From Cognaticolwellia sediminilitoris (GTDB lineage Bacteria; Pseudomonadota; Gammaproteobacteria; Enterobacterales; Alteromonadaceae), in NCBI GenBank assembly GCA_002104535.1, contig NBOG01000008.1, forward strand, positions 62,001 through 126,000: DNA of 64,000 nucleotides, given 5' to 3'. The notes beneath the pieces were generated by a model. The model searched no databases, had not been told where the DNA came from, and saw nothing but the letters and a program-made list of their open reading frames with translations. Positions 1-64,000 of this stretch are shown in pieces. Numbering within the stretch: the first letter of the stretch is position 1; each line of letters starts with the position of its first letter. Both the position numbers and the translations under genes were made by a program.

Positions 1-1723
1 TGCCTTGGCCTATACGGTTTGGACCGCCACCTAAGATCATGATTGATTCTTTGTCGGTTGGATTAGCTTCACATTCTTCATCGTAAGTTGAGTACATGTA
101 AGCGGTATCTGAACTAAATTCTGCCGCACAGGTATCAACACGTTTGTAAACTGGGAAAATATCGGCTGCATGACGTTTTTTGCGAATTTCAGCTTCAGCA
201 ACACCAATTAAATCGGCTAAACGCGAATCAGCAAAACCTTTACGCTTTAATTGACGCAAGTATTTCGGTGTTAATACTTTTAAACCGCCTTCAGCAACTT
301 TCGCTTCTTCTAAAACAATATCTTCAATTTGAACTAAGAACCAACGGTCGATTTTGGTTAAGCGGAAAATATCGTCAACACTTAAGCCTAAACGGAATGC
401 GTCAGCGATATACCAAATACGATCAGAGCCGGCTTCTTGCAACTCATGCATTATTTTGGTTTTAGCACCAGGCTGAGTCACATCAACCATAGGGTCGAAA
501 CCATTAACGCCAACTTCTAAGCCGCGTAATGCTTTTTGTAGTGACTCTTGTTGGTTACGACCAATAGACATCACTTCACCCACTGATTTCATTTGCGTGG
601 TTAGTCTATCTTCTGCGCCAGCAAATTTTTCAAAGTTAAAGCGAGGTATTTTAGTCACAACGTAGTCGATAGTCGGCTCGAATGACGCTGGTGTTGCGCC
701 GCCGGTAATATCGTTAGTTAATTCATCAAGCGTATAACCTACCGCAAGTTTTGCCGCAATTTTAGCAATTGGGAAACCTGTTGCTTTTGAAGCAAGCGCT
801 GAAGAACGAGATACACGTGGGTTCATCTCAATAATAACCATGCGGCCAGTATCAGGACAAATACCAAACTGTACGTTTGAACCACCAGTTTCTACACCAA
901 TTTCACGTAATACCGCAATCGATGCGTTACGCATGATTTGGTATTCTTTATCAGTCAATGTTTGTGCCGGTGCTACGGTGATTGAATCACCCGTATGAAT
1001 ACCCATTGGGTCAAAGTTTTCAATCGAACAAATAATGATACAGTTATCATTTTTGTCGCGAACCACTTCCATTTCATACTCTTTCCAACCGATTAGTGAT
1101 TCATCGATTAGAAGTTCTGAGGTTGGTGAAAGGTCTAAACCACGAGTACAGATTTCAGTGAATTCTTCACGGTTATAAGCAATACCGCCGCCACTACCGC
1201 CCATAGTAAATGACGGACGAATAATACAAGGGAAACCTAAGTTTTTACTGGCAGCGTGTGCTTCTTCTAACGTATGTACAATTTCAGCACGTGGTGTTTC
1301 TAAACCAATCGCTTTCATCGCTTTATCGAAACGGCTACGGTCTTCAGCTTTATCAATCGCATCTGCTGTCGCGCCAATCATTTCGACATTAAATTCTTTT
1401 AATACGCCTTTTGCTTCAAGCTCTAGTGCACAGTTTAATGCAGTTTGACCACCCATCGTAGGTAGTACGGCACATGGACGTTCTTTCTCAATAATTTTAC
1501 GAACGACTTCCCAATGAATTGGCTCGATATAAGTAGCATCGGCCATTTCTGGATCTGTCATAATTGTTGCAGGGTTTGAGTTAACTAATACAACTCGGTA
1601 ACCTTCTTCACGCAGGGCTTTACATGCTTGTGCGCCAGAGTAATCAAACTCACAAGCTTGACCAATAACAATTGGACCAGCGCCTAAGATCAAGATAGTT
1701 TTTAAATCAGTACGTTTTGCCAT
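1..1723 (-). CDS. carB: Carbamoyl-phosphate synthase large subunit, N-terminal part (cut by window edge)
   Basis: Makes carbamoyl phosphate from bicarbonate, ATP and the ammonia delivered by CarA, for pyrimidine and arginine synthesis in the cytoplasm. The reading frame begins with ATG at 1723 ([17 protein letters not shown]) and runs open to base 1, about 574 of the roughly 1070 residues usual for the family. Visible are the first carboxyphosphate ATP-grasp domain ([35 protein letters not shown]), the oligomerisation region, and the start of the second synthetase half ([14 protein letters not shown]), where the window ends. It lies 29 bp downstream of carA on the same strand, the normal operon order. 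No frameshift is seen in the part present. Confidence 0.98.
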
Positions 1724-1752
1724 TTTATAATCTCTCTTCTCTTGTCTAGGAA

Positions 1753-2898
1753 CTACGCTTTTTTAGCCGCTACGATTAAGTCGATAAAGTGGTCGAACAA
1801 TGGTGCAGCATCAGCTGGACCTGGGCTCGCTTCAGGGTGACCTTGAAAACTAAATGCCGGCTTATCGGTGCGATGAATGCCTTGAATTGAACCATCAAAT
1901 AATGATTTATGGGTCACTTTTAAGTTATCTGGTAAATTGTTTTCATCTACAGCAAAACCATGATTTTGAGCAGTGATCATGACAACATTGCGCTCAAAGT
2001 CTTTCACTGGGTGGTTGCCGCCGTGATGGCCAAATTTCATTTTAATGGTTTTAGCGCCACTCGCTAACGCCAGTAATTGGTGACCTAAACAAATACCAAA
2101 TACTGGAATATCAGTGGTTAAGAATTTTTTAATTGCGGTAATAGCATAGTCACACGGCTCTGGGTCTCCAGGGCCATTTGATAGGAAAATTCCATCGGGA
2201 TTCATCGCAAGTACTTCTTCTGCAGAAGTTTGTGCTGGTACTACGGTAAGTTTACAACCACGGTCAACCAACATACGTAAAATATTACGTTTAGCACCAA
2301 AATCGTAAGCAACGACATGAAACTGTGAGTTATCTGGAGTAACGTGACCTTTACCTAGCTGCCAACTGCCTTCTGTCCACTGATAGGCTTCTTTAGTTGA
2401 AACAACTTTAGCTAAATCCATACCTTTAAGGCCTGGAAATGCTTTGGCTTGTGCGAGTGCTTTGGCTTCTTCAGCTGAAGCGTCAGCGAAATCGCCTGCA
2501 ATAATACAACCGTTTTGAGCGCCTTTTTCACGAAGAATTCGCGTCAGCTTACGTGTGTCTATATCCGCAATGCCGAGAATATTTTTCGCTTTAAGGTAGT
2601 CACCTAAGCTTTGCTCACTGCGAAAGTTACTCGCTAATAGCGGTAAGTCACGAATCACTAAACCTTTAGCCAAAATACCATCAGACTCTTCATCTTCGCT
2701 ATTGGTACCAGTGTTACCTATATGTGGATATGTAAGAGTAACAATTTGCTCTGCATAAGAGGGGTCCGTCAGAATTTCTTGGTAACCTGTCATTGAAGTA
2801 TTGAATACTACTTCACCAACAGCCGCCCCTTCTGCACCGATAGCGGTGCCTTTAAATACAGTGCCGTCTTCAAGCACTAACATGGCAGATTTAGTCAA
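1753..2898 (-). CDS. carA: Carbamoyl-phosphate synthase small (glutaminase) subunit
   Basis: Glutamine amidotransferase subunit that hydrolyses glutamine and channels ammonia to CarB. At 381 residues it has the usual length. The N-terminal half is the CarA-specific domain ([24 protein letters not shown]). The C-terminal half is a class I amidotransferase with the nucleophile Cys270 in FGICLGHQ and the His354/Glu356 pair in [11 protein letters not shown], so the triad is complete. It is the first gene of carAB; the ATG at 2898 follows a GGAGG-like stretch (TAACGGAGG). The 335 bp upstream leader is the likely place for control by arginine and pyrimidines, but I could not identify an ArgR or PurR site with confidence. 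Confidence 0.98.
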
Positions 2899-3233
2899 TT
2901 TAACCTCCGTTAAGAAGAAAGAATATTAAGGGCAAAACAACTAATTTTTTACCCTTAACGATAAAAGCGATACGCACAAAAAATGCCAAAAACTTCAGCT
3001 TGTTCATCATGAACTGCAAATTTTTGACAAAATCCACTTATTCTACGCTTGAATGCTTCTTTCGTCTAGTGATAATTGTAAAAACTCTCTGTTTTTGGCG
3101 AAATCGTTACAAAGACGCCAAAAGCACTACTTTACTACATAAAACCCTAACCAATTAGTCAGGTTTTTGAATTTATAAAAATGACTTAATGACACTACAT
3201 TTAGTCATTTTATTGCCAGCCGACTCTTCGTTA
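2899..3233. promoter_or_regulatory. carA leader / dapB-carA intergenic region
   Basis: 335 bp without a gene. It holds a 13-base palindrome GTTCATCATGAAC near 3003-3015, a stem with arms TTTTGGCG (3093-3100) and CGCCAAAA (3116-3123), and the dapB terminator hairpin at its far end. These are the only structures I see; one may be an operator for carAB. No clear ARG box was found. Confidence 0.4.
3178..3211 (-). terminator. Rho-independent terminator of dapB
   Basis: Arms AAAATGACT and AGTCATTTT, extended after one mismatch by AATG/CATT, around a six-base loop. Read on the minus strand it ends in a T run and sits just past the dapB stop. Confidence 0.75.
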
Positions 3234-4040
3234 TTAGTCTTTTAAGCCTAATACGTCTTGCATATCATAATAACCAGCATCTGCTTCACTTAACCAAAAT
3301 GCCGCTCGCATTGCTCCTAAAGCAAATGTCATTCGAGAGCTTGCTTTATGGGTTAACTCAAGGCGTTCACCAAGATCAGCAAAATAAGCCGTATGTTCAC
3401 CCACAATATCCCCTGCACGTACAGTGGCAAAACCTATGGTATTTGGATCTCTTTCATCAGTGATGCCTTCTCGGCCATAGACAGCAACTTTGTTTAAATC
3501 ACGACCTAGAGTATCAGCAATCACTTGGCCCATTTTTACTGCTGTGCCCGACGGAGCGTCTTTTTTAAATCGGTGGTGCGCTTCGAAAATTTCTATATCA
3601 GTATAGTCGCCAATAGCCTTGGCCGTAATTTCTAGCAATTTAAATAATAAATTCACGCCAACACTGGTGTTTGGTGCCAATATAACCGGAATGTTTTCAC
3701 CCGCAGCTTTAATGGTTTCAACTTGTTGATCGGAAAAACCAGTGGTACCAATAACAAGGGCTTTATTATGTTGCTGACACCACTTTAGATGCTCAAGTGT
3801 CGAGTCAATTGAAGTAAAATCAATTAACACATCGGCCGCAAGCAAGGTTTGATAATCTGTTGTCGTTTGCTGACCGATTGCACCAATACCTGCAATTTCG
3901 CCCAAATCAAAATTTTCAAATGATGAGCCTTTACGAACACTGCCACCAACAAGCTCAATCGACTTATGCTCAAAAGCGGCTTGTATTAAATTACGGCCCA
4001 TGCGCCCGCTGCATCCTAAAATAGCTACTTTCACTTTCAT
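3234..4040 (-). CDS. dapB: 4-hydroxy-tetrahydrodipicolinate reductase
   Basis: Second step of the lysine/diaminopimelate branch: NAD(P)H-dependent reduction of hydroxytetrahydrodipicolinate. 268 residues, typical length. The N-terminal Rossmann motif [11 protein letters not shown] binds the cofactor; the family signature [15 protein letters not shown] (about residues 153-167) carries the catalytic His and Lys. The adjacent GTTGFS and APNTSVGVN segments also match the family. It is the second gene of a pair, 12 bp after an NTF2-like gene, and ends at a hairpin terminator. Confidence 0.97.
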
Positions 4041-4052
4041 GACTACTGCTTC

Positions 4053-4499
4053 CTACTCACTAATGTTACAAGGGATGTTATAAAAAATATTCAAAGGGGT
4101 GTTCAATTCTATTGACCGACTCAATTCTTGCGAAACAACATTAAAAATTCGCCACTGCCCATCTTCCATGGCTAAGTGATAAAAAGCGCTAAAGTCGGTA
4201 AATACTTGCTCGTTAGCATCAATAAACTGCCAATCAACACAAGCTAATATCAATTTATCGTTCAAGTGGCTAAAACTAGCCTTTAACGCGATAAATCTAA
4301 CTATATTTGCATGATTAAGTACGGTGAATATATCAATAAATTCACCTGCAAATGCTTTAGCACTATCAATCAATACTACTCTATCTGGCGTATGCAAAGT
4401 ACACGGTAATTGATAACAGCGTTGTATATCTGCCATGTTTTGCTGATGAAACGCTGCTACATAGCGCTGAAAAAGTTGCTCTATCGCTAATTGTGACAT
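4053..4499 (-). CDS. NTF2/SnoaL-like protein of unknown function
   Basis: 148 residues with no signal peptide or membrane segment. The pattern of an N-terminal helix (IEQLFQRYVAAFHQQN), a following Cys/Tyr-rich turn and later beta strands (ACVDWQFID, FYHLAMEDGQWRIFNVVS) is that of the cone-shaped NTF2/SnoaL fold, which serves as a small-molecule pocket or a dimerisation module. I cannot name a substrate. It stands 12 bp upstream of dapB in the same direction, so the two are probably co-transcribed; whether it has a role in lysine synthesis is unknown. Confidence 0.75.
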   Translation of the reverse strand: MSQLAIEQLFQRYVAAFHQQNMADIQRCYQLPCTLHTPDRVVLIDSAKAFAGEFIDIFTVLNHANIVRFIALKASFSHLNDKLILACVDWQFIDANEQVFTDFSAFYHLAMEDGQWRIFNVVSQELSRSIELNTPLNIFYNIPCNISE

Positions 4500-4560
4500 G
4501 TTAAAACTTACTCAAACGTTGTGGCCAATTAATAGTAAAACTTTTAAATTAAGCTTATAA

Positions 4561-4584
4561 AAAAGCCCTCAACTGAGGGCTTTT
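4561..4584 (-). terminator. Rho-independent terminator of fklB
   Basis: Perfect hairpin with arms AAAAGCCCTC and GAGGGCTTTT and a four-base loop, followed on the minus strand by a T run. It lies 15 bp past the fklB stop. Confidence 0.9.
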
Positions 4585-4598
4585 AAAATAAAATCTTA

Positions 4599-5222
4599 TT
4601 AACTAACGATGGTTAGTAATTCAACTTCAAAAACTAACGTTGCGTACGGAGGAATTGCACCTTGAGAGCCACGCTCACCGTAAGCTAAGTTATAAGGAAC
4701 ATATAAACGCCACTTAGAACCTTCTGTCATTAACTGTAACGCTTCAGTCCAACCAGCAATTACGCCACCGACTGGAAATTCAGCAGGTTGACCGCGTTCA
4801 ACAGAGCTATCAAAGATATCACCGTTGATGAATGTACCGTGGTAGTGAGTACGAACAGTGCTAGCAGCGGTAGGCTTTTCGCCGTCGCCTGTTGCTAATA
4901 CTTCGTATTGTAAACCTGATTCAGTAACCGTTACTTCATCACGCTTTGCGTTTTCTGCTAAGAAAGCTTCGCCTTCAGCTGATTTTTCTTTTGCTTCTGC
5001 TTGCTCTAGCTCTTGCATCTTTTTAGATACAATACCAAATGCTTCGTTAAGCTCTTCATCTGATACTTGGCTTGCAGTGTTTGCAATTGCATCAGCTAAG
5101 CCTGCTTGTACAGCAGTTACGTCAAAATCTTTAAAAGGATTGTTACGTAATTGGTCACCTAATTGACGACCTACACCGTAACTTACGCGTTGTTCGATAG
5201 TTTCAAATTTATTCTCAGACAT
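4599..5222 (-). CDS. fklB: FKBP-type peptidyl-prolyl cis-trans isomerase (FKBP22/FklB-like)
   Basis: Catalyses proline isomerisation during protein folding. 207 residues, close to E. coli FklB. Residues 1-100 form the helical dimerisation domain (VSYGVGRQLGDQL, then a Glu/Lys-rich helix). The C-terminal FKBP domain has the expected active-site segments HYHGTFINGDIFDSS, GVIAGWTEALQLM, GSKWRLYVP and the aromatic LAYGERG loop. There is no signal peptide, so it is probably cytoplasmic. Single-gene unit with its own terminator. Confidence 0.95.
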   Translation of the reverse strand: MSENKFETIEQRVSYGVGRQLGDQLRNNPFKDFDVTAVQAGLADAIANTASQVSDEELNEAFGIVSKKMQELEQAEAKEKSAEGEAFLAENAKRDEVTVTESGLQYEVLATGDGEKPTAASTVRTHYHGTFINGDIFDSSVERGQPAEFPVGGVIAGWTEALQLMTEGSKWRLYVPYNLAYGERGSQGAIPPYATLVFEVELLTIVS

Positions 5223-5381
5223 TATTTAATCTTCACATTTATTGATACGATAAAAATTCGCGATAGAATAGCATAAAGTTCACTCGCTCTGAAGTGCCTG
5301 TATGGCTAATTTTGTTATTTATTATATTTTTTTTGATCTTTACAATAGATCCAATCGCTTAGTTTAAATATTGCTGTGCTA

Positions 5382-6356
5382 TCAGTAATTCGCTTTTATT
5401 TTTTCGTAGCATTGGCTTAATACTGGCGTTGATAGATTAAGTTTCTCGACTATGGTCATAGGATAAGCGATGAGTACGTCGAACTCTGAATTGTTTCCGG
5501 CGACTAAATCACGTTGCATCGAGGTCACACTACTATCAGGTAAACGAGATAAAAATCTTAAGGTTTCTTTAATGTGCTTCTCGCCTATGCTTACGCCTAA
5601 TTTGCACGCGATGTCAGCATATTCATTGACAATTCTCTCTAATAAAAAAGCGATATGACTTTTTGAACGTATTTCACCAAGATTTAACTTTCTTGCCGCC
5701 GCTAATGCGCCCCATGCTGCAACAAGCATGTATTTTCGCCATAACGCTAATTTAATGTCACTGGTTACACCGACACTAATACCGGCTAATTTTAAACTTT
5801 TCGCAATAGCACTTAATACCGCGGTTTCCTCAGCCGTTTCTTCAACATTTGTCGCTACTGTACTATTAACTGTTAACGGTTTTGGATAAACACCCAAAGT
5901 AATATGCGGCTTTGCACCAGTATGATTGATCACACCTTCGATTGTTTTCTCAGAGATAATTTTTGCCAAGCCGCCAAATATATTTTCCATAGCGATACCC
6001 TGCTCTTGCATAACTTCAACGGCGTTAACGCCATTTAGTAATGGTATAACTCGGGTATTTTTCATTATTAAAGGTTTAATTTGTGTAATTGCAGTCTGTA
6101 ATTGATAAGACTTAACACAAAGAAAAACAACATCGGCTGGTGTTGCTAAGCTGTTTGGCGTTAAGTTTTCACCATCGACTACTTTAACCTGACTTAACTG
6201 GACATCACCTTCAATGCTTTTAATGGTTAATCCGGATGTTTGCATTGTTTTAAATTGCTGGTTACGAGCAACAAAGGTAACATTTTCACCATGCTGCATT
6301 AAACGACCACCAAAATAACCGCCAACAGCCCCGCAACCAAAAATAACAAAATGCAT
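5382..6356 (-). CDS. 2-dehydropantoate 2-reductase family protein (PanE/ApbA-like)
   Basis: NADPH-dependent ketopantoate reductase family; the likely reaction is ketopantoate to pantoate for coenzyme A synthesis. The Rossmann motif IFGCGAVGGYFGGRL begins at residue 5, and the C-terminal helical domain carries the family's KLALWRKYML segment (with the conserved Lys) and SSVTSMQRDLVAGNNSE. I chose the ATG at 6356, which follows AGGAAGAG at good spacing; the frame could be extended to a TTG at 6377. A short insert rich in Thr/Glu/Val at about residues 165-180 is unusual. This branch contains paralogues of unproven substrate, so the PanE assignment is tentative. Confidence 0.85.
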   Translation of the reverse strand: MHFVIFGCGAVGGYFGGRLMQHGENVTFVARNQQFKTMQTSGLTIKSIEGDVQLSQVKVVDGENLTPNSLATPADVVFLCVKSYQLQTAITQIKPLIMKNTRVIPLLNGVNAVEVMQEQGIAMENIFGGLAKIISEKTIEGVINHTGAKPHITLGVYPKPLTVNSTVATNVEETAEETAVLSAIAKSLKLAGISVGVTSDIKLALWRKYMLVAAWGALAAARKLNLGEIRSKSHIAFLLERIVNEYADIACKLGVSIGEKHIKETLRFLSRLPDSSVTSMQRDLVAGNNSEFDVLIAYPMTIVEKLNLSTPVLSQCYEKIKANY

Positions 6357-6476
6357 CACTCTTCCTTTAAATCTCAATAATATTTCGAGTTTATCATGAA
6401 GATATAAAAATGGTCAGCCGCTTAGGACTAAAACAATCGCAATACCCTAATAAAAGTAATTTGTGATACCTATAAT

Positions 6477-6499
6477 TTCAACTAAACTAGTTAGTTGAA
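6477..6499. promoter_or_regulatory. Palindrome upstream of the MbnH/MbnP-like operon
   Basis: Perfect 9-bp arms TTCAACTAA and TTAGTTGAA around ACTAG. It lies about 190 bp before the first operon gene in a 330-bp gap that otherwise shows nothing I recognise. The size and symmetry suit a regulator-binding site; no T run follows, so a terminator is less likely. Confidence 0.45.
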
Positions 6500-6686
6500 C
6501 TCAGCTGTTTCACTTATATATAGGTAACACAGCCTTCAGCACCACATTGACCATGAACTTAGCAAGAGCATAGCTAGTATTAAATAAACAGGCAGCCGTT
6601 TTATATCAATAGTACGAGGTAATGTTTACCTGTTTTATGCGTTTGTTCAAAATATTAAACAAACAAATAATTAAAGGGACATTAAC

Positions 6687-8060
6687 ATGAGTAACACATT
6701 ACTAATTGCCTTAGCCATTGTCATTCTTAGCGGCTGTAGCGAACCAAGTAAAACTACCAATATTGCAGCTACGGATATAACTGAAACGCGTAGCAAAGCA
6801 CTTATCGAAAAAGACAACTCAGAAAACAGTGGAGTTAACATTGAAGAAACACAAGCAATGGTCTTACTGAGTGGCCTACCAACTTTAGGTACAACCGATA
6901 GTATTGCTATTATTGAATTAGATCCTGAATCTGACAATTTCGGCGACATACTTTATGACTACCCCCTTCCCAAGCTTGATGCTCCTATGCATCATTTATA
7001 TTACAGCCCAACTGGGCGGTTATATGCCACGGGGCTAGGCTCTCAGTGTAGCTTGGCTGAAATCGAACTAGTGAGAAACGCTAAAGCAGAGCCTATAATT
7101 AACAACTTCGAATGTCTGAACACCAATGGGCAAAATGTTGGTGAAGATATCATGTGGCATAATGTTAATGGTGAATTAACTATGTTCGTTACTTTTATGG
7201 GTGGTTCCGATTTAAGTCAAGTTGACACCGGTACAATCGGCGTTTTTAACGCTCAAAATAACCAAGTAATAAAAATTATTGAAGCAAGAGAGTCACAAGT
7301 AGAGCCAGGGCAGCCTTACATTAAGTTTCCACATGGCATTTCAGCCTACAAAGATAGAATGGTGGTTACCTCTTCCACACACCCCACCATCCCGACAGAA
7401 GTTGGCAATACCATCACCATTATCGACTTGAACACTTTAGAGCCTATTGAAACTATAGTTATTGAAGATGCTAAACCCGTAGGCTTCCCTTCTTCTCCTG
7501 TTGAAGTACTTTTCGTTCGCCCCAGCATTGTCGAAAATGTAAAGCCGGCTATTTTGGTTAACACCTTATTTGGCTTTGAGACTTGGAAAGTGCCTTACAA
7601 TGAGCAAACTAAAACCTTTAGTGCACCAGAAAAATTATATGACGGTGCTACCTCTGGCACAGCGGTTCCGTTAGAGTTTTATGGTAATAATGATGAACTA
7701 TTTATCAGCCATGGCGTACCCGGTATTGTCAAACGCTATGACCTCAAACAACTGCCCAATTTAGTTTCTTCAGGTGAAGATATAAAAGCTGAAAGTGGCG
7801 CTCATCACATGATATTTTACAAAACAGCATCTGGACGAAAACTAATTGCGATACAAAACAATTTATTAAATTTAGGTGATGCTAAAGACGATGACCCGAC
7901 CGATATAGATTTTCTTGTTAAGTTGAACCATCATTCCGTTACGGTACATGACCTGGAAACTGGTGAGCGACTTGGTGAAATTAATTTTAAAGAAAAATAC
8001 AAAAAAGGCATCGACAACATTGAAGCCTTATTTGGCTCTGGCTTCACACATCACCATTAA
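6687..8060 (+). CDS. Beta-propeller-like lipoprotein of the MbnH/MbnP-like operon
   Basis: 457 residues. The start MSNTLLIALAIVILSGCSE has a lipobox (LSGC) with the acylated Cys at 17, so it should be anchored in the envelope facing the periplasm or the surface. The rest is beta-rich with repeated propeller-blade-like strands (LYYSPTGRLYATGLG, VGEDIMWHNVNG, MVVTSSTHPTIPT, ELFISHGVPGIVKRYD, VTVHDLETGERLGEI), resembling YncE/selenium-binding-protein-type propellers. Histidine clusters (MHHLYY, AHHMIFY, NHHSVTVHD and a C-terminal THHH) could bind metal; this is inference. An ATG with AAAGGGAC upstream fits the start. The diheme peroxidase gene follows after 6 bp, so they are surely one operon. 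Exact function unknown. Confidence 0.7.
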   Translation: MSNTLLIALAIVILSGCSEPSKTTNIAATDITETRSKALIEKDNSENSGVNIEETQAMVLLSGLPTLGTTDSIAIIELDPESDNFGDILYDYPLPKLDAPMHHLYYSPTGRLYATGLGSQCSLAEIELVRNAKAEPIINNFECLNTNGQNVGEDIMWHNVNGELTMFVTFMGGSDLSQVDTGTIGVFNAQNNQVIKIIEARESQVEPGQPYIKFPHGISAYKDRMVVTSSTHPTIPTEVGNTITIIDLNTLEPIETIVIEDAKPVGFPSSPVEVLFVRPSIVENVKPAILVNTLFGFETWKVPYNEQTKTFSAPEKLYDGATSGTAVPLEFYGNNDELFISHGVPGIVKRYDLKQLPNLVSSGEDIKAESGAHHMIFYKTASGRKLIAIQNNLLNLGDAKDDDPTDIDFLVKLNHHSVTVHDLETGERLGEINFKEKYKKGIDNIEALFGSGFTHHH

Positions 8061-8066
8061 TCCCTA

Positions 8067-9197
8067 ATGAAAGTCAGCACAATAGTTGTCACTATCGCTG
8101 TTATATTTATAGCGTTAGCGGCCACTATTTACTCTCTACAAAATAGAGCACCGAACACACACCCAATCGAATTCACTGCACCTTTTGTTTTCGGCCGCTT
8201 TAATGTTCCAGTCGATAATCCTTTAACTCAAGAGTCTGTTTTACTTGGTAGAAGGCTTTTTTACGACCCCATATTGTCTAGTAACAATCAAGTATCTTGC
8301 GCAACTTGTCATAAACAAGCCTTAGCGTTTACCGATGGTTTAAAGACATCAATCGGTGTCTCAGGGATCCCGCTTAAATTTAATGCCATGAGCCTGGCAA
8401 ATTTAATGTGGGGACCTCGGCATTTTTTTTGGGATGGTCGTGTTTCATCTTTAGAAGCGCAAGCGATAGAGCCAATCAAACATGTTAATGAAATGGCGCG
8501 CGATTTAGAGCAATTGATCATTGATTTAAATAATGATGAACTTTACAAAAAACTCTTTAAAAAAGCTTATGGCGAAATTAGCGAAAAAAGCATAGCTAAA
8601 GCCTTAGCTAACTTTCAACGAACCCTGATTTCGGCAAATTCACGATATGATCAATATTTACGTGGTGAAATTTCGCTTAGCCCATTAGAGAATCAAGGGC
8701 GCAAGCTTTTTATGGCGCATCCTGATACTAAAGTGGTGTTACGTGGCGGAAATTGTATTGATTGTCATAGTCAGTTTCTAACGAGCGGATTTGGTAGTAA
8801 ATTTGATGGCTTTAGTAATAACGGCTTAGATAATGACCAAACTCTACAAGAAGGCTTATTTATATTAACTCAAAATGAAGCACATAGAGGCTTATTTAAA
8901 GCTCCAACCCTCAGAAACATTGCAGTTACTGCACCCTATATGCATGACGGCCGCTTTACCACTTTGGAGGAAGTTTTAGCACATTACAATGGTGGTATTA
9001 AACGCAGTAAAACCCTGAGTCCATTAATAATTGAAGCTGATAATATTGCCAAAACACAACTCGATCACATCAGCTTAAACCTCAATGATAATGAAATAAC
9101 CGCTATTATCGCATTCTTACATACGTTAACTGATGACGAATTCTTAACGAATAGTGCATTTTCAAATCCATTTATGGCAGATACTAGTGATGACTAA
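8067..9197 (+). CDS. Diheme cytochrome c peroxidase / MauG family enzyme, MbnH-like
   Basis: 376 residues with an N-terminal membrane or signal segment (4-22), hence periplasmic. Two c-type heme sites are present: C78-A-T-C-H82 and C230-I-D-C-H234. The segment FWDGRVSSLEAQAIEPI (about 121-137) contains the Trp that lies between the hemes in this superfamily, and KAPTLRNIAVTAPYMHDGRF (278-297) is the C-terminal signature. Family members either reduce hydrogen peroxide (CcpA type) or oxidise protein tryptophans (MauG, MbnH). The next gene encodes an MbnP-like protein, so the MbnH role, oxidising Trp in its partner to kynurenine, is favoured. The MbnP-like gene starts inside the end of this one. 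Confidence 0.9.
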   Translation: MKVSTIVVTIAVIFIALAATIYSLQNRAPNTHPIEFTAPFVFGRFNVPVDNPLTQESVLLGRRLFYDPILSSNNQVSCATCHKQALAFTDGLKTSIGVSGIPLKFNAMSLANLMWGPRHFFWDGRVSSLEAQAIEPIKHVNEMARDLEQLIIDLNNDELYKKLFKKAYGEISEKSIAKALANFQRTLISANSRYDQYLRGEISLSPLENQGRKLFMAHPDTKVVLRGGNCIDCHSQFLTSGFGSKFDGFSNNGLDNDQTLQEGLFILTQNEAHRGLFKAPTLRNIAVTAPYMHDGRFTTLEEVLAHYNGGIKRSKTLSPLIIEADNIAKTQLDHISLNLNDNEITAIIAFLHTLTDDEFLTNSAFSNPFMADTSDD

Positions 9198-9996
9198 ATC
9201 TAGCAACAATACCGCTAACATTATGACGGTTAACAAAAAAACAATAACTTTTGCCTTTTTAGCATTAGTTACTGTACTGGTAGTTGTTGTGGTTTTACTT
9301 CGTCCTGCACCACAAAACATAACTTTGCGATTTCACCCCTTTGTTGGCGACAACCCTTTTCTGTTAAACACACAAAGCTACCAAAATCCTGGTGGTGATG
9401 GTGAATTTACCGTCCGTGATTTTCAGTTATTTATTAGTAATATCGTTTTAAGCTCGCCGACAAATCAAATCAACGAACAAGAAAGCTACCATTTGCTCAG
9501 GTTTGACGGAAATAGTGCTTTCGACCAAATTGTTATCCCCCAAATTAAACTTAGAAGCCATAACCAGTTATCATTCGGTATTGGTGTTGATCCAAAAGCT
9601 AATGGCTCACTCATGTTTTCTGGTGATTTAGATCCCAACAGCCGTATGGCTTGGAACTGGCAAGTAGGTTATAAGTTTTTATTATTAGAAGGAACATTAA
9701 CGGTTAATAAGCAGCAATTGCCTTTGGTCTATCATATTGGCTTCGACGAAAGTTACACCGAACTCAACTTTGACATAGCGAATAAAATTATGCCGGAAAA
9801 TGGTGTTATTAATTTCAAAATAGACTTACAGCGTTTATTTCAAAAAGACAATTCTCATGACGTTATACCAACTCAGCCACAACTACCCCAAGACATTGAG
9901 TATATTGATATGTATAAAATGTCTCATGTGAAGTTCTCTCCTGAAGATGTAAAAAGCATTGCCAACGGATTCAATCACTTTATTACTATTATGTAA
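9190..9996 (+). CDS. MbnP-like periplasmic protein (candidate copper-binding partner of the diheme enzyme)
   Basis: 268 residues from the ATG at 9190, which overlaps the end of the peroxidase gene; an upstream ATG at 9154 and a later one at 9223 are alternatives. A hydrophobic segment at residues 18-37 acts as signal or anchor. The mature part shows the MbnP domain pattern: beta strand LRFHPFVGDNPF, Tyr-Asn-Gly turn, FTVRDFQLFISNIVL, YHLLRFDG, LSFGIGVDPKANG, SGDLDPNSRMAWNWQVGYKF. W155 and W157 are the only tryptophans in the protein. In methanotroph MbnP a Trp is converted to kynurenine by MbnH and the protein binds copper. That this homologue does the same is inference. Confidence 0.8.
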   Translation: MTKSSNNTANIMTVNKKTITFAFLALVTVLVVVVVLLRPAPQNITLRFHPFVGDNPFLLNTQSYQNPGGDGEFTVRDFQLFISNIVLSSPTNQINEQESYHLLRFDGNSAFDQIVIPQIKLRSHNQLSFGIGVDPKANGSLMFSGDLDPNSRMAWNWQVGYKFLLLEGTLTVNKQQLPLVYHIGFDESYTELNFDIANKIMPENGVINFKIDLQRLFQKDNSHDVIPTQPQLPQDIEYIDMYKMSHVKFSPEDVKSIANGFNHFITIM

Positions 9997-10456
9997 TGGC
10001 GCGCTGACGGTTAAATTTATACCTAACGTCTTCTATTCAATCTCTGGCTAAATAAAGTCTACATATTGTTTTTCCTGCCAGACTTTTACATTTTGCAATG
10101 CGATTTATAAACTCACGTTGCACTTTAACGCCAATATATTGCGTGTTTTTACGATAATTTTACCCCCCTTCTTTAGCTCCCCAAAATTTAAAAGCAGCCT
10201 AAGTGCTGTTATTTATCGTATTTAAATATATTTCTAATTATTTTTATAAAAATAAAGCACTGAATTTAAATACAAAAAATAATAAACATAAAAATACAGT
10301 CGATTTTTCGAACAAACTGGTTGACGAGAAAAACCGCTCATGGGATTATGACTACCGACTGGGCAAATGCTCACTTTAGATTTTTTGCCGGAAACTATAA
10401 AAAATGCAACTTAATAATGCATTTACTAATAACGCATAATATATACAGGCTTAACT
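9997..10456. other. 460-bp intergenic region between the MbnP-like gene and the polyol locus
   Basis: Very AT-rich. The only clear structure is an 18-base perfect palindrome TTATTTTTATAAAAATAA at 10238-10255, which could end the preceding operon or bind a regulator. I see no small ORF resembling a methanobactin precursor here. The promoter of the outer-membrane gene should lie in the last 100 bases. Confidence 0.4.
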
Positions 10457-11221
10457 ATGCTAAAAACTATAAATAAATTGGGGAAAACACTCGCAATTCT
10501 ATCTGGTTGTTTAGGCGCGCAAGCGCTAGCACAAGATAGCGGAGAATGGGATTTGAATTTTGGCATAAAAACCAATCATTTGTGGCATGGCTTTATTGTT
10601 ACAGATGGCGTTATGACTGCTGGGGCATTAGAGTATAAGACTGCAGATAAAAACACCACGTTCGGACTTTGGGCTGGCGGTTCGTTCAACGGAGAATACA
10701 AAGAGTTTACGTACTATGCATCGCATAAATTTTCAGACCATTTCTTTGTCGAGGTAGTCAATCACGGCAATCACTCAGGCATTCCTGATAGCGAAGTAGA
10801 TATTTTCAATTATTCTTCTGACGACACTAAAACAGGTAATTTTACCGATATTGGCATCGGGTACACTTTTACAGGTGACACGCCAATTTCAATTTATTAT
10901 GCCATTATCGTTCAAGGCGTAGATAAACACATTGACGAAAAGTCAGCCGAAGTTCAACGCTCTTACACTAATTATATTGAAGTTTCAGCACCCGTTTGGC
11001 ACGGTAAAAATGGCGAAACTGTTAACGCTTTTATCGGTGGTGCATTCTCTCCAGTTCATAAGCGAAATTTCTACTCTGATAATGCCAACATAAATAACCT
11101 CGGATTTACTTTTTCAAAAGAGCTTAAGGTATTAAATACAACCTTACCAGTTTCGGCAACAGCAATGTGGAATCCAGCACTCAATCATGGCGCGCTGCAA
11201 GTCGCCATTGACTTGTTCTGA
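10457..11221 (+). CDS. Outer-membrane beta-barrel protein, putative porin of the polyol locus
   Basis: 254 residues with a signal peptide ending at about residue 26 (AQALAQ|DSG). The mature chain alternates polar and aromatic residues in short strands (WDLNFGIKTNHLWHGF, FGLWAGGSFNG, FTYYASHKF, FTDIGIGYTF, YIEVSAPVWHG) and ends with a terminal Phe (LQVAIDLF), the usual outer-membrane assembly signal. This resembles the TIGR02001/TorF-type putative porins but the assignment is not firm. It lies 207 bp before the NCS1-type permease in the same direction, so a role in passing the sugar alcohol through the outer membrane is plausible but not shown. Confidence 0.65.
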   Translation: MLKTINKLGKTLAILSGCLGAQALAQDSGEWDLNFGIKTNHLWHGFIVTDGVMTAGALEYKTADKNTTFGLWAGGSFNGEYKEFTYYASHKFSDHFFVEVVNHGNHSGIPDSEVDIFNYSSDDTKTGNFTDIGIGYTFTGDTPISIYYAIIVQGVDKHIDEKSAEVQRSYTNYIEVSAPVWHGKNGETVNAFIGGAFSPVHKRNFYSDNANINNLGFTFSKELKVLNTTLPVSATAMWNPALNHGALQVAIDLF

Positions 11222-11428
11222 ATTAGCTCACGGCAAAGATATTGAAATTTTTGAACAACTAAAAATAGTCGGCTTGCAGATGTAAAGGCAGCATAGATTT
11301 TAGTTAACTATTATAAAACGGTAAAATTATTAACGCTTAATCAGCAAAGATTAATAATTTTAGTCTAAAAAAAGATTTATCACTTAACCGCTTATTTACG
11401 CCACGTTAGTGATAACAAGGAAATAAAA

Positions 11429-13144
11429 ATGGCTAATATTGAAAGAGAGTGTTCATTTAGTGAAGTAAATGAAGAACAAATGCCCGTTGCAAAAAGCAAA
11501 TTGCATGGTTGGAAACATTTTGCCGGTTTATATGCTGGCGAACATGTCGCCGCAACAGAATTTGTGATCGGCGCAACCTTTGTTGCATTGGGGGCTGCAA
11601 CGACAGATATTTTGCTCGGTTTATTAATTGGTAATTTATTAGCTATGTGTTCTTGGTGGTTGTTAACGGCGCCCATAGCCGTTGAAACCCGATTAAGTTT
11701 ATATAATTACCTTAATAAGATTGCCGGTAATTCAATGACCAAGCTTTATAACTGGGCTAATGTAGTGATATTTTCGGTGATCTCCGCCGCCATGATCACC
11801 GTCTCCTCCACCGCTGTCAGATTCTTGTTTGATATACCCGCACAACTCAATTGGTATCCCAGTAGCTTTTGGTTTGTTGCCATTGTTCTAGCTGTTGGCT
11901 CTATCGTGGTAATTGTGGCTATGTATGGATTTTCAACCGTTGCTGACTTTTCTAAAATATGTGCACCTTGGTTATTTGTTATCTTTATTTCTGGGTCGTT
12001 TACTTTATTTCCAGCCTTATCTCACCATGTATTAGGCACTACAACCCTTGCCGACTGGCGAGACTTCATTACCATTGGCGATAGTTCCATTTGGACTGGT
12101 TTCACCACCGATGGCGAGAAAGGTATCGGGTTATTGGAAGTCATTGGTTTTGCATGGGCCGCTAACTCTATTACCCATTTTGGCTTAATTGACATGGCGA
12201 TATTCCGTTTCGCGAAACGCAAAAGATACGGGTTATTATCGGGCGTAGGGATGTTTTTTGGTCATTATTTAGCCTGGATTTCTGCCGGTATTATGGGCGC
12301 AGGTGCTGCGGTATTACTGAAAACAACGATCACGGCCTTAGACCCAGGCGACGTTGCTTACCATGCCTTAGGTTTAACAGGTTTTGTTATTATTATAATT
12401 GCCGGTTGGACTACCGCTAACGCCAACCTTTATCGCGCAGGATTAGCGGCGCAATCTATTTTTGTTAATCACTCACGCGAAAAAACAACTGCAATAGTCG
12501 GTGTTGTTACGGTGATCATTGCCTGTTTTCCTTTCGTTTTTTCACAAATGTTACCACTACTAACTTATGCCGGCTTATTAGTGGTACCCGTTGGCGGCAT
12601 CGTTTTTGCTGAACATGTATTATTTCCAAAAATTGGCTTAACTCGTTACTGGGCTAAGTACCAAAATATATCTCGCAGCATCCCAGCAATTGCCACGTGG
12701 GCACTGGCGTTAGTATTTGGGTTTGGCTTAAATGCGCTCGATGTCATGTCATTCTATTACTTATTTATACCGACATGGATATTCAGCATTATTATTTACA
12801 CTGTTTTAGCGAAAAAATATGGTGCAGACAAAGACTATACCCCACAAGTTGAAGCTGAAGCGCTTGAGCAATACCAAATGGTGAACTATCAGGCTGAACA
12901 AGCAGTTAACGAGAAAGCCTTTATCGTTGACACTAGCCAATTCAGTAAAGTATTGAATGCAATATCGACGATTTCATTAATAATTATTAGCGTTTTTGCT
13001 AGTCAGGTGATGTTTTTTAGCGAAACCATGGCAATTTATGAGGCGAATAAGGTGCAATTTGAATTGTACTGTTTCATTTTTACCATCTTGTATTTTTCCA
13101 GCGCATATATATCGCTTAAACGTCAAAAGGCACTTAATAAGTAG
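11429..13144 (+). CDS. NCS1-type (purine-cytosine permease family) transporter, candidate polyol permease
   Basis: 571 residues with about 12 hydrophobic segments. N-terminal GEHVAATEFVIGATFVALG and the following GNLLAMCSWWLLTAPIAVE correspond to the first helices of the nucleobase/cation symporter-1 family. The ATG at 11429 follows AAGGAAAT. A longer hydrophilic stretch (about 470-505) precedes two extra C-terminal helices, which is unusual compared with CodB-like members of about 420 residues. Most known NCS1 substrates are nucleobases, hydantoins, thiamine or allantoin. Here every downstream gene is for mannitol/fructose use, so a polyol substrate is the contextual inference. Confidence 0.75.
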   Translation: MANIERECSFSEVNEEQMPVAKSKLHGWKHFAGLYAGEHVAATEFVIGATFVALGAATTDILLGLLIGNLLAMCSWWLLTAPIAVETRLSLYNYLNKIAGNSMTKLYNWANVVIFSVISAAMITVSSTAVRFLFDIPAQLNWYPSSFWFVAIVLAVGSIVVIVAMYGFSTVADFSKICAPWLFVIFISGSFTLFPALSHHVLGTTTLADWRDFITIGDSSIWTGFTTDGEKGIGLLEVIGFAWAANSITHFGLIDMAIFRFAKRKRYGLLSGVGMFFGHYLAWISAGIMGAGAAVLLKTTITALDPGDVAYHALGLTGFVIIIIAGWTTANANLYRAGLAAQSIFVNHSREKTTAIVGVVTVIIACFPFVFSQMLPLLTYAGLLVVPVGGIVFAEHVLFPKIGLTRYWAKYQNISRSIPAIATWALALVFGFGLNALDVMSFYYLFIPTWIFSIIIYTVLAKKYGADKDYTPQVEAEALEQYQMVNYQAEQAVNEKAFIVDTSQFSKVLNAISTISLIIISVFASQVMFFSETMAIYEANKVQFELYCFIFTILYFSSAYISLKRQKALNK

Positions 13145-13190
13145 TTGTTACATTAAGTCTGACAACAACGAACTTATAAATTAAAGCAGC

Positions 13191-13233
13191 CGTTATATTC
13201 AGCCTAAGCATTATCAGCTCGCTGAATATAACG
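13191..13233. promoter_or_regulatory. 13-bp inverted repeat between the permease and mannitol dehydrogenase genes
   Basis: Arms CGTTATATTCAGC (13191-13203) and GCTGAATATAACG (13221-13233) match perfectly across a 17-base spacer. It lies about 90 bp before the dehydrogenase start. It could be the SorC-family operator or a stem-loop that sets the relative expression of permease and enzymes. No T run follows. Confidence 0.5.
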
Positions 13234-13319
13234 AAAAACAAACAGTTCAACGGGGTGACCGACATTATTGTCCCCCTGATTACACTTTAGCTTCAGTCCT
13301 AATTAGCAAGGCCAAAAAA

Positions 13320-14876
13320 ATGACTAATTCTCCACATAACGAAAGCCAAACAGAAGATTTAATGCAATCGTTAAATCAATTAACCTTAGCTGATCTTCCA
13401 AGCGATATTGATATTCCAAACTACGATCGTAGTAAACTTAAAGCTGGTATTGTGCATATTGGTGTAGGTGGTTTTCACCGTGCACATCAAGCGATGTATA
13501 TTAATGAATTATTAAAAAGCCCAGGCTCAGAACAATGGGCGATTTGTGGTATTGGCTTACTGGAAAACAATCGTAGCTTGCGCGATACTTTAGTAAAGCA
13601 AGATTATCTCTATTCTTTAGTGGTACGTCATCCAAATGGACAAATCGATAATAAAGTCATTGGCTCAATGATCGACTTTATTTTTGCGCCTGACAACAAG
13701 CAAAGCGTTATCGATAAATTAGCTGATAGCAATACTAAAATTGTTTCGTTAACCATCACCGAAGGTGGCTATAACTTAAATCCAACCACGGGTGAGCTTG
13801 ATTTAGAAAACCCGGGCATTGCTCATGACATTGCACATCCTGATGAACCCAAAACGGCCTTTGGGTATATCGCTGCGGCATTAAAAATCCGCAAGGAGAA
13901 TAATAACCAAGCTTTTACCGTGCAATCGTGTGACAACATTCAGCACAATGGTGCGGTAACACGAAAAATGCTACTGACCTTTACCGCACAGCAAGACCCT
14001 GAACTAAGTGCATGGATCGCTCAACATGTTGCCTTCCCCAATGCGATGGTAGATCGCATTACACCGGTTACCACAAAAGTTGAGATTGATTATGTCGCAA
14101 CAACCTATGGCTTAAAAGATGAATGGCCGATCACCTGTGAGTCGTTTTCACAATGGGTTATTGAAGATAACTTTAGTGACGGTCGCCCTAACTGGGACTT
14201 AGCCGGTGCACAATTTGTCTGTGACGTAACCCCGTTTGAAAAAATGAAAATTCGCTTATTAAATGCCGGCCACTCTGTATTAGGTTTATTGGGCGCTATT
14301 CATGGCTACGCTACTATAGATGAAACCGTGTCTAATCAAGATTTTGCTGTGTTCTTGCGGGCTTATATGGACTTAGAAGTAACCCCTCTACTGGATCAAT
14401 TAGACGGCATTGATATAGAACAATACAAAGACACCTTAATTGAGCGTTTTTCAAATCCGAATATCAAAGATAGTTTAGCGCGTATTTGCAGCGAAAGTTC
14501 AGCAAAATTGCCCAAGTTTTTAATTGCCACTATCACAGAAAACTTGGCGGAAAAACGTGATTGTTCGTTAGCCGCATTAGTCATAGCGACTTGGTGTTTA
14601 TACAGCGACAAGCAAGTAAACCAAGCACAAGAAGCGCTAGATATCCAAGATGCGATGCGAGATGAACTTCACCGATATGCACAAAATACAGCAACAGACA
14701 AGCTCGCCTTTTTAAAACTTAACATTATTTTTGATGATTTAATTGCCCATCCAGCGTTTAGTCAACTGTACCTGAATGCCATTAATTTACTTTATGTACC
14801 CGCGAGTAATATTAAAAATATTATGAAAAATACCCTTGAGCAAAAGTTGCATAAAGTTGCTGCGGAGACCAAGTAA
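13320..14876 (+). CDS. Mannitol 2-dehydrogenase family (polyol:NAD oxidoreductase)
   Basis: Oxidises mannitol to fructose with NAD(P). 518 residues, slightly longer than the usual 480-500 because of an N-terminal extension of about 35 residues. The Rossmann motif HIGVGGFHRAHQA (46-58) is typical of the long-chain polyol dehydrogenases. Catalytic K310, N315 and H318 sit in KMKIRLLNAGHSVLG, with the Asn of DNIQHNG at 210 as the further active-site residue. Other members act on arabinitol, sorbitol or uronates (UxuB), so the substrate rests on context. The stop codon overlaps the start of the fructokinase gene (TAATG), indicating translational coupling. Confidence 0.9.
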   Translation: MTNSPHNESQTEDLMQSLNQLTLADLPSDIDIPNYDRSKLKAGIVHIGVGGFHRAHQAMYINELLKSPGSEQWAICGIGLLENNRSLRDTLVKQDYLYSLVVRHPNGQIDNKVIGSMIDFIFAPDNKQSVIDKLADSNTKIVSLTITEGGYNLNPTTGELDLENPGIAHDIAHPDEPKTAFGYIAAALKIRKENNNQAFTVQSCDNIQHNGAVTRKMLLTFTAQQDPELSAWIAQHVAFPNAMVDRITPVTTKVEIDYVATTYGLKDEWPITCESFSQWVIEDNFSDGRPNWDLAGAQFVCDVTPFEKMKIRLLNAGHSVLGLLGAIHGYATIDETVSNQDFAVFLRAYMDLEVTPLLDQLDGIDIEQYKDTLIERFSNPNIKDSLARICSESSAKLPKFLIATITENLAEKRDCSLAALVIATWCLYSDKQVNQAQEALDIQDAMRDELHRYAQNTATDKLAFLKLNIIFDDLIAHPAFSQLYLNAINLLYVPASNIKNIMKNTLEQKLHKVAAETK

Positions 14877-15796
14877 TGAACAGCTTATTCATCAACCATA
14901 AAGCCGCTAGCGAAATTTCTATCAGTTGTTTTGGTGAAGTATTATGGGATTGTTTCGCCAGCGGTAAACGTTTGGGTGGTGCGCCGTTGAATGTTTGCTT
15001 ACGGTTAAATTCGCTCGGTATAAAAGCTCAAATGTTAAGTGCTGTTGGCGATGACGTTTTAGGCAAAGAATTGTTCGAGGTTATTAAGTCGCGCAACATT
15101 AAAACTGACTTTATCGGGATTAATCCTGATAAAAAAACCAGTACGGTGGACGTTTTACTAGATCATCACGGTTCAGCCACATACGAAATTGTTGCCGATA
15201 CGGCTTGGGATAACATTACCTTAACTCCAGACCTTACTGAGCAAGTAAAAATATCTGACATTTTGGTCTTTGGTAGCTTAGTGGCTCGTGAAGCTGCATC
15301 ATTAAAGACTTTAAAGCAATTAATTAATGTCGCACAATTTAAAATTTTTGATGTTAACTTACGTAAGCCACATTATGAACTGAATACCTTAATGGAATTA
15401 ATGCAGGCGGCTGATTTTATTAAACTCAACGATGATGAGCTTTACGAAATAGCACATGCTATGGGCTCTCAATTCAACTCGTTAGAGCAAAACGTTGAAT
15501 TTATTGCCGAAAAAACAAATACGCCTTTCATGTGTGTAACCAAAGGGTCTCATGGTGCACTACTGAAAATTAATGACCAAAATTACTATAATTCAGGCTA
15601 CCTGATTAACGTGGTTGACACCGTTGGCGCCGGCGATGCATTTTTAGGCTCTTTAATCTATCAACTTTGCAATACCACTAATGCGCAATATGCGGTTGAT
15701 TTTGCCTGCGCTGTCGGCGCTATGGTGGCACAAAGCCATGGCGCGACACCTGAGTTATCAATGAATGCTATTGAACAATTTATGAATCCACTATGA
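14876..15796 (+). CDS. PfkB-family fructokinase
   Basis: Phosphorylates fructose, probably at C6, to feed glycolysis. 306 residues. The N-terminal FGEVLWDCF and GGAPLNVCLRLNSLG segments are those of bacterial fructokinases; the C-terminal DTVGAGDAFLGSL carries the anion hole and the catalytic Asp, and DVNLRKPHY the central strand. Its start overlaps the stop of the dehydrogenase gene. With that gene it makes the path mannitol to fructose to fructose 6-phosphate. Confidence 0.92.
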   Translation: MNSLFINHKAASEISISCFGEVLWDCFASGKRLGGAPLNVCLRLNSLGIKAQMLSAVGDDVLGKELFEVIKSRNIKTDFIGINPDKKTSTVDVLLDHHGSATYEIVADTAWDNITLTPDLTEQVKISDILVFGSLVAREAASLKTLKQLINVAQFKIFDVNLRKPHYELNTLMELMQAADFIKLNDDELYEIAHAMGSQFNSLEQNVEFIAEKTNTPFMCVTKGSHGALLKINDQNYYNSGYLINVVDTVGAGDAFLGSLIYQLCNTTNAQYAVDFACAVGAMVAQSHGATPELSMNAIEQFMNPL

Positions 15797-15881
15797 TTTA
15801 TACCCATTCCAATGGTTTATAAAAGCTTGTAACCTAGTTAGAAAGTGATTATGGGTCAAAATGCAATAAGGATAATTTAAG

Positions 15882-16601
15882 TTGATTAAATCTAAAGCTT
15901 TATCCATACCTAACGAAATAAGTTTGATTATTTTTGATTGTGATGGCGTGTTGGTAGATAGTGAGATACTCAGCCAACGTGTGTTGTTAAGCCTGCTGAA
16001 AGAAATTGATGTCGATGTAAGCGAAGAATATTTTCTAAACAATTTCTTAGGGTATAATTTTGAGCATGTGACCGCTAAAGTCTTAGCAGACTTTTCAGTT
16101 ACTTTAACCCGTGATTTTCGTGAAAACTTTCGCGTGGAATTGATCAAAGTTTTTGCAGCAGAATTACAAAAGACTCAGCATCTTGATTGGCTACTATCTC
16201 AACTTAGTGTCAACAGTTGTGTTGCGACTAGTGGCAGTCCTGAAAAAGTAAAACACTCGCTGCACTATACCAAGCTCGAACCGTATTTTAACGACCGAGT
16301 ATTTACCTCTTCAGAGGTTGAAAATGGCAAACCAGCGCCAGATTTATTTTTACATGCAGCTAAACGTATGGGTGTTGAACCGCAAAACTGTTTGGTGTTA
16401 GAAGACTCAAAAGCAGGTATCTGCGCAGCACAAGCAGCCAATATGCATGTAATTCGGTATATTGGTGCTAGTCACTTGAAAACGAAAGATATCACTACTC
16501 AATTACTCGATAGTGTTAGTACAATAAGCCATTGGAAGCAATTATTTGAGCTGGTACCTTCGCTTAGTTCATCAGTTAAATCGAGAGGAAAACCGTGTTA
16601 A
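15882..16601 (+). CDS. HAD-superfamily hydrolase, beta-phosphoglucomutase/phosphatase-like
   Basis: 239 residues; TTG start at 15882 with AAGGAT upstream. HAD motif I is FDCDGVLVDSE (nucleophile Asp19, acid/base Asp21), motif II CVATSGSP, the Lys of motif III lies in ENGKPAPDLFLHAA, and motif IV is VLEDSKAGICAA. The helical cap follows motif I, as in subfamily IA. Likely substrates are sugar phosphates; in this operon mannitol 1-phosphate or fructose phosphate is conceivable, perhaps to relieve toxic accumulation. The reaction cannot be read from the sequence. It overlaps the regulator gene by 7 bases. Confidence 0.88.
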   Translation: MIKSKALSIPNEISLIIFDCDGVLVDSEILSQRVLLSLLKEIDVDVSEEYFLNNFLGYNFEHVTAKVLADFSVTLTRDFRENFRVELIKVFAAELQKTQHLDWLLSQLSVNSCVATSGSPEKVKHSLHYTKLEPYFNDRVFTSSEVENGKPAPDLFLHAAKRMGVEPQNCLVLEDSKAGICAAQAANMHVIRYIGASHLKTKDITTQLLDSVSTISHWKQLFELVPSLSSSVKSRGKPC

Positions 16602-17554
16602 AGCGTTCTAATTCAGAAATAAGAAAACTAGACGACGCCGCTAAAGCAGGTTGGTTGTATTATGTTGCTGGCAATACGCAAGAAGAAATTGCTAAAAAAC
16701 TCAATGTCTCGCGTCAATCTGCACAACGTATGGTAGCGTTATCGGTCAGCGAGGGCTTGATTAAAGTCAGGCTAGAGCATCCAATCGCTAAGTGCATGGA
16801 CTTGCAATTAAAAATCAAAAACCGCTTTGGATTACAGTCTTGTATTGTCGTGCCAAGTGATACGAGTGAGCCAAATTCGACCTTAGGACTGGCGCAAGCC
16901 GGCGCAAAAGAAATAGAGCTGCACTTAAAATCAACCGAACCGAAAGTAATAGCAATGGGCACAGGTCGAGTATTACGCGCTTGTGTAGAAGAATTATCAT
17001 TGTTGAACTGTGAACAACATCAAATTGTTGCCTTACTCGGCAACATGGCGTCAGATGGTTCCGCGTCATCATACGATGTGGTAATGCGCATGGCTGAGCA
17101 CATTAACGCTAAACATTACCCTATGCCATTACCCGTGCTGCCAAACAGTAAAGAAGAAAAAGAGCAGTTGCACGCCCAGCGTTATATCGCTAACAATCTG
17201 AAGTTAGCCGCGCAAGCGGATGTAACTTTTATTGGCGTGGGTAATCTAGCGATTAACTCTCCGCTGCACATCGACGGTTTTGTCACGCCAAAAGAGCTCA
17301 AGGAGTTGCAAACCAAAGGAGCGGTTGGAGAATTAATTAGTTGGGTGTTAGACGTTAACGGTAATTTAATTGATTGCGCCGTTAACCAACGTGTTGCTAG
17401 CACCCCTTTGCAAGTTAATCCTGATAAAGCGGTATACGCTATTGCGGCAGGTGAAGAAAAGGTTTTTGCCATATTAGGAGCGCTGAGATCTAAATTAATT
17501 AATGGTTTAATCACCAATGAATATACCGCTGAAAGACTACTAAGCATAGATTAA
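16595..17554 (+). CDS. SorC/DeoR-type sugar-binding transcriptional regulator
   Basis: 319 residues; GTG start at 16595 with GAGAGGAA upstream, overlapping the HAD gene. The N-terminal helix-turn-helix (about 27-48) is TQEEIAKKLNVSRQSAQR, then the SorC sugar-phosphate-binding domain with GTGRVLRACVEEL, GNMASDGSASSYDVV, and the TFIGVGNLA and IDGFVTPKEL segments of the NagB-like fold. It is the last gene of the polyol operon before pgi and is the likely local regulator, with fructose 6-phosphate or a polyol phosphate as probable effector (inference). Confidence 0.9.
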   Translation: MLKRSNSEIRKLDDAAKAGWLYYVAGNTQEEIAKKLNVSRQSAQRMVALSVSEGLIKVRLEHPIAKCMDLQLKIKNRFGLQSCIVVPSDTSEPNSTLGLAQAGAKEIELHLKSTEPKVIAMGTGRVLRACVEELSLLNCEQHQIVALLGNMASDGSASSYDVVMRMAEHINAKHYPMPLPVLPNSKEEKEQLHAQRYIANNLKLAAQADVTFIGVGNLAINSPLHIDGFVTPKELKELQTKGAVGELISWVLDVNGNLIDCAVNQRVASTPLQVNPDKAVYAIAAGEEKVFAILGALRSKLINGLITNEYTAERLLSID

Positions 17555-17674
17555 CTTCAATGACAATTAATCGCGAAATGCGTGATTAAGGACTCAAACA
17601 AGCAAACCGCTTGTTGGCAAACTGTGCCATTTTTTTAAAATAAAGTTAAATTATATTATAAAGGCTTATTAAAC

Positions 17675-19315
17675 ATGTTAACCAATTCACTAGCATGGCA
17701 AAACTTACAAATTCACTATTTAGACAGTAAAACCATTCACTTAAAATCTTTGTTTAGAATTGACCCAGAGCGGTTTGAAAAATTCACCATATCAGCCTCA
17801 GGACTAACATTAGATTACTCCAAGAATCATTTAGTTCCGGAAACAAAAAAATTACTAGTTGATTTGGCTCAACAATGTAACGTAAAGGACAAAATAGAAA
17901 AAATGTTTTCAGGTGCCCCTATAAATACCACTGAAAACCGCCCTGTTTTACACACTGCCCTGCGCAACTTTTCTAATGACCCCGTTTATGTAGATGGTGA
18001 AAACATTATGCCACTGGTCAAAAGCACTTTAGAAAAAATAAAAGTGTTCGTAAATGATGTTTCATCTGGTGTTACAAAGGGCTATAGCGGAAAGGCATTT
18101 ACCGATATCGTAGCAATCGGCATTGGAGGCTCATTTTTGGGACCTAAAATAATGTCAGAGGCTTTAAAACCGTACCGTCAAAAGCACTTAAATGTTCATT
18201 ATGTTGCCAATGTTGATGGTTGTCATATTCATGATGTATTGTCGAGTTTAGACCCAGAAACAACTTTAGTGATCACCTCATCTAAAACATTAACCACACA
18301 AGAAACGCTTAGAAATACTGAATCTGCTAAAGAATGGTTCTTAAAGCAAGCTGAACTTAGCGATATTCAACACAACTTTGCGTGTGTATCAACTAATATT
18401 GAAGCGGCAAAAAGCTTTGGTATCAGTGAAAAAAATATCTTTCCAATGTGGGATTGGGTCGGCGGACGTTACTCTATATGGTCAGCCATTGGCTTACCAC
18501 TTGCTATCGGCATCGGTTATGAGAATTACTTAGCGTTTTTAAATGGCGCATTTGAAATGGATGAACATTTCAGACAAGCACCGTTTGAAGAAAATATGCC
18601 GGTAATTATGGCGCTGTTGGGTATTTGGTATAGAAACTTCCACGGTGCGCAATCACAAGTGTTATTGCCCTACTATCACTATTTACGGGGGTTACCAGCT
18701 TACATCCAGCAACTTGATATGGAAAGTAATGGTAAATCAGTCAATTTAGATAATAAAGAAACTAACTACGACACTGGCCCTATAATTTGGGGAAGTGAAG
18801 GCACAAATGGACAACATTCATTTCATCAATTGATCCATCAAAGTAAAACACCGATACCGGTCGACTTTATACTTCCACTTAATCCTCATGTCGATATTTC
18901 CGATCATCACGATATGTTAATTGCTAACTGTTTGGGGCAAAGCCAAGCGTTAATGGTTGGTCAAACTGAAGAGCAAGTTATTGCCGCGATGACAAAAGCA
19001 AAATGCAGTACCGATGAAATCAGCTATTTATCATCGCATAAAGTAATGAAAGGCAATAAACCGAGTAACACTATATTAATGCCGAAATTAACACCCAAAG
19101 CTTTAGGTAGTCTGATTGCTTTGTATGAACATAAAGTATTTGTTCAAGGCGTGATTTGGCAAATAAACTCATTTGATCAATGGGGTGTAGAATTGGGTAA
19201 AGCACTCGGTAATGAAATATTTAGCAAGCTTTCCAATATTGATATGCCGCTAGATATGGATGGTTCCACTAAAGGCCTAATTAATATTTGTCGTAACAGG
19301 CGAACCATTAGTTAA
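17675..19315 (+). CDS. pgi: Glucose-6-phosphate isomerase
   Basis: Interconverts fructose 6-phosphate and glucose 6-phosphate. 546 residues, normal for the long bacterial form. Signatures: GIGGSFLGPKIMSEAL, DWVGGRYSIWSAIGLPLAI, EGTNGQHSFHQL (catalytic Glu/His region) and DISDHHDMLIANCL, and near the C-terminus the Lys of QWGVELGKALG. It starts 120 bp after the SorC-type regulator and probably completes the polyol pathway, though it may also be the cell's only Pgi. A strong hairpin follows. Confidence 0.97.
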   Translation: MLTNSLAWQNLQIHYLDSKTIHLKSLFRIDPERFEKFTISASGLTLDYSKNHLVPETKKLLVDLAQQCNVKDKIEKMFSGAPINTTENRPVLHTALRNFSNDPVYVDGENIMPLVKSTLEKIKVFVNDVSSGVTKGYSGKAFTDIVAIGIGGSFLGPKIMSEALKPYRQKHLNVHYVANVDGCHIHDVLSSLDPETTLVITSSKTLTTQETLRNTESAKEWFLKQAELSDIQHNFACVSTNIEAAKSFGISEKNIFPMWDWVGGRYSIWSAIGLPLAIGIGYENYLAFLNGAFEMDEHFRQAPFEENMPVIMALLGIWYRNFHGAQSQVLLPYYHYLRGLPAYIQQLDMESNGKSVNLDNKETNYDTGPIIWGSEGTNGQHSFHQLIHQSKTPIPVDFILPLNPHVDISDHHDMLIANCLGQSQALMVGQTEEQVIAAMTKAKCSTDEISYLSSHKVMKGNKPSNTILMPKLTPKALGSLIALYEHKVFVQGVIWQINSFDQWGVELGKALGNEIFSKLSNIDMPLDMDGSTKGLINICRNRRTIS

Positions 19316-19339
19316 CGTAGAATCAATAAGTTAAATTTC

Positions 19340-19370
19340 AGCCCATGTAAATACACGTTTTACATGGGCT
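19340..19370 (+). terminator. Strong hairpin after pgi
   Basis: Arms AGCCCATGTAAA and TTTACATGGGCT match perfectly around a seven-base loop, 24 bp past the pgi stop. No T run follows directly, so it may protect the 3' end or terminate with help. The rest of the gap to 19555 shows no other structure. Confidence 0.55.
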
Positions 19371-19554
19371 ACTTCCCTACTCATGTCAGCGTTAAATAAT
19401 AGCTTTTACAAACAAAACACAGCCAAATAGCCACCCAGACATCTAGATTGACAAATAACTTTTACATCATATAATGCAATCCAATATAGACATTCCTTCA
19501 GAAAAAGTTATTGTTTAATTTGAATAAAATAATAACTCATATAAGAACCTATTC

Positions 19555-20904
19555 ATGACCGATAATATTTCACCATCTCCTACGCCATCTTCACTCACTA
19601 AAACTAACGCTGCCCCGAGTTTAAAAAGCTTATTACCCTTCGGACTTTTTCTTGGTTTGTTTTTGGGCACTGGCGTTGTTTTATCTTTGCAAGGTGTTGA
19701 CTTTGCTTTCTACCAATTACCCGCGAGTATCGCCATTATCCCGGCAATATTATTAGCCATATACATGGGACGAGATACTGTAAATGACCAAATAAGTCAG
19801 TTCATTCAAGGGGCTGGCCATCAAAATATTATCACTATGTGTATTATTTATCTTTTGGCCGGTGCTTTTGCTGCTGTGGCGAAAGCGACAGGGAGTGTTG
19901 ACGCTAGCGTTCAACTGGGCCTATCAATTTTTCCTGACTACTTATTATTACCCGGACTCTTCTTAGTATCAGCATTTCTTGCCACTGCAATGGGCACTTC
20001 TATGGGCACAATCGCAGCCATAGCCCCGATTGCCTTAGGCTTTATTGAGTCGGCTAATATAGATGCTAGCCTAATTGCTGGCTGTATAATTTCTGGGGCT
20101 ATTTTTGGCGATAACTTATCGATAATATCTGATACCACGATTGCCTCAACCCGCAGTCAAGGCGCACAAATGAAAGACAAGTTTAGAGTTAACTTTAAAT
20201 TTGCCGTGCCTGCAGCGTTAATCTGTATTGCGATACTTGCTGCAAACGGTGTCACGCTAACTCATGAAACAAGCCAGGAAATTGATGTTATCGGTTTTTT
20301 ACCTTATATCGTCATTTTAGCTCTCGCCTTATCGGGAGTTAACGTCTTTATGGTGTTAATCATTGGGATAATTTTAGCTGCTGTCATTGGTATGATAAAC
20401 AACGGCTATCAGTTAGCGACATGGGTTAGCGACATCAATAAAGGCTTTGCCAGCATGCAAGATATCTTTATTCTTTCGTTATTTATTGGCGGCTTAAGTG
20501 AATTAATTAAGCGCCAAGGTGGCTTAAGTGCGCTAACGGCAAGTATTGAACGCTTGACGCGTAAAGTTAGCCCTAACAATCAAAAGCGTGCCGCTGGTAT
20601 TGGTATTGCCTCTTTAGCATTTGTTTGTAACTTTTTTACCGCGAACAACACTGTTTCTATTATTGTTACTGGTGAAACAGCGAAAGATTTAGCCCGAGAT
20701 GGTGAGCTTAGTCCCGCGCATTCAGCCAGTTTATTAGATATATTCGCTTGTATAAACCAAGGTTTATTACCGTACGGAGCACAAGCACTGCTGTTAGGTG
20801 CGACTTTAAAAATATCGCCAATAGAAGTAGTAGCAAATGCTTACTACCCGATGATTTTATTTTTTGTCGCAAGTTTTGCTTTTTGGCGCATAACCAGAAA
20901 GTAG
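19555..20904 (+). CDS. NhaC-family Na+/H+ antiporter-like transporter
   Basis: 449 residues with about 11 membrane segments and a 25-residue Ser/Thr/Pro-rich hydrophilic N-terminus. Family features are YLLAGAFAAVAKATGSVDASV, ATAMGTSMGTIAAIAPIA, ISGAIFGDNLSIISDTTIASTRSQG and the C-terminal CINQGLLPYGAQ. Members exchange sodium for protons, or malate and lactate for amino acids or protons. It stands alone after the pgi hairpin; there is no partner gene that would show a substrate. Inner membrane. Confidence 0.88.
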   Translation: MTDNISPSPTPSSLTKTNAAPSLKSLLPFGLFLGLFLGTGVVLSLQGVDFAFYQLPASIAIIPAILLAIYMGRDTVNDQISQFIQGAGHQNIITMCIIYLLAGAFAAVAKATGSVDASVQLGLSIFPDYLLLPGLFLVSAFLATAMGTSMGTIAAIAPIALGFIESANIDASLIAGCIISGAIFGDNLSIISDTTIASTRSQGAQMKDKFRVNFKFAVPAALICIAILAANGVTLTHETSQEIDVIGFLPYIVILALALSGVNVFMVLIIGIILAAVIGMINNGYQLATWVSDINKGFASMQDIFILSLFIGGLSELIKRQGGLSALTASIERLTRKVSPNNQKRAAGIGIASLAFVCNFFTANNTVSIIVTGETAKDLARDGELSPAHSASLLDIFACINQGLLPYGAQALLLGATLKISPIEVVANAYYPMILFFVASFAFWRITRK

Positions 20905-20921
20905 CAAATGAGGTAAGTGCA

Positions 20922-21154
20922 GGAACAAAATAACTGACCGTACTTCCTGTACATCGTTACTCTTTCAAATCGACATGCAAGGATACATTAATGTCGTGAA
21001 GTCATGGATGACTATGAACGACCATGTGATCGTGATATTGCATACATGGATGTATGTACTTAGGTTATGTCTGGAACAAATAACCTGTGCATACGTGGAT
21101 GTAGGTACTTAGTTATTGTCTGGAACAAAATAACTGACCGTACATCCTGTACAT
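20922..21154. repeat. Intergenic direct-repeat cluster
   Basis: A 33-base unit beginning GGAACAAAATAACTGACCG and ending TCCTGTACAT occurs at 20922-20954 and 21122-21154 with one mismatch. Between them a 45-base unit (CATACATGGATGTATGTACT... and CATACGTGGATGTAGGTACT...) is repeated at 21041 and 21090 with a 49-base period, and its end (GGAACAAAATAAC) overlaps the second 33-base copy. No ORF. This looks like a clade-specific intergenic repeat. Confidence 0.75.
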
Positions 21155-21156
21155 AA

Positions 21157-21176
21157 AAGCCCGCGATTGCGGGCTT
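21157..21176 (-). terminator. Rho-independent terminator of the LoiP-like gene
   Basis: Arms AAGCCCGC and GCGGGCTT with loop GATT; followed on the minus strand by TTTT. It lies about 30 bp past the protease stop. Confidence 0.8.
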
Positions 21177-21207
21177 CAAATGTTAAACAATTATTATCTC
21201 TAAGCTA

Positions 21208-22002
21208 TTACATTGCAGGTTTGGGGCAATTCACAGCCTTAGTTTGCTTAAATAAAGGCATAGACTTAGGTAAGTGTGCCGTTAACTGTTTTATACGTGT
21301 AGCGTTAGACGGGTGAGTAGACATAAACTCTGGTGGCGCACCATTCGATAATTTAGCCATATTTTGCCAAAGTTTTACACTGCCTTGGGGATCGAAGCCT
21401 GATTTAGCCATTAAGTTCTGACCGACTATATCAGCTTCACTTTCATGGCTTCTTCCATATGGCATTAAAACACCATACTGTACACCTAAACCTAAGCCTG
21501 CCATCATCATATTACGACTTTCAATATTTTGGCTCTCTAGCAGCACATTCACCAATGATAAGCCCATTTGACTGGCTTGATTAGATGATAAACGCTCATT
21601 TGAATGCCCCTCAATAACATGGGCTACTTCATGGCCAATAATTGCACCTAATTGATCTTGGTTTTCTGCCACTTTTAAAATGCCGGTATAAACACCGATT
21701 TTTCCGCCAGGCAAGGCAAAGGCATTTACTTGTTCAGAGTCAAATACAACAACTTCCCAAGCACCATCATGAGCTGATTTAGGTACGTTTTTAGTGATCG
21801 CGCTAGCAACACATTGTACATAACGGTTAACTTCTGGTGACTGGCTAATTTTTTCTTTAGTTTTCATTTCTTCAAATGAAGCACTGCCCATTTTATTAAG
21901 ATCACTTTCAGACATCATCATCAATTGTGAACGGCCCGTGGAAGATTTTGCACAGCCAGTTAAGACTATTATTGCAAGGCATATTGCCAGTTTAACTTTC
22001 AT
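21208..22002 (-). CDS. M48-family zinc metalloprotease lipoprotein (LoiP/YggG-like)
   Basis: 264 residues. Lipobox LTGC with Cys17, so it is an outer-membrane or periplasm-facing lipoprotein. The zinc motif H124-E-V-A-H128 lies in GAIIGHEVAHVIEGH and the third ligand is in SHESEADIVGQ. The ALPGGKIGVYTGIL segment is typical. E. coli LoiP cleaves outer-membrane-associated proteins under low osmolarity, and the length matches. ATG at 22002 with AGGAAAT upstream. Its own terminator makes it a single-gene unit. Confidence 0.92.
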   Translation of the reverse strand: MKVKLAICLAIIVLTGCAKSSTGRSQLMMMSESDLNKMGSASFEEMKTKEKISQSPEVNRYVQCVASAITKNVPKSAHDGAWEVVVFDSEQVNAFALPGGKIGVYTGILKVAENQDQLGAIIGHEVAHVIEGHSNERLSSNQASQMGLSLVNVLLESQNIESRNMMMAGLGLGVQYGVLMPYGRSHESEADIVGQNLMAKSGFDPQGSVKLWQNMAKLSNGAPPEFMSTHPSNATRIKQLTAHLPKSMPLFKQTKAVNCPKPAM

Positions 22003-22094
22003 TTGATTTCCTAAAATAATTCCCTTGTAGACCTATTCTAAGTAATGGTAATCGAAATATCTATGGTTTATTGGTTACTGATTTCATTAAACAT

Positions 22095-23591
22095 TTAGGG
22101 ACTCTCACTTTTATTGCTTATTCGAGCCAAATTAAACGAAAATGAGCTACCTTCACCTAAGGTACTTTGCACTTTAATATCAGAGTCTAATAATTCTAAT
22201 AATTTTTTGGTAATGGCTAAACCTAAACCGGTATGTTTATTTTGATCTTGTATCGAATTACTGGCGCGGTAGCGCGTATCAAAAATATAGGGTAACTCTT
22301 CTGATCTTATACCTGTGCCATTGTCGCTAATACTCAAACGACATTGCTGATCGCTAAGTTCTTCTATTGTGAAAAAAATCTTACCGTTTTTACTTGTATG
22401 CCGAATAGCGTTTTCTAATAAATTACTGATCACCCGTTCGAGTTTAGCAATATCACTATATACCTGAGTATAGGAACTACTTGGTTTAACTGTGATATCA
22501 ATATTCTTAGCACTTGCTGAAAGGTTGAATTTTGCGATGACATCATAGAGTAACTCAGCTAAATTAAATGCTTCAAAACTTAGCGATACTTGACCGCCTT
22601 CAAGGTGAGCAAGTTCAAAAATTTGGTCAATAAGTAACTTTAATTGTAAGGTGCTTTTCAGCACAGTATTGATATATTTGCTTCTGGCTTGTGTGGTTAA
22701 TTCATCGCCTTTAAGGGCAAGCATTTCAATATAGCCCTGTAATGATGACAGTGGCGTGCGTAAGTCGTGTGAAATATCAGCTAATAGCTCTCGTCTGCGC
22801 ACGTCGCTTTGCTGAAGTAAATTTAACTGCTCATTAAGCTGATCGACCATTATTTCAAAGGCAGTACCAAGTTGATGCACTTCATTACTACTGTTCGGCA
22901 TCCAAGCGGTTAACTTCACTTTAGATTTATCAAATCCAACAGCTTTTAAACATTGAATATCACGATTAAGTTTTCGTAACGGGCGAGTGAAATAATAAAA
23001 AATACCGAGCATGACAATAAAAAGAAATAATAATGCCCCAACAAGTACCACCATAGACAGCTCAGCTTGTCGATCTGAATCTAGTCGACTATAAGCAGAC
23101 TCATAACGTTCGCCAGCGACAATAACATATAGGTAACCTATTAATTTATCACCATTAAATACCGGCGCGGCGGAAAATACTTTTTGTCTGTTTTCATGTT
23201 GAGGATCATCACCATAAATCGGTAAGCTTGCTTGATTTTGAGTTAATTGGATTAAAGGCAATAAATCAATACGTTTACGCTTTATAAGTGAAGGGGTAAT
23301 TGAATGGGTTAATATAGTGCCAGTAGGGTCAAGGAAGTAAAATTCGAATGCCGGTCCTAATACCATTAAAGTATGAAAAAGGTTTTTCAGCGCCTGATGA
23401 TCATACGCTCCTTCTTGCAGTAAAGGATTATCTCTCGCTAAACTCGCGGCCAATGATAAATGTAATTGTTGTTCGGACTCGTAGCGCGTGGTTTGCTCTA
23501 AATGTTCAGCCCAAGTAAAAAAAATACTGAGCATAACAATGAATACCACTAATAATGACAAAGACAAGCGGTGATAAAGTGACAACTTCAC
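22095..23591 (-). CDS. Sensor histidine kinase with extracytoplasmic sensing domain
   Basis: 498 residues. Membrane helices at about 8-26 and 180-200 enclose a periplasmic domain of about 150 residues with a PAS/Cache-like look (AFEFYFLDPTGTILTHS, GDKLIGYLYVIVAG). A HAMP segment, then HisKA with His275 in ADISHDLRTPLSSLQGYIEM, then the ATPase domain with LLENAIRHTSKNG, SISDNGTGI and TGLGLAITKKLLEL. GTG start overlapping the regulator stop as GTGA, so tightly coupled. The signal is unknown; neighbouring spondin-domain proteins may be part of the regulon. Confidence 0.95.
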   Translation of the reverse strand: MKLSLYHRLSLSLLVVFIVMLSIFFTWAEHLEQTTRYESEQQLHLSLAASLARDNPLLQEGAYDHQALKNLFHTLMVLGPAFEFYFLDPTGTILTHSITPSLIKRKRIDLLPLIQLTQNQASLPIYGDDPQHENRQKVFSAAPVFNGDKLIGYLYVIVAGERYESAYSRLDSDRQAELSMVVLVGALLFLFIVMLGIFYYFTRPLRKLNRDIQCLKAVGFDKSKVKLTAWMPNSSNEVHQLGTAFEIMVDQLNEQLNLLQQSDVRRRELLADISHDLRTPLSSLQGYIEMLALKGDELTTQARSKYINTVLKSTLQLKLLIDQIFELAHLEGGQVSLSFEAFNLAELLYDVIAKFNLSASAKNIDITVKPSSSYTQVYSDIAKLERVISNLLENAIRHTSKNGKIFFTIEELSDQQCRLSISDNGTGIRSEELPYIFDTRYRASNSIQDQNKHTGLGLAITKKLLELLDSDIKVQSTLGEGSSFSFNLARISNKSESP

Positions 23592-24313
23592 GCGCTAACA
23601 CCTGCTCGACTTAGCTTATAACCAACGCCCCAAACAGTCTGCACTATTTCAGGTTTGGTCGCATTGCGTTCTATTTTATTACGTAAACGATTGATATGAG
23701 AATTTACCGTATGTTCATAACCACTATGGTGATAACCCCACACTGAACTTAATAATTGTTCTCGAGAAAAAACTTGTTCAGGGTGTGATGCAAGATAAAA
23801 CAGCAGGTCAAACTCAGTTGAAGTTAACTCGATATTGTTACCATTAAGAGTAGCCCGGTGGGTAATACTGTCGATTTGAAGTGAGCCAACGGTAAGAAAA
23901 TGTGCTGGAGACTGTTGCTCTAATTGTTGTTGACTAATTTTTGATAATAAATGCACACGCCTTAATTGACTTCTTACTCTCGCCTGCAACTCTCTAACGC
24001 TAAAGGGTTTCGTCATATAATCGTCAGCGCCAAGCTCTAGCCCCAGTACCCGATCAATTTCATTACTTCTTGATGTGACCATCAGTATCACCTGCTCTGG
24101 TTTTTGTTCGCGTAATTGTCGACAAACATCTAAACCGGATATGCCTGGCAACATAACATCAAGTAGCACAAGGTCATACTGATTCAGTGCTAATTTCTCT
24201 AACGCTGCCTCACCTGACAAACAATGTTCAACCGCCAAGCCTATTTCTTTAAGGTTTAACGTCACTAAATCAGCAATATCTTGCTCATCTTCCACTACTA
24301 AAACGGTATCCAT
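23588..24313 (-). CDS. OmpR/PhoB-family response regulator
   Basis: 241 residues from the ATG at 24313 (MDTVLVVEDEQ), chosen because GGAGCAAGG precedes it; the frame extends to 24343. The receiver domain has the acidic pair Glu-Asp at 8-9, phosphorylated Asp52 in LVLLDVMLPG, and the conserved Lys in YMTKPFSVREL. The C-terminal winged helix (ELTSTEFDLLFYLASHPEQVFSR... VNSHINRLRNKIE) ends with TVWGVGYKL. Transcribed with the kinase. Confidence 0.96.
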   Translation of the reverse strand: MDTVLVVEDEQDIADLVTLNLKEIGLAVEHCLSGEAALEKLALNQYDLVLLDVMLPGISGLDVCRQLREQKPEQVILMVTSRSNEIDRVLGLELGADDYMTKPFSVRELQARVRSQLRRVHLLSKISQQQLEQQSPAHFLTVGSLQIDSITHRATLNGNNIELTSTEFDLLFYLASHPEQVFSREQLLSSVWGYHHSGYEHTVNSHINRLRNKIERNATKPEIVQTVWGVGYKLSRAGVSA

Positions 24314-24409
24314 GCCTTGCTCCATTATGACTTTGATTATCAAGAGTGAGGCACAGATAATAAATGAAACACCAAATCATGAGCTCAGATATCATGATTT
24401 GGTATAAAA

Positions 24410-25135
24410 TTACTCTACACGTTTAACAGAAATAGCTAACGTTGGGTTATCAAATCGATGGGCTTGGGATAGTACCGATTGTACTAAACCATCATCATTG
24501 CTGATAACACCGGCATGCATAGTAACAATGTCAACATCATCACGTTCAGCATTAAACCCTTCTCCACCCGCGGCAGGACCGGGAATGGTCGCCATTGTTT
24601 CGCTATTTTTTTCTGTACCTGAATCATAAGAACCTGTTAGCAAAGAAATACTTTCGCCAACGGCCATATTTTCTAACGACATACCACTAAAGCCACTAAA
24701 TGCATCATTGGTATTAACCAGCATGGCCGCTGTCGAAATCATCATCGGCTGCGTATCTGTAATACTTACAGAAACAGTTTCACTCATACCCGGCATGATC
24801 ACACCTACGCCGCTTGCGCTAGCTAACGCTATGTCATCGGCAAGTACTTGTGAGTTATCGCCACTTTCGGCTAAATTTTCCAACGCCACCGAAGCACTTA
24901 TACCAATTTCAAATAATTCACCTTCATTGTGTAAAATGACGGCAACTGGTGATAAGGGTTGAGCATGGGTTAAATTAGTTACGCTAACTTCATAGCTATA
25001 GATAACAGGTACTGGTGGAATTACAGGCTGTGGCGCGTAACTATCACTGCCACCACAAGCGGTCAGTAAAACTGTAACTCCCAAAGCTGACCATATTGCT
25101 GTTGATGTAAACGATTGTTTATATAAAACAGTCAT
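24410..25135 (-). CDS. Spondin-N domain lipoprotein
   Basis: 241 residues. Lipobox LTAC with the Cys at about 27, followed by a Ser/Pro linker. The mature part carries the spondin-type motif NLTHAQPLSPVAVILHNEG and ASVALENLAESGDNSQV, then the acidic GYNDAGTE-like turn (SYDSGTEKNSE), features shared with bacterial spondin_N proteins and the neighbouring gene. The fold in eukaryotes binds Ca2+ and matrix. Start GGGGATTATTATG. It sits 10 bp after the second spondin gene and 97 bp upstream of the response regulator gene, all on the minus strand, so the four genes may be one unit. Confidence 0.85.
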   Translation of the reverse strand: MTVLYKQSFTSTAIWSALGVTVLLTACGGSDSYAPQPVIPPVPVIYSYEVSVTNLTHAQPLSPVAVILHNEGELFEIGISASVALENLAESGDNSQVLADDIALASASGVGVIMPGMSETVSVSITDTQPMMISTAAMLVNTNDAFSGFSGMSLENMAVGESISLLTGSYDSGTEKNSETMATIPGPAAGGEGFNAERDDVDIVTMHAGVISNDDGLVQSVLSQAHRFDNPTLAISVKRVE

Positions 25136-25144
25136 AATAATCCC

Positions 25145-25843
25145 CTATTTTACGGTAACAGTGATGCGGGCAACTGGGTTTAACCAACGGTGTACAGTAT
25201 TGTCTAAATCACTTTTACCTGCGGTTAAGTTATCATCCCCCAAACTGCCTCTATGGATATGAACAGTAGTATTTGCTTCTTCAGTTGTGACGCCACTTCC
25301 GCCCGTGCCTGAATCCATACCGGGTGCGGCAGGAATACCTAATACACCCGGTGCACCGCCGCCATTAACAACTTCATTATTAGCTTCAGTACCGGCATCA
25401 TAGGCATTGACATTGAAAGAGTAGCTACCTGCTTCAGTGGGGATTTTCCAACTATTTACACCAGCAAAACCATCATTGGTCGGTAATAGCATGGTAACGA
25501 CAGACAAATAAGTATTACCTTCATCAGTGCTCAGCATGGCGGTTGTTGATTGGCCCGGCGCTAGTAATCCGTTAGCAGGATTGGTCATATTATTCGCGTT
25601 TGCAGCGTCTAGCATTGTCACAAGCCCTGAAATATCGCCGCCTTCAGCCATCATTTGTAATTCTGGTGTTGCAGCAACGCCGGCACTGAATAGCGAAATA
25701 GCATCGCTGTGTGCAGACATTAAGATAGGAGTGTAATGAATACCGTGTGTGAGGTTTGTAAATTCTATTTCTAATTCTTGTGCGATTGATACTGTGCTTG
25801 AACAGAGTAGCGTAATAGTTGCTACGGCCTTAAAAAGTTTCAT
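25145..25843 (-). CDS. Exported spondin-N domain protein
   Basis: 232 residues from the ATG at 25843 (AAGGGAAACTT upstream); the frame extends to 25891. Signal peptide MKLFKAVATITLLCSSTVSIAQ, cleaved at about 22. The mature chain has the spondin motif NLTHGIHYTPILMSAH, a GVAATPELQMMAEGGD segment and YDAGTEANNE; a Gly/Pro-rich loop follows (GGGAPGVLGIPAAPG), and the C-terminus repeats the theme ITVTVK. A paralogue of the next gene, presumably co-expressed with it and perhaps forming a pair in the envelope. Function unknown. Confidence 0.87.
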   Translation of the reverse strand: MKLFKAVATITLLCSSTVSIAQELEIEFTNLTHGIHYTPILMSAHSDAISLFSAGVAATPELQMMAEGGDISGLVTMLDAANANNMTNPANGLLAPGQSTTAMLSTDEGNTYLSVVTMLLPTNDGFAGVNSWKIPTEAGSYSFNVNAYDAGTEANNEVVNGGGAPGVLGIPAAPGMDSGTGGSGVTTEEANTTVHIHRGSLGDDNLTAGKSDLDNTVHRWLNPVARITVTVK

Positions 25844-25958
25844 AAGTTTCCCTTGATGACTAAATGATTTCACATTCAGTATGCAAAGCAAACGTTGTTA
25901 AACTTTCACAGAGTTATCACAAATTTATCACAAGACTATCCATTAAAAGTGATGAAAT

Positions 25959-26717
25959 TTATTTGTTGATCAGCGTGTCTCGGCCTTTACTAACACCATA
26001 AACATCATCGGGAAAAAATCCTAACGTGACATGAAAGTCTTTATTATTTAATAAAAGGCTCTGTCGAATATACTGACCATCACTGGATGACGCCACAACA
26101 AAATAACTACTTTTATCATCTTTCTTAACCTTACCTAAACCGTGTAAAGTTACATTAAAATGTTTAGGTACTTTCAAGTTTTCTTTATTAATTGCCTGAT
26201 ATTCATATGGATTTATTAAAGTCACATGAAAAGACTGATGATCGCGCGCAGCTTGATGGCCACGATAAATAGCAAATTGCTCAGTGCCTAATTCATCTTT
26301 TAACTGTGCTAAATAGCCACTAAGCTCTGCAACAGTAACTTTTCCGCCTAAATAAACTAAGCCACTGTTATCTCTAAGTTCGCTTATCTCTAACGTTAAA
26401 GTTTTATCGACATTAATTTCGTTGTTATGTTTAGACGTTGAGTTATTCTCAGCATGATTTTTATGAGACTCACTTTCTAAAAGCTGTTTTTGTGCTGTTA
26501 CTCTTGCAAGTGGTGTTGGCTTAAGCTCAGATTTAGTAGCTACTGAGTCGCTAGTGTTATTTACAGTGACTGCACTTTGCGCTTTATTTATCTCGTTATT
26601 TTGGACAGCAGAGTTCTGAGCTACAGGTTTTGCTATTGCTGTACAAGCGCTACAAAAAGCGATAACAACTAAAATAACACCACGGTTTTTTATATTTATA
26701 AATTTTTCTGGGCTCAT
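25959..26717 (-). CDS. Exported 2H-phosphoesterase-like protein
   Basis: 252 residues. The N-terminal hydrophobic segment (13-25, VILVVIAFCSAC) is a signal peptide or a weak lipobox; then a Ser/Asn/Lys-rich linker to about 100. The C-terminal domain contains two HxT motifs, H164-V-T166 in QSFHVTLINPYE and H229-V-T231 in KDFHVTLGFFPDDVYG, spaced as in 2H phosphoesterases (LigT/CPDase type), which use the two His to cleave cyclic phosphates. An exported member is unusual, as most act on cytoplasmic RNA or cyclic nucleotides. Specificity cannot be told. Confidence 0.7.
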   Translation of the reverse strand: MSPEKFINIKNRGVILVVIAFCSACTAIAKPVAQNSAVQNNEINKAQSAVTVNNTSDSVATKSELKPTPLARVTAQKQLLESESHKNHAENNSTSKHNNEINVDKTLTLEISELRDNSGLVYLGGKVTVAELSGYLAQLKDELGTEQFAIYRGHQAARDHQSFHVTLINPYEYQAINKENLKVPKHFNVTLHGLGKVKKDDKSSYFVVASSSDGQYIRQSLLLNNKDFHVTLGFFPDDVYGVSKGRDTLINK

Positions 26718-26871
26718 TTTATTCTCAATATTGGATTAGTCTGACACTTCATGAAAAACGCTGACATTTCATCGCGTAAATCGCTATACTTGCCGCTTAA
26801 ATTTTATCTGCATTTTACGATACAATTACCGCTACGATTCACGCTAATGTAAAGGAGTTAGTTTTCCCTTA

Positions 26872-29294
<2,423 letters not shown>

Positions 29295-29384
29295 TTATTC
29301 TTTGCTGTGGACGCTTTATCGTTAATAACAGTTAACTAACGGCTAAACTACATTATTAACGATAAAGTAAATCGAGGGTAAAGT

Positions 29385-30533
29385 TTAAAGCGCGCCGATA
29401 CGACTCTTACGTTCAAACTCGCGAATAAGGCCGATGTAATGCTGCTCGGTTTGCTTGGTCATTACACTGCGCTTGTCATCTAATAACTGACCGCGAAATT
29501 CAACAGCGAGTTGTTTAGCAGCATTTAGCATTTGTTCAAATACTTCAAAAGCATCACCCGGATTAGGTAACGTCATAAACAATGTTATGCCTTGAGTGGT
29601 AAAGTTTTCAATATCATCAAGGTTAAATGTGCCTGGGTTTAGCATGTTCGCAAGACTAAAAGTTACTTTGCCATTGCCTGCGTTATCTTCATGACGATGA
29701 AATATATTCATATCACCGTATTTCATGCCAAGCGTAAGTAACGTTGGCAGTAATGCAGCGCCAGACATTGTTTGCCCTTCAGGCATGACAACAGAAAGCA
29801 CGATCACTTGCGGATCAATCTCATTTTTAACTGGCTTTTTAGTCGGTTCAGTTGCTGACATGCTCGGCATATCATCAGGGGTAACTTCATCGCCAAAATT
29901 AATTTCCATCTGATTACGCTTAATTTTAGGCTTACGAGTCGTTTTTTTAGTTGCAGCGCGTTTATTTACCAACACTTCTGGTTTAGCTTGAGTTACAGGT
30001 TGTTGATACACAGGTTTAGTTGGCTCAACTTTCTGCTCAACCAAATCTTCAGTAAGTGTGCTATCAAGTCCTGTTTCTGGAAACAAATCATGCTCAAGAT
30101 TTTGCTGTTCGATATAGCTATCTGCATCAGACAACGCTTGTTGTTTTAAGTGCTCAGGCACTTCTTCTGTAGTATTAAGTAAAGTACCGAAGCTGACACC
30201 TGCGTCTTGCTCCTTTGCCTCAACATCAGTCAATGGGACTGCAGACGGCATGGGCTCATCACTGTGAAAATTTTCAGCCCCTTCAACAATATGTGAATTT
30301 GCCGACACGTCATCACTTTTAGGATTAGCACCGATAACTTTTGGTTTGCTGACACCATCTTGATCGAAGCCTGAGCCGTCAAAACCTCGTGATTGTGGCG
30401 CAACAGGTTCAACTTTAGCTTTCAATTTATACGGATTTTTTTGTTTTCTAATGGTCCAATAACCATGTATGAAAATGGCTGCTATTACGATAGCACTGAT
30501 AATAATTAATGTGTTTCTGAAATTATCTTCCAT
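29385..30533 (-). CDS. zipA: Cell division protein ZipA
   Basis: Membrane anchor for FtsZ at the septum. 382 residues: short periplasmic start, one membrane helix (7-27), a basic stretch (RKQKNPYKLKAK), a long acidic Pro/Gln/Glu-rich linker to about 240, then the globular FtsZ-binding domain (VIVLSVVMPEG... GALLPTLLTLGMKYGDMNIFHRH). 14 bp after smc and 97 bp before ligA. Confidence 0.96.
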   Translation of the reverse strand: MEDNFRNTLIIISAIVIAAIFIHGYWTIRKQKNPYKLKAKVEPVAPQSRGFDGSGFDQDGVSKPKVIGANPKSDDVSANSHIVEGAENFHSDEPMPSAVPLTDVEAKEQDAGVSFGTLLNTTEEVPEHLKQQALSDADSYIEQQNLEHDLFPETGLDSTLTEDLVEQKVEPTKPVYQQPVTQAKPEVLVNKRAATKKTTRKPKIKRNQMEINFGDEVTPDDMPSMSATEPTKKPVKNEIDPQVIVLSVVMPEGQTMSGAALLPTLLTLGMKYGDMNIFHRHEDNAGNGKVTFSLANMLNPGTFNLDDIENFTTQGITLFMTLPNPGDAFEVFEQMLNAAKQLAVEFRGQLLDDKRSVMTKQTEQHYIGLIREFERKSRIGAL

Positions 30534-30547
30534 TACCTAGCCTATGC

Positions 30548-33500
30548 TTATACTTCTGCCAATGCGATTGCTTCGTCAATATCTACCGCTACCATACGTG
30601 AAACACCTGGTTCAAACATAGTAACGCCGGTTAAATGCGACGCCATCTCCATAGCTATTTTATTATGACTTATATATATAAATTGCACTGTTTGCGACAT
30701 TTCTCGCACTAGATTACAAAAACGACTGACATTTGCGTCATCTAACGGTGCATCCACTTCATCGAGTAAACAAAATGGCGCGGGATTCAATCTAAAAATT
30801 GCAAACACTAATGATAATGCGGTCAGCGCTTTTTCTCCACCAGATAATAGATGAATCGTGCTATTTTTTTTACCTGGCGGTCTAGCCATTATGGTAACAC
30901 CTGTTTCCAGTAAATCATCACCTGTTAAGGTTAAACTTGCTTGACCACCTCCGAATACTTTCGGAAATAATATTTGTAAGTCTTTATTAACTTGATCAAA
31001 GGTTAATTTAAACTTATGCCTACTTTCTTTATCAATTTTAGCAATTGCCGCCTCTAAGGTCGTTATCGCATTATTAAGGTCTTGATCTTGTTGGTCAAGA
31101 TAACTTTTACGTGCAAACTGACTTTCGTATTCTTCAATCGCCGCTAAGTTAATTGCGCCTAACATTTGAATGTCTTTGGCTAATTTAATTAACTGCGCTT
31201 GCCAAAGCGATTCTTTAGCATTATCAGGCATTGAATCAACAACTTTTTCAACACTTTGTTGTAACTCCGCTAATACTTCTAAAGCACTTTCAGCTCTTAA
31301 CTTGAAACCTTCACTGTCGAGTTTAATACGGGCAAGTTGCTCATTCAACGCACTGATTTTATTTTGACTGGTTTTTTGTTGTAATTCTAACGCGGCTAAT
31401 TGTGTTTGACCGTCATTTAAGGTTTTTTGATTAAATTGTAACTTCTCATTAATTGCCTCAAGGTTATCAAGCCACTGCGGCAATTGCTGTTCAAATTCTT
31501 GGATCGGTTGGGTATTATCAGCGACCACTTGGCTATTACTGGTCAGTCGTTGCGTCAACAAATTTACATTGTCTTGGTTTGAACGAATACTTTGTTCGTG
31601 CTGCATACGCTGACTTTTTAGCTGCTCTACCACTAAGCTCAACTGATGACGTTGTTGGTGTAATGCTTGGCTGCGGCTTTGAATGTCTTCTATCGACTGT
31701 TGCAATAAAGCTTGTTGCTGTGAAAAGTCGTCAACATTCACTTCACTACCATCAGAAATTTTCTGCAACTGTGTTTGAAATTCTGCAAGCTTCTGCTTTG
31801 CTACTTGCTCATTGCTTAACAGTTCGTCGATTTGACTGGCTAATTTATCTTGCTGCTTTTGCTGATATAAATTGTCTTGAGCCAATGCTGAAATACTTTT
31901 CTCAACATCATTTATTTTTGCTTGAACGAGTACAATAGCTTTATTTCTCTCACGCTTTTCGTGATCAACTAAAGTAAGTTGCTCTGTAATATCATTTTTT
32001 TGCTGTTCAAGCTTATGCTGATTTTTCTCTAGCTCATCGCGTTCGGTCTGCTCAATATTGAGTTCATTTTGCAAGCTAATATAGTCATAACCTTGCTCAA
32101 GCTTACCTTTGCTCAACCTTTGATGTTGTAACCACGTACCATCAGGACAAATAATGCTTTCGCCCAAAGCTAAAGTTGTTAATTTTACTTTTGCATCTTG
32201 ATAGTTTTCGGCCAGTACAATGCGATTAAAGTAACTGTTTAACGCTGAAACACCACTGACTTTACTGGCTAAAGTATCTATTTTAATAGCAAGGTTTTCT
32301 GAATCTTTACGGCTAGTTTCTGCGTTTTGAAAGACAAAACATAAGTTATCTAATGATAAATCGCCATTTGCATCAGCCTCGGGCAGAGTTGCTACAACGT
32401 GTCCTGCTAACCAATGAGACAGCGCGACTTCAACTGCAAGCTCCCAACCCACGGCGACTTCAAGCTGACTTTGTAATGTGGTTATCTCAGTGATACCTTG
32501 CTGATTAAACCATGACGCTTGTTTTTCACTCCACGGGGATTGATTCGCCAGCTTTGTTTGTAACGCTGCTATTGTTCGACTCTTAGCCGAAAACTGCCCT
32601 GTGGTTTCCGCCAACTGTTGGCTTAGCTCACTCGCTTGTTTTTGTAAACTTATGTCTTTATTACTGAATTCGTCTAATTCAAATTGTAGCTGTTTAAGTG
32701 TTGCCAACAATGCTGTTTTTTCTTTTTGAAGTTGTTGCTCAGCGGGAGTGTTTTGCTGTGGCGTTGCAGTTATTTGCTGACGTAATGAGTTAACTTGTTG
32801 CTCAACTTGTTCGATAATCGTTTGCTGCTGGGTAATATTGGCATGCATCGTCAACTTTTGCTGTTGCAAGGCGTCACGCTTTTGTTGCTGCAGCTGCCAC
32901 TGCCCTTGCAGTGCTTTGAGCTCTGTTTGTTGTTGCATCAACTCAGTTTGACAAAGCTCTAAGGCCGCCTCTATTTTTTGCAATTGCGGCTGCTGTTCAT
33001 TGAGTTGCTTATTACACAGTTGTAATTGTTCTTGCTCAGTTAATATTAACTGTTGTGCGTTTAATAGTTGCTGTTCAGTTAACTGATTATCTGTTTGCGT
33101 TTTTTCAGATTGTGCTTTTAAATGCTTAACTTGCTGCTCAGCTCTAGCAATATCTTGGGTAAGTGTCAGTTTTTGCTGATGCAGAGTCTGGTTATTATCA
33201 TTACACGCCTGCATGGTTGCTTTGAGTTCGATCATCACCAGATCATTTTGACTTCGTTCTGCATTTTGGCTTTCAATTTTACTTTCAAGCGCTAACATAC
33301 GGGTTTGATGTTGTTGACGCTGCTGATCAAATTTTTGCCAACGTAATACCGCGAGCTCGGCTTTATATTTGCGCTCTTGCTGCTTTAAAGTACGGAAACG
33401 TTTTGCAGCCTCGGCTTGTTGATGCAATTTATCAATTTGTAGATCAAGTTCAAGGCGAATATCACTGAGGCGAGCCAAGTTCTCTCGGGTGTGACGGATC

Positions 33501-34048
33501 CTATTTTCGGTTTCTTTGCGGCGTTCTTTATATTTTGAAATCCCTGCTGCTTCTTCAATAAAAACCCGTAATTCTTGCGGTTTAGACTCAATTAAACGCG
33601 AGATAGTGCCTTGTTCAATAATCGCGTAGCTGCGTGGACCTAGGCCTGTACCGAGGAAAATATCGGTGATATCTCTGCGGCGACATTTGGTGCCGTTTAA
33701 AAAGTAATTATTTACCCCTTCACGATTAACGACTCGGCGCACTGACACTTGGCTTCGATCAGCCATATTGCCTTGAATTCGACCTTCGCTGTTATCAAAA
33801 ACCAACTCGACACTTGCTTGACCAATCGGCTTACGTGTTGCTGCGCCATTAAAGATAACATCGGTCATAGCATCGCCGCGTAAGTTCTTAGCTGAGCTTT
33901 CACCTAACACCCAACGTACCGCATCAATAATATTTGATTTTCCACAACCATTGGGTCCAACAATAGCCGTCATTTGCTGCTCAAATGGCACTGTAGTTGG
34001 ATCAACAAATGATTTAAAACCCGCAAGTTTTATATGCTTTAGTCGCAT
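30548..34048 (-). CDS. smc: Chromosome segregation protein SMC
   Basis: Condensin ATPase that organises and separates chromosomes. 1166 residues. Walker A GPNGCGKSN at 31-39 in the N-terminal head; two long Gln/Lys/Glu-rich coiled-coil arms with a hinge at about 500-650 (ASWFNQQGITEITT... ILAEN-like core); and the C-terminal head with the ABC signature LLSGGEKALTALSL and Walker B FCLLDEVDAPLDD. An SMC rather than the MukBEF system is expected outside the enteric group. First gene of the smc-zipA-ligA unit. Confidence 0.97.
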   Translation of the reverse strand: MRLKHIKLAGFKSFVDPTTVPFEQQMTAIVGPNGCGKSNIIDAVRWVLGESSAKNLRGDAMTDVIFNGAATRKPIGQASVELVFDNSEGRIQGNMADRSQVSVRRVVNREGVNNYFLNGTKCRRRDITDIFLGTGLGPRSYAIIEQGTISRLIESKPQELRVFIEEAAGISKYKERRKETENRIRHTRENLARLSDIRLELDLQIDKLHQQAEAAKRFRTLKQQERKYKAELAVLRWQKFDQQRQQHQTRMLALESKIESQNAERSQNDLVMIELKATMQACNDNNQTLHQQKLTLTQDIARAEQQVKHLKAQSEKTQTDNQLTEQQLLNAQQLILTEQEQLQLCNKQLNEQQPQLQKIEAALELCQTELMQQQTELKALQGQWQLQQQKRDALQQQKLTMHANITQQQTIIEQVEQQVNSLRQQITATPQQNTPAEQQLQKEKTALLATLKQLQFELDEFSNKDISLQKQASELSQQLAETTGQFSAKSRTIAALQTKLANQSPWSEKQASWFNQQGITEITTLQSQLEVAVGWELAVEVALSHWLAGHVVATLPEADANGDLSLDNLCFVFQNAETSRKDSENLAIKIDTLASKVSGVSALNSYFNRIVLAENYQDAKVKLTTLALGESIICPDGTWLQHQRLSKGKLEQGYDYISLQNELNIEQTERDELEKNQHKLEQQKNDITEQLTLVDHEKRERNKAIVLVQAKINDVEKSISALAQDNLYQQKQQDKLASQIDELLSNEQVAKQKLAEFQTQLQKISDGSEVNVDDFSQQQALLQQSIEDIQSRSQALHQQRHQLSLVVEQLKSQRMQHEQSIRSNQDNVNLLTQRLTSNSQVVADNTQPIQEFEQQLPQWLDNLEAINEKLQFNQKTLNDGQTQLAALELQQKTSQNKISALNEQLARIKLDSEGFKLRAESALEVLAELQQSVEKVVDSMPDNAKESLWQAQLIKLAKDIQMLGAINLAAIEEYESQFARKSYLDQQDQDLNNAITTLEAAIAKIDKESRHKFKLTFDQVNKDLQILFPKVFGGGQASLTLTGDDLLETGVTIMARPPGKKNSTIHLLSGGEKALTALSLVFAIFRLNPAPFCLLDEVDAPLDDANVSRFCNLVREMSQTVQFIYISHNKIAMEMASHLTGVTMFEPGVSRMVAVDIDEAIALAEV

Positions 34049-34268
34049 TAAATCGAAAACCTAGTCGTTGCCGTTGTTTACATTTGTAGAGTCTGTCTAT
34101 AATTCAGACAAAACGCTTCAATTGAAAACAAATAAAGTTAAACCTCTGGAATTGTCGTCACTCTATCAGAGATTGATGTATTTTGTAACATCACAATACT
34201 GTTCATATTATGCGAAGGATCCTATAATCGAGCTATGAATATCAACTAGTTAGGTTAATAAAGCAACA

Positions 34269-35024
34269 ATGAACAATAACAACACTCCTCCATTGGCAAA
34301 TGGTGGTGCCGGATATTTTATCAAAGGCTTTGAACTGATCCGTACACCCGGCATTCGCCGATTTGTTTTTATTCCATTATCCGTTAATTTGATCCTGTTT
34401 AGTTATGCTTTTTACTACATGTTTTTACAACTTGATAGTTATATGTCGACCTTAGATGATTGGTTGGGAGACTCATTTTCTTGGTTAAGCAGCTTTATCT
34501 GGCCCTTAGCCGTTTTATTTATCTTGGTGATTTTTTCATTTATTTTTAGCTCGGTCGCAAATTGGTTAGCGGCGCCGTTTAATGGTTTGCTATCAGAAAA
34601 AGTAGAAGCGTTATTAACCGATAAACCGTTAAACGAAGGTAGTGCTTTAGATGTAGTTAAAGACATTCCGCGCACTTTTAGTCGCGAGTTAAGCAAACTG
34701 GGCTACTACTTACCGCGTGCTCTCGGTTTCTTTTTACTTTACTGGCTATTACCGGTTATCGGTCAAGTGCTTTGGTTCTTATTTTTAGCTTGGATGATGG
34801 CGGTACAATACAAAGACTATCCATTCGATAATCACAAAATCAGTTTTATTGATATGCGCCATGCCCTAAAACAACGACAAGGTTTGAGTTATAGTTTTGG
34901 TATCACTACTGCTATTTTTTCAATGATCCCGATTGTAAACTTGGTCGTGATGCCTGTTGCTATTTGTGGCGCAACGGCGCTGTGGGTTGACCATTATCGT
35001 GATGAATTTGTTGACCGTTCATAA
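34269..35024 (+). CDS. cysZ: Sulfate transporter CysZ
   Basis: Imports sulfate across the inner membrane for cysteine synthesis. 251 residues. GAGYFIKGFELIRTPGIRRFVFIPL at the start is the family signature, followed by hydrophobic helices with the WLAAPFNGLLSEKVE turn and a C-terminal re-entrant segment (FSMIPIVNLVVMPVAICGATALW). Divergent from smc across a 220-bp gap. (Motif text is given in parts: GAGYFIKGFELIRTP, then FVFIPL.). Confidence 0.95.
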   Translation: MNNNNTPPLANGGAGYFIKGFELIRTPGIRRFVFIPLSVNLILFSYAFYYMFLQLDSYMSTLDDWLGDSFSWLSSFIWPLAVLFILVIFSFIFSSVANWLAAPFNGLLSEKVEALLTDKPLNEGSALDVVKDIPRTFSRELSKLGYYLPRALGFFLLYWLLPVIGQVLWFLFLAWMMAVQYKDYPFDNHKISFIDMRHALKQRQGLSYSFGITTAIFSMIPIVNLVVMPVAICGATALWVDHYRDEFVDRS

Positions 35025-35215
35025 AAATCAAATAACAATCAATAAGTTATTAACTTTTAATCAAGCAGAATAAGTATTATGCTATTTCTGCTGATTGTTT
35101 AAACGCGTGATCAAATAGTAACCGGCACCTTGTTTACTAATATTTGACAGAAAAAAATTCAAAGCGCACACTATTAACAAGTTTATAATTACTGAAAATT
35201 CAAAAGGATCTGGCG

Positions 35216-35599
35216 ATGCAACCAATGCGCTGTTTACCAAAAAAATCATTTTTATACCGTACCTTATTATTACTCGTGGTAAGTGCTAGTGCTAATGCTG
35301 CCGACAAGGGAATGACTAATACTGTTAATATTCCGGTAATTGAAGGCGCACGTATTTTTGCTCAGTTTGATGAAAAAACACCAGCTGTGCTGAACTATTT
35401 CACTGCTGAATCTGAAGACGATGTGATTGCGTTTTATAACAAAAGTTATGGCGAGCCAGTTGAACGCGAACGTAAACGTGGTCGTTTAACCTTAAATTAT
35501 CAACAAGAGCTTCAGAAAATTCGTGTGGTTATTTCACAGCAAAACAAACTTCGTCAAGTTGATGTAATCGTTGATTCACGCGCTGCGACTATCGAATAA
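35216..35599 (+). CDS. Small exported protein, unknown function
   Basis: 127 residues with a basic start and a hydrophobic core ending ASANAADKG, so a signal peptide cut at about 30. The mature part has the pattern of one strand-helix-strand domain: IEGARIFAQFDEK, a helix EDDVIAFYNKSYGEP, then basic strands ERERKRGRLTLNYQQ and IRVVISQQ. ATG at 35216 after AAGGATCTGGCG; a second ATG is at 35225. Followed by a bidirectional terminator. No named family recognised. Confidence 0.7.
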   Translation: MQPMRCLPKKSFLYRTLLLLVVSASANAADKGMTNTVNIPVIEGARIFAQFDEKTPAVLNYFTAESEDDVIAFYNKSYGEPVERERKRGRLTLNYQQELQKIRVVISQQNKLRQVDVIVDSRAATIE

Positions 35600-35650
35600 A
35601 ACAACATACTGGCTGTGCTAAATACTTAGTAGTTAGCTTTAAAACAAAAA

Positions 35651-35670
35651 AACATCGCGATTGCGATGTT
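35651..35670 (+). terminator. Bidirectional Rho-independent terminator
   Basis: Arms AACATCGC and GCGATGTT around GATT with T runs on both strands. It ends the small exported gene and also the M1 peptidase gene coming from the other side. Confidence 0.88.
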
Positions 35671-35720
35671 TTTTTATCTCTAGATGTTTATGACGTTAAG
35701 CTTAGTTAGTTTAGTTTAGT

Positions 35721-37580
35721 TTAGTTTAACAAAATAGCATCCACTGTACCTTGTGCTAACGGGTGATATCCAGGACGGGCTTTTTTATAAACCGCCTGTG
35801 CCCATTCTTTACCTTTTGGCGTTGTCGCTAGTTCTTTATATAGAGGCACAATCAATTTACGACGACCGATAGACTCTAAATACTTGGCCATTGCTGGGTA
35901 AACAACGTTGTAACCTGAGCGCAATGACAATAAATACCAAGCATGTGTTACTTCGGCATTTGTGCTGTTGGTTAAATTGAAGGTTTTATCTAAATTAACC
36001 ATACGCTCGTTAGCGATGTTAAGCGGTAAATTATTAATAAAGTGCAACCATTCATGCAATGTCCAATCTTTAGTTGGAATTTCAGCCAACGTTATTTGGT
36101 CACTAGTCCATTTAGAAATATAGTCATTAATTTTAACGAAAGCATTTGAGCGAGGCTTAGGTGTGTAGCTTGGTAAACCTTGCTCATAAATCCATTCATT
36201 TAGCTCAACATCACCAACAATATTAGGATACTTATCGGTTAAATTCGCTTTTAAATATTTGACAAAATTCTTAGTACCTAAACTTTGAAAAGCGTGATCA
36301 TCGAAATATTGCATGATGAAAGTATCAAACTTTTCACGACCAAACTTTTGTTCTAAATAAACTAAAAACAATTGCCCCTTGGTGTAAGGTACACCAGAAA
36401 AAGCATCATCTGGATCACGGCCTTTAAGGTCGATATATAATTGCGTGTCGCCTGGTGGCAATTCTGCAATTTCATAACTTAAATTTTGTGCATCTAATGC
36501 GCGTTCCATTAAGGCTCTTTCTTTGCCAAACACTGCTTCCATAATGCGGTTTTCAACATAACTGGTAAAACCTTCGTTTAACCATAAGTCATGCCAGCTT
36601 TCATTAGTTACTAAGTTACCTGACCATGAATGTGCTAGCTCATGAGCAATCAAGTTAACTAAACTTTTATCGCCTGCAACCACGGTCGGCGTGATAAAAG
36701 ACAGTCTTGGATTTTCCATGCCACCAAATGGGAAGCTTGGCGGTAAAATTAATAAGTCATAACGGCCCCAACGATAAGCGCCAAACAGTTTCTCAGTTTC
36801 ATCAATCATTAACTGCGTATCGTCAAACTCAGCAACCGCGCGATCTAATATATATTTTTCTGCATAAATACCGGTTTGCTTGCTCATCGACTTAAATTCT
36901 AAATCACCAACAGCAATAGCAATTAAATATGCTGGTATTGCTTGAGGCATTGAAAAAGAGTAATCGCCATCTCGAGCAGTTTCTGGCTCGTTATTCGCAC
37001 TCATTACTGCTAACAAGTCATCAGTTGTAGTGATACGAGCATTGTAAGTCATACGTACACTTGGTGTATCTTGAATTGGGATCCAAGAACGCGCGTGAAT
37101 AGCTTGGCTTTGGCTGAACATAAATGGCTTGTCTTTACCGGCCGTTTGCTCAGGCGATAACCATTGTAGGCCTGAAGCTTGCGGTAAAGAGTTGTAATAA
37201 ATTCTAACTGTAGGTGTTTGAAACGGTGTTTTAATGGTTAGTTTTGAACCCATAACATCATCGCGTTTCGCTAATGTGAAGTTTAACTTTACCCATTGAT
37301 TATTGGCATTTTTTGCCATAACACGCTGTACTTCTAAATCGCGAGTATCTAAGTAGACATCAGAAATATCACTACTTAACCAATTCAGGCTCAGCTCTGC
37401 GAAACCTTTGAGCGACTTTTTATCAAAATCAACAGCAAGATCTAAATAAAGGTGGTTAACTTTAACTTGCTCATAGTTAGCATAAGTTAGTGCATCAGCA
37501 ACTTGCGCCGAGGCCAACTGAAGCCATGTTAGCTGCACAGTACAGTAAACAATGGCAACAAGACGTGTTAAAAATTTCAT
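35721..37580 (-). CDS. M1-family metallopeptidase (leukotriene-A4-hydrolase-like aminopeptidase), exported
   Basis: Zinc aminopeptidase that trims peptides. 619 residues with a signal peptide ending at about 25 (LASAQ). Substrate motif GGMEN at 286-290; zinc motif H313-E-L-A-H317 with third ligand Glu336 in [14 protein letters not shown]. The C-terminal helical domain (about 480-610) has the LTA4-hydrolase arrangement. Exported or periplasmic location is unusual compared with E. coli PepN, which is cytosolic and longer. Just past the stop lies a short ACTAA tandem repeat. A 16-bp hairpin precedes it. Confidence 0.95.
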
Positions 37581-37598
37581 AAATTGTATCCAAAACTA

Positions 37599-37636
37599 AA
37601 GAGGCCTGTAGATTACAGTGAATCTACAGGCCTCTT
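37599..37636 (-). terminator. Strong terminator hairpin after motY
   Basis: Perfect 16-bp arms AAGAGGCCTGTAGATT and AATCTACAGGCCTCTT, six-base loop. Read on the minus strand it is followed by TTAGTTTT. It separates motY from the M1 peptidase gene. Confidence 0.85.
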
Positions 37637-37660
37637 CAAGTGCTAATTAATAAGTAAGTG

Positions 37661-38527
37661 CTAGGGTTGTTCCATGCGGATAACAACACGACGGTTTTTA
37701 CTTCGACCTATAACCGTTGCATTTGATGCTACATGACGTTTTTCGCCGTACCCCGTGGCTTCAATTCTACTGGCATCTATACCGCTTTTAACAATAAGAT
37801 CACGGACGGTATTTGCTCGACGTTGTGACATTTTCAAGTTTGTATTGCGGCCACCATAACTATCAGAATAACCATCAATTAAGACTAGTTCTAATTCAGG
37901 ATCAAGCGACAGATATTCAACGATCATGTTCATGCGTTTTTGTGATGCTTTGGTTAACTTGTCAGAGCCAAATTGATAATTAAGTACGGTGTAAGAAATA
38001 TCATCAAAATTAAAATTAAGTAAATTACCTACACAGCTAACGAATGCTTGATAAGCCTTTTGAAAACGAGCGGTTGATAAACCTACTGTTATTTTATCGT
38101 TTTCGCTATACCAGTCATTGTAATAAAATGTCGGGCTCATGCCTTGGTCTAACTCGTTAAGCATATTCCAAGCAATTTTTTTCGGTAAACCAGGAGAGAA
38201 TTGTTTATGTAACTTCATATCAGCAAGCATTCTACCGCCAACGCCTGGACGCCAGTTAGGCGCTTCAGACCGCACTTCAGCTAATGAATAACTGTCAGGT
38301 AGACGCATCATTTCTAATTCAAACTCCATATTCATTTGTCGACTGGCCGAACTATAAAACTTAGCTTTGCCATAACGTGGAATTTGATGTGATAACGTAC
38401 ATTGTAGGCGCGAGTCGTCCGTCAACTGCCAAGTAGAGTTTTCAATATCTGCACGATATTGCCTAATACCCGCATTAGTTTGAAAAGCAAACAATGATAA
38501 TGTAACTAGCGTAATAAGTTTTTTCAT
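37661..38527 (-). CDS. motY: Sodium-driven flagellar motor protein MotY
   Basis: Part of the T ring of the polar flagellar basal body, needed to hold the PomAB stator. 288 residues from ATG 38527 (MKKLITLVTLSLFAFQTNA, signal peptide); the frame extends further upstream to 38587. The N-terminal MotY domain (YRADIENSTWQL, IPRYGKAKFYSSAS, WNMLNELDQGMSPTFYY) is followed by an OmpA/MotB peptidoglycan-binding domain (LIDGYSDSYGGRNTN... MSQRRANTVRDLI... GYGEKR). Good match to Vibrio MotY. It stands apart from other flagellar genes, as it often does. Confidence 0.9.
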   Translation of the reverse strand: MKKLITLVTLSLFAFQTNAGIRQYRADIENSTWQLTDDSRLQCTLSHQIPRYGKAKFYSSASRQMNMEFELEMMRLPDSYSLAEVRSEAPNWRPGVGGRMLADMKLHKQFSPGLPKKIAWNMLNELDQGMSPTFYYNDWYSENDKITVGLSTARFQKAYQAFVSCVGNLLNFNFDDISYTVLNYQFGSDKLTKASQKRMNMIVEYLSLDPELELVLIDGYSDSYGGRNTNLKMSQRRANTVRDLIVKSGIDASRIEATGYGEKRHVASNATVIGRSKNRRVVIRMEQP

Positions 38528-38722
38528 AACAATTATTTTCATGTCAATTAATCTAGGTTTAATAGCGACATCTTTTATTATCGACATATCTGTTAATAAC
38601 TTTAACAGTTATTCAAATATTCCCCAATTAAATTAACGCCTTTTTACTTTCCATGATGCCAAAAAGATTAATTTCTGCGATAATCCACCACAATATTCTT
38701 ATAATGAAAATCCATTGCCTTT

Positions 38723-39409
38723 ATGTCTGATAAACCAATTACTACGAATACTAACGCTGAAAAATCATTACTGGCTTTGCGCTTTCGAGGTTACTTTCCT
38801 GTCGTAGTTGATGTTGAAACCGCAGGCTTTAACGCCCAAACAGACGCCCTTTTAGAAATAGCAGCAACGACTTTAAAGTTAGATGAAGTCACAGGGCAAT
38901 TTAGTTTAGATGAAACTATTCACTTTAATGTTGACCCTTTCGAAGGAGCTAATTTAGAAAAAGCGGCATTAGAGTTTACCGGTATAGATCCTACTAACCC
39001 TTTACGTGGCGCTGTTGATGAAAAGAAAGCCTTAACCGAAACCTTTAAACTTATTCGCAAAAAAATGAAAGCTGCAGGCTGCCAACGTGCGATTATGGTC
39101 GCGCATAATGCGTCATTCGATTTAGGGTTTGTTAATGCGGCTACTGAACGTTGTTTAATTAAACGCTCGCCATTTCATCCATTTGTAAGTTTTGACACCA
39201 CAACTTTATCAGGGCTAGCTTTAGGTCAAACGGTATTAGCGAAAGCCTGCGCCACTGCTAAAATTGAGTTTAATAATAAAGAAGCTCATTCAGCACTTTA
39301 TGACACAGAAAAAACGGCTGAACTATTTTGCTATATCGTCAACAAATGGCAAAACTTAGGCGGTTGGCCGTTAATTGATGATGAAGCTGAAGACACTACT
39401 GAAGTTTAA
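38723..39409 (+). CDS. rnt: Ribonuclease T
   Basis: 3'-5' exonuclease of the DEDD family that matures tRNA and other stable RNA ends. 228 residues. DEDDh acidic residues: [10 protein letters not shown] (Exo I), [12 protein letters not shown] (Exo II) and [14 protein letters not shown] (Exo III, with the His). It matches E. coli RNase T in length. Cytoplasmic. ATG at 38723 in GCCTTTATG; ribosome site weak. Confidence 0.96.
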
Positions 39410-39453
39410 GCCCTGACGTTGTAATAACATCAGGTTGCTTATAAATTTCAACT

Positions 39454-39834
39454 TTAAAAGAGTGATTTAGGTTTACGGCGGTTATTTTTTCTTAAAAGTA
39501 AATTTCTTAACGCGAATATCATTAAACAAAACGCTACAAAATGTAAGGCCGGTAATGTTGCCTTTAATACTAGCGACATGGCTACTGCTACATATATGTA
39601 CGGTAAGTATTCATAAAGAAATTCAGGGATAGCATTTTTATGACCAGGATTATCCTTAAAACGATCAATACGTCGGAAGCTTGACCGAGTTACTAACGTG
39701 ACACAACCTGCACAATAAAATAGTCCTGCAGAGAAAAACACTGCCCAGCTATCGTAAAAAGCAAGTAAATAAGCACACACCATAAAATAAGCGTACGGTA
39801 GGTTTTCATAAATAAATTTGGGATAAAACATCAC
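39454..39834 (-). CDS. Small membrane protein with internal duplication, unknown function
   Basis: 126 residues, four hydrophobic segments. The two halves share the motif P-x-F-[IL]-Y-E-x-L-P-Y-x-Y: YPKFIYENLPYAYFMV at 4-19 and IPEFLYEYLPYIYVAV at about 68-83, so the protein arose by duplication of a two-helix unit. A basic C-terminus (RKNNRRKPK) probably faces the cytoplasm. No known family recognised. Confidence 0.7.
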   Translation of the reverse strand: MMFYPKFIYENLPYAYFMVCAYLLAFYDSWAVFFSAGLFYCAGCVTLVTRSSFRRIDRFKDNPGHKNAIPEFLYEYLPYIYVAVAMSLVLKATLPALHFVAFCLMIFALRNLLLRKNNRRKPKSLF

Positions 39835-39950
39835 TAATCCTTTTTAAGCTTTATCAATAAACAACAAACACCTTTTGCTGCATTCAGCATAGCAATAAAT
39901 CACTATTTTTCAACGTCTTTTCAACTATCAAACTTAATTTAAAAAATAAA

Positions 39951-39971
39951 AAAGCCGCAAAATGCGGCTTT
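39951..39971 (-). terminator. Rho-independent terminator of the peroxiredoxin gene
   Basis: Arms AAAGCCGCA and TGCGGCTTT, three-base loop, followed on the minus strand by a run of T. Confidence 0.88.
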
Positions 39972-39994
39972 CAATCTGATAAATCAACTAAAAG

Positions 39995-40600
39995 TTATAG
40001 TGAATCAGCGTTGTCAGTTAGGTAAGAAGCAACACCTTCAGTTGTTGCAGTCATGCCTTTATCACCTTTGTTCCAACCGGCAGGACATACTTCACCGTGC
40101 TCTTGATGGAATTGTAATGCGTCAACCATACGGATCATTTCATCAACGTTACGACCTAATGGTAAGTCGTTAACTACTTGGTGACGAACGTTACCTTCTT
40201 CATCAATTAAGAATGAACCACGGAAAGCTACGCCAGCTTCAGGATGCTCTACGTCGTATGCTTTACAAATTTCATGTTTAACATCAGCAACTAATGTGTA
40301 TTGAACTGGGCCAATACCACCTTCGTTTACTGGTGTGTTACGCCATGCGTTATGAGAAAATTGTGAATCGATTGAAACACCGATTACTTCAACACCGCGG
40401 TTTTTAAATTCTTCCATGCGGTGATCAAACGCAAGCAACTCTGAAGGACATACAAAAGTAAAATCAAGAGGGTAGAAAAATACTACAGCTTTTTTACCTT
40501 TAATTGCTTCTGCAAGGTTAAAACTATCTACGATTTCACCTGAACCTAAAACTGCTGCTGCGGTAAAGTCTGGTGCTGCGCGACCTACTAATACACTCAT
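39995..40600 (-). CDS. Typical 2-Cys peroxiredoxin (AhpC/TSA family)
   Basis: Reduces hydrogen peroxide, alkyl hydroperoxides and peroxynitrite. 201 residues from ATG 40600 (GGAGAATATA upstream; the frame runs to 40612). Peroxidatic Cys51 in PLDFTFVCPSELLAF, resolving Cys172 in HGEVCPAGW. The GGIGPVQ and YLT-type C-terminus make it a sensitive, Prx1-like form. Part of a redox block with grxD and sodB. Cytoplasmic. Confidence 0.95.
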   Translation of the reverse strand: MSVLVGRAAPDFTAAAVLGSGEIVDSFNLAEAIKGKKAVVFFYPLDFTFVCPSELLAFDHRMEEFKNRGVEVIGVSIDSQFSHNAWRNTPVNEGGIGPVQYTLVADVKHEICKAYDVEHPEAGVAFRGSFLIDEEGNVRHQVVNDLPLGRNVDEMIRMVDALQFHQEHGEVCPAGWNKGDKGMTATTEGVASYLTDNADSL

Positions 40601-40690
40601 TATATTCTCCAATTTTTAAATTAAATCTATGTTATTCAATATTAACTCCACTAAGTATGGTGGCGTTAAGTGATAATTCAATAGCTACTG

Positions 40691-41026
40691 TTAACTTTCT
40701 GCTGAATTGTTTTTAGCAGCTGATTCAGTGATCAAAGTTTGTAATTCACCTTGTTGGTACATTTCCATAATAATGTCACAACCGCCAACAAGTTCACCAT
40801 CAACCCAAAGTTGAGGAAACGTCGGCCAATCTGCATATTTTGGTAATTCAGCGCGAATATCAGGATTTTGTAAGATATCAACATAAGCGAACTTTTCACC
40901 ACATGCCATTAACGCTTGAGAAGCCTGTGAAGAAAAACCACAACTTGGTAACTTTGGTGAGCCCTTCATATAAAGGAGAATAGAGTTTTCACTGATTTGT
41001 TCTTTAATGCGTTCGATGGTTTCCAT
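40691..41026 (-). CDS. grxD: Monothiol glutaredoxin (Grx4/GrxD)
   Basis: Carries and hands over [2Fe-2S] clusters. 111 residues, typical of the class II monothiol type. C29-G-F-S32 active site in KLPSCGFSSQA, preceded by KGSPKLP; the glutathione-binding WPTFPQLWVDGELVGGCDI segment is present. A start after AGGATATT matches ATG 41026. Divergent from sodB across 260 bp; the two may share oxidative or iron-linked control. Confidence 0.96.
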   Translation of the reverse strand: METIERIKEQISENSILLYMKGSPKLPSCGFSSQASQALMACGEKFAYVDILQNPDIRAELPKYADWPTFPQLWVDGELVGGCDIIMEMYQQGELQTLITESAAKNNSAES

Positions 41027-41171
41027 AATATCCTCAAAAATTAATACTTATTGTGCTCAATACTTAAAGTAAAACTGACAAAACAAACAGAACAATAAAT
41101 ACTAAAGCAAAAAACTTATATATTAAAACATAATAGCCTTGATAAAACCTATGGCAATACCCATATATTTG

Positions 41172-41209
41172 AGTAAACTATATGTGTTTTAATACCCGAG
41201 TAGTTTACT
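41172..41209. promoter_or_regulatory. Inverted repeat between grxD and sodB
   Basis: 9-bp perfect arms AGTAAACTA (41172-41180) and TAGTTTACT (41201-41209), 20-base spacer, in the divergent grxD-sodB gap. Possibly a paired operator; no known consensus was recognised. Confidence 0.4.
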
Positions 41210-41286
41210 AGGTTTTAGAAAAAAACAAACTACTTCTTTAAATTTGCGTAAGAATAAATTTTTATTAATACTTCCTGGAGAATATA

Positions 41287-41868
41287 ATGGCTATCGAATT
41301 ACCAGCACTACCATATGCTATGGATGCACTCGCACCACACATTTCACAAGAAACTTTAGAGTTTCACTATGGTAAGCACCACAACACATACGTTGTAAAA
41401 TTGAACGGTCTTATCGAAGGTACTGATTTTGAAGGAAAGTCTTTAGAAGACATCGTTAAATCATCATCTGCTGGTATCTTTAACAATGCTGCACAAATTT
41501 GGAATCACACTTTTTACTGGAACAGCTTAAGCCCTAACGGCGGCGGCGAACCTACTGGCGCATTAGCTGAAGCTATTATCGCTAACTTTGGTTCATTTGC
41601 AGAGTTTAAAGCAAAATTCACTGATAGCGCTATCAACAACTTTGGTTCAAGCTGGACTTGGTTAGTTAAAAACGCTGATGGCAGCCTTGCAATCGTAAAT
41701 ACTTCTAACGCTGCAACTCCATTAACTGATGAAGGTGTAACACCTCTTCTTACAGTTGATTTATGGGAACATGCTTACTACATCGATTACCGTAACCTTC
41801 GCCCAAGCTACATGGAAGGTTTCTGGGCACTAGCTAACTGGGATTTTGCTTCAGCAAACTTCGCATAA
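41287..41868 (+). CDS. sodB: Superoxide dismutase [Fe]
   Basis: Converts superoxide to peroxide and oxygen. 193 residues. Metal ligands H27, H74, D158 and H162 (in [21 protein letters not shown] and [12 protein letters not shown]). Gln70 in AAQIWNH next to the metal, as in FeSOD, together with the short length, favours iron over manganese. ATG follows TGGAGAATATA. A terminator follows. Cytoplasmic. Confidence 0.96.
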
Positions 41869-41889
41869 TAGCCAGTACTTAACATTCGA

Positions 41890-41918
41890 AAGGTCAACTT
41901 GATGTTGACCTTTTTTTT
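41890..41918 (+). terminator. Rho-independent terminator of sodB
   Basis: Arms AAGGTCAAC and GTTGACCTT, loop TTGAT, followed by a run of T. Confidence 0.9.
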
Positions 41919-41943
41919 GCCCTAATTATTGTACTAAGATCAA

Positions 41944-41981
41944 AAAAGGCAACTGTATGCTTTTAAAGCCAGTTGCCTTTT
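41944..41981 (-). terminator. Terminator of fadR
   Basis: 12-bp perfect arms AAAAGGCAACTG and CAGTTGCCTTTT, 14-base loop; the minus strand ends in T runs. It lies 37 bp past the fadR stop. Confidence 0.85.
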
Positions 41982-42017
41982 ATATTTTCAATGCGTTGCT
42001 ATACGATTTTTAAATCG

Positions 42018-42728
42018 CTATTCAGCCAGCTCTTTCAATACTTCATCTTTCAGTTCAAGCCAAAGCTTCCCTGATTCAATACCGTATTTTCTTACCGCAA
42101 AAACGGACTCATCAAATTGCCCTGCTTTAGCCAATTCAATTAACTTTTTATAATACGCTCTTGATATTTCACGACCACGTGGATGAGAAAAATACAAACT
42201 ACCTAAACGAGAATATAAGCCTCTAAAACCATTCAAAATAAGTAAATATATAGAGTTACCTGAGGCAACAACTAATTCTTTATTTAGCTTATAATCGAAC
42301 TCTGCAAATGCTTCACCAGTATCTTCAACATCTTCAATTGCAGATAATAACTCAATAGTTTTTTCTGGGTTATTTTTAATCGCACCACGGACATAAATAG
42401 CACTAATATTAGTACGTGCTGACATTAAGTTATCAACCAAATCAGGAATACCTTCTTGGTCAAGCTGTGCTAGAGTTTCTAAAATATTAAGACTAGAAGT
42501 TTCCCAAAAGTTATTAACTTTCGTTGGCTTACCATGTTTGATTGTGAGCCAACCATCACGCGCTAAACGCTGTAACACTTCTCTTAATGTTGTTCTTGTA
42601 ACACCGATAAGTTCTGATAATTCACGTTCAGCGGGCAAAATAGTCCCGGGTGGAAAACCACCATTCCAAATAGATTCAACAATATACTGCTCGGCAAATC
42701 CTGCTGGACTGTGCGCTTTTATAACCAT
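42018..42728 (-). CDS. fadR: Fatty-acid metabolism regulator FadR (GntR family)
   Basis: Represses fatty-acid breakdown and activates unsaturated fatty-acid synthesis; released from DNA by long-chain acyl-CoA. 236 residues from ATG 42728 (GGAGCCAC upstream; the frame runs to 42743). The N-terminal winged helix ([18 protein letters not shown]... [31 protein letters not shown]) and the C-terminal acyl-CoA domain ([18 protein letters not shown]) match the family. No partner gene adjacent. Confidence 0.95.
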
Positions 42729-43156
42729 GTGGCTCCAGATCACTTCGTGTTAACTGTAATTGAAACTGATTGTACCAGAAGAATCAATTGACACAAGCCA
42801 ATAAAGCACTGTTAATGTGTGGCGAGTGCCACTTAAGTTGAGAATTCGAGGCAGGTTGAGAATTTTTATATTTAATAATTTAACCGTAAATTACGGCTAG
42901 CATGCGTTGTAGCGTTTATTCCGCTGTATTGAAATATGTTTGGTCAAGGGAAAATCTAAGATAATGTGCACTTTATACTCCCCTGTATAGGCAATGCACG
43001 ATATAAAAATTTTAATAAAATTTAAATAATTTTGCTTTTCTTCGTCTTCTTTGAGCATGAAGCGGTCAAAAATGGTGGCTAATATTCACCTCTATTAATG
43101 TCGGCTAGGATACGATTGCGGACATTAGCCTTGGCTTATCTAGCGACAAGGGGACC
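42729..43156. other. Intergenic region at the left edge of the accessory island
   Basis: AT-rich sequence upstream of fadR and then the start of repeat-bearing DNA. The fadR promoter must be in the first 100 bases. No gene, hairpin of note or ribosome site was found; at about 43103 the text GTCGGCTAGGATACGAT resembles the one near 45590, so the dispersed-repeat sequence begins here. Confidence 0.35.
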
Positions 43157-43196
43157 GACATTGCAGACACTTCAAAGAACCTGACCCCGCAGTTCT
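43157..43196 (-). repeat. 38-bp dispersed repeat, copy 1
   Basis: The unit reads, on the minus strand, GAACTGCGGGGTCAGGTTCT then TTGAAGTGTCTGCAATGTC. Copies 2 to 5 are at 45635, 50651, 52591 and 55210. The plus-strand text TATCTAGCGACAAGGGGACC before it also recurs before copies 2 and 3, so the shared part is longer (about 60-90 bp). REP-like or non-autonomous mobile sequence. Confidence 0.75.
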
Positions 43197-43210
43197 TTTT
43201 AATAAGGTCG

Positions 43211-43340
43211 TTGGCTTTTAAGTGGTTCAGAATACTATTTGGGTGCTGGAAAACCAATACACCTTATGATGAGTCTAAGTATTTAGAAGCATTGAAACGT
43301 AGAGGTTCGCCACTATTAAAATTTGCAATAAATAGCCAAA
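43211..43340 (+). pseudogene. Transposase C-terminal remnant (IS110-like?)
   Basis: The frame AFKWFRILFGCWKTNTPYDE, SKYLEALKRRGSPLLKFA resembles the C-terminal end of IS110-type (DEDD) transposases from memory; I cannot check it. It begins right after dispersed-repeat copy 1 and has no upstream part. No start codon or ribosome site of its own. Low confidence in family; high confidence that it is not an intact gene. Confidence 0.4.
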
Positions 43341-43381
43341 TTTTACTAGTTGTCCACCTCAGGGCGTGTTGTTATGAGTAC

Positions 43382-43807
43382 TTACTTAACAAAACCTGTT
43401 GAAACCCTTTTTAAAGTATTTATAGAGTTATCAGTATTATCCCGATAAATTAGGGTATCTTTTGTAACGGAAAGAACAGTAACGCACGATAATTCGTCTT
43501 TCTGCATTGCACCAAATGAATCAAATTTAAAAACTACACAACTCTGATCCCCATCCATTTTCCATAGACCATCAGCAAACCAGTAACTTCTAACATCGTC
43601 TTCGAAGTAACCAAATGCATGAAACCTACCTTCTGGTAGATATGACATATAAGAAAGGATTTTACCGTCTTCGGTATAAAACTCAGCCCAAACTCCATGC
43701 ATTAGACTCTTAAAATCTTGCTTAGTATCAACTTGTTTTGTTGCACCAACTGATGTGCAAACTAAAAGAAGAATTGTAATGATGACTCTATTCATTTTTG
43801 TACTCAT
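43382..43807 (-). CDS. Exported small protein, cassette gene
   Basis: 141 residues from ATG 43807, which abuts the end of an attC-like site; starts at 43795 or 43819 are possible. Signal peptide MNRVIITILLLVCTSVGA. The mature part (WAEFYTEDGKILSYMSYLPEG, YWFADGLWKMDGDQ) suggests a small beta-barrel of lipocalin-like appearance with two Cys. No family name. First (last in array order) gene of a minus-strand run of cassettes. Confidence 0.7.
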   Translation of the reverse strand: MSTKMNRVIITILLLVCTSVGATKQVDTKQDFKSLMHGVWAEFYTEDGKILSYMSYLPEGRFHAFGYFEDDVRSYWFADGLWKMDGDQSCVVFKFDSFGAMQKDELSCVTVLSVTKDTLIYRDNTDNSINTLKRVSTGFVK

Positions 43808-43889
43808 AACGCTTAACATATGGGGATTTTACGAGTGTTTTTGGCCGAAGGCCAGCGAGTAAAATTTCCACCATGATGTTTTTGTTATA
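43805..43889 (-). repeat. attC-like site (43.8 kb)
   Basis: On the minus strand the 85-base segment runs from TATAACAAAAAC to GCGTTATG, overlapping the end of the upstream gene. It contains an inner stem TGGCC/GGCCA and outer ATTTTAC/GTAAAAT. Ends are complementary TATAAC/GTTATG in part. An imperfect palindrome of the integron attC kind. Confidence 0.65.
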
Positions 43890-44426
43890 TTACCGGAAAA
43901 CTATCTCTCGAAGCTCAAAGCCAAATTTTGAACTGTAACCCTCAGCAACAACCTGTTGACCATTATAAATAGGTAGAAAATCCTCCTTAAGAGGAATTTC
44001 ATAAGTGCCAGAACTAAACTCTTTAAACACTACATGCCCATAGTAACCGTAATGTTTGTATGGAATCCTTTTTTCTTGCACAGTGAGGCTAACTGACTCG
44101 TATTGTTTAGCTGATACAAGGTGCAATCCCAAGTTCAATGTGAAGCTGGAAGCTACAGCTATAAACATAGGAGTGAAAACAACCAGTGCTGCTATACGCA
44201 TGTAGTTGGCAAGTTTTTTTATACTCCTTTTAACAACAGGTAAATTGGGGTCTACCACCATTTTAAAGTGTGGCACGAATATCAAAGAACAAACAAAGCC
44301 AATAGGAACAAAAAAAACAATATTTTCTGGGTTACTGAAAAAGTCTTTTACAACAAATAAGAAAACAATCAAAAGCAAAGTAATGATAGTTAAGTATATA
44401 TAGACTGTTAATTTAAATGCTTTCAT
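43890..44426 (-). CDS. Membrane protein, cassette gene
   Basis: 178 residues with three hydrophobic segments (about 8-27, 36-51, 74-98) and a soluble C-terminal domain rich in strands (SVSLTVQEKRIPYKHYGYYG, YEIPLKEDFLP). No family recognised. Its stop overlaps the attC-like site, as expected for a gene cassette. Confidence 0.7.
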   Translation of the reverse strand: MKAFKLTVYIYLTIITLLLIVFLFVVKDFFSNPENIVFFVPIGFVCSLIFVPHFKMVVDPNLPVVKRSIKKLANYMRIAALVVFTPMFIAVASSFTLNLGLHLVSAKQYESVSLTVQEKRIPYKHYGYYGHVVFKEFSSGTYEIPLKEDFLPIYNGQQVVAEGYSSKFGFELREIVFR

Positions 44427-44431
44427 AGGTA

Positions 44432-44520
44432 ATATAACGCCCCTAATAAACGGCGCAAACTTGTTGGCTAAAATGGCGAGGAACGAGCTCCAGCCAGCGA
44501 GTTAGCGTCCGGTTGATTGG
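44432..44520 (-). repeat. attC-like site (44.4 kb)
   Basis: Between the stop of the 75-residue gene and the next gene; on the minus strand it ends GGGGCGTTATATT. Internal GGCT/AGCC steps and ACGCTAACTCGCTGGC, the latter shared with the next site at 44.8 kb. Degenerate compared with that site. Confidence 0.5.
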
Positions 44521-44524
44521 ATTA

Positions 44525-44752
44525 CTAGGTGTTGAAGCCATTTAATGCCGTGCCAAGATGAATATAACCTAAGACTAAACCAACCAACGCACCAATTGGA
44601 ACAATTAATAAGTAGAGAACCCAAACCCAACCTAAAGCTGTTTGGTCTGCGATGAATAGTGAAATGATATAAAAGCTACCAAACAAAGCACCGAATGTAG
44701 TGACACTCCCCAGACCAAATCCAATTAACGCTCCAATTAAATTCAACAGCAT
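44525..44752 (-). CDS. Small two-helix membrane protein, cassette gene
   Basis: 75 residues made almost entirely of two hydrophobic helices (4-33 and 42-66) with Gly-rich faces (GALIGFGLGS, GALVGLVLGYIHLG). ATG at 44752. Flanked by attC-like sites on both sides. No function recognised. Confidence 0.65.
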   Translation of the reverse strand: MLLNLIGALIGFGLGSVTTFGALFGSFYIISLFIADQTALGWVWVLYLLIVPIGALVGLVLGYIHLGTALNGFNT

Positions 44753-44773
44753 AATGTGTTAATTCCTTTTAGA

Positions 44774-44886
44774 CACCTAACGCTTAACATATGGGGCAAT
44801 TACTTGCTGGCCATACTGCGCGAAGCGCCAGCCAGTGAGTAATTGCCCCAGCGAGTTAACGAGCGAAATAATGTTTTTGTTAGGTG
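44774..44886 (-). repeat. attC site with canonical core ends
   Basis: 113 bp. Ends CACCTAAC and GTTAGGTG are perfectly complementary and fit the RYYYAAC and GTTRRRY cores. Internal arms GGGGCAATTACTTGCTGGC and GCCAGTGAGTAATTGCCCC pair over 19 bp with two mismatches. The best attC in the island; orientation serves the gene at 44902. Confidence 0.82.
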
Positions 44887-44901
44887 CGTGTTTAACAGCA
44901 G

Positions 44902-45267
44902 CTACAGTTTGTGTTTTGAACAAAATACAATTCCTTTTAATGCTTGCTGTGAGCAACCCGCAAACATGCAAATATCGCGGCTTAGACCACCATGTTTTAA
45001 TGATTCTATGCCCGCTCTAGCTGTAAGGAAATCAAATTCAGAAAGTGATTTGCACTTGGTTTTAACTGCAAAATTTGATCGCCTATCCATTTCTGCTCCA
45101 AATTCTACAACCCAAAATTGATTACATAAGTTGCATTTGAAAAGGTCAGTCCATTCAGTATTTGATCGCTCTATGGTTTTGAACTTTTCGACAAAAGCAT
45201 CTCTTGGCATTGGGACTTCAACTGTTTCAGCCAGGCTACTACATTTGCAAGTTTTCACTGAAAGCAC
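44902..45267 (-). CDS. Cys-rich zinc-ribbon-like protein, cassette gene
   Basis: 121 residues, soluble. Cys pairs CKC (7-9), CNLC (about 45-48) and later C-x3-C steps (ICMFAGCSQQ, FCSKHK) suggest two small zinc-binding knuckles. ATG at 45267 lies 2 bp from the ACCTAAC core. No known family. Confidence 0.65.
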   Translation of the reverse strand: MLSVKTCKCSSLAETVEVPMPRDAFVEKFKTIERSNTEWTDLFKCNLCNQFWVVEFGAEMDRRSNFAVKTKCKSLSEFDFLTARAGIESLKHGGLSRDICMFAGCSQQALKGIVFCSKHKL

Positions 45268-45493
45268 CTAACGCTTAATATAGAGCGATTTGCGCACTTC
45301 CCTACATAAGTGTCGCGCACTTTGATAATTTCACTATTAATAACAAAAATAATAAACCTTTGCTAGCTAATATAGGGGCGTTAACACCAAACGGTATTTA
45401 AACACAGTTTAGTCAATTCACTTTGAGGTAATGTTTTTAGTCCGCTTTGGTGCTGCTATGAAGGTGAATTAAAGCAAAGAATACTTCCGCTTC
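45266..45493 (-). repeat. Long (about 300-bp) dispersed repeat, copy 1 (internally deleted)
   Basis: Starts with attC-type core ACCTAAC at 45266-45272 (GTTAGGT on the minus strand). Matches copies 2 (47801-48096) and 3 (53573-53860, inverted) but lacks about 80 internal bases with the terminator-like hairpin. Shared words include GTCGCGCACTTTGATAATTT and CACTTTGAGGTAATGTTTTT. No ORF. It fills the gap 45268-45692 with the 38-bp repeat. Confidence 0.8.
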
Positions 45494-45634
45494 AGGCCCG
45501 AACTGTCGTTAGTAACTCAAAAAGCTTAGGTCAGCAATTGGCTAGCTGAAGAAGTCTCTAATGGTCACTAGCTTAATGTTAACAAAGATACGATAGCCGA
45601 CATACTCTCTTACTTATCTAGTGACAGGTGATCC

Positions 45635-45674
45635 GAAATTGCAGACATTTCAAAGAACCCGACCCCGCAGCTCT
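45635..45674 (-). repeat. 38-bp dispersed repeat, copy 2
   Basis: Plus-strand text GAAATTGCAGACATTTCAAA then GAACCCGACCCCGCAGCTCT; preceded by TATCTAGTGACAGGTGATCC, as in copies 1 and 3. It lies 19 bp from the serine hydrolase stop. Confidence 0.75.
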
Positions 45675-45692
45675 CTTACGCTAATTTATCAA

Positions 45693-47201
45693 TCATACTT
45701 TGCTAAAGTCTTCTCCGAAAAGCGATAACCCTTTAACTTCACCATCTTTTATTTTATATGTTAAAACTTTGCCTCCTTCATTCATTGCAGAAAATTCGAC
45801 TCTCATCGTATCCAATTTAGTAAAAGCTGTTGCTATTGCGCTAACTTCACCTAACCTCACTTCAAAAACACCTGACTTAAGCAGTTTAATATTTAATTGC
45901 CCCCAATGAGGATGATGAAATACTCCAACATATTTTTGTTTATCTAGACTAAGTTTCATAACTCTAGAGGATGCTTTTTTTACCTTTATATCGTTCCATT
46001 TTTTAATGTTTTCTTTCACTTCGGTAGCTCTTATTCGCATCGCTAAAATATGCTTTTCTGCCTTTTTATTGGCGTCACCATCATGAAGTAAAATACTATA
46101 AGCGATATCACTTATGGCATTGGTCAAATCTTGACTAATAAGATTTTCATTATTCAATACCACTAAACCAATATTATGCTCTGGAATAAAAGAGCTGTGG
46201 GTATGAGTACCAGCAACACCACCAAAGTGATGAAGCATTCTACTCCCTTTGTATGGACCTATTTGCCAGCCCCATGCATAACCAGTACGTTTAAAATCAA
46301 GAAAACTAGCATTGTGTGAGACTAATTGTTGGTGAGACTTTTTAATTACTTCAGCAGGGAACACTTGTTTGCCATTTACTATTCCTTGATTGAGCTGCGC
46401 GATTAAAAATAGCCCAAGATCAGATGCAGTTGCAATAGTTCCTCCAGCTGCATGCATAGTTATATCGCTTTTTTCAAACGGTAAAATTACTGTAGGATCT
46501 TCACCTGTTAATCCATATGGACGAGCTACCTCAATTCCTTTTTTAGCTGCATCACTCATGTAGGAACTAGTATGATTCATGCCAAGAGGTTGATAAATTG
46601 TCTCTGATAATATCTTTTGCCAGCCTTGCGAGTAAAAGTCATCAACCCATACACTAGCAATATTAAAACCAAGATTGGTATATTCAAATTGCCCCAAAGG
46701 GTTTCTTTCATTTTTAGCCGAAGCACTTAAAAGAGTATGACGCTGCTTAAGATTATGGTTGCCTGTGAAAGCGAAAGTATTTAAAAGTGCATCATTCTCG
46801 ATGCCTGAAGAGCAAGACATTAAGTGTTTTAATTGAACTTTATCTGCATCAATATTCAGAAAGTCTTGCTTAGGGAACATTTCAGCAATTGAAGTGCTTT
46901 CTTTAATATCTCCATTGTGTTCCGACAGTAAAGTGGTCAAAGCGAACATAGGTTTTGTAATTGAGGCAATATAGAATGCTGTTTCAGCAGTTACTTTCTT
47001 GTTTTCTTTGATGTTAGCGAAACCAAAATACCCTTCATAAACAATTTCCCCCTCTTTAACAACGGCAATAGCGGTGCCTGAAGGCAAGCCTATTTCTTTT
47101 TTCGCTGCGTTTACATATTTATCAATGGCAGAGAAATCATCCATAGCATAAGAGCTACTTGCCCAGATTGACAACGACACCATAAGGGGAAAAACTTTCA
47201 T
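45693..47201 (-). CDS. Serine hydrolase of the class C beta-lactamase / penicillin-binding family
   Basis: 502 residues with a signal peptide ending near residue 19 (ASSSYA). Active-site S80-I-T-K83 in YIASITKPMF, Y174-T-N176 in FEYTNLGFN, and the HFGG-type third motif in MLHHFGGVAGTH. A C-terminal extension of about 120 residues follows. Such proteins are often esterases or D-aminopeptidases rather than lactamases; resistance cannot be read from the sequence. Largest enzyme of the minus-strand cassettes. Confidence 0.9.
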   Translation of the reverse strand: MKVFPLMVSLSIWASSSYAMDDFSAIDKYVNAAKKEIGLPSGTAIAVVKEGEIVYEGYFGFANIKENKKVTAETAFYIASITKPMFALTTLLSEHNGDIKESTSIAEMFPKQDFLNIDADKVQLKHLMSCSSGIENDALLNTFAFTGNHNLKQRHTLLSASAKNERNPLGQFEYTNLGFNIASVWVDDFYSQGWQKILSETIYQPLGMNHTSSYMSDAAKKGIEVARPYGLTGEDPTVILPFEKSDITMHAAGGTIATASDLGLFLIAQLNQGIVNGKQVFPAEVIKKSHQQLVSHNASFLDFKRTGYAWGWQIGPYKGSRMLHHFGGVAGTHTHSSFIPEHNIGLVVLNNENLISQDLTNAISDIAYSILLHDGDANKKAEKHILAMRIRATEVKENIKKWNDIKVKKASSRVMKLSLDKQKYVGVFHHPHWGQLNIKLLKSGVFEVRLGEVSAIATAFTKLDTMRVEFSAMNEGGKVLTYKIKDGEVKGLSLFGEDFSKV

Positions 47202-47262
47202 TATTTAATTCCTTTTAAATGATTTTGCTATTTAGGCATTGACGAGTGCAGTCATTGGTAAG

Positions 47263-47379
47263 CCAACTAACGCCCGCATAAGCAGCGGGTCAATTAATTG
47301 GACGCTTTTTTGCGCCGTTTATCTTTGCATAAAATCGGACAAATTGAGCCGTCTGACTTAATGCGCTTGATACACCACA
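47263..47379 (-). repeat. attC-like site (47.3 kb)
   Basis: On the minus strand it ends GCGGGCGTTAGTTGG next to the serine hydrolase leader, with CCCGC/GCGGG hairpin just before. The other core is degenerate. Consistent with an attC worn by mutation. Confidence 0.5.
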
Positions 47380-47781
47380 TTAACGTTTTTTTAAGTAGCC
47401 GCCAATATGCGTTTCTTCGTTTGGCCACTCATAAATATGCATTTCGGAAAAATTATTCTTAAATTTTACATATGCTAAAGTTTGCTCCCCAAGATGCGTA
47501 TCAAACGTCCCATTGCAACTTGGTTTATTGTTATATTCAATTACCATATATTCCCATGCATAAAACCCCGTATCACCAAATTTTGTAAACGTATATTTGT
47601 CTACGCTCACTTCAGGGTGACTTATAACTATTTGAGTTCCATCCGCTTTCAGTTCGTACGTTTCGTCACAATAATCTGCAACGAGATCCCACAAACCAAC
47701 ATGATACTCATCGGATTTTTTAATCGGAGTGCTTGAACAACCAGATATCATTAAGGATATAAGCACAATGTAGAATTTCAT
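47380..47781 (-). CDS. Small lipoprotein, cassette gene
   Basis: 133 residues. Lipobox ISGC with Cys15. The mature part has Trp, Tyr and Cys (GLWDLVADYCDETYELKADG, YAWEYMVIEY, PSCNGTF) in a beta-rich, lipocalin-like pattern. No name. Lies between LR2 and an attC-like site. Confidence 0.7.
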   Translation of the reverse strand: MKFYIVLISLMISGCSSTPIKKSDEYHVGLWDLVADYCDETYELKADGTQIVISHPEVSVDKYTFTKFGDTGFYAWEYMVIEYNNKPSCNGTFDTHLGEQTLAYVKFKNNFSEMHIYEWPNEETHIGGYLKKR

Positions 47782-47800
47782 AGCTAGACCTGGAGTGGTG

Positions 47801-48096
47801 TATAACGTTTAATCGCGAGCGATTAGCGCACTTTCCTGCACAAGTGTCGCGCACTTTGATAATTTCACTATTAATAACAAAAATAATAAACCTTTGCTAG
47901 CTAAAGCACTTATAAATAAATTTCACCGCTTTTAAATACAAAAATGCGCGATTTGCGCATTTTTCTGAAGGTAGAGGGCTTAACACAAAGCTGTATTGAA
48001 ACACAGTTTGGCCAAATCACTTTGAGGTAATGTTTTTAGTCCACTTTAGTGCTGCCGTATTCATTTTATTAAGGTGAATTAAAGCAAATAATACTT
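47801..48096 (-). repeat. Long dispersed repeat, copy 2
   Basis: The fullest copy. Begins TATAACGTTTAATCGCGAGC (attC-type end GTTATA on the minus strand) and includes a perfect hairpin with arms AAAAATGCGC/GCGCATTTTT at 47940-47964 that looks like a terminator. It fills most of 47782-48274; the remaining 178 bases before the TSP3 gene hold nothing recognisable. Confidence 0.85.
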
Positions 48097-48274
48097 CTGC
48101 TTTAGGCTCATTCCTGCTTTTGGTATTTTATTTCTAAACACGACATTGGGATCAAATAGTTCTACTCATACTGACTTCAAAACTTTATGAAGCCAGTAAT
48201 CTATAGGACTTAATATTTTAGTCAATCAAACGATGCATTAATCATTGGAGAGTGTTTCCCTATGACTACGTTGT

Positions 48275-50404
48275 CTATTTCTTCGCAGCTTCTTTAATGA
48301 ATCGAGCACGTTCCTTAGAAGTGATTACATCATCAATGACTAGGTCTTTTGATACATGAGAAACGCAGCTCACAAATTTTCCATGGTTCGAAAAATCTTC
48401 AGGTTTACATGACATGGTGATGTATTGAAGACCGCTACAACCTTCATTAGTAATAATTAAACCTGGAGGTGTAGATGGGCACTGGTCAAGTTCATTGTTG
48501 ACGAGATCTCCGTCAATATCATTATCACAAACATCCCCAAATCCATCGCTGTCTATATCAGATTGGCTTACATTTGCAGTTGCTGGACAATTGTCATTAA
48601 CATCATCAATGAAATCATTATCATCATCAGGGTCACAAACATTACCTAAACCATCTGCATCACCATCAGCTTGATCAGGATTTGCTAAATAAGGACAGTT
48701 ATCAAATGAATCATTAACGCTATCGTTATCATCATCATCATCACACGGGTTTCCTATTGCGTCAGCATCATCATCTGTTTGATCAGTATTTACTATCGCA
48801 GGACAATTATCTACATCATTAGAAACGGAGTCACCATCAATATCTGTATCACATAGATCCCCTTCACCATCGTTGTTTAAATCAAGTTGATCTGGGTTTG
48901 CCAAAAATGGACAATTATCACCACTATCTGGTATTCCATCAAAGTCACTATCGATAACAGGCGTACCACAAGTACCTGTAAATGCTAAACCAGATTTTAT
49001 AGTGAATGTTTCGGGACTAAATGCACAAGGCGATAATAAATCAAACACTCCACGACCAGCACTATAGGCATAATAACTAGTTCCTTCGACAAGCGTTATG
49101 GTGTCAGTTCCTTGTCTAACGTATCCGCCAATATTCCAGTCACTAGTATAAGAGGCAGGAACATCAATTGTTACAGCGGAAGTATTAAGTTTTAAAGTGC
49201 TTTGATTGACCTGATACCAACTATTGGCTTCAGGAGCAGCTAATATACTATTTTCATTTATGCTAAAGGTATGTCGAGAGGCGCTAATATTAAATAAATA
49301 ACTTAGGTTAGGTACCAAAGTAATGGTTCTAGATCCCGAAAACGTTTGCCATGCGCCCACTCCATAAAGTGAATAGTTTCCAGTAAAACCAGCAGTATCG
49401 ATAGTCACCTCTACGTTATTGTATGAGACCGTTCTGCCGCTTGTAGTAAAGGCAATTTCATTGTAACTCGTAGCATTGCCTTGAGCATCCAATGTTAATT
49501 TAACTCCAGCTGTTGAGCCGACTGCTAAAGAATATTTGATGCCTGGCACTAATATTCGTTTATGAGAGCCAATCTGTTTTGGTCCAGCGTAAAAAAGATT
49601 TGATTCTCCCGCATATTGATTAGTATTAAATGTGACTTCGACATTATTATAAGAAAGGGTATTGGTTAATTCATTAACGGTCGCTGCATCTTCATTGAGT
49701 ACTGAAATTTGGCCTGTCTCGGATAATAAAAAATCAATCAAATCATTTGCTAATTGGAGTCGATATGTCGTTCCAGGAACCAAATTATGTTGTTGAATTC
49801 CAAACTGACCACTGGAGCCAACTAGGCGCGTGGTCCCCTCGTAACTACCTGGATCTATATTCACTGGCACAGTTTTAAAAAACATTGTATTTCCCACAAC
49901 ATCAAACGAACTGGATTGCTGTGTTGAAACAGCCCCGTCAGCTGCTAAAGTGAAATTTAATGAATGAGACGCAGAGCCTGGGAAAATTCGATAAGAAAGT
50001 CCCTTAGGTAAAAACCTTGAATGAGGCCCTGCAATAAATGATCCCCAGGTTATCCAAGTGCTCCCCTTATATTCCTCAGGTTCGAAATTAACTTCACTTG
50101 TAATTAGAGTCAGTTGATTAGCTCCCCCTTGTGCACTAATACCGTTTTCTATAACCACTAAACCTGCGGCATCAACGGTAAAAAATATTTTAGTATCGAA
50201 CCCTATAAGGATGTAATACCGACCAGGAGCCAAGTCAAAGGTTTTTACACCTTGGACGTAACGTTGAACCCAATTATGACTCGTTTGGTCGTAGAGACTC
50301 CATTTGTCAGAAAACTGTTCTGAATCGATAACAACGATAGCTGCTTGCACAGGTGAAATAAGTAAAAATAGGCCTAAAATTGTAGTTAAAATAAATTTAT
50401 TCAA
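48275..50404 (-). CDS. Exported thrombospondin type 3 repeat protein, putative adhesin
   Basis: 709 residues with a signal peptide ending at about 22 (ISPVQA|A). Residues 25-450 are five or six degenerate repeats of about 65-70 residues with the theme strand-GxYxLxxGxxxRIxxPGxxYxLxxG (HKRILVPGIKYSLAVGS, SRTITLVPNLSYLFNIS, SHSLNFTLA). Residues about 485-640 hold five Ca2+-binding TSP3 repeats (DGIPDSGDNCP, DQLDLNNDGEGDLCD). A 60-residue C-terminal tail follows. It resembles large surface adhesins of marine bacteria. It is long for a gene cassette (2.1 kb). Confidence 0.8.
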   Translation of the reverse strand: MNKFILTTILGLFLLISPVQAAIVVIDSEQFSDKWSLYDQTSHNWVQRYVQGVKTFDLAPGRYYILIGFDTKIFFTVDAAGLVVIENGISAQGGANQLTLITSEVNFEPEEYKGSTWITWGSFIAGPHSRFLPKGLSYRIFPGSASHSLNFTLAADGAVSTQQSSSFDVVGNTMFFKTVPVNIDPGSYEGTTRLVGSSGQFGIQQHNLVPGTTYRLQLANDLIDFLLSETGQISVLNEDAATVNELTNTLSYNNVEVTFNTNQYAGESNLFYAGPKQIGSHKRILVPGIKYSLAVGSTAGVKLTLDAQGNATSYNEIAFTTSGRTVSYNNVEVTIDTAGFTGNYSLYGVGAWQTFSGSRTITLVPNLSYLFNISASRHTFSINENSILAAPEANSWYQVNQSTLKLNTSAVTIDVPASYTSDWNIGGYVRQGTDTITLVEGTSYYAYSAGRGVFDLLSPCAFSPETFTIKSGLAFTGTCGTPVIDSDFDGIPDSGDNCPFLANPDQLDLNNDGEGDLCDTDIDGDSVSNDVDNCPAIVNTDQTDDDADAIGNPCDDDDDNDSVNDSFDNCPYLANPDQADGDADGLGNVCDPDDDNDFIDDVNDNCPATANVSQSDIDSDGFGDVCDNDIDGDLVNNELDQCPSTPPGLIITNEGCSGLQYITMSCKPEDFSNHGKFVSCVSHVSKDLVIDDVITSKERARFIKEAAKK

Positions 50405-50650
50405 GTATAACTCCCTTTATTATTAGTCTTATATACGAAAAATTTAATCCAACCAGTATTAGACTTTGATCAAATATAGTACAAAAATAAACCATAATAA
50501 AAAATATATTAAATAAGCATATAAACTTAGCTCCTATTATTGTAACGAACCAGCTGATTAATCTGATGTGTTGAAACTTTATGGAAAAGAAAATAGTCTT
50601 CTCTGATACGAGTTGACGTTAGCCATGGTTTATCTAACGGGAAGTGATCC

Positions 50651-50689
50651 GACTTTGCGGACATTTCAAAGAACCTGCCCCCGCAGTTC
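50651..50689 (-). repeat. 38-bp dispersed repeat, copy 3
   Basis: Plus-strand text GACTTTGCGGACATTTCAAA then GAACCTGCCCCCGCAGTTC; preceded by TATCTAACGGGAAGTGATCC as in copies 1 and 2. It interrupts the transposase remnant that follows on the minus strand. Confidence 0.78.
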
Positions 50690-50820
50690 GTAGATATTTC
50701 TGCTAACAGATTGTTTCGTTTGATAGTTTTACGTAATTTACACTTATCATGTTCATCAATACCGTGAATACTAAAAACAAGTCTGGCTAAATCGATACCA
50801 ACATCTTTAATTAAAGTCAT
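50690..50820 (-). pseudogene. IS110-family transposase N-terminal remnant
   Basis: ATG at 50820 with AAGGAG upstream opens MTLIKDVGIDLARLVFSIHG, then IDEHDKCKLRKTIKRNNLLA: the start of the DEDD RuvC-like domain (first Asp in GIDLA) of IS110-type transposases. Homology ends at about residue 44 exactly where dispersed-repeat copy 3 begins; the rest of the 97-codon frame is repeat. The remnant is inserted beside an attC core (GTTAGCT, 50904-50910). Confidence 0.75.
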
Positions 50821-50898
50821 ATGGACTCTCCTTTAATTGAATGTTTTAACACCTTTCAATATGGCACATAGATGCCGTTTGGTAAGGAGAGTCCATAT
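50819..50898. repeat. 15-bp inverted repeat around the transposase start
   Basis: Arms ATATGGACTCTCCTT (50819-50833) and AAGGAGAGTCCATAT (50884-50898), perfect, 50-base spacer. The inner arm contains the Shine-Dalgarno sequence and part of the start codon of the remnant transposase, so a transcript entering from outside would fold and hide the start. Possibly also the end of the element. Confidence 0.7.
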
Positions 50899-50925
50899 CA
50901 TTCGTTAGCTGTACAAGGAGTTACA

Positions 50926-51294
50926 TTGAGCATTATCAAACAATTAAGTCTATTTACATCGTTCCTGATCATTTTCAGTTTTGCTTTTCGTTACTACGCG
51001 GTTTATGACTCTGGTGCTGATATCAGTATTTTAGGTATTGCCTTAAGCGTATTAGTTGCGAGCTTAGTTGGTGGGATTGGCTTTTATTTTGGTCAACTTA
51101 AAATGCAAGAAACAATACCTGTAAAATATTTGGCATTTTCGGCGTTATTTGTTTTTTTTATGTCACACAATTTAAGTAATATATTAGGTTTATATCAATT
51201 ATCATGGTTTGCATACCTGGCAGTAGTTTGTGCTTTATCTTATGTAACATCGTTACGTGTACCAAGAATGCTTAATAATGAAAAGCACAGCTAA
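50926..51294 (+). CDS. Small membrane protein, cassette gene (plus strand)
   Basis: 122 residues from a TTG at 50926 (ACAAGGAGTTACA upstream, good site); the frame runs back to 50872 through the insertion end. Four hydrophobic helices (about 5-24, 34-54, 67-84, 92-108). A GTTAGCT core just precedes the start, so it is in cassette position. No family recognised. Confidence 0.65.
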   Translation: MSIIKQLSLFTSFLIIFSFAFRYYAVYDSGADISILGIALSVLVASLVGGIGFYFGQLKMQETIPVKYLAFSALFVFFMSHNLSNILGLYQLSWFAYLAVVCALSYVTSLRVPRMLNNEKHS

Positions 51295-51379
51295 CAAATT
51301 TATGAAATATCGTTACGGCCAAAAAACGGCCTCCACTGGGCGAGCAAAAAACGCGTGCCATTTATAAAAAGCGTTATAT
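51289..51379 (+). repeat. attC-like site (51.3 kb)
   Basis: Begins AGCTAACAAATT over the stop of the preceding gene and ends AAAAAGCGTTATAT just before the acyltransferase; inner hairpin ACGGCC/GGCCGT-like (ACGGCCAAAAAACGGCC). Plus orientation. Confidence 0.6.
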
Positions 51380-51396
51380 GCCAAATGGAGTTTTAA

Positions 51397-52563
51397 ATGG
51401 GGCATGGAGCAAACATAGATAGAAGGTATGATTTAGACTGGCTAAGAGTTATCGTCTTTGGGATACTTATTCTATACCACATAGGAATGTTCTATTCGAC
51501 TTGGGGATATCATGTAAAAAGTGTGCATGCCAGCGAAACTGTTGAACCCCTTATGAAGTTGATTAATCCTTGGCGCTTAACTTTATTATTTTTTATTTCT
51601 GGCATAGCGATAAGGTTTGCCATTGATAAGCAAACATTAATTAAGTTTACGTTTAAAAGATCTATTTTACTTCTAATACCAATAATTTTTTGTATTCATA
51701 CTATTATCGCCCCACAATCGTGGCTTGAACTCTTAGAAAATGGAGAGATAACTTCTGGTTTTTGGGAGTTTTATCCAGAATATTTAATAGGGAGTATAGA
51801 TAAATACACGATAATCATTCCAACCTGGAACCACCTTTGGTACGTTGTTTATTTGTTTGTTTATACTTTATTACTTATTCCTATCGCTCGTCCTTTAGCT
51901 TCTTTTATGAATGGCTATGGTAAAAAAATGAGTAGTAGATGCCTTGATAACTGTTTCGGTATCTTTGTGGTAATGTTGATTCCGGTCATTCCATTTATAA
52001 TTTTTCACTATATTTTAAAACCTATTTACCCATCAACACATGCACTTTTTGATGATTGGGCAAACCATCAGTTATATTTCAGTATTTTTATTTTTGGTTT
52101 TTTAATAGCCAAAGACAAAAGCTTTTGGCAGGCTATTAATAAGGCATTGATTCCAGCTCTAATCATGGTTTTTATTATTTCAACTATTGCTTCTATTGTA
52201 TGGTATTTAGAAAGTCACAATCATAGCTCGTATGCTCTTGATATTACGGAACACTATTCTGAAAAAACAAGGAAGACGGCATACGCATGGTTTTCAATTG
52301 TTGCTTTGTTAGCTATTTCCCAACGATGGCTAAATAAACCGAGTAAAACTCTTTCTTATATGACAGAGGCTGTATTTCCTTGGTATATTTTACATCAAAC
52401 ATTAATAGTCATGATTGGCTACTGGCTAACAAGGCAAGGACTATCAATTTATAGTGAATCCTTAGCGTTAATATTATTAACATTTTTGGGGTGTTATTTG
52501 ATTAATGAATATTTTATACGTCGTTGGAAATGGATCCGTCCATTATTTGGGCTAAAGATATAG
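51397..52563 (+). CDS. Acyltransferase 3 / OpgC-like membrane protein
   Basis: 388 residues with about 10 membrane helices. The N-terminal RRYDLDWLRVIVFGILILYH, with the conserved Arg and His of the acyltransferase 3 family, and RLTLLFFISGIAIRF match OpgC/NodX-like enzymes, which add acetyl or succinyl groups to glycans. ATG after AAATGGAGTTTTAA. A cassette, since attC-like sequence precedes it; the following DNA has two tandem partial copies of the 38-bp repeat instead of a clear attC. Confidence 0.85.
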   Translation: MGHGANIDRRYDLDWLRVIVFGILILYHIGMFYSTWGYHVKSVHASETVEPLMKLINPWRLTLLFFISGIAIRFAIDKQTLIKFTFKRSILLLIPIIFCIHTIIAPQSWLELLENGEITSGFWEFYPEYLIGSIDKYTIIIPTWNHLWYVVYLFVYTLLLIPIARPLASFMNGYGKKMSSRCLDNCFGIFVVMLIPVIPFIIFHYILKPIYPSTHALFDDWANHQLYFSIFIFGFLIAKDKSFWQAINKALIPALIMVFIISTIASIVWYLESHNHSSYALDITEHYSEKTRKTAYAWFSIVALLAISQRWLNKPSKTLSYMTEAVFPWYILHQTLIVMIGYWLTRQGLSIYSESLALILLTFLGCYLINEYFIRRWKWIRPLFGLKI

Positions 52564-52629
52564 AACAGCGGGGGGCTGGTTTTTTGAAAAGAACTGCGGG
52601 GTCAGGTTCTTTGAAATGTCCACAATGTC
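52563..52629 (+). repeat. 38-bp dispersed repeat, copy 4 plus partial tandem copy
   Basis: Full copy at 52591-52629 (GAACTGCGGGGTCAGGTTCT...), opposite in direction to copies 1-3. A degenerate partial copy (GAACAGCGGGGGGCTGG...TTTGAAAA) lies directly before it at 52563-52589. The next 100 bases share AATTGGCTAACTGAAG and CTATGTTAACAATGATA-type text with 45535-45600. Confidence 0.72.
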
Positions 52630-52803
52630 TGATCTCCTATCATAAGCGTGACGGAAGTAAAGGTCCGCAATTGGCTAACTGAAGTAGGCTCAGTTACTCA
52701 CTAGCTCTATGTTAACAATGATATGAAGGCGGTCATTACATTGGTTTTGAGTATAAAGGATAGTAAGACGGTTAAAAGCTACGAGAATATTATATAGTTC
52801 AGC

Positions 52804-53445
52804 TTAGTTGCTCTGATCAAAGAAGTGATGAAAATTATATTGTAACTTTTCGAAATACTGTCCTACATGCAAACCATCAACTAATGCATGATGTACCTCT
52901 ACCGATACTGGCATAGTTACTTCTTTGTAAATAGTTTTATATTTCCCCATTACTATTCTTGGTATTGAGTCATGTTCACTCTGTTTTTGGGCATGAGAAA
53001 AACTTGTAAAGTGAAGCCAAGGTAAAACGGAACAGAAGATTTCATTTCCTGTGTCATTTTTTGGTTTTAACGTTTTATAACCGTTCTTAATTTTAGCTAA
53101 TTGCTGAACAGCTCGATGATAAAACACATCAAAGTTACTACTGGTGCCAAATTCAGCAAAGCTAAAACTTTCGTCACTATTAAGCACTGTACAACTTATT
53201 TCCAACTCATCATGCACATCGATTTCATTATTGTTTATTCGAAACCTAAATGGCTCTATTTGATTTGCTGTGTATCCGAGCAGAAACAAAGAACAAATGA
53301 AGAAAGAAAGCTGATTCTCTTTACAATAATTAAGTGTTTTAGTGACATCAACGGTTGCGCATACATTGAAGAAGGGTTGTTCAAAAGTATTGTAAAAATC
53401 AAAATGTTCTTTTCTATACCAAGTATCGATATCAATTTTTTTCAT
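52804..53445 (-). CDS. Chloramphenicol acetyltransferase-like protein (type A)
   Basis: 213 residues, the type A CAT length (about 215). Catalytic His186 in VEVHHALVDGLHVG (HHxxxDG with Asp190-Gly191); the start MKKIDIDTWYRKEHFDFY and FFNVCATVDVTKT are also CAT-like. It transfers acetyl from acetyl-CoA, and in resistant bacteria to chloramphenicol; activity here is not proven and many chromosomal relatives have unknown acceptors. In an attC cluster, type B (hexapeptide) CATs are the usual cassette form, so a type A gene is notable. Confidence 0.82.
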   Translation of the reverse strand: MKKIDIDTWYRKEHFDFYNTFEQPFFNVCATVDVTKTLNYCKENQLSFFICSLFLLGYTANQIEPFRFRINNNEIDVHDELEISCTVLNSDESFSFAEFGTSSNFDVFYHRAVQQLAKIKNGYKTLKPKNDTGNEIFCSVLPWLHFTSFSHAQKQSEHDSIPRIVMGKYKTIYKEVTMPVSVEVHHALVDGLHVGQYFEKLQYNFHHFFDQSN

Positions 53446-53572
53446 GTAACGCTACGATGCAATGCAATGCTGTAGGAAGCATCCTAACATACCCCAAGTT
53501 ACTTTAATTAATTTTAAAACCAATATGTTAATCAATCGACAATCCTATGTGATCTTGCCCCAAAATAGTAGG

Positions 53573-53860
53573 CAGTTAATTCACCTTGATAGAATGAATA
53601 CGGCGGCAATAAAGCGAACTAAAAATATTACTTCAAAGTGATTTGACCAAACTTTTTTTAAATACAGTTTGATGTTAAAGCCTCTATATTCAGGAAAATG
53701 CGCGATTTGCGCATTTTTGTCGGCTAATTATTTCAAAACCCTTATATAAATGCTTTAACTGGCAAAGGTTTATTAAATTTGTTATTAATAGTTTAATTAT
53801 GAACCTGCACGATACTTGAGCAGGAAAATGCCCAAATCGCACGATATTACGCGTTATGTA
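53573..53860 (+). repeat. Long dispersed repeat, copy 3 (inverted relative to copies 1 and 2)
   Basis: Reverse complement of copy 2, diverged. It holds the hairpin AAAATGCGC/GCGCATTTT at 53695-53717 and ends in the attC-like core CGCGTTATGTA at 53850-53860, just before the lipoprotein gene. It fills most of the gap 53446-53874. Confidence 0.8.
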
Positions 53861-53874
53861 TCAAAGGAAGTTCG

Positions 53875-54528
53875 GTGAAAATTTTAAGTAAAATAATTGT
53901 TGTGATGTTGTCTGTTGTTCTTGTTGCTTGTAAAACTACTGCCCCTGTTCCAATGCCAAAAACTCCATTTGAGCCAGCGACTAATATGAGCCAAAAGAAA
54001 GTGCTAGTCATTTTTGATGAAAGTTTTACTAAGCATCTACATAACGAATCTCAGCTAATGATGATATTCCAATACGATATTGGCCAGTACCTTTCTCACG
54101 CTATCAAAGATAGTTTAAGCTCCAAATACGAAACTGTTGATTTTAGTTTAACTTCGGAGAACGAAGGTAATTACGATATTGTGATCACTCCTCGTTTGAT
54201 TAAATTTGAGGCTCCTGTGCCAATACAAGTTTACCTTCGTACAAAATCGAAAATTGAAATTGAATACAGTGTTACTCCTAAAGCTCCACTAAAGCCATTT
54301 AACATCAAAGGATTTGGGGATTATGAATTAGATTCAGATAAAGAAGAAAAAGTTTATGACAGTTTATCTGTGAGTGGGCCTGATATTTATTATTACGATG
54401 TAAGTACCGGCATCGGAATGAATATTCCTAATTATTCCTATGTCGCAGGTAGAGATTCAGCAATTGCTGTGAGGCAGAGCTTAATCTCGTTACTGACTCA
54501 ATTGAAAGATAGGTTAAAGGATACATAG
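53875..54528 (+). CDS. Lipoprotein, cassette gene
   Basis: 217 residues; GTG start with AAAGGAAG upstream. Lipobox LVAC with the Cys at about 19. The mature part (KKVLVIFDESFTKHL, YDIVITPRLIKFEAP, a Tyr-rich DIYYYDVSTGIGMNIPNYSY) suggests an outer-membrane-anchored assembly-type lipoprotein. No family certain. attC-like cores on both sides. Confidence 0.72.
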   Translation: MKILSKIIVVMLSVVLVACKTTAPVPMPKTPFEPATNMSQKKVLVIFDESFTKHLHNESQLMMIFQYDIGQYLSHAIKDSLSSKYETVDFSLTSENEGNYDIVITPRLIKFEAPVPIQVYLRTKSKIEIEYSVTPKAPLKPFNIKGFGDYELDSDKEEKVYDSLSVSGPDIYYYDVSTGIGMNIPNYSYVAGRDSAIAVRQSLISLLTQLKDRLKDT

Positions 54529-54532
54529 CAAG

Positions 54533-54627
54533 GCAATTATGCATGGGACGCAATAACGCTTGGCTGCGCTCCTTCATCGCTAATTATAGCCAAGCATTTG
54601 TACGCCCCATATTGCGGCGTTAGTTGT
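54533..54627 (+). repeat. attC-like site (54.5 kb)
   Basis: Between two plus-strand genes. Ends GCGGCGTTAGTTGT; internal arms GCTTGGCT and AGCCAAGC, outer TGGGACG/CGCCCCA. Good overall attC shape. Confidence 0.62.
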
Positions 54628-54638
54628 ACAAGGAAATT

Positions 54639-55127
54639 ATGAGTCGGATTATATTATTGGTGCTAAATTTAGTCGCTTTCAACGCAATCGGATGTTCATT
54701 TGCACCCGCACTTGATGATTTTTTAATTACTGATAGTCCAGCGGTTAAGGCAACAAAGCCTAATTTTACTGTTGATTCTATTCATAGAGGCACTGACGAT
54801 GGGAATCATGGCTCATGCTCTGATGCTGGTTTCATTGAGCTAAAACTTGATACTGTTCCTTTACATGAACAGGGTTATATTTTCAAAATTATTGAAGGTC
54901 AATTTGAAGATCAGCTTTTCTATGAATCTCCAGTTGTACCTTCAAAATTTATGGGCAGTAAAAAACTCTATAGTTTTCTTTGGTTGGATGGTAGCAGTGA
55001 AGAGCAAGAACCTATTAATATTACTGTTCAAATAATCGCTGTATCTCGTTCGGGAAATAAGAGTGAGCCACAGATATTAAAAATCACACACCCTGGTGTC
55101 GAAAAGCCTTGGTGGAAATTTTGGTAG
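54639..55127 (+). CDS. Exported protein, cassette gene
   Basis: 162 residues from ATG 54639, chosen because AAGGAAATT precedes it; the frame runs to 54624. N-terminal signal segment MSRIILLVLNLVAFNAIGCS. The mature part (FEDQLFYESPVVPSKFMGSK, ITVQIIAVSRSGNKSEPQ) has a beta-sandwich, fibronectin-like appearance and ends KPWWKFW. No name. Confidence 0.7.
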   Translation: MSRIILLVLNLVAFNAIGCSFAPALDDFLITDSPAVKATKPNFTVDSIHRGTDDGNHGSCSDAGFIELKLDTVPLHEQGYIFKIIEGQFEDQLFYESPVVPSKFMGSKKLYSFLWLDGSSEEQEPINITVQIIAVSRSGNKSEPQILKITHPGVEKPWWKFW

Positions 55128-55148
55128 CAAAGTACAGCTACCAAATAA

Positions 55149-55178
55149 GAATAGGTGTTGCGTAGCCGACACCTATTC
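55149..55178 (+). other. Hairpin after the last plus-strand cassette gene
   Basis: Perfect 10-bp arms GAATAGGTGT and ACACCTATTC around a ten-base loop, just past the stop of the preceding gene. A terminator or the stem of a degraded attC; no T run follows. Confidence 0.5.
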
Positions 55179-55209
55179 AGGTGTTGAACAAACCCGAGTA
55201 TTGCTTTAG

Positions 55210-55247
55210 GAACAGCGGGGGCAGGTTCTTTGAAATGTCCGCAATGA
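55210..55247 (+). repeat. 38-bp dispersed repeat, copy 5
   Basis: GAACAGCGGGGGCAGGTTCT then TTGAAATGTCCGCAATGATG; same direction as copy 4. It marks the right edge of the island. The remaining 240 bases to the next gene stop show nothing else. Confidence 0.75.
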
Positions 55248-55486
55248 TGAATCAAACGACATAATCATTAGGTCGGACTGAAGGCTCATGGTTGACGTAA
55301 TCACATGAAAATCTTAGTGTCAGATTTAGCGAACAACAGACATAAATCCTCAGATAATTAAGCAGGTAAATATGTCAGCTTTGTACTACGAAACTGTCTT
55401 CACTTTTGCAGATTGACAGTTTAGTGTTCTTTAGTATTTTAAGTAGTTGGTTAAGTGGATTAAACACCCTCTATTGTATTAGAGAA

Positions 55487-56206
55487 TTATAAAGCAAGGC
55501 TAATAGTATAGGTGCAATTTAACAGATTTTGTTGACTATTATTGACCTTACTATTCGGCACTAGGCTTACAACATGACTGCGACCATGGTTATGATTGTA
55601 CTCTGGCGTTGACCGAGTAAAGCGTAAAGTCTGATCCCACTTTGGACTCTTTAATTCAATTTGTTCATTTATCTTAAGCCACTTTCCTTGATACGTTTTC
55701 AGTAAGTATTCCCCTTTATCTTTAAGCCAAATATCAACTTCTATGACAAAACTATTATCCGCTTTTAAAGTTAAATTAGTGGCATGATGGCAATCAGTAG
55801 CTCCGTATTCATTTATTAAAGGAATTTTATAGTTGGGTGTTTTAGCAACATAGTTTTTTGGAAAGAGGTACAAGCCGAAATTATTGACAGAGTATGAATG
55901 GTTACCCTGAGCCAACAAAGTAGTCGATGAAATCTCATAACCTAAGGTTTCTAAACTGGTAAGAATACTATCTATTCGCGTATGATATTTTCTACTTGGG
56001 GTATATATCAATGTATCATTACTTATTTTTTGCGGAAAAGGATGTTGGTTAACATGCAGTTCAAACAAATCTTTATTAAGCGCCTTATGAATTTGCTCAA
56101 TATTTCGTTCAGATAAATGAGTCGCAAATAAGTGCACTTGTGTCTTTGAGCTACAAGCACTAACTAAAAATACACATATGAACACTAAAATAGTACGTTT
56201 TTTCAC
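55487..56206 (-). CDS. Lipoprotein of unknown function
   Basis: 239 residues. Lipobox VSAC with the Cys at 18. Mature chain beta-rich with two Cys (DCHHATNLTL and LNCTYTISLAL) and a DIWLKDKGEYLLKTYQGKWL central segment. No family identified. Lies outside the last recognisable attC, so it may be a flanking chromosomal gene or a last cassette. Confidence 0.65.
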   Translation of the reverse strand: MKKRTILVFICVFLVSACSSKTQVHLFATHLSERNIEQIHKALNKDLFELHVNQHPFPQKISNDTLIYTPSRKYHTRIDSILTSLETLGYEISSTTLLAQGNHSYSVNNFGLYLFPKNYVAKTPNYKIPLINEYGATDCHHATNLTLKADNSFVIEVDIWLKDKGEYLLKTYQGKWLKINEQIELKSPKWDQTLRFTRSTPEYNHNHGRSHVVSLVPNSKVNNSQQNLLNCTYTISLAL

Positions 56207-56770
56207 CAGTTCGCCCTCGTATTGATTACAACTGTAATACTACAGATAATTACGCTTATAAACAAAGTAAAAGTTACTTGGAAAAATTATGCCAAATCAT
56301 ATAGGTATGATTAAAGAGCTCACTGTAGATGGATATTAAACTCCTTTCGAAAAATATGTTTAGAAGAACATTAACTTGAGATTTTAGTATTTTCCAGGAA
56401 ATGACTGTTGCTACATGTGCAGTAGCAACTCTTAGCAACTTACTTATGACTTTAATATCATCTGCTATCTGTTCACAAAGCAGACATATAAACGCAACAT
56501 CAACTTTAGTAAACTAAGCGCACTAAGTGAACGTCTCAGAAACACCTGATAACGACTATATCAGGCTCTTTCCTGCCTTAATACTACCTGTCATTTTGAC
56601 ACAAAATGAGTCATAAATTCATACTGGTTTCACAATAAAAAGTGCCCAAATATCATTGTTCATTACGACTTTTCTCATTATATGAAGAGACACGCACCAA
56701 AAAGCTATTCAAAGTGTTATATTGCACACGCTCATCCGAGTAACTCGCTACTATTAATGGTTTAAATAAA
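56207..56770. other. 564-bp region without a gene
   Basis: AT-rich. I see no ORF, long palindrome, attC core or copy of the dispersed repeats. It separates the accessory island from the following genes. Confidence 0.5.
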
Positions 56771-57259
56771 GTGTCAAATGTTGTCAAATCTGAAAAGTTA
56801 AAATCAATGTTATCTATCTCTTTGAATAAACTGGTGCTATTAGTTTTTTTACTTGTGATTATATATTTTGGGTATGGAAGATATACATTACATAAAATTG
56901 AGCAGGCAGAAGCTTCAGTTTTTATTTTAAGTCCTCAACTAAACGATATTTATTTTTTAGACTTAACAACATTGAAGAATGATAAAGTCGAGCTTAAAAA
57001 CAAATACCAGTTAGCTAAAGTTATTAGAATAAGTGATGATAATGTCGTTGTAGTTTATGGTAATTATTTCTATCAATGGCAATATTCAGTGGTAAATAGT
57101 ATTAAGTATGGTGATTTAACTAACCATGATTACTTTAAAACAATACCAGGCTATATAACTTTTAATGAAATTAAAGAAATGAGAAAAAATGGCAGTATTT
57201 ATTTAGTTAAAAGGCCGATTAGTAAGCACTTATATGGTGTTAAGGTGAGTCATTACTAA
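56771..57259 (+). CDS. Single-pass membrane protein, unknown function
   Basis: 162 residues; GTG at 56771, or ATG at 56807 as alternative. One membrane helix (about 20-40) and a beta-rich C-terminal domain (LSPQLNDIYFLDLTTLKN, VVVVYGNYFYQWQYS). No family known. It stands 70 bp before the flavodoxin-like gene. Confidence 0.6.
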   Translation: MSNVVKSEKLKSMLSISLNKLVLLVFLLVIIYFGYGRYTLHKIEQAEASVFILSPQLNDIYFLDLTTLKNDKVELKNKYQLAKVIRISDDNVVVVYGNYFYQWQYSVVNSIKYGDLTNHDYFKTIPGYITFNEIKEMRKNGSIYLVKRPISKHLYGVKVSHY

Positions 57260-57329
57260 AGTTGACATATATACTTCACCAATCAACTGATAAGTTACTC
57301 CCCTTCTTTACTATTAATGAGATTAAATA

Positions 57330-57833
57330 ATGAAAATCGCGGTAATTTTAGGCACATCAAAATCTGATGGTAATACTCGGGCAATGGTTGACGCTTTCGT
57401 TAATGCATCTGGAGCTACTTTATTTGATCTTGCGAATTACGAATTATCATTTTTTGATTATGAAAATAAAAATAGTACTGATGATTTCATACCACTCGTT
57501 CGAGAGTTAATTGGCTTTGACCATCTTGTTTTCGCTTCTCCGGTTTATTGGTATTCGATGTCGGCGCAATTAAAAGTATTCGTCGATCGACTATCTGACT
57601 TACTCTCTTTCGAGAAAGCGCTAGGTCGTGAATTAAAGGGCAAGTTCTGCTCGGTTATTGCAACAGGGTATAATGAAGAACTGCCTAGTTGCTTTGTTGA
57701 CCCATTCGAAATGACAGCAACTTATTTGCAGATAAAATATAAAGGTTATGCATATCACTGTGTTCAAACTGAATCTAATTTAAACCAGATGAATACCACT
57801 GCTCTGGTTGCTGTTCAAAACCTGACTAATTAA
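57330..57833 (+). CDS. Flavodoxin-like NAD(P)H-dependent oxidoreductase
   Basis: 167 residues. KIAVILGTSKSDGNTRAMVDA carries the FMN phosphate loop (TSKSDGNT), and VFASPVYWYSMSAQLKVFVD the second flavin-binding loop with the PVYW motif of NADPH-dependent FMN reductases and azoreductase-like proteins. Likely electron transfer to quinones or small oxidised compounds. Cytoplasmic. (First motif in two parts: KIAVILGTSKSDGN and TRAMVDA.). Confidence 0.85.
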   Translation: MKIAVILGTSKSDGNTRAMVDAFVNASGATLFDLANYELSFFDYENKNSTDDFIPLVRELIGFDHLVFASPVYWYSMSAQLKVFVDRLSDLLSFEKALGRELKGKFCSVIATGYNEELPSCFVDPFEMTATYLQIKYKGYAYHCVQTESNLNQMNTTALVAVQNLTN

Positions 57834-57902
57834 ATCAACAAAAGTAATTATAATTGATGTTAAAAAGTAGTGTGTTTACAAACTAATCCAAGCGATTAAT
57901 GA

Positions 57903-58781
57903 CTATGAGTTATGCTTATTTGATGAAGAAAATTTCTGTGAAAACTTATCGTTGGCCAACAGCGCAAGTATAATAATACTTCCCCCGATTGTTAGGCGTA
58001 AAATATCAGCATCACGATTCCAAAAAACAACATTTACCACAATACCCGCAGGTATTAATAAATTATTAGCAACAGCAAGCTTACCAACACTGACCTGTGT
58101 TGCGCCTTTATTCCAAGCAAAGTAACCAATTCCAGACGCGACAAGCCCTAAGTAGGTCAACACTCCCCATTGCAATGAAGTAGTAGGTAAATTATCTGCA
58201 TTGCCAAGCGCTAAATAACATGGAATAACCACCGCTAACGCTCCGATAAAAAACCAACCGAACACTGTGCTTTGTGGTAAATTTGAAGGTTGGCTTGCAA
58301 TGGTACGCTTGTAAAATACTTGCCCGCCTGCAAAGCAAAGGTTAGCACCTTGAACAATCAAGAAACCCTTTAAAAAACCTTCATCAATGCCTTGATAGCG
58401 AATGGTTATTGCTCCGATAACAGCCAATAACGAGCTGATAATAAACCCGACATTTAGTCGTTTTTCCAGTATGTCGTTAAGCAGTGTTATGTAAATAGGT
58501 GTCATAACAGTAAAAAGTAAAACTTCAGGAACTGAAAGGTATAAAAAAGATTGGTAATAAAAACCATACATTATGCCGAGTTGTAACGCGCCACAAAACA
58601 TCAGCTGTACAGCAACTTTTTTATCGATTTGGCGCAGTTTTAAAAACGGTAAAAAAATCATAGCGGCTAATGAAACACGCATTAAAACCGAAAACCATGC
58701 ATCGACTTGGCCAGCAAGATAGACACCGATCAAGCTAAAAGAAAATGCCCACATTAAGGTGACAGCAACGAGCATTGGCAT
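57903..58781 (-). CDS. EamA-family (DMT superfamily) transporter
   Basis: 292 residues from ATG 58781; a GTG at 58796 is the other option. About ten hydrophobic helices in two EamA halves (LMWAFSFSLIGVYLAG at the start, GWFFIGALAVVIPCYLAL near the middle). Typical roles are export of amino acids, amines or related metabolites; no substrate is indicated. Single-gene unit. Confidence 0.88.
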   Translation of the reverse strand: MPMLVAVTLMWAFSFSLIGVYLAGQVDAWFSVLMRVSLAAMIFLPFLKLRQIDKKVAVQLMFCGALQLGIMYGFYYQSFLYLSVPEVLLFTVMTPIYITLLNDILEKRLNVGFIISSLLAVIGAITIRYQGIDEGFLKGFLIVQGANLCFAGGQVFYKRTIASQPSNLPQSTVFGWFFIGALAVVIPCYLALGNADNLPTTSLQWGVLTYLGLVASGIGYFAWNKGATQVSVGKLAVANNLLIPAGIVVNVVFWNRDADILRLTIGGSIIILALLANDKFSQKFSSSNKHNS

Positions 58782-59013
58782 GATTTGAATTCCCACTACG
58801 TTAAAATGACGGCTAGTTTACCGACTTCTTGAATTTCGGTATATCTGTTTTTGCCTTTACTGGGCTGAATGATGTTAAACACAGCTGTGTGAGGCGGATA
58901 CACTCTGAAGTGCTTTGTTTTTTGGCTTATTTAGACTTAATTAGACTGAGTTGGGATTGGACAGTAAACCTTATTATTTACAAACCAGTTAAATTATAAG
59001 GTTTACGTATTAA

Positions 59014-59478
59014 CTACAAAATAGGCAAGTATACATCGGTGATCATATCCGCCTCTTTGATGTCAGGACCAACATTGACATAGTGAAAGAAGATAGGAAA
59101 TTGGGCGAGTGTTTCACCACTTTCTGGAAACCACTGTTTATATAAGTCTCTTGCGATAGTCATATTATCGCGTGAACCGATATGGCGGACTTTTGCACAG
59201 CGCAGAGCGGGGATTACTTTATTTACAATACCGTGAGTGTTATCTGAAATTTCCTGTTCAATAGAAACACATAAATCTACGCGATAATCTTCAGGTGACA
59301 CTGCGTTTGGATCATTATAATGCACACCATAACTGCGATGTATGTCAGAGGGCGGCATTTTATTCTCTTTACGCCATTTTATTAGCTTATTAATTGATTT
59401 GTTGATAAGCAACGGCGAGCCTAAATGTTCATAAACCGCGATTTTAGTTTCAGGAAAATGGACTATCTCTACATTCAT
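59014..59478 (-). CDS. GyrI-like (SbmC/AraC effector-binding) protein
   Basis: 154 residues, soluble, no HTH. Matches the GyrI-like small-molecule-binding fold: VEIVHFPETKIAVYEHLGS, RSYGVHYNDPNAVSPEDYRVD and PIFFHYVNVGPDI. Members bind toxic or hydrophobic compounds, and E. coli SbmC protects gyrase from some inhibitors. No partner gene is visible. Confidence 0.85.
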   Translation of the reverse strand: MNVEIVHFPETKIAVYEHLGSPLLINKSINKLIKWRKENKMPPSDIHRSYGVHYNDPNAVSPEDYRVDLCVSIEQEISDNTHGIVNKVIPALRCAKVRHIGSRDNMTIARDLYKQWFPESGETLAQFPIFFHYVNVGPDIKEADMITDVYLPIL

Positions 59479-59585
59479 TACAATTCCAATTGAGTTAAAA
59501 CCTTAGTGTTGAATAAAGGTGTGTATATTAATATTAACAATACCAGATAGAAGCTTAGGTACTAAACAATTTATTATACAACTGA

Positions 59586-60968
59586 TTAAGGCAAATAATT
59601 TGAGAATAACGTGATCGATTTCAATTTATCAATGCCATTTACTTCAGCAAAATCTAAAATAAAATAATCTAAACTATCAGCAGCATGAGTAATATAAATT
59701 TGGTCACTATCAAGCTCATCTTTTGTCACTTGCTCAAGCTTTTTAATTGGATTCATCGAACTTAATAAAGCGACTTTAGCTAAATCCCATCCATCTAGGA
59801 ACCAAAAAACATTTGATTTACCCGCCTTATTTAGGGTGTCTACAAAGTTAATAAGTGAAATATTCTCGATAGAAAAGTCTATCGGTTTCGCATAATATTC
59901 CGTGCCTATATCACCTTCGTTTCCCGTAAAAATATATTTAACTTGAATGGTACCTATATCTAAATCGGAGAGTGGTTTATTTTCGATTAATCGGCCGATA
60001 AAGGCTTTGGAAAAGTTTATACGTTTGATAACTTTTGGGTTCGGTAAATTAAGTCCAGCGTCATTTTCATAAAAATCTACTAGCACCAACTCCTTTTCTG
60101 GCTGTCCCTTAATTGCTTTAGTTACCTGCAAAAAACCGATTTTCCCATCAGGCCACTCAGGTGTCCAACCGCTTTCAACAGTATAAGTGTACTGACCATT
60201 TTTAAAGGTATATTTGGGGTAACTGAGCGAGCCTCCAACCCAAAACTGTTCACCACCTAGCAAAGTCATATCTGGTGCCATATTTTGACTTTTATGACCC
60301 GCCCAAACAGCATATCGATAGCCAGACTCACCCATATCGTCAATTCGGACATTAAAGCGCGGTGAATTCCAAGTCAGAACAGCAGCCTTAAACTCACGCA
60401 AACTTGGATGAATATAACGTCGACGCTCATCTAAAGTCGCTTTCATCACTGCTTTATGTTTTCTTGTTTTAATACTTACCTTGTGAATAAAGCTAGATTC
60501 ATCTGTCCAAACTTCGCCATTATTAAACATAATGCCGCGCCATCCCATGGTACTCCAATCGTTTGTGCTCGAATTAGCAATTTGACTAATTAACTTGTCA
60601 TTAAATACTTCCTCAAATCGAACCAGCATTTCTTTAGCTGAATTAATTGGCTCAAGTGGGTACGGGGTTTCAAATGGGTACTCTATTACTTCAACTATAC
60701 AAGCGCGATAGCCAGATCTAAATGCAGCGATAATACTCGGTACTTTTTGCTTTTGATATTGCTGAGGTGAAGCAGACAACTCTTGGGTTAAATCTTCAAT
60801 ATCAATCGCACATGCATCATGGCTTTGGCTTTGGCTTTGGCTTTGGCTTTGGCTTTGGCTTTGGCTTTGGCTTTGGCTTTGGCTTTGAGTGTTATCAACA
60901 CCTGTAAGATAAAAGAAGAAAAGCAAAAATGCTGAAATAATCGTGACGTTAAAAATCGTTTTTGTCAT
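59586..60968 (-). CDS. Exported protein with an 11-copy Gln-Ser repeat, unknown function
   Basis: 460 residues. N-terminal signal or anchor helix (about 8-23), then (Gln-Ser)11 at about 27-49, encoded by eleven perfect CAAAGC units, then a large unknown domain (IIAAFRSGYRACIVEVIEYP; SSFIHKVSIKTRKHKAVMKA; DSAHAADSLDYFILDF-like C-terminus). Because the unit is six bases, copy change alters the linker length but never the frame. The domain is not recognised. Start ATG at 60968; ribosome site not obvious. Confidence 0.75.
   Translation of the reverse strand: MTKTIFNVTIISAFLLFFFYLTGVDNTQSQSQSQSQSQSQSQSQSQSQSHDACAIDIEDLTQELSASPQQYQKQKVPSIIAAFRSGYRACIVEVIEYPFETPYPLEPINSAKEMLVRFEEVFNDKLISQIANSSTNDWSTMGWRGIMFNNGEVWTDESSFIHKVSIKTRKHKAVMKATLDERRRYIHPSLREFKAAVLTWNSPRFNVRIDDMGESGYRYAVWAGHKSQNMAPDMTLLGGEQFWVGGSLSYPKYTFKNGQYTYTVESGWTPEWPDGKIGFLQVTKAIKGQPEKELVLVDFYENDAGLNLPNPKVIKRINFSKAFIGRLIENKPLSDLDIGTIQVKYIFTGNEGDIGTEYYAKPIDFSIENISLINFVDTLNKAGKSNVFWFLDGWDLAKVALLSSMNPIKKLEQVTKDELDSDQIYITHAADSLDYFILDFAEVNGIDKLKSITLFSNYLP
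60821..60886. repeat. (GGCTTT)11 hexanucleotide microsatellite
   Basis: Eleven perfect tandem copies on the plus strand, inside the 460-residue gene. They encode Gln-Ser on the minus strand. Confidence 0.97.
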
Positions 60969-61328
60969 AGTTTTTGTGGCCGAAGTTTATTTACGCTTGC
61001 TTAGAGGCAAACGGAATTTGAATAATGTGAGATGATAATTGCCGCGATTATATCTTACTAAGTAGGCAAGCACTTGATTTTACCAATAGTTTTTTTGAAA
61101 CCTAGCCTAGTTTTATTATTCATATTAAGTGTTATTAATAAAAACATTCTATATTAACAAAGCAAGGTTAGCTGTATTAAGTAAGCAATTCTAAATTTAA
61201 GTAAGGTTGTTTGATATATTTACAACCGTAACTTTTGCGCTTAAACTGCTGAGAGTAATAAATTTAAATAAAAAATATATATATTTAAAAACATTAACCC
61301 TAGCTCTTAATTCTTTAAAAGGTGCATT
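60969..61328. other. Divergent intergenic region before nhaB
   Basis: 360 bp, AT-rich, holding the promoters of the repeat-bearing gene and of nhaB. No defined palindrome or conserved element recognised. AAAGGTGCATT at 61318 is the nhaB ribosome site. Confidence 0.4.
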
Positions 61329-62924
61329 ATGCAGCAATCATTTATGAGTGCGTTTTATAAAAACTTTTTAGGTAACTCGCCTGAATGGTACAAACTCGCA
61401 ATAATTTCATTTTTATTTATCAATCCATTGCTATTCTTTTTTGTAGATCCCTACATAGCTGGTTGGGCTTTGGTTATTGAGTTTATCTTCACTTTAGCAA
61501 TGGCCCTAAAATGTTATCCATTGCAACCCGGTGGTTTATTAGCAATTGAAGCCGTCGCCATCGGTATGACAAGCCCTAACCAAGTCATGCATGAAATGAT
61601 TTTAAACTTTGAAGTTATCTTATTGTTAATCTTCATGGTTGCGGGTATCTATTTCATGAAGAGCTTACTGCTATTTTTGTTCACCAAAATAGTAACTAAA
61701 GTTCGCTCTAAAGTAATGGTGTCTTTACTGTTTTGTTTCTCTGGCGCGTTCTTATCAGCTTTCTTAGATGCATTAACGGTTATTGCAGTAATCATCAGTG
61801 TAGCTGTTGGTTTTTACTCTGTTTATCATAAGGTTGCCTCAGGCAAAGAAGTGTTGGTTGATCATGACCATGACCACACTACTGATAACGAATTAGCTGA
61901 ATATTCTCGTAATGATTTAGAACAATTTCGTGGTTATTTACGTAACCTAATGATGCATGCTGGTGTTGGTACTGCTTTAGGCGGTGTTTGTACTATTGTA
62001 GGCGAACCTCAAAACTTAGTTATTGGCCAACAAGCAGGCTGGGAATTTCTTGAATTTGCCATTCGTATGTCACCGGTTACAATTCCAGTATTTTTTGCAG
62101 GTATGTTGACTTGCGTACTTTTAGAAAAGATAAAATGGTTTGGCTACGGTGTAGCTTTACCCGATAATGTTTATAATATTTTAAATGAGTATGATATTGC
62201 TCAAAGCGCTAAGCGCAATAAGCTTGATAATGTAAAGCTTATTATGCAAGGTGTTATTGCTGTTTGGTTAATTGTTGGTTTAGCGCTACATTTAGCCCCT
62301 GTTGGCATGATTGGTTTATCGGTAATTATTCTTGCCACTGCATTTACCGGTGTGACTGAAGAGCACCAAATTGGTCATGCTTTTGAAGAAGCATTACCTT
62401 TTACCGCGTTACTTGCGGTATTTTTTGCCGTGGTTGCCGTCATTGTTGATCAATCATTGTTTACCCCTGTAATTACCTGGGTATTAACTTTTGAAGGAAA
62501 CATGCAACTTGTAATGTTCTATCTAGCAAATGGCTTTTTGTCTATGGTCAGTGACAACGTTTTCGTTGGTACGGTATACATAACAGAGATCACAAAAGCA
62601 TTAGCCGAGGGACAAATTACTCGTGACCAATTTGACTTACTTGCTGTTGCAATTAACACCGGTACTAACTTACCAAGTGTTGCGACACCAAATGGCCAAG
62701 CCGCTTTCTTATTCTTATTAACTTCAGCATTAGCACCGTTAATTCGCTTGTCTTATGGGCGCATGGTTATTATGGCTTTGCCATATACGATTGTATTAAC
62801 GATTGTTGGTTTACTGGCAATTTCTACCGGTCAACTGTCAAAATATACTGAAATTTTTTATGAGAATAATATTATTCAGCATCACAGTGCGGGTCCAGCG
62901 ACTAAAGCACCAGGTGGGCATTAA
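61329..62924 (+). CDS. nhaB: Na+/H+ antiporter NhaB
   Basis: Expels sodium in exchange for protons, giving salt and alkali tolerance. 531 residues, close to Vibrio NhaB. Family text: [63 protein letters not shown] and ASAL-type end. About 12 helices, inner membrane. ATG after AAAGGTGCATT. A terminator follows and dsbB is next. (Motifs in parts: [23 protein letters not shown].). Confidence 0.96.
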
Positions 62925-62959
62925 GTCTTGGTAACGTTTATAAAGTAATGTTTACTAAT

Positions 62960-62983
62960 AAAAGCGCCCTTGTGGCGCTTTTT
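62960..62983 (+). terminator. Rho-independent terminator of nhaB
   Basis: Arms AAAGCGCC and GGCGCTTT with loop CTTGT, then TTTG. 36 bp after the nhaB stop. Confidence 0.85.
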
Positions 62984-63040
62984 GTTTATTGCTAGCATGC
63001 GTAAAATTTTAATAACAAAAAACAGTATAGGTATCTCTTC

Positions 63041-63559
63041 GTGAACTTTTTAAGTCAATTACCGTTAAACCAACGCGCATGGCAATTACTCGCTGCCAGT
63101 GCATTATGCTTTGAACTAATCGCGCTTTATTTTCAATATGTTATGGGGCTTGAGCCTTGCATCATGTGTATTTATCAACGTACAGCTATTTGGGGAGTAT
63201 TTTTAGCGGGCGTTGTTGGCTCATTCGGATGCCAAAAGTTAGTATTTCGTATCGCAGCATATGGCTTATGGGGAACGGGCGCTATTTGGGGCTTTATGAT
63301 TGCCTTAGAGCATATTGAAATGCAATCATCAACAATGTCGTTTTTATTTAGTTGTGACGTTTTTCCAAATTTTCCGTCATGGGCACCATTACATCAATGG
63401 TTACCGGCTTTGTTTGAAGCTTCAGGCGACTGTGGCGACATCAATTGGCAGTTTTTAGGCTTTAGCATGCCACAAGTTATGTTGGTTATATTTGCACTTT
63501 ATAGCGTAGCGTTAGCTGTTGTATTGCCGGTACGATTAATAAAAGCCAAAATGCCATAA
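63041..63559 (+). CDS. dsbB: Disulfide bond formation protein DsbB
   Basis: Inner-membrane protein that reoxidises DsbA and passes electrons to quinone. 172 residues, four helices. First Cys pair C-I-M-C in LEPCIMCIYQRTAIWG; second pair in LFSCDVFPNFPSW and ASGDCGDINWQF. GTG start at 63041. It is commonly next to nhaB in Gammaproteobacteria. Confidence 0.95.
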   Translation: MNFLSQLPLNQRAWQLLAASALCFELIALYFQYVMGLEPCIMCIYQRTAIWGVFLAGVVGSFGCQKLVFRIAAYGLWGTGAIWGFMIALEHIEMQSSTMSFLFSCDVFPNFPSWAPLHQWLPALFEASGDCGDINWQFLGFSMPQVMLVIFALYSVALAVVLPVRLIKAKMP

Positions 63560-63610
63560 ACCATTGGCTAGCTCACGTTAATGTGATTGATAGTGAATTG
63601 TTAAAACAAA

Positions 63611-63634
63611 AATAAGCGACATATGTCGCTTATT
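63611..63634. terminator. Bidirectional terminator palindrome
   Basis: Perfect palindrome AATAAGCGAC/GTCGCTTATT with ATAT loop and T-rich flanks, between dsbB and the convergent symporter gene. Confidence 0.8.
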
Positions 63635-63689
63635 TTATTTGTTGTATCAGTGTTGTTAAGTTGGCTGACTTTTTATCTGAAACTGATTT

Positions 63690-64000
63690 TTAGATCAACA
63701 GTAAGTAACAAACAATGCCAACTAAACAGGCAATGATGAAACTTAAAATTGCCCCCTCTCTGACCATATCTTGAATTTCAATTTCACCGGTACCGTAAGC
63801 GATCGCATTGGGTGCTGTTGCAACGGGTAGCATAAACGCACAACTTGCACATATTGCCGCTGGAACCATTAACACTTTAGGATCGTAACCTGAGGCAATT
63901 GCAGCAGCAGCTAAAATCGGCATTAGTAATGTGGCAGTTGCGGTATTACTGGTTATTTCGGTCAGGTAAGTCACCACTAAACAAATAGAAATGATCATGA
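63690..64000 (-). CDS. DASS-family sodium-coupled dicarboxylate/sulfate symporter, C-terminal part (cut by window edge)
   Basis: Only about the last 100 residues are in the window; the frame is open to the edge. ITSNTATATLLMPILAAAAI and CAFMLPVATAPNAIAYGTG, the SLC13/DASS C-terminal signatures that bind sodium and the carboxylate, are present. The substrate (succinate, malate, citrate or sulfate) cannot be told. (Second motif: CAFMLPVATAPNAIAYGTG.). Confidence 0.88.
   Translation of the reverse strand, partial: MIISICLVVTYLTEITSNTATATLLMPILAAAAIASGYDPKVLMVPAAICASCAFMLPVATAPNAIAYGTGEIEIQDMVREGAILSFIIACLVGIVCYLLLI

Follow-up and report, generated by a model that had tools for sequence, protein, structure and literature searches.

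MbnH reportedly forms the kynurenine of MbnP, and copper binding by MbnP is said to depend on that kynurenine. Stand-alone MbnPH pairs were described in 2013 well beyond the methanobactin producers (PMC3621798) and therefore a stand-alone pair without methanobactin is not new. In the CorA/CorB system, the gene for a protein with a kynurenine copper site shares a transcript with that for a di-heme peroxidase-like protein (PMC3912023). The sequence of MbnP is not markedly similar to that of CorA or MopE (PMC3621798).

The mtoX operon encodes a copper-containing propeller enzyme together with the copper chaperone SCO1 and a MauG homologue (PMC5739008). The mtoX, SCO and peroxidase genes of R. pomeroyi are adjacent. 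Hydrazine synthase combines a seven-bladed propeller (beta subunit) with a CcP/MauG-like di-heme protein (gamma subunit) (PMC12758564), and its beta subunit has been described as lacking a known active site or cofactor (PMC12758564, PMC12607021).

Here a three-gene locus of Cognaticolwellia sediminilitoris is compared with these systems. It lies in a stretch of 64,000 nucleotides that was analysed as a whole (the window). The locus encodes a divergent branch of the MbnPH pair, with inverted gene order and a constant SBP56-like propeller, and a limited literature search found no description of such an arrangement. The pair in this cassette was never found without one type of propeller, which is kin to copper thiol oxidases, and this allows a candidate client to be named. 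It also makes the role of MbnH/MbnP pairs in bacteria without methanobactin testable with just three genes.

Organization of the locus

The three genes are co-directional and tightly packed (Table 1). The earlier note had described them as overlapping or nearly overlapping in one operon, and the coordinates agree: genes 1 and 2 are separated by 6 bases, whereas genes 2 and 3 overlap by 8 bases, as they also do in four relatives. The best start of gene 3 is ATG 9190, not GTG 9154. At the Shine-Dalgarno-like site ahead of gene 1, AAGGGACATTA is kept in three Colwellia-type relatives.

Table 1. Features of the three-gene locus (positions in the window)
Feature	Position	Strand	Product length	Basis
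Shine-Dalgarno-like AAAGGGA ahead of gene 1	6673-6679	+		read in sequence
Gene 1, propeller lipoprotein	6687-8060	+	457 aa	
Gene 2, di-heme MauG/MbnH-type enzyme	8067-9197	+	376 aa	
Gene 3, MbnP-like protein	9190-9996	+	268 aa	

Gene 1 encodes a lipobox (LSGC), and the products of genes 2 and 3 each have a single N-terminal hydrophobic stretch as a putative anchor. In some gene 3 relatives a lipobox replaces this stretch. From these features all three predicted proteins are read as exported and membrane-tethered.

Two candidate additions to the locus were dropped. One was a possible operator, a 9-base inverted repeat at 6477-6499 upstream of the operon, whose right arm is not kept in relatives. 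The porin-like and permease-like genes downstream were considered as extra members, but they are not conserved with the trio. They lead to a sugar-alcohol set consisting of mannitol dehydrogenase, a sugar kinase, a HAD phosphatase and a SorC-type regulator. None of the three proteins gave a match in PHROGs, and searches of plasmids with the propeller and with the MbnP-like protein gave no match either.

Constancy of the trio across genomes

The earlier note had ventured that the first gene could be a third component, and the propeller does prove to be constant. All 13 loci with a propeller of the window's type (type A, see below) have propeller, MbnH and MbnP genes in that order (the window, L010, L017/L146, L036 in Colwellia sp. 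BRX10-3, L037/L099 in C. hornerae, L038 in Thalassotalea mangrovi and L100-L106). In two of these a frame is split in two in the assembly, namely the di-heme gene of L100 and the propeller gene of L106. When 197 genomes of the family of C. sediminilitoris were surveyed with a profile of the type A MbnP, 10 were full carriers and the propeller was present in 10/10. Two further weak matches (L107 and L108) are canonical pairs. The canonical pairs inspected (n = 10; L014, L107-L109 and L111-L116) have the order MbnP-MbnH and no type A propeller. At L110 there is an MbnP whose partner gene was not identified.

Pairwise identities of the three proteins correlate across 11 loci (r 0.94-0.95), as they should if the three genes move or are inherited as one. 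The flanking genes are shared among Colwellia-type genomes and different in other genera, and therefore the unit can be called a cassette. No copper or sulphur gene consistently adjoins it. At one locus (L146) the trio is followed by repeated, transposase-looking genes.

The di-heme enzyme

The earlier note had placed two hemes in the product of gene 2, at C78-H82 and C230-H234, and both CxxCH motifs were confirmed. The protein matches Pfam CCP_MauG with 188 bits. Its best NCBIfam model is MbnH (TIGR04039; 262 bits, below the cut-off of 363, precisely 362.85), with MauG at 177 bits. Among solved chains the nearest is 6e1c (173 bits), which we take to be MbnH; a di-heme peroxidase scores 128 and MauG 103. 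W122 lies within an FFWDGR segment. The C. sediminilitoris genome has only two CCP_MauG genes, gene 2 and a canonical MbnH gene (see below).

What if gene 2 simply encodes a peroxide-detoxifying cytochrome c peroxidase in a loose operon? The protein does keep two active-site residues of the peroxidases, a Gln and a Glu (Q132 and E142), and the di-heme trees do not fix the deep branching order. However, Y307 falls in an alignment column that is presumably that of the axial tyrosine of MauG. Tyr occupies this column in 12/12 relatives, and also in canonical MbnH, MauG and the MauG-like proteins of mtoX operons, but is absent from two peroxidase rows. In the trees the gene 2 type is a clade by itself (99/98), separate both from canonical MbnH (98/98 and 100/100) and from the proteins of mtoX operons. 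In AU tests, joining it with canonical MbnH was not rejected (p 0.335) and joining it with the mtoX group was borderline (p 0.09), whereas grouping with CcpA-type peroxidases, represented by two rows, was rejected (p-AU 0.026). The constant linkage at 13 loci also speaks against a loose operon, and a plain peroxidase is highly improbable. Therefore, the tyrosine ligand, the best PDB match and the rejected peroxidase grouping bear out the original reading of gene 2 as a MauG/MbnH-type enzyme. The nearest outgroup, a di-heme protein on a plasmid of Photobacterium DA100 (L117), has neither an MbnP nor a propeller nearby among the ORFs read.

The MbnP-like protein

Gene 3 had been described as MbnP-like, which is right for the broad family but not for the narrow one. 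It scores 127.5 bits with Pfam MbnP (PF20243), well above the gathering cut-off of 27. Its AF2 model is moderate (pLDDT 62.6) and weak around the WxW segment, and the solved MbnP 7l6g is the sole PDB entry that it matches with Z >5 (Z 8.9 over 180 residues, 4.3 A; the next entry has Z 4.4). However, it reaches only 33 bits with the NCBIfam MbnP equivalog TIGR04052, whose cut-off is 140, and relatives reach 39 and 51 bits. Since genes 2 and 3 both lie below the NCBIfam MbnH/MbnP cut-offs, they are best regarded as a divergent branch and not as an MbnPH pair proper.

An alignment of 12 proteins of the gene 3 type with 11 canonical MbnP proteins defines what is common to the two. The M-x-W-x-W motif reads MAWNW in gene 3 (M153, W155 and W157), and these three residues and H182 are invariant in 12/12 and 11/11, respectively. 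The whole MAWNW segment is nearly unchanged within the gene 3 type. The conserved cysteines and the second invariant (NH-) His of the 11 canonical proteins are absent from all 12 proteins of the gene 3 type, and the gene 3 product has no cysteine at all. The 12 proteins, which thus lack one canonical invariant His, have an invariant H101.

The propeller lipoprotein

The earlier note had considered the function of the first gene to be unknown. No Pfam or NCBIfam family scores above its cut-off with the gene 1 product, and the Pfam SBP56 score is 14.6 bits, under the gathering cut-off of 34 (best relative 30.4). Nevertheless, judging from profile matches and shared residues, the protein is a distant relative of SBP56/methanethiol oxidase (MTO). 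Its AF2 model is a seven-bladed propeller with a core pLDDT of 80-90. In a structure comparison SBP56 (2ece) is among the top matches, with Z 23.9 and the longest alignment (325 residues), but the seven-bladed fold is generic and several unrelated or generic propellers tie with it in Z.

The relatives of the propeller form two groups that are about 30% identical, type A (window-like) and type B. Type B occurs in Kangiella, Burkholderiales, Rhodobacterales, Rokubacteria, Methylomirabilota, Nitrospirota and others, without an MbnH/MbnP-type pair and often beside a membrane protein of about 480 residues and a small cupredoxin-like protein. Of the Pfam families, SBP56 alone is matched by each of the 19 aligned propeller relatives (best 4e-7). 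In profile-profile comparisons, where propeller profiles attract one another, the E-value of type B is 3.5e-31 with SBP56 and 2.1e-10 with a lactonase-propeller control; for type A alone the two values are 5.8e-5 and 0.0075. Two profile comparisons of the type A propeller alone with SBP56 gave weak matches (Prob 51 and 66), so the link to SBP56 runs through the sister group, type B.

Ten residues do not vary among the 12 type A and 23 type B propellers compared (H102, H103, E153, D154, H216, E273, E330, H373, H374 and H457). All but H457 lie on six strands (101-106, 152-160, 213-221, 271-277, 328-333 and 372-379), which in the predicted structure may be the innermost strands of successive blades. 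The R. pomeroyi MtoX residues aligned with H102, H103 and E273 are H88, H89 and E269. These are invariant across the SBP56 set, and their counterparts have been implicated in copper binding or activity in MTO and SELENBP1 (PMC5739008, PMC10362175). Thus, of the MTO/SELENBP1 copper-site set (HH, H, D, E and H), the HH and the E are kept. The other three are replaced: MtoX H141 corresponds to N161, D205 to G217 (beside H216) and H424 to D443. Equivalents of MtoX W223 and W250 are absent in the same alignment. A tryptophan tryptophylquinone, as proposed for MTO, is thus unsupported for this propeller, in which the two SBP56-invariant Trp are not kept.

Perhaps the trio is instead a metal-acquisition or buffering module suited to copper scarcity in the sea, in which a non-enzymatic propeller captures a metal or cofactor and the pair provides a second high-affinity copper site. 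The lipoprotein has many invariant His, 12/12 type A propellers have HHH at the C terminus, and its fold matches include the cobalamin lipoproteins BtuG and the zinc protein AztD. In addition CorA, a kynurenine-copper protein, is repressed by copper and has been implicated in copper acquisition (PMC3912023). However, no TonB receptor or metal ABC transporter consistently accompanies the cassette at the loci read, and in sequence the propeller is kin to SBP56 and not to BtuG or AztD. Acquisition or buffering is an unlikely role.

A proposed maturation model for the trio

Because mtoX operons combine a propeller enzyme, SCO1 and a MauG homologue, the trio can be seen as their counterpart, with an MbnP where they have SCO1. 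The constant linkage of the pair to a propeller related to copper thiol oxidases suggests the propeller, and not methanobactin, as its client. The favoured model is that of a self-contained periplasmic cassette, in which a metal-centred propeller lipoprotein comes with an MbnH/MbnP-type pair dedicated to it. Using peroxide, the di-heme enzyme would oxidise W155 (the first Trp of MAWNW), probably to kynurenine, and this would make the MbnP-like protein competent for copper(I). The latter would then supply or guard copper for the propeller. A ring of His and Glu in the central channel of the propeller would hold the metal and do the chemistry, perhaps oxidising a small thiol in the way that methanethiol oxidase does. 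Set against the mtoX-SCO1-mauG operon, MbnP would correspond to SCO1 and the MbnH-like enzyme to MauG. Gene order and its constancy, family membership, conserved motifs and the distant kinship of the propeller with SBP56 are observed, while copper, kynurenine, delivery to the propeller and the substrate are the proposed parts. The replaced MTO residues, the missing canonical MbnP His and cysteines and the weak type A-SBP56 match count against the model, as do the mutual attraction of propeller profiles, the ties with unrelated propellers in the structure comparison, the lack of a consistent copper or sulphur neighbour and the weak AF2 model around WxW. It is a tentative one that falls just short of being probable.

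A competing explanation needs no maturation. The propeller and the di-heme protein might form one stable enzyme, comparable to the beta and gamma subunits of hydrazine synthase or to MauG on the propeller-containing methylamine dehydrogenase, with the MbnP-like protein as an accessory copper or electron-transfer subunit. A propeller with a di-heme protein of the MauG superfamily is a known combination of subunits (PMC12758564). Gene 2 and its relatives weakly match the hydrazine synthase gamma model, the propeller subunit of methylamine dehydrogenase is among the Foldseek matches of gene 1, and genes 1 and 2 are co-conserved (r 0.95). However, a mere accessory would not need a nearly unchanged MAWNW with its M and both W invariant. 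Moreover, the propeller possesses a set of invariant His and Glu residues, whereas the hydrazine synthase beta subunit is described as having no known active site (PMC12758564, PMC12607021). The single-enzyme explanation is improbable. The cassette also raises the prospect that a kynurenine-type copper protein could stand in for SCO1 when a copper enzyme is made.

Methanobactin and a second, canonical pair

The earlier note had seen no methanobactin genes nearby and proposed a stand-alone system. The first observation extends to the whole C. sediminilitoris genome, in which the MbnB profile (TIGR04159) has no match. The stand-alone character is upheld by this, but not its novelty, as such pairs were already on record.

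A second MbnP/MbnH pair, a canonical one, lies elsewhere in this genome, on another contig (C1:375476-377372); it scores 169 and 496 bits, above the NCBIfam cut-offs. In six of the nine searched genomes with canonical MbnP, including C. sediminilitoris and all from its family, the canonical MbnP gene and a gene for a choice-of-anchor B protein are divergent neighbours; the searched genomes were chosen for carrying either pair, so this proportion is not that of a survey. Five of the six also have the trio. The choice-of-anchor B protein carries the LVIVD repeat, which is a propeller repeat. From this co-location, MbnH/MbnP-type pairs may more generally have propeller partners. A further extension, although a somewhat doubtful one, is that the MbnH/MbnP-type pairs of these marine bacteria are dedicated copper-site maturases for beta-propellers. 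The pair of the trio would serve propeller oxidases of a new, metal-centred class, and the canonical pair would serve a second client, the choice-of-anchor B protein. If true, this metallo-mystery pair would gain a general client outside methanobactin.

Comparison with known systems

The trio resembles the MbnH/MbnP metallo-mystery pair (TIGR04039/TIGR04052) in having a di-heme MauG-type protein next to one with the MbnP fold and M-x-W-x-W. It differs in its reverse gene order, scores below the cut-offs, lack of Cys and of one invariant His, and constant propeller. The CorA/CorB and MopE proteins of methanotrophs are similar in pairing a kynurenine copper protein with a di-heme protein, as the trio may, but no propeller has been described for them. 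Hydrazine synthase differs in that the propeller of the trio has an invariant His/Glu set, and the match of gene 2 to the gamma subunit is a short, weak stretch. With mtoX-SCO1-mauG the trio has in common a propeller, a known or putative copper protein and a MauG-family di-heme protein in one operon; of the copper-site residues, HH and one Glu are common to both. However, the trio has MbnP for SCO1 and a lipoprotein propeller that is only distantly related and does not keep several copper-site and Trp residues, and its di-heme enzyme belongs to a separate clade.

The trio and its surroundings

The trio of propeller lipoprotein, di-heme MbnH-type protein and MbnP-like protein is preceded by a perfect 9-base inverted repeat, TTCAACTAA-ACTAG-TTAGTTGAA. 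Relatives keep its left arm, and the right arm is not conserved among them. Downstream in the window, porin-like and permease-like genes are followed by a sugar-alcohol gene set. In a genome of another family (G635), the trio is followed by two transposase-like genes, each in two copies, which is a hint of mobility.

Canonical pairs

The genome of the window also carries a canonical MbnP-MbnH pair, which lacks the propeller of the trio and is divergent from a choice-of-anchor B gene. The 919-residue product of this gene contains an LVIVD repeat with Calx-beta and PKD domains. Among the searched genomes having such a gene, MbnP adjoins it in six of nine.

Within the class, several canonical MbnP/MbnH loci have two additional genes. 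One encodes a product of about 300 residues with the motif CSTCxxGDPT and the other a lipoprotein of about 258 residues; the L115 copies of both match no Pfam or NCBIfam model.

What looks like a misannotation stands in plasmid records, where MbnH-type di-heme proteins are labelled "methanobactin export MATE transporter MbnM".

Type B propellers

Type B propellers, relatives about 30% identical to that of the trio and lacking the MbnH/MbnP pair, keep its invariant propeller residues. They are often adjoined by a membrane protein of about 480 residues (HSFGERYDLPLPL) and by a 123-residue cupredoxin-like protein that matches no family above the cut-off. Together, the three are a distinct, widespread system.

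Features and their positions (L, loci in other genomes or contigs; H, database matches)
Feature	Position	Remark
Inverted repeat	window 6477-6499	5' of trio
Porin-like protein	window 10457	no family match
Permease-like protein	window 11429	no family match
Sugar-alcohol gene set	window, within 10457-17551	mannitol dehydrogenase, sugar kinase, HAD phosphatase, SorC-type regulator
Trio with transposase-like genes	L146 10469-18003	G635
Canonical pair, divergent choice-of-anchor B gene	L014 8450-13381; also L107, L150-L154	L014: G000 contig C1
Additional-gene regions	L112 2480-4181; L114 5194-9050; L115 3732-5397; L116 3640-5308	
MbnH-type di-heme protein labelled MbnM	L120 2369-3529; likewise H2, H5, H7	L120: Methylocystis parvus plasmid
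Type B loci	L011 6759-8578; L012, L040, L044, L051, L053 and others
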